Assembly (NCBI GenBank): GCA_026417625.1
Contig: JAOACW010000014.1
Location: forward strand, 1 to 37,635
Length of the DNA stretch: 37,635 nt
Direction: 5' to 3'
Origin: Syntrophales bacterium
Lineage (GTDB): Bacteria; Desulfobacterota; Syntrophia; Syntrophales; UBA8958
In this document: positions 1-37,635 of the stretch, in pieces
How the letters are laid out: each line of letters starts with the position of its first letter
How positions within the stretch are numbered: position 1 is the stretch's first letter
The notes under the pieces: model-generated
What the model was told of the DNA's origin: nothing
The model's database searches: none
The model's input: only the letters and a program-made list of their open reading frames with translations
Translations under genes and position numbers: made by a program

Positions 1-19
1 AGATGTGTATAAGAGACAG
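1..19. other. Tn5/Nextera mosaic-end adapter remnant (library artefact)
   Basis: The first 19 bases match exactly the Tn5 transposase mosaic end used in Nextera tagmentation libraries. It sits at the very end of the contig and cuts into the fixC reading frame. It should be trimmed; genomic sequence starts at base 20. It is not evidence of a transposon. Confidence 0.95.
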
Positions 20-387
20 ATTATAGCCCCCCTACTTTCAACCTTATCCGCCAACCAGCGATCAAAGCGGGCCCTGAGTACACTATAACTCCTACAAGGC
101 TCCTCACTTAAGTACGGATCAGTGTAGTTAAAGGTAAGTGTTTTTCCGTTGGCAAGAAGGGTAATTCCCTCTTTTGTGATGCACCTTTCAAATGGGGTAT
201 CTTCCCAAAGTTCTGGAAACATACTGCGAATCGGACCGGTGTAAATACGGCCACCGGTAACATTCTTTGCTCCAGAATAATCACCCCTCTCAAGCACCAG
301 AACTTCCACTCCAGCGCCAGCCAGCGTGTATGCTGCAGAAAGTCCCGCAAGCCCACCTCCCACAACAATTACCTCAAACTTCTCCAT
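20..387 (-). CDS. fixC: FixC / ETF:quinone oxidoreductase-type flavoprotein, N-terminal part only
   Basis: This is the N-terminal 122 codons of a FAD-dependent oxidoreductase; the rest lies off the left edge. The translation begins MEKFEVIVVGGGLAGLSAAY, with the GxGxxG dinucleotide-binding motif at residues 10-15. The following SGAKNVTGG segment is typical of FixC/ETF-QO proteins. A strong ribosome site (GGAAGGAG) sits 5 bases before the ATG. The family passes electrons from electron-transfer flavoprotein (FixAB/EtfAB) to quinone or another membrane carrier. FixA, FixB and FixX are not visible. The gene is divergent from the hydrogenase operon. A likely partner is the acyl-CoA dehydrogenase encoded at 16686-17831 (inference). 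Confidence 0.85.
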
Positions 388-415
388 GATACTCCTTCCC
401 CTAGGTAGAGAGTCC

Positions 416-443
416 ATTATTCACAGACAAAAGAAACTGTCAA
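416..443 (-). promoter_or_regulatory. sigma70-type promoter of fixC
   Basis: On the minus strand TTGACA (438-443) is followed by a 16-base spacer and AATAAT (416-421). This is a perfect -35 and a 5/6 match -10. It would give a leader of about 22 bases before the fixC ATG at 387. Assigned by eye only. Confidence 0.5.
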
Positions 444-519
444 TATAAAAACCTAATCCAAAACAGTTAAACACATAAATCAACATACCGACCGACCTTG
501 AAGACATTTAAATAAAATA

Positions 520-548
520 TTGACCACGGTGAGAACTAATGGTATAGC
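520..548 (+). promoter_or_regulatory. sigma70-type promoter of the hydrogenase operon
   Basis: TTGACC (520-525), a 17-base spacer and TATAGC (543-548) form the best promoter-like pair in the 274-base divergent gap before hoxU. The leader would be about 105 bases. I see no clear FNR-type or sigma54 site next to it. Confidence 0.4.
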
Positions 549-661
549 CGCCATCGGTGTAAAGCAGGAAAGTAGAGCAATAAACTACTCCGGAGAACTG
601 TAGAGATTTACAAGATTTTCCCGAACAAACAATTCCCACAGAAAGGAGACAATGCTCAAAG

Positions 662-2458
662 ATGGAGACTGTTAAAATCACCATTAATGGAGAAGAGATA
701 ACAGCTCCGGCAGGAAGTACTGTGCTTCAGGTTGCAGATCAAGCGGGGATATACATTCCGACGCTCTGCCACCACTCAGCTCTGAAGCCTATTGGGGCAT
801 GCCGTATTTGCCTTGTGGAAGTGAAAGGTGAGCGTAATCTACAAACTGCGTGCACCTTCCCTGTACGGGATGGTATGGTTGTGGAGACTGAAACACCAGC
901 ACTTATAAAGGCTCGAAAATTCATCCTCTCTATGCTCCTATCAGAGAGAAACCACTTTTGTCCTTTCTGCGAAATGAGTGGTAGTTGCGAGCTCCAGGAT
1001 TTGGCATATCGGTATGGACTAGAACATTTTATATACGAAGCCTATACAAAGAGATATCCCATTGACGCCACACACAAACATCTCATTCTAGATCACAACA
1101 GGTGCATACTTTGTGCCCGTTGTATCAGGGCATGCGAAGAAATAGCAGCCAACCATACACTAGGACTCGGCAAACGGGGGTCAGCGACGTTATTAAAATG
1201 TGACACTGATACACCCTGGGGTGAATCTACATGTATTTCCTGTGGCACATGTGCCCAGGTGTGTCCCACTGGAGCCATTATAGATCGCCGTTCATCGTAC
1301 ATGGGCAAAACCAGTCAGATTAGGCAAGTGAAGAGTAGTTGCAACCGTTGTAGTATAGCTTGTGGTTTTCAAATATCGGTAAAGGGTGATCATATAATCC
1401 GTGTAGATAGTGATTGGGAATCTCCTGTAAACGGCGGATTGTTGTGTGAAAGGGGAAGATTCAGGATACTGGAAGAAAAGAGAACACGTATAACTTCCCC
1501 CATGGTCAGGCGGAAAGGAAAACTATATCCTACAACATGGGATGAAGCCCTGGAAGTAACGGCAAACTCAATTAAATCACTAAAAGAAGGCAAGCTGGGC
1601 GTGTACGTTTCCGGCGATATCACCAACGAAGCCCTTTTCGCGATCAAAAAGATGTTTCCGACCGCCACGAAAAATGTCAGATTAGGGACTCTGAGCAACG
1701 TGGCCCCTCGACCACTCGATGGTGCGCCAGCATCATTAAGCGAAATCGCCGCAAGCGATGCGGTACTCATTGTTCAGGAAGACCTGCATGAAAGTCATCC
1801 CGTGGCAGCTTATTTGGTAAAACGTTCCATCGATCAGGGCAGCAAACTTTACATAATAGATGATAATGGAGAAAACACTCTGTCCCCATTTGCATCAGGT
1901 ACATTCGCCGTGAAGGAAATCGAATCAGTGGTGAAACTCCTAGAAACCTCATTAAGACCCGTTGTTCTTTACGGGGCCAACATATCCAATGAGATGTTTG
2001 AAAGCTTGAAAAAACTTCAGGGAAAGGCATCCTTTATACCTCTCGAAAGAGGTTTAAACTTCTGTGCAGCAGCTAATCTGGGAATAAATGGGGTTTTAGA
2101 AACACCGATTGTAGAAGAAGTACTGTACGTGGTTGCAGGTGATGACTATGTTGAAGAATTAAAAGTAGATGAGGCAAAAAAACCTTTTTTAATCGTTCAA
2201 TCCTCTTACTTATCACCCATTGTGAAACACGCAGATGTGTTGCTACCTTCAACAAACTGGTCTGAGAGAATAGGAACTGTAATGGCCACAGATGGTCGAA
2301 TTCAGACCATGAACCAAGCTACAGAAATTAAAGGTGAAGCCAAACAGGATTGGGAGATCCTTTCACTCCTCGGCGGAAAACTGGGTTTAGAGGTGGAACC
2401 CTTCGAAGAGCTATCAAAAGACGTCCTAAAAGCCCTCTCAGGAAAGGAGCATGCATAA
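662..2458 (+). CDS. hoxU: HoxU-like hydrogenase iron-sulfur subunit with NuoG-like C-terminal extension
   Basis: This 598-residue protein is the electron-relay subunit of the adjacent [NiFe] hydrogenase. The N-terminal ferredoxin domain has [2Fe-2S] cysteines C36, C47, C50 and C64. A His/Cys cluster motif (H98, C100, C103, C109) has the HoxU-type RNHxC spacing instead of the H-x3-C of NuoG. Two [4Fe-4S] ferredoxin motifs follow (CILCARC and CISCGTC). Unlike ordinary HoxU (about 240 residues), the chain continues with a fifth CxxC-containing cluster motif (SSCNRCSIAC) and about 300 residues of a shortened molybdopterin-oxidoreductase-like domain, as in NuoG but truncated. GGAG at 645-648 lies 13 bases before the ATG, a rather long spacing. 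The stop overlaps the hoxY start by one base (TAATG). Whether any pterin binds is unknown; NuoG-type domains usually do not bind one. Confidence 0.82.
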   Translation: METVKITINGEEITAPAGSTVLQVADQAGIYIPTLCHHSALKPIGACRICLVEVKGERNLQTACTFPVRDGMVVETETPALIKARKFILSMLLSERNHFCPFCEMSGSCELQDLAYRYGLEHFIYEAYTKRYPIDATHKHLILDHNRCILCARCIRACEEIAANHTLGLGKRGSATLLKCDTDTPWGESTCISCGTCAQVCPTGAIIDRRSSYMGKTSQIRQVKSSCNRCSIACGFQISVKGDHIIRVDSDWESPVNGGLLCERGRFRILEEKRTRITSPMVRRKGKLYPTTWDEALEVTANSIKSLKEGKLGVYVSGDITNEALFAIKKMFPTATKNVRLGTLSNVAPRPLDGAPASLSEIAASDAVLIVQEDLHESHPVAAYLVKRSIDQGSKLYIIDDNGENTLSPFASGTFAVKEIESVVKLLETSLRPVVLYGANISNEMFESLKKLQGKASFIPLERGLNFCAAANLGINGVLETPIVEEVLYVVAGDDYVEELKVDEAKKPFLIVQSSYLSPIVKHADVLLPSTNWSERIGTVMATDGRIQTMNQATEIKGEAKQDWEILSLLGGKLGLEVEPFEELSKDVLKALSGKEHA

Positions 2459-3003
2459 TGACTAAGGTCAAAATAGCCACAGATTGGCTTGCAGGCTGCG
2501 CTGGTTGCCACATGTCTTTTCTGGACATTGATGAAAGAATCTTAAACTTGCTGGAGAAGGTGGAGATCACCTCCAGTCCCATCACTGACCTCAAACATCC
2601 TCCAAAAGATGGGGTTACGGTAGGTATTCTTGAAGGAGCTATCTGCAATACTCACAATGTAGATGTTGCAAAAATGATGCGCGAAAGGTGTCAAATACTC
2701 ATTGCAATGGGTGACTGCGCGGTATTTGGTGGAGTACCTGCGATGAGAAATCTCTGTGGTACAGAAGAAGCCTTAAGAAGAGCCTACTTAGAAGCCGAAA
2801 GTGTAGTGGATGGTTTGATACCTGATTCACCGGAACTTGGTAAACCATTGGAAACAGTGCTTCCGGTGGATAGGGTGGTAAAGGTTGACCTATACATACC
2901 CGGTTGTCCTCCCCGGGCAGATGCTATTTATTACGTCTTAACCGAGCTACTCGCCGGACGATTCCCTGTGGAATTACCGCAGGAACTCCTAACTTACGAT
3001 TAA
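2458..3003 (+). CDS. hoxY: [NiFe] hydrogenase small subunit, HoxY type
   Basis: This 181-residue protein carries the proximal [4Fe-4S] cluster next to the nickel-iron site. Ligand motifs are visible: LAGCAGCHMS (C14, C17), MGDCAVFGG and IPGCPPRAD. There is no signal peptide and no extra C-terminal cluster domain, as expected for a cytoplasmic group 3 HoxY rather than a periplasmic uptake enzyme. The start is the ATG at 2458, which overlaps the hoxU stop and is preceded by AAGGAG; an open frame further upstream is only run-through. hoxH follows after 12 bases, so the two subunits are translated together. Confidence 0.88.
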   Translation: MTKVKIATDWLAGCAGCHMSFLDIDERILNLLEKVEITSSPITDLKHPPKDGVTVGILEGAICNTHNVDVAKMMRERCQILIAMGDCAVFGGVPAMRNLCGTEEALRRAYLEAESVVDGLIPDSPELGKPLETVLPVDRVVKVDLYIPGCPPRADAIYYVLTELLAGRFPVELPQELLTYD

Positions 3004-3015
3004 AGGAGCCTAATT

Positions 3016-4446
3016 ATGGGTCAAAGAAAGATTACCATAGAACCAGTTACACGGATTGAGGGACATGCCCGTGTTACCATTCATCTTAATGAACAAGGTG
3101 AGGTAGAACAAACTTTCTTCCATGTCGATGAGTTCAGGGGTTTGGAGAAGTTCTGTGAGGGACGACCCTATTTTGAAATGCCCCAGATAACCCAGCGTAT
3201 CTGTGGTATATGTCCGGTAAGCCACCACCTAGCCGCGGCAAAAGCATGTGATGCTATTGCTCGTGTAGAAATACCTCGGCCGGCAAAACTCCTCAGGGAA
3301 CTGATGCACATGGGTCAGATAATACAGTCCCACGGCATGCACTTCTTCCACCTTGCGGGACCGGACCTACTTCTAGGCTTCGATGCCGATCCAGCTATAC
3401 GCAACGTGGTGGGAATCATCAAGAATAACGCCGAACTCGCCTTAAAAGCCGTGGCCTTGAGGAGCTACGGTCAAAGGATCATCGAGAAACTGGGAGGTAA
3501 AAGGGTACATCCAAACTTTGCTGTTACCGGGGGAGTCAACGCACCGCTAACACGTAAAATCAGAGAAGAAATCCTATCTGAGTATGACAACGCACTGGAA
3601 ACTGCCAAAATTGCACTACAAACGGCAAAAAATTGGATCGAATCAAACAGTGATTTGGCAGATAACTTTGCTTCATTCCCCTCGGCCTATATGGGTCTCG
3701 TGGATGATGAAGGTGGATTACAAATGTACGAAGGGGAAATCAGGGTGAAGGATAGCAGTGGCAAAATTCTCTCCCAATTCAAGCCGGAATATTACCTGAT
3801 CCACATCGCAGAACATGTAGAATCATGGTCATTCCTGAAGTTCCCCTACTTGAGAAGAGCTGGATGGCCAAAAGGGGTTTACCGTGTTGGACCTTTGGGA
3901 AGGCTCAATGTCTGTGATAAGATAAATACACCACTTGCCAATGAAGAGCTAAGACAATTCAAACAGCTGAACGGAGGGAAACCAATAGAGGGTTCTCTGT
4001 ACTACCACTACGCCCGGATGATTGAGCTTTTACACGCATTGGAGCACTTGCAGGTCCTTCTAGATGATCCGGACATCATGAGTACTGATGTAAGAACAGA
4101 TCCTCCCACAGCGCAATTACCCGGACAGGGTGTTGGTGTAATCGAAGCCCCCAGAGGAACCCTATTCCACGATTACAGTACCGATGAAAACGGTCTTTTA
4201 ACCCGCGTAAACCTCATCGTAGCCACCGGAAACAACAACTGGGCAATGCAAACTGCCGCCGCGCAAGTGGCGAAAAATTTCATAAACGACGGCAAAATAA
4301 CCGAAGGTATGTTGAACCGAGTTGAGGCAGCCATCAGATGCTACGATCCATGCCTGTCCTGTGCAACGCATGCAATTGGCAAAATGCCTTTAGAGGTCAT
4401 TCTTTTTAGCGCGGACGGCAGCATTCTTGATAGAAAATCCCGCTAA
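3016..4446 (+). CDS. hoxH: [NiFe] hydrogenase large (catalytic) subunit, HoxH type
   Basis: This 476-residue protein holds the Ni-Fe(CN)2CO site for reversible H2 oxidation. The N-terminal nickel motif RICGICPVSHH carries C63 and C66; the C-terminal motif DPCLSCATH carries C446 and C449. Family knowledge places processing after H452, which would release a 24-residue C-terminal peptide and so require the HoxW protease encoded next. Length and motifs fit HoxH of group 3 (soluble, cofactor-coupled) hydrogenases. GGAG precedes the ATG by 8 bases. hoxU-hoxY-hoxH form one operon, but no HoxF/HoxE (FMN/NAD-binding) gene is adjacent, so the electron partner is open. Confidence 0.9.
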   Translation: MGQRKITIEPVTRIEGHARVTIHLNEQGEVEQTFFHVDEFRGLEKFCEGRPYFEMPQITQRICGICPVSHHLAAAKACDAIARVEIPRPAKLLRELMHMGQIIQSHGMHFFHLAGPDLLLGFDADPAIRNVVGIIKNNAELALKAVALRSYGQRIIEKLGGKRVHPNFAVTGGVNAPLTRKIREEILSEYDNALETAKIALQTAKNWIESNSDLADNFASFPSAYMGLVDDEGGLQMYEGEIRVKDSSGKILSQFKPEYYLIHIAEHVESWSFLKFPYLRRAGWPKGVYRVGPLGRLNVCDKINTPLANEELRQFKQLNGGKPIEGSLYYHYARMIELLHALEHLQVLLDDPDIMSTDVRTDPPTAQLPGQGVGVIEAPRGTLFHDYSTDENGLLTRVNLIVATGNNNWAMQTAAAQVAKNFINDGKITEGMLNRVEAAIRCYDPCLSCATHAIGKMPLEVILFSADGSILDRKSR

Positions 4447-4462
4447 AGAGGCAAGTCACTCA

Positions 4463-4494
4463 AGGCTACCCCTGTTGTAAATAAGGGGTAGCCT
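4463..4494 (+). promoter_or_regulatory. 11-bp perfect stem-loop between hoxH and hoxW
   Basis: The arms 4463-4473 and 4484-4494 are exact inverse complements with a 10-base loop. No U-run follows, so it is not a classic intrinsic terminator. It lies 10 bases before the hoxW ATG, and the only AGGGG resembling a ribosome site is inside the right arm. It could act as an mRNA 3'-end stabiliser, a partial terminator, or a device that lowers protease translation relative to hoxYH. Role inferred; structure seen. Confidence 0.55.
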
Positions 4495-4504
4495 CTGTTC
4501 AAAA

Positions 4505-5008
4505 ATGGAACAGAAAAAAGTTCTGATCATTGGTCTGGGAAACATTGATCGTGCCGACGATGGTGTTGCATGGTGGATAGTAAATGCCATCCGAAAACGC
4601 CTTGGTCTAAGACCACTCGGGGAGTACGAAACAGGCCTTGAAGAAATGAAAGGTTTCGTTAACGCAATTTTCGTGCACCAGTTAACTCCCGAAATTCTCG
4701 AGGACATCATCGGTTATCAGAAAATCATTTTTGTTGATGCCCACACAGTGCCTAAAGAAAGCGAAGTGTATGTATCATCGGTTACACCATCGTACGAGTC
4801 ACTTCTGTTCTCTCACCACTTAACCGCCCCAACGCTTCTTGCATTCCTCAAGGACCTTTACAACGAAGAACCCCGTGCCTACATTGTTTCCATAAGAGGT
4901 CACGACTTCGACTTTCACCGAAATCTTTCACCAAAAACGATGCAGCTCTTGGAACCTGCTTTAGCTTATATCGAACAACTTTTGCAGCAAGAGGACACAA
5001 AAAAATGA
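4505..5008 (+). CDS. hoxW: Hydrogenase maturation protease, HoxW type (peptidase M52)
   Basis: This 167-residue protein matches the nickel-dependent hydrogenase processing endopeptidases. GLGNIDRADDGV near residues 10-21 is the family GxGNxxRxDDG motif, FVDAHT supplies the second acidic position and HHLTAP the histidine. It should clip the C-terminal peptide of HoxH after nickel insertion. There is no good ribosome site directly before the ATG; a strong stem-loop sits there instead. Its stop overlaps the hslO start (ATGA at 5005-5008), implying coupled translation. General Hyp maturation genes are absent from the window. Confidence 0.82.
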   Translation: MEQKKVLIIGLGNIDRADDGVAWWIVNAIRKRLGLRPLGEYETGLEEMKGFVNAIFVHQLTPEILEDIIGYQKIIFVDAHTVPKESEVYVSSVTPSYESLLFSHHLTAPTLLAFLKDLYNEEPRAYIVSIRGHDFDFHRNLSPKTMQLLEPALAYIEQLLQQEDTKK

Positions 5009-5892
5009 CCAGCTATAACGATCGTCTGATAAGGGTCATCAGTGAGAAGGGAAACGTGCTGGGTCTCGCATGTGCAACTACCCATCTAACAAACGAAGCA
5101 CGAACCATCCATAAAACATCCATTACAGCCACAGCCGCTTTGGGAAGGGCACTAACCGGTGGTGCGCTTATGGCTTCTTTGTTGAAAAGGGACCAACGAC
5201 TATCTTTTAAAATTGAAGGAGATGGTCCACTCAGGAAAATTATTGTCGAAGCAGACAGGAACGGGTACGTTCGCGGCTTCGTTGGAAACCCCCAAGTAGA
5301 AATTCCTCCTAAAAATGGAAAAATCGATGTGGGCAGTGCCGTAGGCAAAAATGGCACTCTCACCGTCATTAAGGATCTCGGTACTAAGAGTCCCCTAACA
5401 GGCATCGTTCGACTGATCACAGGAGAAATTGCGGAGGACCTCACATATTACTACGCCGAATCAGAACAGATTCCCACTGCCATTGGACTCGGTGTATACG
5501 TCAACCCCGATGGGAGTGTTAAGGCAGCAGGCGGGTTTCTAATTCAAACCCTACCTCCGATAGATGAACGAACCACCGATGAACTGATCGATAGAATAAG
5601 CAAAATTAAAACCGTAACTGAACATTTGCTCGCAGGAAAAACAGAAGAAGATCTTATTTCTCTAATATTCGGCCCAATACCTTACCACATACTGGAAAGG
5701 TATCCCCTTTACTTCCGCTGCAGGTGCGACAGAAAGATGATTGAAAAAGTCATCCTTGCCCTAGGAGAAGAAGAGATTTCCTCTATTATAGAAGAAAGGG
5801 GAGAAGCGGAAATCACTTGTGAATTCTGTCGGCAGAACTACTACTTTAACAAACATGAGCTTGAAAACCTATTGAAAATAAAACTCCACTGA
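5005..5892 (+). CDS. hslO: Hsp33 redox-regulated chaperone
   Basis: This 295-residue cytosolic chaperone is normally held inactive by zinc and activated by oxidants plus unfolding. The C-terminal zinc centre is complete: C239 and C241 (CxC) and C272 and C275 (CxxC). The N-terminal holdase domain (for example GRALTGGALMASLLK and GDGPLRKI) is intact and the length is standard. It overlaps hoxW by 4 bases, so it is part of the hydrogenase transcript. This might protect cytosolic proteins when the oxygen-sensitive hydrogenase region meets oxygen (inference). Confidence 0.9.
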   Translation: MTSYNDRLIRVISEKGNVLGLACATTHLTNEARTIHKTSITATAALGRALTGGALMASLLKRDQRLSFKIEGDGPLRKIIVEADRNGYVRGFVGNPQVEIPPKNGKIDVGSAVGKNGTLTVIKDLGTKSPLTGIVRLITGEIAEDLTYYYAESEQIPTAIGLGVYVNPDGSVKAAGGFLIQTLPPIDERTTDELIDRISKIKTVTEHLLAGKTEEDLISLIFGPIPYHILERYPLYFRCRCDRKMIEKVILALGEEEISSIIEERGEAEITCEFCRQNYYFNKHELENLLKIKLH

Positions 5893-5919
5893 GAGTCTAC
5901 GCAGTTGAAAAACGAAAAA

Positions 5920-5986
5920 GGGGACATAGTATCCTGCAAAACATCCTACACACAATAATTTGCGATATCGGCGGTACTATGCCCCC
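5920..5986 (-). terminator. Intrinsic terminator of the minus-strand reductase gene
   Basis: Arms 5920-5931 and 5975-5986 pair over 12 positions with a single A/C mismatch and a loop of about 43 bases. Read on the minus strand the stem ends in CCCC followed by TTTTTCGTTTTTC. It lies just after the stop at 6003. On the plus strand there is no U-run, so it probably does not serve hslO. Confidence 0.65.
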
Positions 5987-6002
5987 CACTGATGTTTCCC
6001 AT

Positions 6003-7928
6003 TCAGATACTGGCCCCTGCAAGGAATCCTTCTCTTATGGCTTCAAGGGCATTTCGAGGTTTGACCGCATCCCCAACCACCTTTACAGATGATACTCCTG
6101 ATAGCGAACCAGCGAGGCTGTTTTCGGAAACCATACCGAGGGCAAGGACCACCGTATCTGTTGGTATCTCCACATCCCTACCGTCTTTCGTAACATGCAC
6201 AGCTTTTTCGGTTATTTCCTTAATCTCCGCACCCGTCATCACCGTGACCTTCTTGTCCTCCAGAAACTTCAGTAATTTCGCACGGCGGGTAATCTCTTCA
6301 TCTGTGGCAATATCAGGAAGCATCTCTACTATTGTGACCACCTTTCCCATCGTAGCGAGGAGACTAGCCGTTTCACAACCTACCATACCACCACCGGCAA
6401 TGACAACATTCTGACCTGTTGTTGCCTTTCCCTGCAGTACTTCTCTGGCCGTAACTACATTCTTACCGTCGATACCTCCAATGGATGGTTTGTACGGATA
6501 AGCCCCCGTAGCTACTATGACAACGTCCGGTTTTTCCTCCTTACAGGTCGCCTCATCATACGTTGAACTAAGTTTAACATTAACGCCCAGTTTCTCCAAC
6601 TGTTTCCCAGCCCAGGTTATATATGAAGTAATTTCACCCTTTCCAGGAGGAACAGCGGCATCCAAAAATTGGCCTCCCAAGCGGTCCATCTTTTCATACA
6701 GGGTAACCTTATGTCCAGCCAATGCGGCAGCCCTGGCAGCTTCTAACCCTGCTGGCCCTCCCCCTACAACTGTTACCTTTTTGGGCTGCTGCGTTTTCTT
6801 GAGTTCATCTCTGTACTCAAATCCAAGGGTCGGATTTACGAGACAGCGAATGGGCTCGTTACGGAACAGCACTTCCAGACAACCTTGCTGACAACCAATG
6901 CAATGTCTGATATCTTCATAGCGACCCTCCGCATATTTTAGGGGCAGCTCAGGATCAGCAAGGGAGGCTCTCCCCATTGCCACAAGGTCTGCTTTGCCTG
7001 AACGCAAAACTTCTTCCGCTACAAGAGGATCGTTTATACGCCCTACTGTGATTACAGGTATATTTACAACCTTCTTCACCTCGGCAGCGTAGTCAGTGAT
7101 CCAGGCCAGGCGAGTTCCCATAGGAGGTATAATAGCTGCTACACTTTCATAAGTACCCGCAGAAATGTGAAGCATATTAACACCCGCCTCTTCTAGTGCT
7201 TTCGCTATAACCTTAGTCTCATCTATGGTGCGCCCACCTACAACATGCTCATCCCCGGAGATACGGAAATCAATCAGAAAGTTCTCACCGCATCTTTTCC
7301 TTATCTCTGCGATTATTTCCAGAGGAAAACGTATACGGTTTTTGAGAGGACCTCCATATTCATCGGTACGTTTGTTGGAATAAGGGGACATAAACTGGGC
7401 TATCAAGTAGCCATGGGCCCCATGCACTTCCACGCCATCAAAACCCGCTTCCTTTGCTCTAAAGGCCGCATCCCCGAACTTCTTCACAATAGTTTTAATT
7501 TCCTCACGGGAAAGTTCCCGGGGTACTTCTCCCAGAACTGGACAGGGTACAGGCGAAGCTGAAACAGGCTGGGCACCCACAAGTGCCGATGTTGTCTGCC
7601 GACCAGCGTGGTATATTTGAGCGATAATTTTTGCACCGGCTTTGTGAACGGCATCGACCAGAAGGGCATGAGACTTAATCTGTTCGTCCTTCCACAGACC
7701 AGGGGTCCAGAATCCCCTACCAATAGGATCAATAGCATAATCTTCCACGATGATGAGTCCCCAACCACCTCTTGCCTTTGCTTCATGATACGCAATGAAA
7801 CGTTCCGTCGCCATACCATCCTGGTCACAAAATACCGTAACCATCGGGGCAACAACAAACCTGTTCTTTATAGTCACTTCACCCACCTTAATGGGTGTCA
7901 GCAATAAACTTTCTCTTTTCTCCGTCAT
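6003..7928 (-). CDS. Old-Yellow-Enzyme-family iron-sulfur flavoprotein, 2,4-dienoyl-CoA / 2-enoate reductase-like
   Basis: This 641-residue enzyme has the three-part layout of FadH and 2-enoate reductases. An FMN-binding TIM barrel spans about 1-340 and includes HGAHGYL (H169, H172, Y174; Y174 is the candidate proton donor). The [4Fe-4S] ligands are C343, C346, C350 and C362. FAD ([12 protein letters not shown], about 385) and NAD(P) ([11 protein letters not shown], about 515) domains follow. Such enzymes reduce C=C bonds of enoyl-CoAs or enoates with NAD(P)H. The substrate cannot be read from sequence. A strong AGGAGG precedes the ATG. It lies 111 bases downstream of the lactonase on the same strand and may share its transcript. 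A 2,4-dienoyl-CoA substrate would fit the nearby beta-oxidation cluster (inference). Confidence 0.8.
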
Positions 7929-8039
7929 TGGTTTATCCTCCTTTCTCTCTGAACACTAGGGAACACAATCCCTACACTAGATCTTACCCATGAGCTTAAG
8001 ACAGTTACTTTGGATTATAACCCCACAAATCCTCACATT

Positions 8040-8915
8040 TTATAACCTAACGAACCAGATTGCTGCCTCACCCGCTCCACGACGCTTATCCTCGTGATAG
8101 TCTGGTGCAACACACAGAAAAAGGGTACGACGATCTGAACCACCGAGCGCACACGCAAAAACGCCCATGTTTCCCGTGGAAATTTCATCAAGTATTTTAC
8201 CCCCCTCGGCTACACGGATCACACGATTTCCCACAGCATCAGCGATCCATAGTGTACCTTCATCGTCAAGATCACAACCATCAGGTGCCACCTTTATCTT
8301 GGGGAAAAACTGGGCAAGATCACCACTTTCAGGAAGAGGTCCAAAGACAGCCCAGTCACGCCTGGGTCCCAAAGTTCCGTCAGCCCTGATGTCGAATGCT
8401 GACACTCTGTTGCCAAACGTTTCGTTCACAAGTAGCGTTTTCCCATCAGGTGTGATCACCATACCATTGGGGAAAAAGAGACCTTCAGCCGCTACACTCG
8501 CGTTGCCACTTGCATCTACAAGAGCCAACTTGGCAGTCTCAAGAGGAGCACCCCCCATGAGATCAAAGCCAAAATTACCCACATATGCTCTCCCCTTAGT
8601 GTCCACAACCATGTCATTCACAGGTCCACCGGCAATGTCGGAAAGGTCTGCATGTGTCACAAGAGAACCATCAGGCTCCAGTCTCATTACTTTCCTATCG
8701 AGCATTGATACAACCAAGAGCCTTCCATCAGGCAGCCAACCGAGTCCAGAGGGCTGTTTCTCAACTGTGGTGATCTTCTCAACCTTACCCTCCATATCCA
8801 CTGCGATCACCTGATGGGTGTAAAAATCAGAAACCCACAATCTATTTTCCCGCCATCGCGGAGCTTCCAAATAATCATAACCATAAACGAGCGTCTCTAT
8901 TTTTCTTTCTGTCAT
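8040..8915 (-). CDS. SMP-30/gluconolactonase/LRE-family beta-propeller hydrolase
   Basis: This 291-residue protein has the family's metal-site signatures: an early Glu in YLEAPRW, Asn in FPNGMVITPDG and Asp in LWIADAVGNR. These are the usual divalent-metal ligands of SMP-30-like lactonases in a six-bladed propeller. No signal peptide is visible, so it is likely cytosolic. Known members open sugar or other lactones; the substrate here is unknown. The start ATG has GGGAGG 8 bases upstream. It stands between the NtrC-type regulator and the OYE-type reductase, all on the minus strand, and may belong to the same catabolic regulon. Confidence 0.75.
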   Translation of the reverse strand: MTERKIETLVYGYDYLEAPRWRENRLWVSDFYTHQVIAVDMEGKVEKITTVEKQPSGLGWLPDGRLLVVSMLDRKVMRLEPDGSLVTHADLSDIAGGPVNDMVVDTKGRAYVGNFGFDLMGGAPLETAKLALVDASGNASVAAEGLFFPNGMVITPDGKTLLVNETFGNRVSAFDIRADGTLGPRRDWAVFGPLPESGDLAQFFPKIKVAPDGCDLDDEGTLWIADAVGNRVIRVAEGGKILDEISTGNMGVFACALGGSDRRTLFLCVAPDYHEDKRRGAGEAAIWFVRL

Positions 8916-8970
8916 GGCTCGTCCTCCCTCCTTTTAATAAAGGATTCACTTCATAATGTTATAAAATTTT

Positions 8971-8987
8971 TGCAGACCCCAATCCTG
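8971..8987 (-). promoter_or_regulatory. Weak candidate -24/-12 (sigma54) promoter of the lactonase gene
   Basis: On the minus strand CAGG, ten bases and GC (CAGGATTGGGGTCTGCA) keep the invariant GG-N10-GC spacing, about 55 bases before the ATG. The outer bases match the consensus poorly. It is listed because a sigma54 activator is encoded next door; chance occurrence is quite possible. Confidence 0.22.
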
Positions 8988-9250
8988 ACGCAGTAATCAG
9001 AGAACCACTCAATTTTGACGGTGATAACACCCCCTCTCAGCGTGCCCGAACAAATGGAAGAGCAAACTCAAAAAATCTCAAACTGCAAGACAAATGCCAG
9101 GCTGTTGGTATTCGCAACAGCCCGTACTCACTATATTATGAAACACATGATTCTTTTACTAAATGCAAACTTAAGGAGAAAATCAAGGGCAAGTATGAGA
9201 TATATTTGTGCCGCGGAAAGTAATGAGCATTTTTTCTGGATCGTGTACAG

Positions 9251-9297
9251 ATTAATCATTTGATTAATATTTTCCCATTTCGTTAATATTTTTAACG
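9251..9297. repeat. Two short AT-rich inverted repeats
   Basis: ATTAATCA-TT-TGATTAAT spans 9251-9268, and CGTTAA-TATTT-TTAACG spans 9281-9297. Both lie within 60 bases of the 3' end of the regulator gene. They could be a weak minus-strand terminator or a protein-binding dyad. Neither is followed by a good U-run. Confidence 0.4.
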
Positions 9298-9307
9298 CAA
9301 CAACTTA

Positions 9308-10693
9308 TCATCTCGACAGCCCATATTTTTGTACCCTGTATGCCAGCGTCGGTCTCGATATATTCAACAGCCTAGCCGCTCTGGAAAGGTTACCCCTACT
9401 AAGCTCTAGTGCACGCATTATATATTTTTTGTTGATTTCTTCTAAATCCACACCTTGTAATGGAATATCTATTTCATCCCTCTGAGGTCTTTTAGTTTCC
9501 CGGGGTGATTGTCCAATAAGCATTTCCAAATGAGAAGATTTTATTTCCCTACCATCCTCCATTAGAACAATACGCTCTATTAAGTTCCTCAACTCTCTGA
9601 CATTACCGGGCCAATCGTAGCTCTGTAGAAGTAACTGAGCATCCTTTGAGATTGATTGAAAATTCTTCCCGAACTTGTTGTTAAATTTATCCATAAAGAA
9701 CATTACAAGAGGTATAATATCAGCCTTCCTCTCCCTAAGTGGGGGCACCTGTATACATGCAACATTCAATCTGTAAAAGAGGTCTCTACGAAAAGTGCCC
9801 TCTTTCACTGCATCGGCGAGACTCTTATTTGTCGCTGCAATTACTCTAACATCTACGCTTATCTTTGCAGTACCCCCAACTCTGTAAAACTCCTTTTCCT
9901 CAAGAAATCTCAATAGATTTACTTGGGTCTGATGTGATAGTTCACTTATCTCATCCAGGAAAAGTGTTCCTCCATTGGCTGCTTCAATCTTCCCCTCTTT
10001 TCCTTCTTTCAACCCACCGGTAAACGAACCTTTCTCGTAACCGAAAAGCTCACTTTCCACTAAATCTTTGCTTATTGCTCCGCAGTTAATAGCCATAAAA
10101 GGTCGCCCAAATCTGTCACTCCGATAATGTATGTAGCGAGCAACTATTTCTTTTCCCGTCCCTGTCTCACCTTCTATTAGCACCGTTGTATCCGAGCTAC
10201 GTGCCACTTTGTCCGCCTTGTTGAACACTTCACGGATCTCCTTGCTTGCCATCACTATTTTTTCAACATCAAATTCTCTGATGTACGCCCGCCGTAAAAC
10301 TTCAAGCTCCCTTTTCAGTCTGAGATTCTCCAGTGCTCTCTCTACAATAATTTCAATCTCTTCCATATCAAGTGGCTTCACAAGGTAGTCAAATGCACCG
10401 AGTTTCATGGAGGTAATCACGGTTCTTATGTCCTCATATGCCGTCATCATTATCACAAGTATATCTTTGTCGGTCTCTCGAATAGCTTTGAGGGTCTCTA
10501 TACCATCAATACCAGGTAAACGTATATCCAACAACACAAGATCAAACCTTTCCTTCTTGATCACATCGAGAGCTTCTTCACCGCTTCCTACAATAACAGT
10601 CTTATATTTCTCAGACAAAATCTGTTTCAGCGGCTTCTGCAATAGTTCATCATCATCAACTATGAGAATTCTGTACTTATACACCTTACTCAC
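9308..10693 (-). CDS. NtrC-family sigma54-dependent response regulator
   Basis: This 461-residue protein has a receiver domain with acidic D13-D15, phospho-acceptor D56, T84 and K106. A central AAA+ domain follows, with Walker A GETGTGKE at 175-182, the sigma54-contact loop at 222-227 and Walker B GGTLFLDE at 241-248. A Fis-type helix-turn-helix fills about 420-458. The contact loop reads GSFTGG rather than the usual GAFTGA. Start is a GTG with only a weak GGTGG upstream, 25 bases after the kinase gene, so the two form a two-component pair. The likely target is the -24/-12 promoter before gctA (21459-21474); this is inferred from context. Confidence 0.88.
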   Translation of the reverse strand: MSKVYKYRILIVDDDELLQKPLKQILSEKYKTVIVGSGEEALDVIKKERFDLVLLDIRLPGIDGIETLKAIRETDKDILVIMMTAYEDIRTVITSMKLGAFDYLVKPLDMEEIEIIVERALENLRLKRELEVLRRAYIREFDVEKIVMASKEIREVFNKADKVARSSDTTVLIEGETGTGKEIVARYIHYRSDRFGRPFMAINCGAISKDLVESELFGYEKGSFTGGLKEGKEGKIEAANGGTLFLDEISELSHQTQVNLLRFLEEKEFYRVGGTAKISVDVRVIAATNKSLADAVKEGTFRRDLFYRLNVACIQVPPLRERKADIIPLVMFFMDKFNNKFGKNFQSISKDAQLLLQSYDWPGNVRELRNLIERIVLMEDGREIKSSHLEMLIGQSPRETKRPQRDEIDIPLQGVDLEEINKKYIMRALELSRGNLSRAARLLNISRPTLAYRVQKYGLSR

Positions 10694-10718
10694 CCACCAT
10701 AGTTCCGATTATTGTAAT

Positions 10719-12842
10719 TCAATGTACAGACGCCTCCATGGGGAATATTAAAGTGAACTTTGTTCCCCTTCCTACGGCACTCTCCACTTCGATTGTGGCA
10801 TTGTGCTGTTCCAATATCTTGTGAACAATCGAGAGTCCTAAACCTGTTCCATCAGGTTTCGTGGTAAAAAAGGGATCAAAAATCTTAGGTAGATGCTCCC
10901 TCCTGATACCACTTCCATTGTCTATAATTACCAGACGGAACTTTTTCCCATGTTTTCCTCCTTGATTCTCCACCGACCCCGAAATTGTTATTTTACCCCC
11001 ATCCGATGGCATCGATTCTACCGCGTTAATTAATATATTTAACAACACTTGACGAATCTGATCCTCATCAAAAACCATAGCAGGTATCGAAACCGGAAGA
11101 TCCACTTCAACTTGAATACCCCTATTTGCACATTGAGGTTCAAGAACATGCACCGTTTCCTTTATAATATTATCTATGTAAGATCGCCTAGATTGGGGAG
11201 CAGCCGGCCTCGCAAAATCAAGAACATTTTTGACAAGTCTATTTATTCTCTCAATTCCCCTGAGTGAATCATTTATCAATTCAAGCACCTGTGAGTCTCC
11301 AATCGCTTTTTTTGCCAGCATTTGAAGGTTCAAATTGATACCGGCGAGGGGGTTTCGTATCTCATGGGCAATACCCGCGGATAACTGTCCCAAAGAAGAT
11401 AGTCTATCCATTCTTCTAATAAGATCTTCCGTCGCTCTGACCTTTGTCACATCCTGTATGGTTATTATTGTTCCGGAGCGGTTCCCCTCTAAATTTTTCA
11501 CAAAAGAACTCTCTATTTCCAAAATAGCCATATCACCATTCTTCTTTTCAATGCAGACATCCACAATTTCATGCTTTGGTCCATTCTTGAGTGCCGCCTG
11601 CAACACCTCACGAACTGCCGTTGATTCTATTTCTTTGATATGTTTACCTGAAATGTCCGCGCGGCATATCTCGAGAATCTGTTCCGCTCGGCCATTTACC
11701 GATTGGACACATCCGCTACTGTCGATAGTTATAATTCCATTGGGGGAACTCTCAAAGATGTTCTCCGCCAAATTTCTCTCTGCAATAACCTGCTCATACA
11801 AAGTTGCATTTCTCAAAAGTACAGCTGAGTGATTTGCCATTATCGAAAGTATCTCCATGTCGTTTTTGGTAAATGCTCCAATCCTGCTGGAGTACACACT
11901 CACAACACCCAGTACATCGCCTTCACATATCATCGGCACCGAAAGTACAGATTTTACATTACCAGACAAATCGTATCTCTCCGCACCTTCTTTTATGTTG
12001 TAAATTAATACTGGTCTGCCCGTCTCCACAACCTTATCCCAAATATTAATCGCCGGTGTATGAATCTTTTGATCAAATAGACATACACCTTTTCTCGACA
12101 ATACTGAAATAGCGGTCCCATTCTTCTCCACCAGGAAAACTTCACAACCCTGAGCCTCGGTCATTTTCATCGCATTTTTAGCAATGACATCTATAAACTT
12201 TTTGATTTGATCAATAGTTACTGAACGATTTGTCAATTGCTGAAGTAAAAGAAGCTGATCTATTTTCCTCTTGTTCTGTGCATGTAATCGAGCATTTTCC
12301 ACAATTATTCCCGCTTGATTCGCAAAAAAAGTGAAAAGTGAAATATCCTTTCTGCTAAGTTCCAATACCCCCTCCGTACTGTCTCCTTCTAAAACACCTA
12401 TTACCTCCCTTTTAATTTTGAGAGGTGCCGTGATGGTAGATTTCCTCTTCCAGTACTCATCCATCTTACGGTCTGTCACTGTAATGCGAGGATCACTAAA
12501 CCTATCCTTTATGAAGACCGTTTTACCTGTCCTCGCAACTATCGTTTCCTGACAGTTATGCTTATCCATGTGTAAAGGCCAAGTTAAAGCACGATGAACC
12601 TCCTCATCCGTAACAAAACCAGCTAGATACTTACACTCCAGTAACCTCGCCTCTTTGTTTACGAGAAAGATTGCCACTCGATTAAGCCCAAAAAATTTCT
12701 GTGTTTCCCTAACAATGGCGTTCAGAACGGTATCAATGGGAACAGGTCTAGTGAGCATTCGACCAATTGTCAGGATAGAAGAAAGGAGTTTTTCCTTTGT
12801 AATGGCCGTTTTTTTTCCACTGTTTTTCTCTAAACCGGCCAT
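10719..12842 (-). CDS. Cytosolic GAF-GAF-PAS sensor histidine kinase
   Basis: This 707-residue kinase has no transmembrane helix. Two GAF domains (about 30-185 and 205-345) and a PAS domain (about 355-465) precede the dimerisation helix with H493 in SAGIAHEIRNPL and an intact ATPase domain (DNGSGI, then DGTGLGLSI). Signals are therefore sensed inside the cell, perhaps a catabolite, acyl-CoA or redox state; the ligand is not readable. It is paired with the NtrC-type regulator 25 bases downstream. The gene is separated from the symporter by 175 bases containing a hairpin, so it probably has its own promoter. Confidence 0.88.
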   Translation of the reverse strand: MAGLEKNSGKKTAITKEKLLSSILTIGRMLTRPVPIDTVLNAIVRETQKFFGLNRVAIFLVNKEARLLECKYLAGFVTDEEVHRALTWPLHMDKHNCQETIVARTGKTVFIKDRFSDPRITVTDRKMDEYWKRKSTITAPLKIKREVIGVLEGDSTEGVLELSRKDISLFTFFANQAGIIVENARLHAQNKRKIDQLLLLQQLTNRSVTIDQIKKFIDVIAKNAMKMTEAQGCEVFLVEKNGTAISVLSRKGVCLFDQKIHTPAINIWDKVVETGRPVLIYNIKEGAERYDLSGNVKSVLSVPMICEGDVLGVVSVYSSRIGAFTKNDMEILSIMANHSAVLLRNATLYEQVIAERNLAENIFESSPNGIITIDSSGCVQSVNGRAEQILEICRADISGKHIKEIESTAVREVLQAALKNGPKHEIVDVCIEKKNGDMAILEIESSFVKNLEGNRSGTIITIQDVTKVRATEDLIRRMDRLSSLGQLSAGIAHEIRNPLAGINLNLQMLAKKAIGDSQVLELINDSLRGIERINRLVKNVLDFARPAAPQSRRSYIDNIIKETVHVLEPQCANRGIQVEVDLPVSIPAMVFDEDQIRQVLLNILINAVESMPSDGGKITISGSVENQGGKHGKKFRLVIIDNGSGIRREHLPKIFDPFFTTKPDGTGLGLSIVHKILEQHNATIEVESAVGRGTKFTLIFPMEASVH

Positions 12843-12946
12843 ACTTTTTTACTCCCACCTAAGATTATGTTAACGTTAAGATGTTATAAATTTGCCTTAC
12901 TGTCAAATATATTTACCTGAATACCGTACACCCACTAGAGTAACGG

Positions 12947-12981
12947 AAGGGGTACACTCAGTACCTCGAGATGTACCCCTT
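12947..12981 (-). terminator. 10-bp perfect hairpin between symporter and kinase genes
   Basis: AAGGGGTACA (12947-12956) and TGTACCCCTT (12972-12981) are exact inverse complements with a 15-base loop. It lies 37 bases beyond the symporter stop on the minus strand, so it probably ends or attenuates the gct-symporter transcript. The T-run is weak on the minus strand (CCTTCC) and better on the plus strand (CTTTT), where no gene precedes it. Confidence 0.5.
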
Positions 12982-13017
12982 TTAAATCATTGGCAAAAAC
13001 CCAACCTACAGTAAAAG

Positions 13018-14559
13018 TTATCTATGATCTTTAAAAGCCCTTCTCCATACCTGCTTCGTTTCCTCACTGGGTTCTACAACAAAATAGGGTTCCCAGCATT
13101 CCTTTGGTGCCGCCGGGAAAATATAACTGCACACAACAGCAGCGACCAAAGCAAGACCTACACCCCAAACTATCGCAGGGATATTCCATATGTTTTTCCA
13201 CACCTCATGTATGGTTATGAACGAAACCAAGCCAATGATGCTTGATGCATAGGCTGCTGGACGATTCATTCTCTTCCAATATAAGCCGAGCAGAAGAGGT
13301 ACAAAGAATGCTGCCGCCCAGACACCATGAGCCCAAGCAGCCAACATGGCAATAAATTCCGGAGGCCATATGGCAGCGATCGTCAGCAAAGCTCCTACCA
13401 CCAAAATAATACCCCTTGTTACATTAATAAATGTCTTCTCAGGGATTGGTTTCTTGCTCAAGTTCCTCCACACGTCGTAGGTTATTGCCAAAGAGTTGTG
13501 AAGTAACATTGCATTAGCCGTAGAAAGTGCAGCTGCTAAAATGGCAGCAAGAATAATACCCCCGAGGAATGGATTCATGTACTGGGTTAGTAGCAGGGGA
13601 ATAAGCCAATCACTTCCTTTTCCCGCAGGCATTGTTCCTATCAGTGCCCTTCCCCCCAAACCGAGTATCAAAATGGGTATGAAGCAAATAAAGATCACCA
13701 CTATACCGTACTAAGCCATAAGCATGGCTGTTTTAACGTTTTTTGCCCCCATCATTCTAGCAGTCATATGAGGACTAACACCACCACCGAGAAAATTCGC
13801 CATAAAAATTCCAAAAAGTGTAGCACCCCCAAAGGTACCAATTGGATCAAGCATTGATCCTGGAGCAATGGGCTTCGCTGTCGCCACAGGTGGTGCTGTC
13901 ATAAGTGCTATCTTCTGCCACATCGCATGCCACCCACCTACCAGATCCAAAACAACATACCCGCCAACAAAGAGGCCTATCACTATCATACTTGTATTTA
14001 TAAGATCACCCCATGCCACGGTCCACATCCCGCCTGAAGCCGTGTAGAAAAGGAAAATCAGGAAGAAGAACACGGCCAACTTATAGGATAAACCTGTAAC
14101 AGAAGACACAATCATGCCCACTGCTTTAATCTGCAGAATGATATAAGCAATGTATGCCATAACAGTTGCTATTGCTGCAATGATCTGCAACCCACTTCTA
14201 TCAACGAGAGGCTCATACCTAAGCTTAAAAAACTCTGGCAGAGTCCTTGAAGGATGTTCAGGATAGCGGATCTTATAAGCTACAACACCCATCAGGGCCG
14301 TTGCAAAGAACCACCCCGCAAACCAACCAGTTACGGTCGGCATACCACGCATAAAGAGCATACTTGGTATACCCGTAACGGAACTGGCACTAATCCACGT
14401 CGCTACAAAAGCAGCGACGGTCAAAAGCAGCCCAAGACGATGGCCACTTGTCGTAAATTCCTTCAAATCCCTTACCTCAGCAAAACCACGGTTAGTTCCC
14501 CACACCAAAATAATGAGGTAAACAATTAAAATACTTCCAATGATAACATTTGCATGCAT
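13018..14559 (-). pseudogene. Sodium:solute symporter (SSS family) interrupted by one in-frame TAG
   Basis: Two open frames, 14559-13714 and 13701-13018, lie in the same frame and together give a 513-codon SSS-family permease of normal length with about 13 hydrophobic helices. They are separated only by TAG at 13711-13713 (codon 283) plus three sense codons (Tyr, Gly, Ile). The break falls at the start of a helix, after the NVKTAMLMA segment. The second frame has no ribosome site, so independent translation is unlikely. There is no frameshift and the reading frame is conserved on both sides, which suggests a recent nonsense change, an assembly or strain polymorphism, or much less likely amber recoding. 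A small membrane protein precedes it by 29 bases. It would import a carboxylate with sodium for the beta-oxidation enzymes encoded upstream in the operon. Confidence 0.8.
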
Positions 14560-14588
14560 ACGCTTTCTCCCTCCTAAATCATCGCAGA

Positions 14589-14768
14589 CTACTTCTCGTC
14601 GTATTCATAAGGTTTCCAGAAAGAACCTGTCGCACCAAGTCTTTTGACACCTGATTTCTCAATCTTTCTAATGGCGAAAACCACCCAAAGTAAAAGAGCA
14701 AAAATAGATGATATCCAAAGCAAAAAAGGTCCGTACGTCTGAGGTGGAACTATGAAGAAATTTTCCAT
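14589..14768 (-). CDS. Small single-helix membrane protein upstream of the symporter
   Basis: This 59-residue frame begins MENFFIVPPQTYGPFLLW and ends KPYEYDEK. It has one hydrophobic helix (about residues 13-33) followed by a basic then charged tail. GGAGG is well placed 5 bases before the ATG, and it sits between usp and the symporter with 49- and 29-base gaps. Position and size fit the small accessory proteins often encoded directly before SSS permeases. The family is not named with confidence. It may help folding or regulate the transporter. Confidence 0.75.
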   Translation of the reverse strand: MENFFIVPPQTYGPFLLWISSIFALLLWVVFAIRKIEKSGVKRLGATGSFWKPYEYDEK

Positions 14769-14817
14769 ATGGCACCTCCATGTTTTAGTTTCGAACAGAC
14801 GTTGGTTAAGAATGTCC

Positions 14818-15279
14818 TTACTGAATATCCCTCGGCACTAGTAATATGGGGATCTTTGCATCGTGATGAATAACACCATATGCAACACTACCCAGGAACG
14901 TTGCACCAATGAGACCACGCCCATGTGTGCCCATTACAATGAGATCAACTTGTTTTCTTTCAGCTTCACGAGCAATTTCAGCTGCCGGGACACCCGAACA
15001 GATCAGTATTTCACAGTGAATATTTTCCCTTTTAAATTCCTTTTCGATCTCTTCTAGATAGATGTTAGCGCCTTCTTTTAGATTCTCCTCAACAGGAGCG
15101 AGCACTAACCTATCAGTGGATCCTTCGGCGACACCGAATAATGAACGTAAAAGCGTCTCATCAATAACATGAAGTAGAATGACTTTTGCACCGAGATACT
15201 TCGCCAACCACAAGGTGTAACCCGCAGCCTTTTTCGATGTGGATGAACCATCAATGGCCAATAATATAGTCTTTATCAT
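14818..15279 (-). CDS. Universal stress protein (UspA family)
   Basis: This 153-residue single-domain Usp starts MIKTILLAIDGS and carries the ATP-binding signature G117-x2-G120-x9-G130-S131. It is cytosolic. It lies in the catabolic operon between the thiolase (25-base gap) and the symporter pair, an arrangement often seen for Usp proteins that modulate transporters. Direct function is unknown. Confidence 0.88.
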   Translation of the reverse strand: MIKTILLAIDGSSTSKKAAGYTLWLAKYLGAKVILLHVIDETLLRSLFGVAEGSTDRLVLAPVEENLKEGANIYLEEIEKEFKRENIHCEILICSGVPAAEIAREAERKQVDLIVMGTHGRGLIGATFLGSVAYGVIHHDAKIPILLVPRDIQ

Positions 15280-15304
15280 CTATAACACCTCCCCTCTGAG
15301 AACA

Positions 15305-16615
15305 TCACTCCACCCAGATTATACAACCCGCACCTTGTGACAAACCACCACAAATGGCACATGCCGCGTACCCCCCTCCGTTTTGTCGCAAATTGTAGGC
15401 AGCTGTCATCATAATTCTCGCACCACTCGCTGTATTGGGATGACCGACGGCAATGGCACCACCGTTTACGTTGAGCTTTTGTTTAATCTCAAGATACCGG
15501 TCTGGGTCATAATCCAGAATAGGTTTCCGGGAAACTTCCCGAACCATTTCCGAGTAATCACTCTCAAGGAAACGAGTATTAGCCAGAAGCTTTGCAGATA
15601 CTAGAGGCACGCACGCAAAGGCCTCGTTGATTTCGATGAACTTCATATCATCTACTTGAAGTCCAACTTCATCTAGGCAGCGCTTGATGGCAAAAGCGGG
15701 AGTTACGGGCATTATCCTCGGCTGAACAGCAATAGACGAAGCAGCAACGATCGTATAAAGTACCTCCAAACCCAAAGAATCCGCCTTCTCTCTTTTCATG
15801 AAAATCTGGGCAGCCGCACCATCATTCATCCCTGGCGCGTTACCGGCCGTGATGGTAGGATTTCCAAATACAGGCTTGAGCTTGGCGAGTTCATCAAGCT
15901 TTATCTCAGGACGGTACTGTTCGTCGATATCTAGCACCGTGGTGGAAATAACATTCCCCTTTTTATCCTTAGTTGTTATAGTATACGAAATCATCTCATT
16001 CTTAAAAAAACCACTTTTCCACGCTTGCCCGTATTTCACGTGACTCAAATAAGCAAACTCGTCTTGTTCCTCCCTTGTGATCCCGTACTCGACTGCCACA
16101 TTCCCCGAATCCACAGCCACAGGCGCATAATCTTTGTAGCCCAGGGGAATGAGAGGATCCTCAACTAAAAATGACGTATGTCTTTTACCCTCCCAGCGAA
16201 TACCCCTAAGCAAAAAAGGCACAGTACTGAAGCTAGTAGAGCCGCCAGCCATAACAACCTCCGCATAACCACCCCGGATACTGCGAAAAGCGTAAAGGGC
16301 CGCTGTCATTCCAGAAATGCAAGCCTGATCAAATGTCACGGAGGGTGTCTCTGGAGGTATACCTGCCTTAAGCATACTCTGTCGTGCAATTACCGGCGTG
16401 TAGGGATCCTTTGCATTTGTTGTATCACCATTCCCCCACCAGATCTCATCAATAAGGGCAGGCTCAAGGTTGACACGTTCCATTACTTTACTCATTGCTA
16501 CTGCACCCAGATCATATATGTCCACATCCCGGAGACTTCCCCCAAAACGACCAAATGGAGTCCTGACCGCACTAACACAGACGATATCTTCTCTGTTTTT
16601 TTCAAACTTTCTCAT
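15305..16615 (-). CDS. Thiolase (acetyl-CoA acyltransferase)
   Basis: This 436-residue thiolase has the acylated cysteine C99 (DQACISGMT), NEAFA, H392 in GHPNTASGAR and the second active cysteine C422 (CGGLSQGAG). The GHP loop has NT where most thiolases have LG or FG. A stretch of about 35 residues before this loop (around 350-385) is longer than in classical 390-residue biosynthetic thiolases, which could affect acyl-chain specificity. In this operon it should cleave 3-ketoacyl-CoA with CoA to acetyl-CoA plus a shortened acyl-CoA. It lies 70 bases after the acyl-CoA dehydrogenase gene. Confidence 0.88.
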   Translation of the reverse strand: MRKFEKNREDIVCVSAVRTPFGRFGGSLRDVDIYDLGAVAMSKVMERVNLEPALIDEIWWGNGDTTNAKDPYTPVIARQSMLKAGIPPETPSVTFDQACISGMTAALYAFRSIRGGYAEVVMAGGSTSFSTVPFLLRGIRWEGKRHTSFLVEDPLIPLGYKDYAPVAVDSGNVAVEYGITREEQDEFAYLSHVKYGQAWKSGFFKNEMISYTITTKDKKGNVISTTVLDIDEQYRPEIKLDELAKLKPVFGNPTITAGNAPGMNDGAAAQIFMKREKADSLGLEVLYTIVAASSIAVQPRIMPVTPAFAIKRCLDEVGLQVDDMKFIEINEAFACVPLVSAKLLANTRFLESDYSEMVREVSRKPILDYDPDRYLEIKQKLNVNGGAIAVGHPNTASGARIMMTAAYNLRQNGGGYAACAICGGLSQGAGCIIWVE

Positions 16616-16685
16616 TTTTCATTCCCCCAAATTGCTCATCGCGCCGATCCAATGGACTTTTGACCGGCTTTCTAAGCAGTTCTTT

Positions 16686-17831
16686 TTATTTTAGAATCTG
16701 AGCAGCGACGATTACTCTCTGAATCTGATTTGTACCCTCGTAGATCTGCGTTATTTTTGCGTCCCGCATCATCCGTTCTACAGGGTATTCCCTGCTATAT
16801 CCATAGCCTCCAAAAATCTGAACGGCATCTGTCGTAACCTTCATCGCTGTATCGGAGGCAAACCATTTCGCCATCGAAGCAATACGGGGAATATCAGGGG
16901 AATCGGGTTCTGTATCGATAGTAGATGCTGCACGATAAACCAGTGTCCTCGCAGCTTCGACTCCGAGAGCCATCTCCGCCAACATCCACTGTATTCCCTG
17001 GAAGCTCGCGATCGGCTTTCCAAACTGAACACGCTCTTTTGCGTATTTGATGGCTGCGTCCAGGGCACCTTGAGCAACACCAACGGCCTGAGCGCCCACG
17101 GCAGGTCTCGTATAATTGAACGTTTTCATCAATATCCTGAAACCATTTCCCTCTCCCCCAAGTAGTCGATCCTCGGGAAGATAAATCTCCTCGAAAGTCA
17201 ACTCTCTAGTATCAGATCCCCGAATTCCCATCTTGTGTTCCTGCTTGCCCACAGAAAAACCCGGGTCTCCTTTCTCAACAATAAACATGCTTATACCATT
17301 ATGCCCCTTCTCCCTATCAGTGTACGCAAGAACTATTATGATCTCAGCCTCTCCACCGTTGGTGATAAAAATCTTCGAACCATTGAGAACGTACCCACCA
17401 TCTACTTTTTTTGCGAACGTTTTCATGCCGGCCACATCGGAACCTGCACCCGGTTCTGTAATGGCGCAAGCCCCAAGGCACTGTCCCGAAGCCATCCTAT
17501 AGAGGTATGTTCTTTTCTGTTCCTCCGTACCCCCAAGAAGAAGAGGGTCACTTGCGAGTGCCTGCGTGGTGAGTATAACCGATGTGGATGCACAGACTCT
17601 GGCTATTTCCTCTACAGCAATCACAAGAGAAAGCATTCCCGCACCTGCACCACCATACTCCTCCGGTACCTGAATCCCAAGAAGACCGTTTTCCACCAGC
17701 AATCTAAGGTTCTGTTTAGGGAATTCTTCAAAGGCATCAACATTAGCCGCTTTGGGTGCGAATTCTGTCTCCGCAATACGCCTAACAGTATCACGTAGCA
17801 TTTTCTGATCCTCTGTGAGTCTGAAGTCCAT
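16686..17831 (-). CDS. Short-chain acyl-CoA dehydrogenase (butyryl-CoA dehydrogenase type)
   Basis: This 381-residue flavoenzyme has the family signatures ITEPGAGSDVAGM and, near the end, the catalytic base E365 in QIYEGTNQIQR. Glu at this position is typical of short- and medium-chain members. It should oxidise acyl-CoA to trans-2-enoyl-CoA and pass electrons to ETF. AGGAGG precedes the ATG by 6 bases. It is the fifth gene of the gct operon. No etfAB is in the window; FixC at the left edge could take ETF electrons. Confidence 0.88.
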   Translation of the reverse strand: MDFRLTEDQKMLRDTVRRIAETEFAPKAANVDAFEEFPKQNLRLLVENGLLGIQVPEEYGGAGAGMLSLVIAVEEIARVCASTSVILTTQALASDPLLLGGTEEQKRTYLYRMASGQCLGACAITEPGAGSDVAGMKTFAKKVDGGYVLNGSKIFITNGGEAEIIIVLAYTDREKGHNGISMFIVEKGDPGFSVGKQEHKMGIRGSDTRELTFEEIYLPEDRLLGGEGNGFRILMKTFNYTRPAVGAQAVGVAQGALDAAIKYAKERVQFGKPIASFQGIQWMLAEMALGVEAARTLVYRAASTIDTEPDSPDIPRIASMAKWFASDTAMKVTTDAVQIFGGYGYSREYPVERMMRDAKITQIYEGTNQIQRVIVAAQILK

Positions 17832-17884
17832 CTCATGCCTCCTGAACTTACTCTTTTTCTCCTTCTTACCTGAACTATTTGTGT

Positions 17885-18742
17885 CTACTTCTTTTGATAG
17901 TTATAGAAACCTATTCCCGTTTTTCGTCCTAAACGGTTCTCCTCTATCATTTTCCTGAATAGGGGCGACGGCTTGTAACGCTCCTCTTTCGTCATTTCAT
18001 ACATCGCTTCCATAGCGAACGCGCAAACGTCAACTCCTGCAAGGTCCATAATCTCAGCTGGTCCCATCGGCCAGTTACAGCCGAGTTTCATGGCCTGATC
18101 GATATCTTCTGCAGTCGCTGTACCGTTTAAGATCATATTGCAGGCTTCGTTATAGATGAGACAGAGAAACCGATTTACAATGAACCCAGGTATATCTTTC
18201 ACCACAATCGGCGTTTTACCAAAACGCTTACATAAATCGACCGTCCGATTGGTTGTTTCATCGGAGGTCATCTCCCCGCGGATGACCTCAACCAATCTCA
18301 TCAACGGAACGGGACTAAAATAATGAGTCCCAATTACCCGTTCTGGTCTTTCCGTTACTGAAGACAATCGCGAAATCGGAATCGTAGAAGTATTACTTGC
18401 CAGAATCACATCAGCGGAACAAATACGATCCAGTTTTTTGAATATCTCTTGTTTCAGTTCCACCTTCTCGAAAACTGCCTCAACAACCATAACGGCACCT
18501 TTTACAGCCTCTTCCAGATCTGTAAAAACGTATAACCGAGAAATTATTTCATCTGCCTGGTCCTGAGTGAGGGATCCTTTTGCCACTTTCCTATTGATGA
18601 AATTTTTAATGCTGCCTAGTCCTCGCTCGAGGATAGACGTAGAGGTATCCACAATATGGACTTCGAATCCACTCTCTGCAGCAACCTGGGCGATACCTGA
18701 ACCCATAGTCCCTATACCTATAACCGCTATCTTTTCCCCCAT
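17885..18742 (-). CDS. hbd: 3-hydroxyacyl-CoA (3-hydroxybutyryl-CoA) dehydrogenase
   Basis: This 285-residue enzyme has an N-terminal Rossmann motif GIGTMGSGIAQ, the SNTSTIPISRL and THYFSPVPLM catalytic segments, and the C-terminal helical domain. Its length is that of a stand-alone short-chain Hbd. It oxidises 3-hydroxyacyl-CoA to 3-ketoacyl-CoA with NAD. I place the start at 18742 (MGEKIAVIG), which has AGGAGG 8 bases upstream; a longer frame adds 14 unsupported residues. It follows the crotonase by 38 bases. Confidence 0.9.
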   Translation of the reverse strand: MGEKIAVIGIGTMGSGIAQVAAESGFEVHIVDTSTSILERGLGSIKNFINRKVAKGSLTQDQADEIISRLYVFTDLEEAVKGAVMVVEAVFEKVELKQEIFKKLDRICSADVILASNTSTIPISRLSSVTERPERVIGTHYFSPVPLMRLVEVIRGEMTSDETTNRTVDLCKRFGKTPIVVKDIPGFIVNRFLCLIYNEACNMILNGTATAEDIDQAMKLGCNWPMGPAEIMDLAGVDVCAFAMEAMYEMTKEERYKPSPLFRKMIEENRLGRKTGIGFYNYQKK

Positions 18743-18780
18743 TACAATTTCCTCCTGTAAGTGATCATTCTTCCTGCAAT

Positions 18781-19554
18781 TCACGGTGTTTTTTTCTTGT
18801 TAACAAAATCACGCATCTTGCTTTTTTGCTCTTCAGTTGAAAAACATAAGGCAAAACAGTCAATCTCAAATAGAGAAGCCGATTCAAGATCCATCTCCAA
18901 TCCCTTATTGATGGCCGATTTAATAAGTGTGATGGCATGAGGACTCCGCATTGCAATCTTCTCGGCCAGAGCAATCGTATCCTCAAGAAACGACACTTCG
19001 GGGAAAATATAGTTAATCAAACCAATCTTAAGGGCCTTCTGTGCCTCTATCATCTCACCCAAAAAGCAAAGCTCCTTTGCCCTAGTAATTCCAATGATTC
19101 TGGAAAGACGCTGTGTACCCGCTGATCCTGGCATTATACCTAGGTTTATCTCCGGAAGACCAAACCGAGACTTTTCCGTTGCAGTGCGCAAATCACAGGC
19201 TAACGCATATTCGAGACCACCACCGAGGCAGTAACCGTTTATTGCGGCTATAACTGGTTTCCTCAGGTTCCAGATCTTATCGACCACCTTTTTAGCCGCA
19301 AGGGCATACTCCCGTGCTTCCATAGGGTTTTTGTCCATCATTTCCCTTATGTCAGCTCCCGCAATAAACGCTTTCCCTCCCGAACCCTTTAAAATAACAA
19401 CGCTAATGTCACTCTCTGCCTCTGCCCTATAAAGAGCTTCTAGCAACCCAACGTTAACCTCTGTATTGAGCGCATTCAGCGCTTCTGGGCGGTTGATTGT
19501 AACAATAGCTATGGAATCTCTCTTTTCGTAAACTACAACTTCTGAATTTCCCAT
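18781..19554 (-). CDS. Enoyl-CoA hydratase (crotonase)
   Basis: This 257-residue crotonase has both catalytic glutamates, E115 (NGYCLGGGLEYALACD) and E135 (LPEINLGIMPG), and the oxyanion-hole segment AGADI. It hydrates trans-2-enoyl-CoA to 3-hydroxyacyl-CoA, the step between the acyl-CoA dehydrogenase and Hbd of the same operon. GAGGAG precedes the ATG. The gap to gctB is 28 bases. Confidence 0.9.
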   Translation of the reverse strand: MGNSEVVVYEKRDSIAIVTINRPEALNALNTEVNVGLLEALYRAEAESDISVVILKGSGGKAFIAGADIREMMDKNPMEAREYALAAKKVVDKIWNLRKPVIAAINGYCLGGGLEYALACDLRTATEKSRFGLPEINLGIMPGSAGTQRLSRIIGITRAKELCFLGEMIEAQKALKIGLINYIFPEVSFLEDTIALAEKIAMRSPHAITLIKSAINKGLEMDLESASLFEIDCFALCFSTEEQKSKMRDFVNKKKTP

Positions 19555-19582
19555 GAACTCTCACTCCTCAAAATTGTTCGCA

Positions 19583-20359
19583 TTACTTTTTGAGAAAAAC
19601 TCCTGTAGGATCACATTCCTCACGGAGGATGCGAATTAATTCTTCATCTGGATGTTCAGTTTCTTTCACATCATCCGCAATCTTCAGGTCCCAACCGGTT
19701 GCGGCCTTAATCTCCTCCACAGTTACCCCTGGGTGATACGACTCCAGGTACATTTCCCTTGTTTCTGGATGGAATCGAAGTACCCCCAGAGTAGAAATAA
19801 CAACACTAGGGCCGCCGCCGGGTAATCCGTACCTCTCCCTTTCGCGACCTCCGTTGAAGTAACCCGGAGTTGTGATAAAATCGACTCGTTCTGGAAACCG
19901 CTGCTTCTCGTGCAGCATAATGATTATTGACCGCTTGCAACCCGTTCCAATATCGTTAGATCCACCACTACCTGCGAAACGGACTCTGGGTGATCGATAA
20001 TCACCTATAACGTGGGTGTTAAGGTTGCCGTACTTATCGATCTGTGCCCCTCCTAGGAATCCCACATCGACTTCACCAGCATGCACCATGCCTAGAGCAT
20101 CCATTAAGCCCCCTTGCATAGCTGCACCGGGAACAAGGACAGAATCGGCAACTGAAAATGGGGTTTTCAAAGGTCTGCAATCAATGGCACCTGATTCGTA
20201 GAGGACGACCATATTTGGTGCATGGGTCTTTTTCGCAAGAACAGAGGCTAATAGCGGCAGACCTGTACCCACGATCACCTTTTCGCCATCCCTCAATTCT
20301 CTTGCTGCCGCTACGATCATCATTTCCTGCCGTGTAAATGTTGAATAATCGGTCTTCAT
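19583..20359 (-). CDS. gctB: CoA-transferase family I, glutaconate CoA-transferase subunit B-like
   Basis: This 258-residue beta subunit has E55 in VLYESGAIDC, matching the CoA-carrying glutamate of glutaconate CoA-transferase, plus FLGGAQID and GSGGSNDIGT loops. Retention of this Glu argues for a true transferase rather than an IpdB-type ring hydrolase, which lacks it. The start at 20359 (MKTDYSTF) has GGAGG 7 bases before it; a longer frame is spurious. It should move CoA from acetyl-CoA or another donor to the imported carboxylate. The substrate is not determined by sequence. Confidence 0.85.
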   Translation of the reverse strand: MKTDYSTFTRQEMMIVAAARELRDGEKVIVGTGLPLLASVLAKKTHAPNMVVLYESGAIDCRPLKTPFSVADSVLVPGAAMQGGLMDALGMVHAGEVDVGFLGGAQIDKYGNLNTHVIGDYRSPRVRFAGSGGSNDIGTGCKRSIIIMLHEKQRFPERVDFITTPGYFNGGRERERYGLPGGGPSVVISTLGVLRFHPETREMYLESYHPGVTVEEIKAATGWDLKIADDVKETEHPDEELIRILREECDPTGVFLKK

Positions 20360-20369
20360 AACAAGCCTC

Positions 20370-21314
20370 CTAAAAACCATAATTAACAGAGGGAGCACTC
20401 ATATCCCGGGCTCTAAGCGCAAGGAAACGCTGTATTCCGAACTCATCGATATACTTCTTCAAATACTCCTTTCTATCAGCTACCCCGTAAACCCACTTAT
20501 CCATGAAGCTCTGCCAGCCCTCAATTGTTCGTGATTCACGGATGTATTTGAAGATAAAATCCCTATCCACGTCGTAATAACCCTGAACGTGTTTAGGATG
20601 TGCTCCAAAAGGTTCATGTACAACAGCACATACTTTATAAGCAGGAAGTACCGTTCGGTTTGGGTCCCTACCTATGGCCTCCCGTGACACAATCTCCTCA
20701 CACGATACGATGACCTTTTCACAAGCTCTCATGCTCCAAGGCATGTCCCCCAAGATACCCCACATTTGGCAGTTCCCCTCCTCATCAGCCCGTTGAACAT
20801 GGCAATATCCTATATCTGGTTTCAATGGCGGTACGAGAACATGCTCGAAACCAGATCCAAAGGGATCTTTCATAACCTTTACCTTGTTCTCGTCCATCCA
20901 CGAAGAATATTTGACCATGTCACTGCCTTTCATTGAATTTATTGGTACGTAGGGAAGACCAAGGGCGCCAGCTAAAAAGCGGACCATCATGGCAAAATTC
21001 GTGTAATCCTCCATTTCTATTCTGTAGGGGATACCCTTCTCCATGGCACGCCTAAAACAATAGAGTGGACCGAACACCTCCATCCAGACGTACGAGGAAA
21101 TTATTCGGTCTACACAACCCGCCCCTATTAATTGGTCAGCGTGTTCGTTGAAACTGGGGGTGCAGATGGTAAGATGACACTTTTTCTGTCTTATAATTTC
21201 ATGGGTTATGGCGTAAGATATCGCATGAAAAAAACCTCCGATCGCAACGACCATTCCATCCTTGATATACCTGGAAACAGCCTCTTTTGCAGTCATTACT
21301 TTGGATTCTTTCAT
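20370..21314 (-). CDS. gctA: CoA-transferase family I, glutaconate CoA-transferase subunit A-like
   Basis: This 314-residue alpha subunit partners GctB (10-base gap). It begins with VMTAKEAVSRYIKDG and the AIGGFFHA loop, and shares the CEEIVSREAIGRDPN and FGAHPKHVQGYYD segments known from GctA. It is the first gene of the catabolic operon, with AGGAGGG 7 bases before the ATG and a -24/-12 promoter about 145 bases upstream. Activation of an external acid by CoA transfer rather than by ATP suits an energy-limited anaerobe. Confidence 0.85.
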   Translation of the reverse strand: MKESKVMTAKEAVSRYIKDGMVVAIGGFFHAISYAITHEIIRQKKCHLTICTPSFNEHADQLIGAGCVDRIISSYVWMEVFGPLYCFRRAMEKGIPYRIEMEDYTNFAMMVRFLAGALGLPYVPINSMKGSDMVKYSSWMDENKVKVMKDPFGSGFEHVLVPPLKPDIGYCHVQRADEEGNCQMWGILGDMPWSMRACEKVIVSCEEIVSREAIGRDPNRTVLPAYKVCAVVHEPFGAHPKHVQGYYDVDRDFIFKYIRESRTIEGWQSFMDKWVYGVADRKEYLKKYIDEFGIQRFLALRARDMSAPSVNYGF

Positions 21315-21458
21315 TTAAAAATCCCTCCTAAAATGACTTTCTAAAACCTCCCATAAACTTTCGACCAAACATCAGGGTAACCCTAACACACAAACCCTCT
21401 TCCCTTTCAGTATTGGTCATGAAGAATCACCCGTATGAAAAAGCTATTACAGTGGAAA

Positions 21459-21474
21459 AGCAAGGCTAGTACCA
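21459..21474 (-). promoter_or_regulatory. sigma54 (-24/-12) promoter of the gct operon
   Basis: The minus strand reads TGGTACTAGCCTTGCT, against consensus TGGCACG-N4-TTGCW. GG and GC are exactly ten bases apart and only two consensus bases differ. Transcription would begin near 21448, giving a leader of about 135 bases. The NtrC-type activator at 9308-10693 is in the same cluster and is the natural activator. Confidence 0.75.
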
Positions 21475-21506
21475 GACTTTAATCCCAGATAAATACTTGA
21501 ATTCGC

Positions 21507-21520
21507 TAACTAATTAGTTA
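21507..21520. promoter_or_regulatory. 14-bp perfect palindrome, candidate operator or activator site
   Basis: TAACTAATTAGTTA is a perfect dyad about 60-70 bases upstream of the predicted gctA start. It could be an upstream activator site or an operator for a repressor acting on gctA or the porin. Binding protein unknown. Confidence 0.4.
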
Positions 21521-21922
21521 ATCGCTTAAGTGCCACCATTTATGGGAAACTTCACGAAAAGATGAAATAAAGGTAAGGGTAACAAAATAAGGATGCGATC
21601 AGTGGATACAATCTATCAACTGCGAAAGATCATAACCAAATACTTTAACTTTCACCATTTCCTTAAACTTTGGTAAAAAGTTTTGACAATAAGGTTTTTG
21701 GTACATGCGTGTACTGCCGATAAAACTTCATAATCGCATAATTCTGTAAATACAATTAGCTACACGATCGTTTGTCATTTCTTATCCCCAAGATAAACAA
21801 AGCATCCTCCTATTTGGGTGTGAAGATTTTTCATCAAGATTTCAAACACCCGTAAAATCCCTGTAACACAAAACTGATATGCAGCATCCACGGAATAAAT
21901 ACATTCAACGGAGGATGTGTCT

Positions 21923-23197
21923 ATGAGAGAAAGATTTAAACGTTTCAAAATTACTTTCAGTCTGGTTACCACTCTATTTTTACTTACGGTGACCCTTTCC
22001 TGGTCAGCTGACGAAAACCTAATCAGATTGCTCCAAGAGAAAAAATACCTAACAGAAACAGAAGCTAGCAGTTTACTGGAGCAGGTAAAATCGAAAGAAA
22101 AAAAGGAAAGAGAAGAAATAAAAAAAGATATTCAAGACGAAGTGAAGAAAACACAACTCCCACCGGCATTGAAAGGACTCAAAGTAAGTTCCACGATATT
22201 CTTTTACTGGGAGAATAAAAATACCAATAAGGACAGCCTGAATAAATTCGTTCTGGAACGTGCATATCTAACCGTCGCTAAAGATTTTTCTGAAAACCTC
22301 GCCATGAACCTAACAGCAGACCTCTTCACTTCAAAGGATACCAACGATAAGGGAAACGGTCTGGAATTGAGGGTGAAATACGCCTATGTTGATGCAAAAT
22401 TTCTAGGTACCTCAACCAAAATAGGCATGGTACCAACACCCTCAGATGCATACGACAGCTCCATCTGGCCTTACCGAGTCCAAGGGAAAAATTTTCTTGA
22501 TGCTCTAGGAATTATGTCGTCCGCCGACCTGGGAATCGTCAACCAGGGGAATATAGGAGAAATGGAAAGTGATTATTATAAGTACGGTAGCAAAACTTTC
22601 GGAGGACGTTGGGGTGGATGGATGATAGGCTTATATAACGGCCCTGGGTACAATCAATCAGAAGAAAACAACAATAAAGTGATTTCTGGTCTCGTGTATG
22701 TCCGTCCCATGCCTACTATACCTATTCTCAAGGGCTTGCAACTTGCCTATGTTGGAAGCTATGGAAAAAGCAACAACAAATTTGATTCAAAATTTGGTCC
22801 CACAAAGGAGTATCCAACATGGAGAGTAAATGTCGCCCAGGCTTCTCTTGTGCATCCGTTCTTTACACTTATGGGTCAATACTACTTGGGGAAAGGGACC
22901 AAGGACTCTAAAGAAGAAAAAGAAAGGGAAGGTTATCTGGTGGCAGGTTTCATACGGGCACCTATGATTGAAAAGTTAAGAGTTTTCGGGAAATATTACA
23001 CATACGATCCCGACAAAAATAGAATAGCCACTCCTGCTAATAAGAAAGATGAGTACAGAGTGTACGTTTTAGGTTTATCCTACGACTGGAGCAAAGAATT
23101 CATGCCGTTCATTGCATGGGAAAGGGAAGATAACAAAGCTTACTCAACTCGAGAGGACTACGATCGTTATCAGGTAGGGTTCCAACTAAAATTCTAA
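21923..23197 (+). CDS. Outer-membrane porin
   Basis: This 424-residue protein has a signal peptide (basic start, hydrophobic run, cleavage near TLSWSA). A short charged, coiled-coil-like segment follows (about 20-70), then a barrel rich in alternating aromatic strands that ends YQVGFQLKF with a terminal Phe, the usual signal for outer-membrane insertion. Overall it resembles phosphate-selective/OprO-like porins of Desulfobacterota, but selectivity cannot be read. I choose the ATG at 21923 (GGAGG 8 bases before) over a GTG at 21917 only two bases from the ribosome site. It is divergent from gctA and could admit the substrate of that pathway (inference). Confidence 0.8.
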   Translation: MRERFKRFKITFSLVTTLFLLTVTLSWSADENLIRLLQEKKYLTETEASSLLEQVKSKEKKEREEIKKDIQDEVKKTQLPPALKGLKVSSTIFFYWENKNTNKDSLNKFVLERAYLTVAKDFSENLAMNLTADLFTSKDTNDKGNGLELRVKYAYVDAKFLGTSTKIGMVPTPSDAYDSSIWPYRVQGKNFLDALGIMSSADLGIVNQGNIGEMESDYYKYGSKTFGGRWGGWMIGLYNGPGYNQSEENNNKVISGLVYVRPMPTIPILKGLQLAYVGSYGKSNNKFDSKFGPTKEYPTWRVNVAQASLVHPFFTLMGQYYLGKGTKDSKEEKEREGYLVAGFIRAPMIEKLRVFGKYYTYDPDKNRIATPANKKDEYRVYVLGLSYDWSKEFMPFIAWEREDNKAYSTREDYDRYQVGFQLKF

Positions 23198-23226
23198 AAT
23201 AAAGTGCAAAAGCTGAATAGCTGACG

Positions 23227-23251
23227 GGGGGGGGAAATTACTTCCCACCCC
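23227..23251 (+). terminator. G-rich hairpin after the porin gene
   Basis: GGGGGGGGAA (23227-23236) pairs with TTCCCACCCC (23242-23251) with one mismatch and a 5-base loop. It is 30 bases beyond the porin stop and lacks a U-run. The nine-G run inside it is prone to sequencing length error. It may be the first half of a tandem terminator. Confidence 0.4.
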
Positions 23252-23284
23252 GCTTCTCACAAACTGAGCTGTAAAAAATTATAA

Positions 23285-23308
23285 AGGGTTAGCAAGTTCG
23301 CTAACCCT
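23285..23308. terminator. Bidirectional intrinsic terminator (porin / tRNA-Arg)
   Basis: AGGGTTAGC (23285-23293) and GCTAACCCT (23300-23308) form a perfect 9-bp stem with a 6-base loop. On the plus strand ACTTTTCTTT follows; on the minus strand TTATAATTTTTT follows. It therefore can end both the porin transcript and the tRNA transcript. Confidence 0.8.
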
Positions 23309-23325
23309 ACTTTTCTTTATTAAAA

Positions 23326-23399
23326 TGGGCGATCCGGGACTCGAACCCGGGGCCTTTGGTTCCGGAGACCAACGCTCTATCCACCTGAGCTAATCGCCC
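23326..23399 (-). tRNA. tRNA-Arg (anticodon CCG)
   Basis: The 74-base minus-strand sequence folds as a full cloverleaf. It has a 7-bp acceptor (GGGCGAT/ATCGCCC), D arm GCTC/GAGC, anticodon arm TTGGT/ACCAA with loop CTCCGGA (anticodon CCG, codon CGG), T arm CCGGG/CCCGG with loop TTCGAGT, and discriminator A. CCA is not encoded. Confidence 0.95.
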
Positions 23400-23413
23400 A
23401 TGCATTGAATTTG

Positions 23414-23442
23414 CTATTAACTCTTTCTCAGATAACCGTCAA
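23414..23442 (-). promoter_or_regulatory. Promoter of tRNA-Arg
   Basis: On the minus strand TTGACG (23437-23442), a 17-base spacer and TAATAG (23414-23419) end 14 bases before the mature tRNA 5' end. The -35 is good and the -10 weak. Confidence 0.4.
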
Positions 23443-23454
23443 CTATTCGCTAAT

Positions 23455-24351
23455 TTAGAAATTTTCTTCCGGCAGAACACCTTTAAGTCCTTCATCAACA
23501 ATAATTTTTACAGGCCAGCTCCTATTCATCGTGTAAATATGAATGCCAATCACATCTTCCTCAACAAGACCAATCGCCTGCTCCACAGCGAACTCCACAC
23601 CGTATTTTTCCAACTCCTCCGGTTTGTCTTTGAAACGCTCAACTTTATCACCTAGCTTCTTGGGCACAGCCGGTTTAGCTAAGTCGATTATACGGAGAAA
23701 TTGCTTGTAATTCATCAGGGGGAAAATACCTGGAATTATAGGTACACCTACCCCCGCTTTCATCGCTAAATCACGAAATCGATAGAACTCATCATTATCG
23801 AAGAACAACTGGGTAATAACAAAGTCTGCACCTGCATCCACTTTACGTTTCAGATTCTCTATATCCACTTGCAAACTCGGAGCTTCCGGATGCTTTTGCG
23901 GATAACCAGCAACACCAATACAAAAATCCCCACGGGAAAAGATAAACTCGACCAACTCATTGGCATAACGGAATCCCCCCTCCATTGGTATAAAGCGAGG
24001 CATCCCTTCCGGCGGATCGCCTCGAAGGGCGAGGATGTTCTCAATTCCTTTCTCCTTAAGTTCCTCAAGAATCGCCGCTATATCCGACTTCGTCGCGTTA
24101 ACGCACGTCAGATGAGTAAGGGCCGTCTGTTTATACGTGTTTTGCACCCTATCTGCGATCTCTATCGTCTTATCCCTTGTCTTTCCACCAGCACCGTAGG
24201 TTACAGAGATGAAATGGGGATTATAAACGGCGAGCTCTTCGATTACCTTGTAGAGACTCTCCACATTTCCCTCCCTCACGGGGGGAAATACTTCAAAGGA
24301 CAGAGAAAACTTCCTCTTCGCTAATCCATCTCTGATCTTCATCTCTGACAT
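23455..24351 (-). CDS. metF: Methylenetetrahydrofolate reductase (MetF)
   Basis: This 298-residue TIM-barrel flavoprotein reduces 5,10-methylene-THF to 5-methyl-THF. E20 in SFEVFPP, SVTYGAGG, LALRGDPP and VDAGADFVITQLFFD are family signatures. In an anaerobe it may serve methionine synthesis or the methyl branch of the Wood-Ljungdahl pathway. No neighbouring C1 gene (such as metV or acs) decides this. The ATG at 24351 is only about three bases after GAGAGG; the ATG three codons later has better spacing, so the true start may be 24342. Confidence 0.92.
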   Translation of the reverse strand: MSEMKIRDGLAKRKFSLSFEVFPPVREGNVESLYKVIEELAVYNPHFISVTYGAGGKTRDKTIEIADRVQNTYKQTALTHLTCVNATKSDIAAILEELKEKGIENILALRGDPPEGMPRFIPMEGGFRYANELVEFIFSRGDFCIGVAGYPQKHPEAPSLQVDIENLKRKVDAGADFVITQLFFDNDEFYRFRDLAMKAGVGVPIIPGIFPLMNYKQFLRIIDLAKPAVPKKLGDKVERFKDKPEELEKYGVEFAVEQAIGLVEEDVIGIHIYTMNRSWPVKIIVDEGLKGVLPEENF

Positions 24352-24401
24352 TACCTCTCTTTGTATGCATGTAAATTACTATCTTTTACAATTCTATATC
24401 C

Positions 24402-24430
24402 TTCATAACAAATCACGTGTTGTTTGTAAA
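24402..24430 (-). promoter_or_regulatory. Candidate metF promoter with embedded dyad
   Basis: The minus strand has TTTACA (24425-24430), 17 bases and TATGAA (24402-24407). The arms ACAAA (24408-24412) and TTTGT (24423-24427) of an inverted repeat fill the spacer and the edge of the -35, a place where a repressor could bind. No SAM or SAH riboswitch-like structure was seen. Confidence 0.33.
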
Positions 24431-24468
24431 ATCTTCCATGTGCTATTAGTAGTAAGAAGAGGGAAGAA

Positions 24469-25881
24469 ATGACGATGAAGAAAAAATACAATGAATCTTC
24501 AATAAAACTCCTCCCCATTCTCCTTGTATTACTCACACTTCAAGGAATTACGCCTAATTCCAGTTTTGCAACAGAAACAAAAATCATGAATATCCGTCAT
24601 TGGTCAGGACCAGACCATACTCGTGTCGTTATAGATGCATCGAAAGATATAGATTATACTATCACAAAGACCACTACAAAATTGAGGATAAAACTGAGGA
24701 ACGCATCTATTGAAAAAAAACTGAGTCGTCGTTACATCATTGGAAAAGCTGGTGTACAAAGGATCCTCCTAAGCACAGTATCACCAAAACTTGTTCTTAT
24801 GGATATTTACCTTTCGGGCAAAAATGAAACAAAGGTCTTTTCTCTGCCCAGGACAAAAGAGAAACCTCCCCGCCTCGTCATCGATGTTCTAGTTCCTGAA
24901 AAGACAATAGTGGAAAGCAACAAAAGGAAGAAGATTCGTGCTGAATGGAAAAGAACAATCATAGTAATAGATCCCGGTCACGGTGGCGACGATCCAGGCG
25001 CCGTTGGACCCAATGAGACTCAGGAAAAAAAGGTGGCTTTGAATGTAGCAAAAAAACTTCAGTATTTGCTGAACAGAGAACCAGGTTTCAGGGCTTTTCT
25101 CACCAGAGATGGTGATTACTACCTCTCCTTGCGGAGAAGGATAAAAGTAGCACAGGATTACGGAGCTGACGCGTTTATCAGTCTCCACACAGACGCTGAA
25201 GAAAATGGCACAGCCCACGGAGCTTCTGTTTACACACTATCCCTTGGTGGTGCTAGCAGTGAAGCAGCAAAGATCCTTGCACAAAAAGAAAATTTTTCTG
25301 ACATCACTGGGGATTCAGGAATCGATACGGAAGCTGGAGCTATTATCCTGAATATGAAACAGACAAACAACATAAATCGTTCTCGTCAAATGGGAAATCT
25401 GATACTCAAGCACCTCTCAACTGTAAACAGCCTCAAATACTCAAGTGTTCAAGAAGCTCCTTTCACAGTGCTAAAGCTTCCCGAAATACCATCCGTTCTT
25501 GTGGAACTGGGATATATCTCCCATCCCCAGGAAGAAAAGAAACTGAAAAAATCTCAAGTGCAGAGAGAGATGGCTCTTACCATCAAAAAAGCAATTTTGG
25601 AATACTTCCACCAAAACGAAAGATCTGCCACCGGAGATGGGAAAACATCGGAAGTCTCGAAGGTTGGTTCCGTCCATTCAGGAAAAAGAACCAAGGTTTC
25701 ACCGATAGACAATCACCACTCCGAGAAAAGATTTCTCTTTCACATAGTAAAGAAGGGTGAGACGCTCGAAAAAATTGCGCGCAAATACAAGACAACCGTT
25801 ACAACTATCAGAAAGAACAACCCCGACAAACAATTAGATCCCCTTTATGTGGATGAAAAGTTACGGATACCAAAAACGTAA
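24469..25881 (+). CDS. amiC: Secreted N-acetylmuramoyl-L-alanine amidase (AMIN + Amidase_3 + LysM)
   Basis: This 470-residue periplasmic murein hydrolase cuts the MurNAc-L-Ala bond. It has an N-terminal signal peptide (hydrophobic about 13-35) and an AMIN domain (about 38-142) that targets septal wall. The zinc amidase domain spans about 163-375 with H171 (VIDPGHGGDDPGA), E186, the SLHTDA histidine and the late VELGYISH glutamate. A C-terminal LysM domain (about 424-468, FHIVKKGETLEKIARKY) binds glycan. GAGGG lies 5 bases before the ATG. The gene is divergent from metF and convergent with the gene at 25891, only 9 bases apart. Confidence 0.88.
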   Translation: MTMKKKYNESSIKLLPILLVLLTLQGITPNSSFATETKIMNIRHWSGPDHTRVVIDASKDIDYTITKTTTKLRIKLRNASIEKKLSRRYIIGKAGVQRILLSTVSPKLVLMDIYLSGKNETKVFSLPRTKEKPPRLVIDVLVPEKTIVESNKRKKIRAEWKRTIIVIDPGHGGDDPGAVGPNETQEKKVALNVAKKLQYLLNREPGFRAFLTRDGDYYLSLRRRIKVAQDYGADAFISLHTDAEENGTAHGASVYTLSLGGASSEAAKILAQKENFSDITGDSGIDTEAGAIILNMKQTNNINRSRQMGNLILKHLSTVNSLKYSSVQEAPFTVLKLPEIPSVLVELGYISHPQEEKKLKKSQVQREMALTIKKAILEYFHQNERSATGDGKTSEVSKVGSVHSGKRTKVSPIDNHHSEKRFLFHIVKKGETLEKIARKYKTTVTTIRKNNPDKQLDPLYVDEKLRIPKT

Positions 25882-25890
25882 AACAAGGCA

Positions 25891-26421
25891 TCACACACGG
25901 GTTAATCGTCTCTTAATCTCACAAAGACGACTTGAAAATCGCTCGCTTATCAATTTTTCCCTTTCCTTCCACAATGGGTCATAATCGGGATTGGGCATGA
26001 CAGCGGAACCACGGATCCCTTTTAACGCCAAACGCTGCATATAAGATTGAGACCATTCCATCATTTCTCTTTCCCTTGTTCGATTGAACTCTCTAAGAAC
26101 GTCTTTTAGAGGATCTACATTGGCACCCAGAACTTTTTCAAGAAACTCAAAGATCCGAACGTTTTCTTCACTATCGGGTTTGATCCGGTCTAGAGCTTCA
26201 CCAATCAGAAAAATGTCAGGATCGAGAATATCTCTATCCCACTTTTCCATTTCCGCATGCACATCCCTATCACTAAGCCTTCCATCTATGTATCCCTGAA
26301 GAATACCCCTACCTTTCCCCTCCAGTTCCTTTCTCTTCATATTTATCCGCTCTTCGGGGGTGATTGTCATACCCTTCGTCTTCTCCATAATCAGTTCCAA
26401 AGTGCTTTTTATCTCTGCCAT
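25891..26421 (-). CDS. Conserved-looking protein of unknown function, downstream of TGS GTPase
   Basis: I do not recognise this 176-residue protein. It is very charged and almost wholly helical, with no cysteine cluster, signal peptide or membrane segment. GGGAGG sits 6 bases before the ATG, and codon use resembles the neighbours, so it is a real gene. It follows the TGS GTPase by 24 bases as the last gene of an aminopeptidase-GTPase operon. Three paired-acid stretches and many Arg/Lys suggest a protein- or RNA-binding helical bundle, but this is only an impression. Confidence 0.7.
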   Translation of the reverse strand: MAEIKSTLELIMEKTKGMTITPEERINMKRKELEGKGRGILQGYIDGRLSDRDVHAEMEKWDRDILDPDIFLIGEALDRIKPDSEENVRIFEFLEKVLGANVDPLKDVLREFNRTREREMMEWSQSYMQRLALKGIRGSAVMPNPDYDPLWKEREKLISERFSSRLCEIKRRLTRV

Positions 26422-26445
26422 AATCGCCTCCCTAAAAGGATTTCC

Positions 26446-27432
26446 CTAAACGGCAAGCTCTACAATATCACCGTCATTCAAAATATAATCACGTTGAACC
26501 CGTTGTCCATCCCTGACTGTCTTTCCCCATATACGGGCATACTTCAAACGGTTCTTGAAATCTTTGTGAATTTTCTCCGCCAGCTCCTCCAGCTTTGTGC
26601 CCTGAGGAAGCACGAATGGCTCCGTGAGATCAGGCTCTTTACCCGGAGGCTTCGTGTAGACACGGATAATTCCTGCGTGTGCGTATATCGTATCTAGGAG
26701 TAGCATGAGATTGTGCCCCGTTTTTGAAGATACTCCAACAACAGGTAACACCGGTTGGGCTAGCTCCAACAATATATCCAGATACTCCTTGTCCTCCGGG
26801 CTATCCATTTTATTGGCAACAAGAAGCATTTTCTTAACGGTTGGCCTTTTAGTTAAAGTCTGAGGAATTGCACAATTAGTGGAAAAAATTCTATTTTCAT
26901 AAAGAATCCTCATGGTCTCCTGATACTGTTCCACAGGGTCAGCAAGAAGATCAACAATGACGAGAACCATATCACCTCTTCTTATAAGATCCATAAGACC
27001 GGCATCAGTGTACTGCTTTGTTATTGGCGGAGTGTCGATCAACTGAAACTGTATGTTTTCGTATGTGGCCATACCCGGTACCGGTTTATGCGTGGAATGA
27101 GGAAAAGGAGCAACTTCCGTCGGTGCGTTTGTCAACATAGCTACCAGAGAGGATTTTCCCGTATTTGGTAAACCTGTAACCACTATCTGAAGAGCCCCTT
27201 CTTTTTCTATGCTGTATGCGGTCTTGTGTCTTGCCACAACCTTCTTCTGAGAAGCCTGACTTCTCAGTTTGGAGATCTTTTCCCGAAGCATGGCCTTCAA
27301 TTTGTCCGTACCCTTGTGCTTGGGCATTACGGCCAACATTTCTTCCAACGCTTCGATCTTCTCCTCCGGCGTAGCAGCCTTCCTATATTTTTCCTCTGCT
27401 TCAAAATACTGAGGTGGCAAATTTGCAGGCAT
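26446..27432 (-). CDS. DRG/Obg-like GTPase with C-terminal TGS domain
   Basis: This 328-residue GTPase has a helical N-terminus (about 1-75), a G domain with Walker A GLPNTGKS (87-94), the HSTHKPVPGM switch I segment and NKMD (207-210), then a TGS domain (about 255-328). The order resembles archaeal and eukaryotic DRG proteins more than bacterial Obg, which lacks this layout. The G3 motif reads DTPP (133-136) instead of DTPG, an unusual loss of the switch II glycine. TGS GTPases generally act at the ribosome. The gene starts one base after the aminopeptidase stop, so translation is coupled; no separate ribosome site is visible. Confidence 0.82.
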   Translation of the reverse strand: MPANLPPQYFEAEEKYRKAATPEEKIEALEEMLAVMPKHKGTDKLKAMLREKISKLRSQASQKKVVARHKTAYSIEKEGALQIVVTGLPNTGKSSLVAMLTNAPTEVAPFPHSTHKPVPGMATYENIQFQLIDTPPITKQYTDAGLMDLIRRGDMVLVIVDLLADPVEQYQETMRILYENRIFSTNCAIPQTLTKRPTVKKMLLVANKMDSPEDKEYLDILLELAQPVLPVVGVSSKTGHNLMLLLDTIYAHAGIIRVYTKPPGKEPDLTEPFVLPQGTKLEELAEKIHKDFKNRLKYARIWGKTVRDGQRVQRDYILNDGDIVELAV

Positions 27433-27433
27433 A

Positions 27434-28549
27434 TTACTTTGCTAGATCTCCGATAAACTTTCCATCCCTGTATATTAGCTCATCATCGGCCCAGATCTCC
27501 CCTCCACTCCTGAGATCGCAAATAAAATCCCAGTGAATGGAAGAGACGTTTTTGCTTCCCGTTTCGGGATACCCCGCACCTATTGCAAGATGAAACGTGC
27601 CACCAATCTTTTCATCAAAGAGTATCTGTTTGGTAAAACGTTTTATTCCTTCGTTAGTTCCAATTGCAAACTCACCAACGTACGACGCCCCTTCATCGGT
27701 CTTAAGCATCTGGAGTAAGAATTCTCGGTTCTTCTCTGCCCTCGCTTCTACAACCTTACCTTCTTTAAAGACAAATTCCACTCCAGAAACCTCTCTACCC
27801 TGATAAATAGCGGGATAAGAAAACTTAACATAACCTTCAATTCCATGCTCCACAGGACCTGTAAAAACCTCACCATCAGGCATGTTGTGATGTCCGTCGC
27901 AACTGATAAAAACACGGTTATCAGTCTTAATAGTTAGGTCCGTCTCCGGACCTAGGATGCGAAAATGTCTCCTTTTCGACAGCCACTCGGCAAGACTCGC
28001 CTGCCACTCCGAAAACCTCTGCCAATAACCGATAGGATCACTATCATCTGGCATGCACGCCCCATAAACAAAATCCTCGTATTCCTCCAAACTCATCTCT
28101 GCATCCTGGGCATAGGCATTCGTTGGAAACAAAGCGAGTGTCCAGCGGAGATGACCTTCCGCAGCCCTTTTCAAAAAAATGTCCATCAACTCTTTTCGGC
28201 CCTGGTTACGGAGAACAACCTTTGCCGGATCTACATTACTAAGCGCCTTTGTGTTATCCGTTCCCACTATGTTTATCATCACATCGTAAGTCTCAACACC
28301 CATAAGAACCGGCGGGGGCACGTGCTTCAATTGCTCATCCGACCCGTAACGATACATAATCTCTTCCATTTCAGGAAAGTTTAGCATAATCAGGGGAAAT
28401 CCCCCAGTTTTTAACACAAAGGCCTGTATCTCTTTAACAAGAGGAATGGCAAGAACACTACTGTTAATCATGACCTTATCATTCGGTTTTACTCCTGAAG
28501 AGTATGCAACAATTAACTCCGCGTATTTTCTAATCCTCGAATCCACCAT
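27434..28549 (-). CDS. Aminopeptidase of peptidase family M29 (AmpS/PepS type)
   Basis: This 371-residue cytosolic metallo-aminopeptidase has the late family signatures: VGEFAIGTNEGI, GTFHLAIGAGYPETG and IHWDFICDL, which supply the Glu, His and Asp metal ligands. The length is a little below the usual 400-410, mainly at the N-terminus. It removes N-terminal residues from peptides. It heads a three-gene operon with the TGS GTPase and an unknown protein; linkage to a ribosome-related GTPase might point to peptide or nascent-chain turnover (inference). Confidence 0.82.
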   Translation of the reverse strand: MVDSRIRKYAELIVAYSSGVKPNDKVMINSSVLAIPLVKEIQAFVLKTGGFPLIMLNFPEMEEIMYRYGSDEQLKHVPPPVLMGVETYDVMINIVGTDNTKALSNVDPAKVVLRNQGRKELMDIFLKRAAEGHLRWTLALFPTNAYAQDAEMSLEEYEDFVYGACMPDDSDPIGYWQRFSEWQASLAEWLSKRRHFRILGPETDLTIKTDNRVFISCDGHHNMPDGEVFTGPVEHGIEGYVKFSYPAIYQGREVSGVEFVFKEGKVVEARAEKNREFLLQMLKTDEGASYVGEFAIGTNEGIKRFTKQILFDEKIGGTFHLAIGAGYPETGSKNVSSIHWDFICDLRSGGEIWADDELIYRDGKFIGDLAK

Positions 28550-28881
28550 ATCAAACTCTACCTATCAATAAACAGTCTTAATGGTTTTCAGGTCCAGCGT
28601 TCCTCATCTCACATATACTAAATAACCGCCGAAATGTCACTCCAACTTCCCCCAAACCCAGCGGTAATATCCTTAAGACGTAAACCCTCTATTAACAAAA
28701 CCTGCACCCGCGATGAACCGTTCCATTTAGGGGCAGACGGAAGACAACGTATTTCAGTATACATCCGTTTTGTAAAGCCCCATTCAACCGTATTCAACCT
28801 TCCAAAAATATCCTTCGGAATAGAATGCTTTCATTGAATCCTTCAAATTGATCCACTCCTCCATGAAGATACCATCTCTAA
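28550..28881. other. Intergenic region before the aminopeptidase operon
   Basis: These 332 bases carry the candidate aminopeptidase promoter and the 3' flank of the DUF4922 gene. A 67-codon plus-strand frame at 28634 lacks a ribosome site and is rejected. I see no terminator hairpin after the DUF4922 gene. Confidence 0.6.
28612..28640 (-). promoter_or_regulatory. sigma70-type promoter of the aminopeptidase operon
   Basis: The minus strand reads GTGACA (28635-28640), a 17-base spacer and TATATG (28612-28617), with a leader of about 55 bases to the ATG at 28549. Confidence 0.42.
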
Positions 28882-29889
28882 TCACTCGTACAGCCACTCT
28901 ACACACCCCTTTACGAGTCCTTCTATCTCATAAACAGGGAAGGAAATCTCTCTGTACAGCGAAATTATACTTTCTGCATCGAGTCGGACAAAGTCCTGCT
29001 CGTTAATGGTAATGAACATGCCGCCCATCTCCACAGCGCCAGGGCTTATCGCTATTTTCTCATTACCCTCTCTATAAAAAGCATCGGGACGACCCTTAAT
29101 ACGTGGAAATATAACAATCCGCCAGAGACTATCAAAATAACTGGCTATAACATTTAAGAGCGGTTCACCTTCCACCTTCGAACAACGTGCAAGAACCTTC
29201 ACAAATCGTTGGATTGCCGTAAATAACCTTGAGGAATCATCTCCCGCAATTAAAACACCCCCACGTTCATTAAAAGATGGAACAGAAAAAATAACACCGT
29301 TTATCTCTATATATCTATCCCCTTTTCCCTTAGCCAGCACACTATCCGCAGGTAGCATACCAGTGGGGTAAATCTGAAAGTGATGGTGCTCGGGGATGGA
29401 TGCTCCACAGTGAGGACCGTTGTAAAATATACTAAAGCCGGGAGAGAAATCATAAGCCAGCTTCAACATCCAGGTTAATCCAGAAATGAAATCCTGAGGA
29501 ACGTGTTTAGCGGTTGTAGCAGTGAAGTGAGGAGTGAAAATTGGTCGAGGATTACACAGGACAAGGTACTCATCAAAATAAACAACGGCCTGTTGCTCAT
29601 AGGGTAATCTGGATAAACAGAGTGGACAAAAATCCTCCTCGTTAGTATTCGGCTCAGTTTTGGCTAATACATTTGCCATTCTCGCGGGATTCCACTGAAT
29701 CTTCAACACTTCATCACCAATCTTCACTTCCCTGTACCACGTACATTGCACCTGAGTCACAATCTCCGCATACTCACGCCAGCTCGCCAGCTGACTGTAA
29801 TGAAGGTGCCAACAAAGGTCGCTGAGTCTAACACCCCTGGTTGCTCCTTCATAAGTCGCAAAAATTCTTTTTGAGTGAGCAATATGCAT
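28882..29889 (-). CDS. DUF4922-type HIT-superfamily protein, putative nucleotidyltransferase/phosphorylase
   Basis: This 335-residue cytosolic protein has a CPLC pair (C88, C91) and the segment PEHHHFQIYP, in which H168-x-H170-x-Q172 is the H-x-H-x-Q form found in GalT, Ap4A phosphorylase and GDP-galactose phosphorylase rather than in HIT hydrolases. QWNPARMANV upstream is also typical of this group. It should therefore move a nucleoside monophosphate, for example by phosphorolysis of an NDP-sugar or dinucleotide. The substrate is unknown. It is the last gene of the wall-related operon, 9 bases after the GT2 gene, with no obvious ribosome site. Biochemical assignment is inference from the motif. 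Confidence 0.7.
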   Translation of the reverse strand: MHIAHSKRIFATYEGATRGVRLSDLCWHLHYSQLASWREYAEIVTQVQCTWYREVKIGDEVLKIQWNPARMANVLAKTEPNTNEEDFCPLCLSRLPYEQQAVVYFDEYLVLCNPRPIFTPHFTATTAKHVPQDFISGLTWMLKLAYDFSPGFSIFYNGPHCGASIPEHHHFQIYPTGMLPADSVLAKGKGDRYIEINGVIFSVPSFNERGGVLIAGDDSSRLFTAIQRFVKVLARCSKVEGEPLLNVIASYFDSLWRIVIFPRIKGRPDAFYREGNEKIAISPGAVEMGGMFITINEQDFVRLDAESIISLYREISFPVYEIEGLVKGCVEWLYE

Positions 29890-29898
29890 TTTTAAAAG

Positions 29899-31359
29899 CT
29901 AAACCATCAAATTCATCTTCTTCCTTGTGAGAATTTCCAGTGTTCTCAGACCATCCTTGTACGCATCGTTTTCATTTTTCCTGAGGATGGATAGGTTAGC
30001 ATCAGTGTTTCCTCCCCACCGCCGACACAGGTAAAGGTTCTCATAGATCCTTCCAATTGGGTAAAGACGGGAAATTACAAGGGCCACCGCATAATCCTCA
30101 CCATAGCCAACATCAGGAAAAGAAATCCTGCGTATAATATCCGTTCTGTACGCTCGGGGGGCCCCGATTCCATTCACTCTCAGAAGATTATTATGGCCGT
30201 TCTCCTCCGTCCACTCCCTGTGCTGCACTAAACCAGGAGGGATAGGTAAAAGATGTTCATCAACGGTAGTGTAAGAACCAACTACCATGGCAGCATTTCC
30301 AACACGGAGTCGATGAACAAGAGATTTAAGCACATGCGGACCGGCATACACATCATCAGAATCCAACTGAACTGCGAATCGCCCACAATAAGAGGAAAAA
30401 ACGGCCTCATTCCAGCAACCCCCTATTTTTAGATCTCTTCGACTGGGAATCACATGGATCACTTGCGGAAACTCCCTGGCCATGTTAACAATCACATCCG
30501 AGGTTCCATCCGTGGAATGATTGTCTACCACAATAACATTAAACTGAAAGTCGGTCTCCTGCATAAGTGCCGATCTAATGGCATCAGCAATGGTTTGAAC
30601 GCGATTCTTCACAGGAATAATAACACTAGCCTCCACAGGGTATCTATCATCTTCTAAAGGGGGTGGCATTTCTCTAGGCCCGAGGTAGGCCCCTATCCGT
30701 TTCAGGTGTACCGTGGCCGATCTTTCCATTTCTTCCTGATAACGCCAATTGACAGGATCCACATAATCAAAAATAGCAGAATCACCCTTCTTTACTACCC
30801 CTTGGTAGTCGACCTCATAAAGAAACTCACGGAGATGGTATACATGGTAATGAGTGGAAATTTTTAGACGTAAGTCATACCACCCGGCATATTCAACACC
30901 TGTCACGATGCCGTACATCGTTGTAACTCTCCCTGAAGCCTCTGTGGAATAAAGAACAACAGGCCCTAAATCAAAATCATCACGAATAGAACCGAGTTGG
31001 TAATCGTTCAACGGATGTTCTTGATCGCCAGATGCCTCCCGCTCTATATAATCTGCATATACCATACCTGCACCACTCTCCGCCGCCTGCAAAAAACGAC
31101 GTACGAAAAAAGGCCGAGGGCAAATAATACCCTTTTTAATAAACAAGAAAAAAGGGGTTCTCACAGAGTTCAAGACTGCACCTACAGTCTCACCCGCACC
31201 TATACTGCTTACGTACAGTCTCTCGCTGGTCAAATCTTCGGGAATGATCGGCGAAACGCTCCCATCCATCAGTACTAGCACTCTAAGATTAGGAATGTCC
31301 CTCTTCAATACTTCCCAATTACCAATCCCAGCACCTGACGGAATTACCAACGTTAACAT
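29899..31359 (-). CDS. Two-part family 2 glycosyltransferase
   Basis: This 486-residue protein has a clear GT2 domain in its C-terminal half (about 243-450: ASVIIPVKNR, IVVDNHSTDGT, metal-binding LDSDD at 332-336). The N-terminal 200 residues look like a second, degenerate GT-A fold (GAGETVGAVLNSVRTPFF, then GMVYADY) without a DxD motif. There is no membrane helix, so it acts in the cytosol, probably making a glycoside from the NDP-sugar supplied by the MurU-like enzyme. Donor and acceptor are unknown. Its ATG directly follows the kinase stop (TAGATG). Confidence 0.78.
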   Translation of the reverse strand: MLTLVIPSGAGIGNWEVLKRDIPNLRVLVLMDGSVSPIIPEDLTSERLYVSSIGAGETVGAVLNSVRTPFFLFIKKGIICPRPFFVRRFLQAAESGAGMVYADYIEREASGDQEHPLNDYQLGSIRDDFDLGPVVLYSTEASGRVTTMYGIVTGVEYAGWYDLRLKISTHYHVYHLREFLYEVDYQGVVKKGDSAIFDYVDPVNWRYQEEMERSATVHLKRIGAYLGPREMPPPLEDDRYPVEASVIIPVKNRVQTIADAIRSALMQETDFQFNVIVVDNHSTDGTSDVIVNMAREFPQVIHVIPSRRDLKIGGCWNEAVFSSYCGRFAVQLDSDDVYAGPHVLKSLVHRLRVGNAAMVVGSYTTVDEHLLPIPPGLVQHREWTEENGHNNLLRVNGIGAPRAYRTDIIRRISFPDVGYGEDYAVALVISRLYPIGRIYENLYLCRRWGGNTDANLSILRKNENDAYKDGLRTLEILTRKKMNLMV

Positions 31360-32343
31360 CTAAAACGCAACTGCCTCCCGGCAATGCATCAACAGCGAAC
31401 TTAGATTCTTGAGCGTTCCGAGCTTTTCCGCCACAGCTCCCAGATATTCAAGTGCCCGTGGAATGTAAGTAAGAAAAATACGCTTCCCCTTCACCGTTCC
31501 TAGAAATCCAAACGCTCCCAAGGCCTGCATCAAACGCTGTGCAGCAGCAGAGAGAAAAGTATAGTAAAAATCATCCCAATGGATACCGTCTCTTATCAAA
31601 TTATAATAGAACCTCAAAAGTTCCAGTCTTCGACCATCATCTATAGACACATAGGGATCGTACAGGATTGACGCCACATCATAAAGGGGATTACCCCAGC
31701 GCAATCCCTGGAAATCTACAAAATGAGGCTTACCGTCTTTTATCAAAATGTTTTGGGATTGAAAGTCTCTGTGTACATAACCGCTTGGACCATTCAGGAT
31801 ACAAGAACTGATTTCACGTGTCTCTTCCTCAAAGTGGCGAATTTCTTCACTACTTAGATCGATACCACAAACCCCTTTCACAAACCTCTCGAGAAAATAG
31901 GACCTCTCCCATATGTACAGATCTTCATCAAACGGCGGCATAGAACACGCACTCAACCTCTCCGCAAGGCTACCTCCAGATAGAGTGTGAAGGGGATATA
32001 TAGCCCTCAGAGATCTCCTGTAAAGTTCACATAGCTCTTCCCAGGAGCCATCACGGAAATCATAGAGAGAATGACGCCCCACATCCTCAACAACCAATAA
32101 CCCCGATTGTTTATCGTGATAAAAGACACGAGGTACAGGAACACCCAGCAGTCTTAATATCTCAGATTGAGCTTCGTAAAGTGAATTCTCCTCAACGTCC
32201 TTGTTGTACCTGATAACCACCACGGAACCCCAACTCCACTCAACTCTAAAAAAGAACCGATCAGAGCCTCCCCAATTTAACTCCTCCAAGCTGAGAGGCT
32301 CATCGCTACTTATGGAAAATAGGGATAGGAGAACATCCCTCAC
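31360..32343 (-). CDS. amgK: AmgK-like anomeric sugar kinase (APH fold)
   Basis: This 327-residue phosphotransferase has the kinase catalytic loop HRDFQSQN (191-198) and DFQ (210-212), followed by WGNPLYDVASILYDPY, as in AmgK. AmgK of the Pseudomonas recycling pathway phosphorylates MurNAc or GlcNAc at C1; drug-modifying APH enzymes look different. Direct linkage to a MurU-like gene (9-base gap) strongly supports a sugar-1-phosphate-forming kinase. Start is a GTG with AGGAGAG 4 bases upstream. The exact sugar is inferred; heptose or another hexose is possible. Confidence 0.72.
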   Translation of the reverse strand: MRDVLLSLFSISSDEPLSLEELNWGGSDRFFFRVEWSWGSVVVIRYNKDVEENSLYEAQSEILRLLGVPVPRVFYHDKQSGLLVVEDVGRHSLYDFRDGSWEELCELYRRSLRAIYPLHTLSGGSLAERLSACSMPPFDEDLYIWERSYFLERFVKGVCGIDLSSEEIRHFEEETREISSCILNGPSGYVHRDFQSQNILIKDGKPHFVDFQGLRWGNPLYDVASILYDPYVSIDDGRRLELLRFYYNLIRDGIHWDDFYYTFLSAAAQRLMQALGAFGFLGTVKGKRIFLTYIPRALEYLGAVAEKLGTLKNLSSLLMHCREAVAF

Positions 32344-32352
32344 AGATCTCTC

Positions 32353-33066
32353 CTAAAAAGGAATCTTGGAATTCAACGCCAAGTACGACTCTATAGTACC
32401 TACATCCCACCAGCTGCCCTCGTCGATCACCACTGCACCTAACTTCTCCGGCTCCTGCCTTAAAAGTTCAATCATAACTGAAACCATATCTGCCCAAGCA
32501 CCTGGTTCAAAACGCTTCAGAAAAGGGCGGGATACAACACAAATCCCTGTAAATACACAAATTTTGGAAAATTCTGCACCTAGAGCAAAGCGAATATCCA
32601 CAATGTCGCCTCTACTATTTAAACCTACGTTTCCCAGCTTATCGTCACTACGCAATGCAAGAGTAACTTCCCTGTCTTTCTTCCTGTGGTTCCTAACCAA
32701 AGGCAATAGTGGAAAATCAGCAATAACATCACCATTATAAACGAATATCTCATCGTCATTTTCCGTCAAAAGATCTTCAATGTTTTTCAATCCTCCACCT
32801 GTTCCAAGCAACACGGGCTCGTATCGGAACACAATGGGTATCCCCTTCCACTGCCCGTCGGAAAAAATCTGCCTGTATTTATGAGCCAAATAGTGAGTAT
32901 TTACTATAAAGCGCCTAACTCCTTCTCTAGCCAGATGCTCCATAGCATAGGAAATCAAAGGTCTACCCCACACAGAAAGCAGGGGTTTGGGGCACTCAAA
33001 TGTGAGGGGTCTTAAACGTTCTCCACATCCAGCACCTAGTATAAAGGCCGTTTCAATCATCTTCAT
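32353..33066 (-). CDS. murU: MurU-like sugar-1-phosphate nucleotidyltransferase
   Basis: This 237-residue enzyme has the nucleotide-binding signature LGAGCGERLRPLTFECPKP (residues 10-28), LLGTGGGLKNI and the metal-binding YNGDVIADF. It is the size of MurU, lacking the extra C-terminal domain of GlmU. With the AmgK-like kinase it would turn a free amino sugar into a UDP-sugar (UDP-MurNAc in the known pathway), bypassing de novo synthesis. The ATG overlaps the SpoIID stop (ATGA). HddC-type guanylyltransferase is an alternative reading. Confidence 0.72.
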   Translation of the reverse strand: MKMIETAFILGAGCGERLRPLTFECPKPLLSVWGRPLISYAMEHLAREGVRRFIVNTHYLAHKYRQIFSDGQWKGIPIVFRYEPVLLGTGGGLKNIEDLLTENDDEIFVYNGDVIADFPLLPLVRNHRKKDREVTLALRSDDKLGNVGLNSRGDIVDIRFALGAEFSKICVFTGICVVSRPFLKRFEPGAWADMVSVMIELLRQEPEKLGAVVIDEGSWWDVGTIESYLALNSKIPF

Positions 33067-34388
33067 AGGTAAAGCCTTTTGAGCTGAACGCCCCGGAAAA
33101 AGTGTTTTAGAATTTCTTCAGCGGAAAATCCCATCCTTGCCATACTGGCAGCGCCAACCTGACAGAGTCCGACCCCATGACCCCAACCGGCGCCGAAGAA
33201 GGTAAAATGCTCAGGAATTCCTTTTCCATCCCGATCTGCGACGACCACAAAAGCACTACTTAACAGAGAACTCTCCGAAAGCCACCGCCTAATCTCCAGT
33301 TCCTTACCCACAACCAAACTTCGCTTTGATCCGTCTATACGCAAACGCACGATGCGTCCTGAAGGTCCCCTTTCTATGGGTATTATGTCTTTCAATATAC
33401 CAAAGTCTATGCCCGATTTCCGGAAAATAATCTCCTCCAACTCTTCCCTCTTGTATTTGACAGACCAGCGGAATATTTGACGAAACTTTAGGTCGGACGG
33501 TGGTAAAATTTTCTCCAGAAATTCTCTATCTTCTACATTACAGTAAGCAGGAGGAGATGTAAACATCCATGACATTGCCGTTTCTTCGTCGTTACAGAAA
33601 CGAAATTCCACTTCCCCATCAGAAACAGCTCGAAGGTACGGCACCTGCAGAGGACCCCATACGTTGCCGTAATCCTCTGTGATACCCCCGCACACTTTAT
33701 GATATCGTGCATCGCATATGTTATCACCGTGACAAATCACATATCCCCTAGTACTCTCCACAGCGGCCTTAATCCTATCTGCACCCCTTAACGGTACACC
33801 TCTGTATCGTTGACAATGGTCATCAGCACACACATGAAAATGGCGATGATCTTCCCGATCGTACCATCGTATAACTTCTGCCTCTGTCTCTCGGCGATCG
33901 TTTACAATCTTCCCTCTGCCTTCCGGGTACATTATACCCGCAAGGATCCAGCTACGGGCCACAATTGCCTGAGCCATGAGGAACTCATCCGGAGCCAAGG
34001 GGTTCATTTCTGAAGCAACTACAATGGCAAGATAACGTTCCAAGGGGAGCTCATTAACGAGACGAAGGGTCTCTCCCTCTTCCAGTTCTACAACCATATG
34101 CCCGGGAAACATCTGAACGGTTCTTTCTGGACCGTCATAGGTTTTCCCCACCACCACATCGTTGAGAGAAAAGAAGGCCTCATCCTCACCCCTTAATATG
34201 AGGGTTTCATGGGCTACCGTAATGCTTCCTTCTCCATCCATCATGCATATTTTGCCATCACGGACATCTATGCGAAAAGTGTAAGGACCAAAAACTTCTC
34301 CGTGTATTGTAAACACACCCCGGAATTCACCGGAAATCCTCTTAGCATTCTCTATTATACCTACCTTGATCGACGGTTCCCCATTCAT
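33063..34388 (-). CDS. SpoIID/LytB-domain protein (putative lytic transglycosylase)
   Basis: The 441-residue product carries the SpoIID/LytB core: ERYLAIVVASEMNP, AQAIVARSW, a cysteine-bearing CADDHCQRYRG, HKVCGGIT and, near the end, GWGHGVGLCQVGAASMA. Founding SpoIID cleaves denuded glycan strands in endospore formers; in Gram-negative bacteria such homologues are poorly described. No signal peptide is visible, which is odd for a wall enzyme. The start is uncertain: I take ATG 34388, with TTG 34394 as alternative and no good ribosome site for either. It follows mazG by 12 bases and overlaps murU. Confidence 0.78.
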   Translation of the reverse strand: MNGEPSIKVGIIENAKRISGEFRGVFTIHGEVFGPYTFRIDVRDGKICMMDGEGSITVAHETLILRGEDEAFFSLNDVVVGKTYDGPERTVQMFPGHMVVELEEGETLRLVNELPLERYLAIVVASEMNPLAPDEFLMAQAIVARSWILAGIMYPEGRGKIVNDRRETEAEVIRWYDREDHRHFHVCADDHCQRYRGVPLRGADRIKAAVESTRGYVICHGDNICDARYHKVCGGITEDYGNVWGPLQVPYLRAVSDGEVEFRFCNDEETAMSWMFTSPPAYCNVEDREFLEKILPPSDLKFRQIFRWSVKYKREELEEIIFRKSGIDFGILKDIIPIERGPSGRIVRLRIDGSKRSLVVGKELEIRRWLSESSLLSSAFVVVADRDGKGIPEHFTFFGAGWGHGVGLCQVGAASMARMGFSAEEILKHFFRGVQLKRLYL

Positions 34389-34400
34389 AAACAACGTTCA

Positions 34401-35207
34401 CTACAAATCCTTAGTCTTTGCCTCCTCCCACAACCTATCCATTTCCTCCAGTGAAACTTCGCCTAACTTCATCCCCCGTTCCCTTATTTTTTCTGATACA
34501 TAGGTGAAACGACGAGCAAATTTATCCACAGTTTTGCGCATAAGCCCCTCGGCGTCTACACCAATAAAACGGCACAGATTGACCATTGCAAAGAGACAAT
34601 CACCAATCTCTTCCGCCACTCTGTCTCTGTTTTCGTCATGCAAAATTTCCCTAAGTTCCCTCCATTCTTCTTCTACCTTATCGACAACACCGTTTACGTC
34701 TGTCCAATCGAAACCAAAAGCCGACGCCTTTTCCTGAATAAGCTGAGCCTTCATAAGTGCAGGCATAGAACGGGAGACACCCGCAAGAAGATCGCTCTTG
34801 TCTTCTACTTTTCCCTCAATATCTCTTTTGATCACATCCCAGTTCTTTTTTATTACTTCCACGTCTTGGATCCTCTCCGGACCGAACACATGGGGGTGAC
34901 GACGTATCATCTTGGCCAATACATTGGTCACAACATCTTCCAGGCGAAACATACCCTCATCCTCTGCCATACGGATGAGAAAGAGTACCTGGAACAAAAG
35001 ATCTCCCAATTCTTCGCTAAGCCCCTTAACATCTTTTGCTACTATGGCATCAACGACCTCGTAGGTTTCCTCCAGTAAGTAGCGACATAAATCATCGAAA
35101 CTACGGCTACGATCCCAAGGACAACCATTTGGACCCCTTAGAATCTTTATAAGATAGATCAATTCCTCTATCCTATCTGCATGGGAGTCTTTGGCTTCTT
35201 TCGACAT
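34401..35207 (-). CDS. mazG: MazG nucleoside triphosphate pyrophosphohydrolase
   Basis: This 268-residue enzyme has two MazG repeats. The first has EETYEVVDAI and EELGDLLFQVLF acidic motifs; the second EEEWRELREI and EEIGDCLFAMV. The GPNGCPWDRSRS start is typical. It hydrolyses NTPs to NMP plus pyrophosphate. ATG 35207 has GGAG 7 bases upstream; an in-frame ATG at 35237 overlaps the preceding stop (ATGA) and would add ten residues. Its place inside the wall-related operon may be housekeeping or may tune nucleotide pools for NDP-sugar making. Confidence 0.88.
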   Translation of the reverse strand: MSKEAKDSHADRIEELIYLIKILRGPNGCPWDRSRSFDDLCRYLLEETYEVVDAIVAKDVKGLSEELGDLLFQVLFLIRMAEDEGMFRLEDVVTNVLAKMIRRHPHVFGPERIQDVEVIKKNWDVIKRDIEGKVEDKSDLLAGVSRSMPALMKAQLIQEKASAFGFDWTDVNGVVDKVEEEWRELREILHDENRDRVAEEIGDCLFAMVNLCRFIGVDAEGLMRKTVDKFARRFTYVSEKIRERGMKLGEVSLEEMDRLWEEAKTKDL

Positions 35208-35233
35208 TATCAACTCCACCCGTTTCTCTCTTC

Positions 35234-36565
35234 TCATTTTGCAATAAAGGCCATACCTGCAATATGCTTCAAATGATTCACGTCCTTATTGACCTTGAAA
35301 GTACCCAAATCCCTTCCCAAATGAAGAGTCGTAATTGCAGTGCGCCCGGATATTCTCTTCACCCGACCATCCTCATCCCTTAAAAGCAAACCTCCCATGC
35401 TATGAAGGACCACTGGTTCACCACCATGTGATCCCACATATAACATTATGTGCCCCCTCCGCCAGAGAAGAGTAAGGAAGGGTTCCCCGTCTTCTATGAT
35501 ATGCTGCTTCTTTTCATCTTCGTTCAACCCCGAAAGATCAACGAACAGACCTCCCTCCCTGGCTTGATCCGCAGAGTGTCTGGGTAACCATATACCGAAG
35601 GGTAGAAAAAGGTCCCTGAGGAGAGAGGAACAATCTCTCGTTCCATTCTTTCCACCCCATCCGTAGGATCCTCCCAAAAGCGCACTCGCCAACACTGCTA
35701 CGTTCCACCGATTGAGTGTTAAAGGCATGAGTACACCGTCATTTGTGCTTATCGTTCCACTACGCATGACGGCCATCCCTCTCAACCCTCGTGTCGCCAC
35801 ACCTAATGTAAACGTTTCTCCATCTGACCTTAAAAAGGGAAAAAGTGAACCAATATATCCCTTGAAATAACAGACTCCTCCACTACATACAGGTACTCCA
35901 TCACGAATGATGGCTACAAATTCACCCCGTGACCATTTTTCTATAAAATTTTTGTCCACCCTGGCTATTTTACTGGCTGGAACCCATCCATACGCAAAAT
36001 TTGTCTCCACTAGAACCCATTTTCCATCCCGGGACACATGGCTCACAAAGACGGGCGTATTGGGATAAACAGAAGACACCTGAACACTATCTACTAAATG
36101 AGCCATCTTTAACCTTCTCATTTTTTTATCTTCTACTGGAAGACCCCTTAAATCCGCATACATAACTGTAATGGCATGCCACCCTGCGTTCGGATACTCA
36201 TCCAAACAAGCTCTTCTTTGCAATCCTCTCAAAAGGCGCACCTTATCATCGTTATTTTTAAACTTTTGCACCATCTTGTCGCTGTAGTACTTAAATGCAT
36301 ATACAACATCCTCTCTATCTTTCATCGGTTCATCCTGAAACCACGGTGAAAAGTAAATCTTTTGAAACTTAGCAAACCTCCTTTCCTTTGCAGAATCACT
36401 GAGTCTTGCCTTAAATGCCTCAGGCCCACCTGAGAGGTACACAAATGGATCCTGGGGTAAAAACCATACATTCTCCCTATATGTAATGTTCATCGTCCAC
36501 CCAGGATGAAGAAACACTCCCAAGAGCAAATATGCACAAACGCAGAGAATAACAAATCTTCTCAT
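35234..36565 (-). CDS. Exported SH3-domain NlpC/P60 peptidase
   Basis: This 443-residue protein has an N-terminal signal sequence (hydrophobic about 5-23) and an N-terminal helical domain. SH3-like domains follow (about 150-280, e.g. GKWVLVETNFAYGWVPASKI), then an NlpC/P60 domain with the catalytic triad C312 (GTRDCSSLLRD), H372 (RRGHIMLYVG) and probably H388. It should cut peptide stems of peptidoglycan in the periplasm, often gamma-D-Glu-diamino acid bonds. It begins one base after the small membrane protein and overlaps the upstream mazG frame. Confidence 0.85.
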   Translation of the reverse strand: MRRFVILCVCAYLLLGVFLHPGWTMNITYRENVWFLPQDPFVYLSGGPEAFKARLSDSAKERRFAKFQKIYFSPWFQDEPMKDREDVVYAFKYYSDKMVQKFKNNDDKVRLLRGLQRRACLDEYPNAGWHAITVMYADLRGLPVEDKKMRRLKMAHLVDSVQVSSVYPNTPVFVSHVSRDGKWVLVETNFAYGWVPASKIARVDKNFIEKWSRGEFVAIIRDGVPVCSGGVCYFKGYIGSLFPFLRSDGETFTLGVATRGLRGMAVMRSGTISTNDGVLMPLTLNRWNVAVLASALLGGSYGWGGKNGTRDCSSLLRDLFLPFGIWLPRHSADQAREGGLFVDLSGLNEDEKKQHIIEDGEPFLTLLWRRGHIMLYVGSHGGEPVVLHSMGGLLLRDEDGRVKRISGRTAITTLHLGRDLGTFKVNKDVNHLKHIAGMAFIAK

Positions 36566-36566
36566 C

Positions 36567-36899
36567 CTATGATCGACCTTTGCTCAACTTTTTCTCCAAT
36601 TTTGCCTTTTTCTTGGTTTGTTTTTTTTCTAACTTGAATAGAGTTTTCCCGTAGCTCTGAGCCGGGACCATATCCAAACGTTGCGCATCCGTGCCACTCC
36701 CGCCCGTTCCCCGGTTGAGAGTATCTCCTGTTTCCCTAGGAAATTGATCTTTCGGGTTCCCATCCCCTAAAATGGGATTAACACCTCTTTTGTCTCTCCA
36801 CCTCCGCATCCATTCCATTACTCCTTTGGCCATAGCCTTACCGAAATGCCCGATAAACCCCGCCATGAGAACTGCAATAACCCATTTAATCACAGACAA
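36567..36899 (-). CDS. Small membrane protein with lysine-rich tail, unknown function
   Basis: I do not recognise this 110-residue protein. One N-terminal helix (VIKWVIAVLMAGFIGHFG) is followed by a basic amphipathic stretch (EWMRRWRDKRG), a Gly/Pro/Asn-rich linker and a C-terminal tail with about 13 lysines. The frame is open to a GTG at 36932 that overlaps mobB by 20 bases, but AAGGAG lies 8 bases before a TTG at 36899, which I prefer. It is one base from the NlpC/P60 gene, so it may anchor or regulate that enzyme (inference). Confidence 0.62.
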   Translation of the reverse strand: MSVIKWVIAVLMAGFIGHFGKAMAKGVMEWMRRWRDKRGVNPILGDGNPKDQFPRETGDTLNRGTGGSGTDAQRLDMVPAQSYGKTLFKLEKKQTKKKAKLEKKLSKGRS

Positions 36900-36912
36900 A
36901 ACAGCGACTCCT

Positions 36913-37467
36913 TCATTTGTCACCTGTTGCACCCCTAATAAGAAACTCTCTTTCTATCAAAAAGGCAAGTTCAAGCATGTCCCTCATAGTGAAGAAATGG
37001 ACCTTTGAGTTACAGGTACAATGTTCCGTCCCGATGATGGCCCAAACTTGGTCCACAGAGTTTTCCAAAGAATCAAAGCAATCACCTTCAGAGCAAACAA
37101 CTATCTTAGTACACTGACTCTCCCGCCAACCCTCAACAAGAATCAGATCCACATCGAACAGATAACAATCCCTTATCTCCCTTATATTTAACTCCCCGCT
37201 TGGCCTTTTAAACACAACAAGCTCTTCTGGGGATACAAAAACCACACCTTTAGCACCTGCTCTCCTGTGTCTCCACGTGTCCTTTCCCTCCATATCCAAA
37301 TTGGAATTTTTGTTACTGTGCTTTACTGTGGCTATCCTCCAACCCCAACCTGCAAGGATACTAACGAGACTTTCTATCACCCTAGTTTTTCCAGAACCAG
37401 AACGCCCAAGAATTGATATCACGGGTGTAGACTTACAAGGACCCTGAACCATCCAGTAAACCACCAT
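36913..37467 (-). CDS. mobB: Molybdopterin-guanine dinucleotide biosynthesis protein MobB-like GTPase
   Basis: This 184-residue P-loop protein has GRSGSGKT (21-28), ATVKHSN, a Walker-B-like VDLILVEGWRES and the GAKGVVFVSPEEL segment, all typical of MobB. MobB assists MobA in adding GMP to molybdopterin. The first 14 residues precede the usual MobB start, so an internal ATG at 37452 may be used. It appears to head the wall-related run but its role there is unclear; it may only share the promoter. Confidence 0.82.
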   Translation of the reverse strand: MVVYWMVQGPCKSTPVISILGRSGSGKTRVIESLVSILAGWGWRIATVKHSNKNSNLDMEGKDTWRHRRAGAKGVVFVSPEELVVFKRPSGELNIREIRDCYLFDVDLILVEGWRESQCTKIVVCSEGDCFDSLENSVDQVWAIIGTEHCTCNSKVHFFTMRDMLELAFLIEREFLIRGATGDK

Positions 37468-37474
37468 CTATAAG

Positions 37475-37496
37475 TTTTGAAAACTATATATCAAAA
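37475..37496. promoter_or_regulatory. Inverted repeat upstream of mobB
   Basis: TTTTGA (37475-37480) and TCAAAA (37491-37496) are exact inverse complements with a 10-base AT-rich spacer containing TATATA. It lies 8 bases before the mobB ATG and could overlap a promoter or be an operator. Confidence 0.3.
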
Positions 37497-37593
37497 GACC
37501 CTGCATTTACCACCCCAATCTGGAATAGCACATCACATTTTCCTTTGCATTCAGAGGATAAATTGCTCTATAAGTATTAAAAGAAGAGGTTCT

Positions 37594-37635
37594 ATGTTAC
37601 AGATAACCGAATCTCTCCGACAGATCTTAAGCAAG
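37594..37635 (+). CDS. Start of an unidentified plus-strand gene (truncated by window end)
   Basis: Fourteen codons (MLQITESLRQILSK) are open to the edge, with AAGAGG 5 bases before the ATG. A possible TATAAG (37569-37574) lies 20 bases upstream. It is divergent from mobB. Too short to identify. Confidence 0.45.
   Translation, partial: MLQITESLRQILSK

Follow-up and report, generated by a model that had tools for sequence, protein, structure and literature searches.

A conserved SpoIID/LytB, GT2 and DUF4922 gene module that probably takes the place of NagZ in bacterial muropeptide recycling

We analyzed a 37,635-nucleotide stretch of DNA from a Syntrophales bacterium (the window, which is a whole contig) and found that it carries a gene module that recurs in several phyla and probably stands in for NagZ in the recycling of cell-wall muropeptides. 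The conserved core of this module consists of a SpoIID/LytB-type protein without a signal peptide, a two-domain GT2 protein and usually a DUF4922 protein, and many genomes add AmgK-like and MurU-like enzymes to it. A role in muropeptide recycling appears very probable, and replacement of the NagZ step is likely. On balance, we favor the combined reading of the core as a cytosolic recycling module that does the job of NagZ, with reverse-GT chemistry that we infer. The observations behind this reading are gene linkage, gene fusions, conserved active-site residues, folds, mutual exclusion with NagZ and a cytosolic location as predicted from the missing signal peptide.

Gene content of the locus

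Seven open reading frames on the minus strand at positions 28882-36565 were confirmed, with intergenic gaps of 9, 0, 9 and 6 bases and two 4-base overlaps. The tight packing described in the initial annotation was thus reproduced, the largest gap being 9 bases, and its family calls for all seven genes agree with the Pfam and NCBIfam profile scores. The run is not bounded at 36565 as had been supposed, since a 121-aa open reading frame (36567-36932) and MobB (36913-37467) prolong it, leaving less than 170 bases before the contig ends. Between positions 28400 and 37635, promoter-like sites showed no excess (13 versus 14.0 expected from shuffles), and 12 terminator-like sites were found versus 7.8 expected (sd 2.5), a count that carries no weight.

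The AmgK-like anomeric sugar kinase (31360..32343; 327 aa, GTG start) has the APH fold family match (PF01636, 69 bits) and both characteristic motifs, HxDxxxxN and DFQ, as HRDFQSQN and FVDFQG, and scored 95.3 bits against NF045759, far under the equivalog cut-off of 550. For the MurU-like sugar-1-phosphate nucleotidylyltransferase (32353..33066; 237 aa), NF045761 was the top-scoring NCBIfam model, yet its 122.9 bits fall under the cut-off of 250; the solved relatives are MurU and GMPP. For both members of this pair, initially described as AmgK-like and MurU-like, the scores lie far below the curated equivalog cut-offs. We call the kinase AmgK-like, with a putative activity of C1 phosphorylation of MurNAc or GlcNAc.

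Two further genes of the run were identified as local passengers outside the conserved unit. The MazG NTP pyrophosphohydrolase (34401..35237; 278 aa; NF007113, 299 bits versus a cut-off of 208) had only 2 relatives among the fetched neighborhoods. The NlpC/P60 endopeptidase with SH3b1/SH3b2 Pfam domains (35234..36565; 443 aa) had 1 in the same set; it has a hydrophobic N terminus, is predicted to be exported, and has as its solved relative 3m1u, a putative gamma-D-glutamyl-L-diamino acid endopeptidase (E 2.2e-65). Both had been proposed as pathway members, and both were rejected as such because they are rarely found near the core in other loci.

Conserved core and its proteins

A scan of genome contigs with an alignment recovered 594 relatives, and a single-sequence scan recovered none. 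More than 110 loci were fetched, and in almost every one DUF4922 adjoins GT2 or is fused to it, a grouping far beyond chance. The 114 DUF4922 neighborhoods contained SpoIID (49), AmpG-type MFS (35), BadF-type sugar kinase (22), MurU (18), AmgK (17), AmiA-like amidase (16), NamZ (11) and MurQ (11). The module occurs with shuffled gene order in Desulfobacterota, Bacteroidota (including human gut Bacteroides such as Bacteroides fragilis), Ignavibacteria and one planctomycete, and its neighbors across phyla include AmpG-type permeases, MurQ, a NagK/MurK-type kinase, NamZ and amidases. Often one polypeptide comprises both GT2 and DUF4922, as in relatives from the order Syntrophales and in B. finegoldii, and a 1262-aa Prevotella protein is a triple GT2-DUF4922-SpoIID fusion. 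Such recurrent co-localization in unrelated genomes of several phyla confirms the earlier assignment of DUF4922 and GT2 to the company of AmgK, MurU and SpoIID, although some clusters keep GT2-DUF4922-SpoIID without AmgK/MurU. SpoIID and GT2 were present together in all 36 positive genomes and both missing from 16, with weak SpoIID-family fragments in 2 of these 16 GT2-negative genomes.

The SpoIID/LytB-type protein (33063..34394; 443 aa, TTG start) scored 81 bits against Pfam and 168 bits against TIGR02669 (cut-off 83.3). It shares with the SpoIID lytic transglycosylases of spore formers the SpoIID/LytB domain, the catalytic Glu and a metal motif of the CxDxxHCQxY type; E129 (SEM) and the VCADDHCQRY motif are invariant or nearly so among homologues, and the catalytic Glu and the Cys/His motif align with solved SpoIID chains from C. 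difficile and B. anthracis. It differs from those enzymes in its N-terminal domain, in its tie to cytosolic recycling enzymes, and in its score against the spore_II_D equivalog (126.1 bits, under the cut-off of 234.75). A hydrophobic N terminus of the signal peptide kind was absent from the window protein and from 46 of 46 homologues, and the protein is therefore predicted to be cytosolic, so that it could not cut glycan outside the membrane as was initially proposed. A sporulation role was also rejected, since this SpoIID protein without a signal peptide sits in recycling clusters of phyla not known to sporulate.

The GT2 protein (29899..31359; 486 aa; PF00535, 69.1 bits) carries a DxD motif. 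Its C-terminal domain has DSDD (333-336) and GEDY (420-423) invariant over 43 sequences, and its N-terminal half is GT-A-like and without DxD. In the AF2 model (pLDDT 92), the predicted fold resembles UDP-GlcNAc enzymes, with K4 chondroitin polymerase, TarP/TarS and the heparosan synthase GlcNAc-transferase as neighbors. These enzymes have in common with it the GT-A fold with DxD, and K4 chondroitin polymerase also has two GT-A domains. In contrast to them, the window protein has the DxD-less N-terminal half, is strictly linked to DUF4922/SpoIID and is proposed to act in the reverse direction.

The DUF4922 protein (28882..29889; 335 aa) scored 122.5 bits against PF16269 (cut-off 23.6). Its HHHFQ motif (H168, H170, Q172) and C88, C91 and H121 are invariant in 55 sequences, and the AF2 model (pLDDT 93) best matches the Ap4A phosphorylase Apa2 (Z 22.4, rmsd 3.3 over 272 residues), followed by GalT and ADP-Glc phosphorylase. 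The HxHxQ triad and the fold, both common to Apa2, suggest a nucleotidyl phosphorylase-like enzyme of the HIT/GalT superfamily, with NDP-sugar phosphorolysis as a putative activity. Plant GDP-L-galactose phosphorylases (VTC2/GGP) have been placed in the DUF4922 superfamily and thus share this domain assignment (PMC11047344). Unlike VTC2/GGP, GDP-D-glucose phosphorylase, Apa2 and GalT, the protein is fused or linked to GT2 and a SpoIID-like protein. The earlier idea of NDP-sugar recovery by phosphorolysis fits this fold, with the chemistry itself conjectural. DUF4922 is absent from 8 of 41 GT2-positive genomes; therefore, phosphorolysis cannot be obligatory.

Mutual exclusion with NagZ

NagZ is the standard enzyme that splits imported wall sugars. 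Of 297 Desulfobacterota genomes, which include 28 of the 44 on which the exclusion hypothesis arose, 171 have AmpG; among these, 128 had only a GH3/NagZ-type gene, 33 only GT2, 5 both and 5 neither, GH3 being the glycosidase family that the counts cover. The exclusion is significant (Fisher p 1e-24), with genome counts that are not independent, the genomes being related by descent. In three of the five genomes with both genes, GH3 is of the BglX/xylosidase type; genome G185 has GT2 and a NagZ-like GH3 adjoining AmpG, and genome G201 has GT2 and a weak GH3 match. At the family level, all 51 GT2-negative AmpG-positive families contain GH3, whereas in 8 of 9 GT2-positive families most members lack it (p 3.5e-9). 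Of the 10 Bacteroidota genomes that lack a NagZ-like gene, 9 carry GT2 (p 4e-8), but the exclusion is only partial in this phylum, as 18 of 27 GT2-positive genomes retain a NagZ-like GH3. Some Ignavibacteria have a GH3-beta-lactamase gene inside the module cluster.

The window's own genome (G000; 1.79 Mb, 97.8% complete) gave no PF00933 match for GH3 and encodes AmpG (TIGR00901, 472 bits versus a cut-off of 350) at G000:C1:282913-284103. Together with the AmpG, MurQ, NamZ, kinase and amidase neighbors, the NagZ exclusion strongly supports the cell-wall salvage setting put forward initially, which the recurrent co-localization in unrelated genomes likewise leaves standing. AnmK (PF03702) was absent from this genome and from the AmgK-bearing relatives tested; it is rare in the Desulfobacterota tested, with or without the module, and present in tested module-bearing Ignavibacteria.

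Proposed mechanism and alternatives

For the reaction direction, the nucleotide and the part played by each protein, we propose the following. The module would separate GlcNAc from (anhydro)MurNAc in AmpG-imported disaccharides, and MurNAc would pass to AmgK/MurU in Desulfobacterota and to a kinase and MurQ in Bacteroidales. An inverting GT2 running backwards would transfer beta-linked GlcNAc to a nucleoside diphosphate, giving NDP-alpha-GlcNAc, which DUF4922 would phosphorolyse via a nucleotidyl-histidine to GlcNAc-1-phosphate and NDP, pulling the GT2 reaction. The net activity would be that of a disaccharide phosphorylase, sparing the ATP spent after NagZ hydrolysis, and the SpoIID-like protein may act on the 1,6-anhydro-MurNAc end or on longer fragments. 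Reverse GT action with phosphorolysis is a tentative proposal; synthesis is the usual direction of GT2 enzymes, and we know of none that works chiefly as a phosphorylase. Rather doubtful, too, is the full composite phosphorylase, with a reverse GT2, a fused GalT-like phosphorylase, catalytic NDP and a cytosolic SpoIID reopening the anhydro ring.

It is unlikely, though conceivable, that the SpoIID-like protein is itself the glycosidase replacing NagZ, as a cytosolic lytic transglycosylase or hydrolase, with GT2 and DUF4922 acting on the released sugar or making an acceptor. Its lytic-transglycosylase family, its invariant Glu and metal-binding motif, its presence with GT2 in every positive genome and its adjacency to AmpG in two phyla would fit. 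However, SpoIID enzymes cleave the MurNAc-GlcNAc bond, leaving anhydroMurNAc, and the imported disaccharide has only the bond that SpoIID does not cut; the equal indispensability of GT2 would also go unexplained.

A low probability likewise attaches to the SpoIID-like protein standing in for AnmK/MupP by opening 1,6-anhydroMurNAc for AmgK, with an indirect link to NagZ. AmgK requires a free reducing sugar, the window genome and its tested AmgK-bearing relatives are without AnmK, and reversed lytic transglycosylation is chemically plausible. But AnmK is also missing in most tested NagZ-positive Desulfobacterota, which have no such SpoIID, and it coexists with the module in Ignavibacteria; this explanation was therefore demoted from main story to rival.

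Quite improbable is a biosynthetic module in which GT2 builds a cytosolic glycoside from MurNAc/GlcNAc recycled by AmgK and MurU, SpoIID trims it and DUF4922 controls the NDP-sugar pool. Such synthesis is normal for GT2 enzymes and agrees with the adjacency of GT2, nucleotidyltransferase and kinase in the window, but it predicts neither the near-perfect NagZ exclusion in AmpG-positive genomes nor the existence of clusters that keep the core yet have lost AmgK/MurU. The glycoside building suggested initially is less likely than breaking because the module would replace a glycosidase. A chance or lineage effect, with unrelated housekeeping genes and NagZ lost for other reasons, could draw on MazG and MobB in the run and on shared descent but is largely refuted by linkage kept despite altered order in several phyla, by the fusions, and by the agreement of the family-level test and a second phylum.

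Relation to known recycling systems and significance

Like the NagZ/AnmK/MurQ and AmgK-MurU (MupP) routes of E. coli and Pseudomonas, the module is associated with cytosolic GlcNAc-(anh)MurNAc processing and shares its gene clusters with AmpG import and a MurNAc kinase with a nucleotidyltransferase or MurQ. It differs in that NagZ and AnmK are missing, their positions in the cluster being filled by the SpoIID-like protein, GT2 and DUF4922. In Tannerella forsythia, a xanthan lyase-gtf-gtf-lytB-ampG-ybbC operon was demonstrated by RT-PCR (PMC5388701), and AmpG imports GlcNAc-anhMurNAc and GlcNAc-MurNAc, the fate of anhMurNAc without AnmK being left open in that report (PMC7670621). The gene order at Tanf_08345-08385 (xanthan lyase, gtf, gtf, lytB, ampG, ybbC, murT, murK, murQ) equals that of Bacteroidales module loci, and by this analogy the second gtf is probably DUF4922. 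AmpG, MurT, MurK and MurQ have been characterized, and the accessible parts of the published work give gtf, gtf and lytB no function. Open-access papers searched for SpoIID in connection with AmpG/MurU, or for NagZ recycling in Bacteroides, included none on the module.

The analysis puts forward three specific proteins for the steps that would complete GlcNAc-anhMurNAc processing in Bacteroidales without AnmK, such as Tannerella forsythia. If correct, it would reveal a non-homologous replacement of NagZ, a function for bacterial DUF4922 and a SpoIID-type enzyme moved into the cytosol, and it may show glycoside phosphorolysis via a sugar nucleotide in energy-limited anaerobes. To our knowledge, an energy-conserving wall-recycling route of such a kind has no described precedent; a composite phosphorylase, if true, would be such a route, with a distribution that takes in Bacteroidales of the gut and mouth as well as anaerobic Desulfobacterota.

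The gene run and its conserved core

The seven minus-strand genes at 28882-36565 that the initial annotation had read as a candidate cell-wall sugar salvage operon are present in the window, no more than 9 bases apart and overlapping by 4 bases at two junctions, and family searches returned the same families (DUF4922, two-domain GT2, AmgK-like, MurU-like, SpoIID/LytB, MazG, and NlpC/P60). The AmgK-like and MurU-like proteins were not counted as family members because their scores lie under the curated cut-offs. Upstream, the run extends towards the contig end through a 121-aa ORF, which contains a hydrophobic stretch and matches no Pfam family, and then MobB (36567-37467, minus strand). The window is one entire contig of a 1.79-Mb genome that is 97.8% complete. 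It also carries a sodium:solute symporter as two adjacent ORFs of 282 and 227 aa matching consecutive parts of PF00474 (13018-14559, minus strand), which reflects a frameshift, a pseudogene, or an assembly error, and a 426-aa ORF with zero Pfam matches (21917-23197, plus strand).

This GT2 adjoins DUF4922 in nearly all DUF4922 neighbourhoods fetched from Desulfobacterota, the phylum in which relatives place the window, and from named genomes, and the two form a single ORF of about 800-866 aa in same-order relatives. In Bacteroides finegoldii, SpoIID/LytB and an AmpG-like MFS transporter come after a GT2-DUF4922 fusion. A single 1262-aa polypeptide of Prevotella sp. oral taxon 299 unites GT2, DUF4922, and SpoIID (locus L068, 7486-11271, plus strand). 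Besides the window-type order SpoIID-MurU-AmgK-GT2-DUF4922, we found SpoIID-AmpG-MurU-AmgK-GT2-DUF4922, GT2-DUF4922-SpoIID-AmpG, divergent halves, and, in Ignavibacteria, SpoIID-GT4-(GT2)-DUF4922. Outside the window and its nearest kin, NlpC/P60 and MazG do not occur near the core.

Several loci carry further genes. In Ignavibacteria (L126, 2449-3561; L101, L103, L134, L135, and L144), SpoIID and GT2/DUF4922 are separated by a GT4 glycosyltransferase, which in several cases occupies the place of GT2. A GNAT acetyltransferase separates GT2 from DUF4922 in five clusters (L074, 3975-4481; L075, L077, L078, and L080). At least 13 Syntrophales-order loci (L034, L038, L085, and others) have LeuS and an LptE-like lipoprotein gene, then the module, then an M15 D-Ala-D-Ala carboxypeptidase gene. 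At L153 and L154 (genomes G104 and G133, same phylum), GT2, SpoIID, and DUF4922 occur at separate places and a BglX-type GH3 is present.

Clustering of every gene within about 9.5 kb identified as neighbours, in addition to GT2 and SpoIID and by locus count, the AmpG-family permease (35), BadF-type sugar kinase (22), M15 peptidase (19), MurU (18), AmgK (17), AmiA-like amidase (16), NamZ exo-muramidase (11), and MurQ (11), as well as a NagX-like acetyltransferase and an Amidase_3 'xanthan lyase'. The Bacteroidales order, amidase-GT2-DUF4922-SpoIID-AmpG-NamZ-kinase-MurQ, agrees with that of the T. forsythia operon (xanthan lyase, gtf, gtf, lytB, ampG, ybbC, then murTKQ), for which co-transcription was demonstrated by RT-PCR (PMC5388701); judging from gene order, its second gtf would correspond to DUF4922. 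GH3-beta-lactamase fusion genes (945 aa) follow or lie near the AmpG-like gene at L075 (14011-16845), and similarly at L074, L076, L107, and L136; coexistence of the module with a NagZ-like GH3 is therefore possible in some Ignavibacteria/Bacteroidota clusters.

Predicted location, active sites, and folds

A hydrophobic N terminus is lacking in all 46 SpoIIDs of the module, whereas the window NlpC/P60 has one; the SpoIID protein should therefore be located in the cytosol. The SpoIID glutamate at the catalytic position and the CADDHCQRY motif are fully or almost fully conserved, and in alignments both coincide with their counterparts in SpoIID of C. difficile and B. anthracis. In DUF4922, the HxHxQ and CxxC...H positions are invariant, and its model (pLDDT 93) best matches the fold of Apa2 (Z 22.4), followed by ADP-glucose phosphorylase and GalT; plant GDP-L-galactose phosphorylases are reported to belong to the DUF4922 superfamily too (PMC11047344). 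The GT2 model (pLDDT 92) combines a GT-A-like N-terminal half lacking DxD with a C-terminal GT2 domain resembling K4CP, TarP/TarS, and the heparosan GlcNAc-transferase.

Distribution relative to NagZ

In an initial set of 44 genomes, the GT2-bearing Desulfobacterota seemingly lacked GH3/NagZ. We scored 297 Desulfobacterota genomes for GH3, GT2, and AmpG, including 28 of those 44, so that the hypothesis first arose on part of the tested set. Among the 171 AmpG-bearing genomes, 33 had GT2 only, 128 GH3 only, 5 both, and 5 neither (p = 1e-24), counts that come from related genomes and incomplete MAGs, with the glycosidase survey confined to GH3. Three of the five genomes with both carry BglX/xylosidase-type GH3 (43-57 bits against a NagZ cut-off of 207), another has one weak GH3 match, and the last (G185, an assembly in 630 contigs) has a NagZ-like GH3 beside AmpG. 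The five genomes with neither come from families in which the other members carry GH3; for two of the five, completeness is just 73-76%. At the level of families, GH3 occurred in 51 of 51 GT2-lacking AmpG-bearing families, whereas only 1 of 9 GT2-bearing families was majority-GH3 (p = 3.5e-9).

GT2 and the SpoIID without a signal peptide occur together in 36 genomes and are both absent from the other 16 tested, two of which hold weak SpoIID-family fragments. DUF4922 is absent from 8 of 41 GT2-bearing genomes and is therefore accessory. In Bacteroidota, exclusion is partial: of 10 genomes lacking a NagZ-like gene, 9 carry GT2, compared to 18 of the 188 that have such a gene (p = 4e-8).

Proposed replacement of NagZ

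NagZ hydrolyses the beta-1,4 bond from GlcNAc to (anhydro)MurNAc; the proposed replacement set pairs an inverting-type GT2 with a nucleotidyl phosphorylase. Alongside the linkage, fusions, location, folds, and exclusion computed here, we infer a route in which the inverting GT2, running in reverse on beta-GlcNAc, would yield NDP-alpha-GlcNAc, which the phosphorylase would pull to GlcNAc-1-P. MurNAc would pass to AmgK and MurU in the window genome; in Bacteroidales its recipients would be a kinase and MurQ. The cytosolic SpoIID may act by hydrating the anhydro end or by cutting longer fragments. In genomes without DUF4922, the end point would be NDP-GlcNAc, which is a wall precursor in its own right if the nucleotide is UDP. 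The Prevotella fusion protein offers a ready-made single-gene construct for assays.
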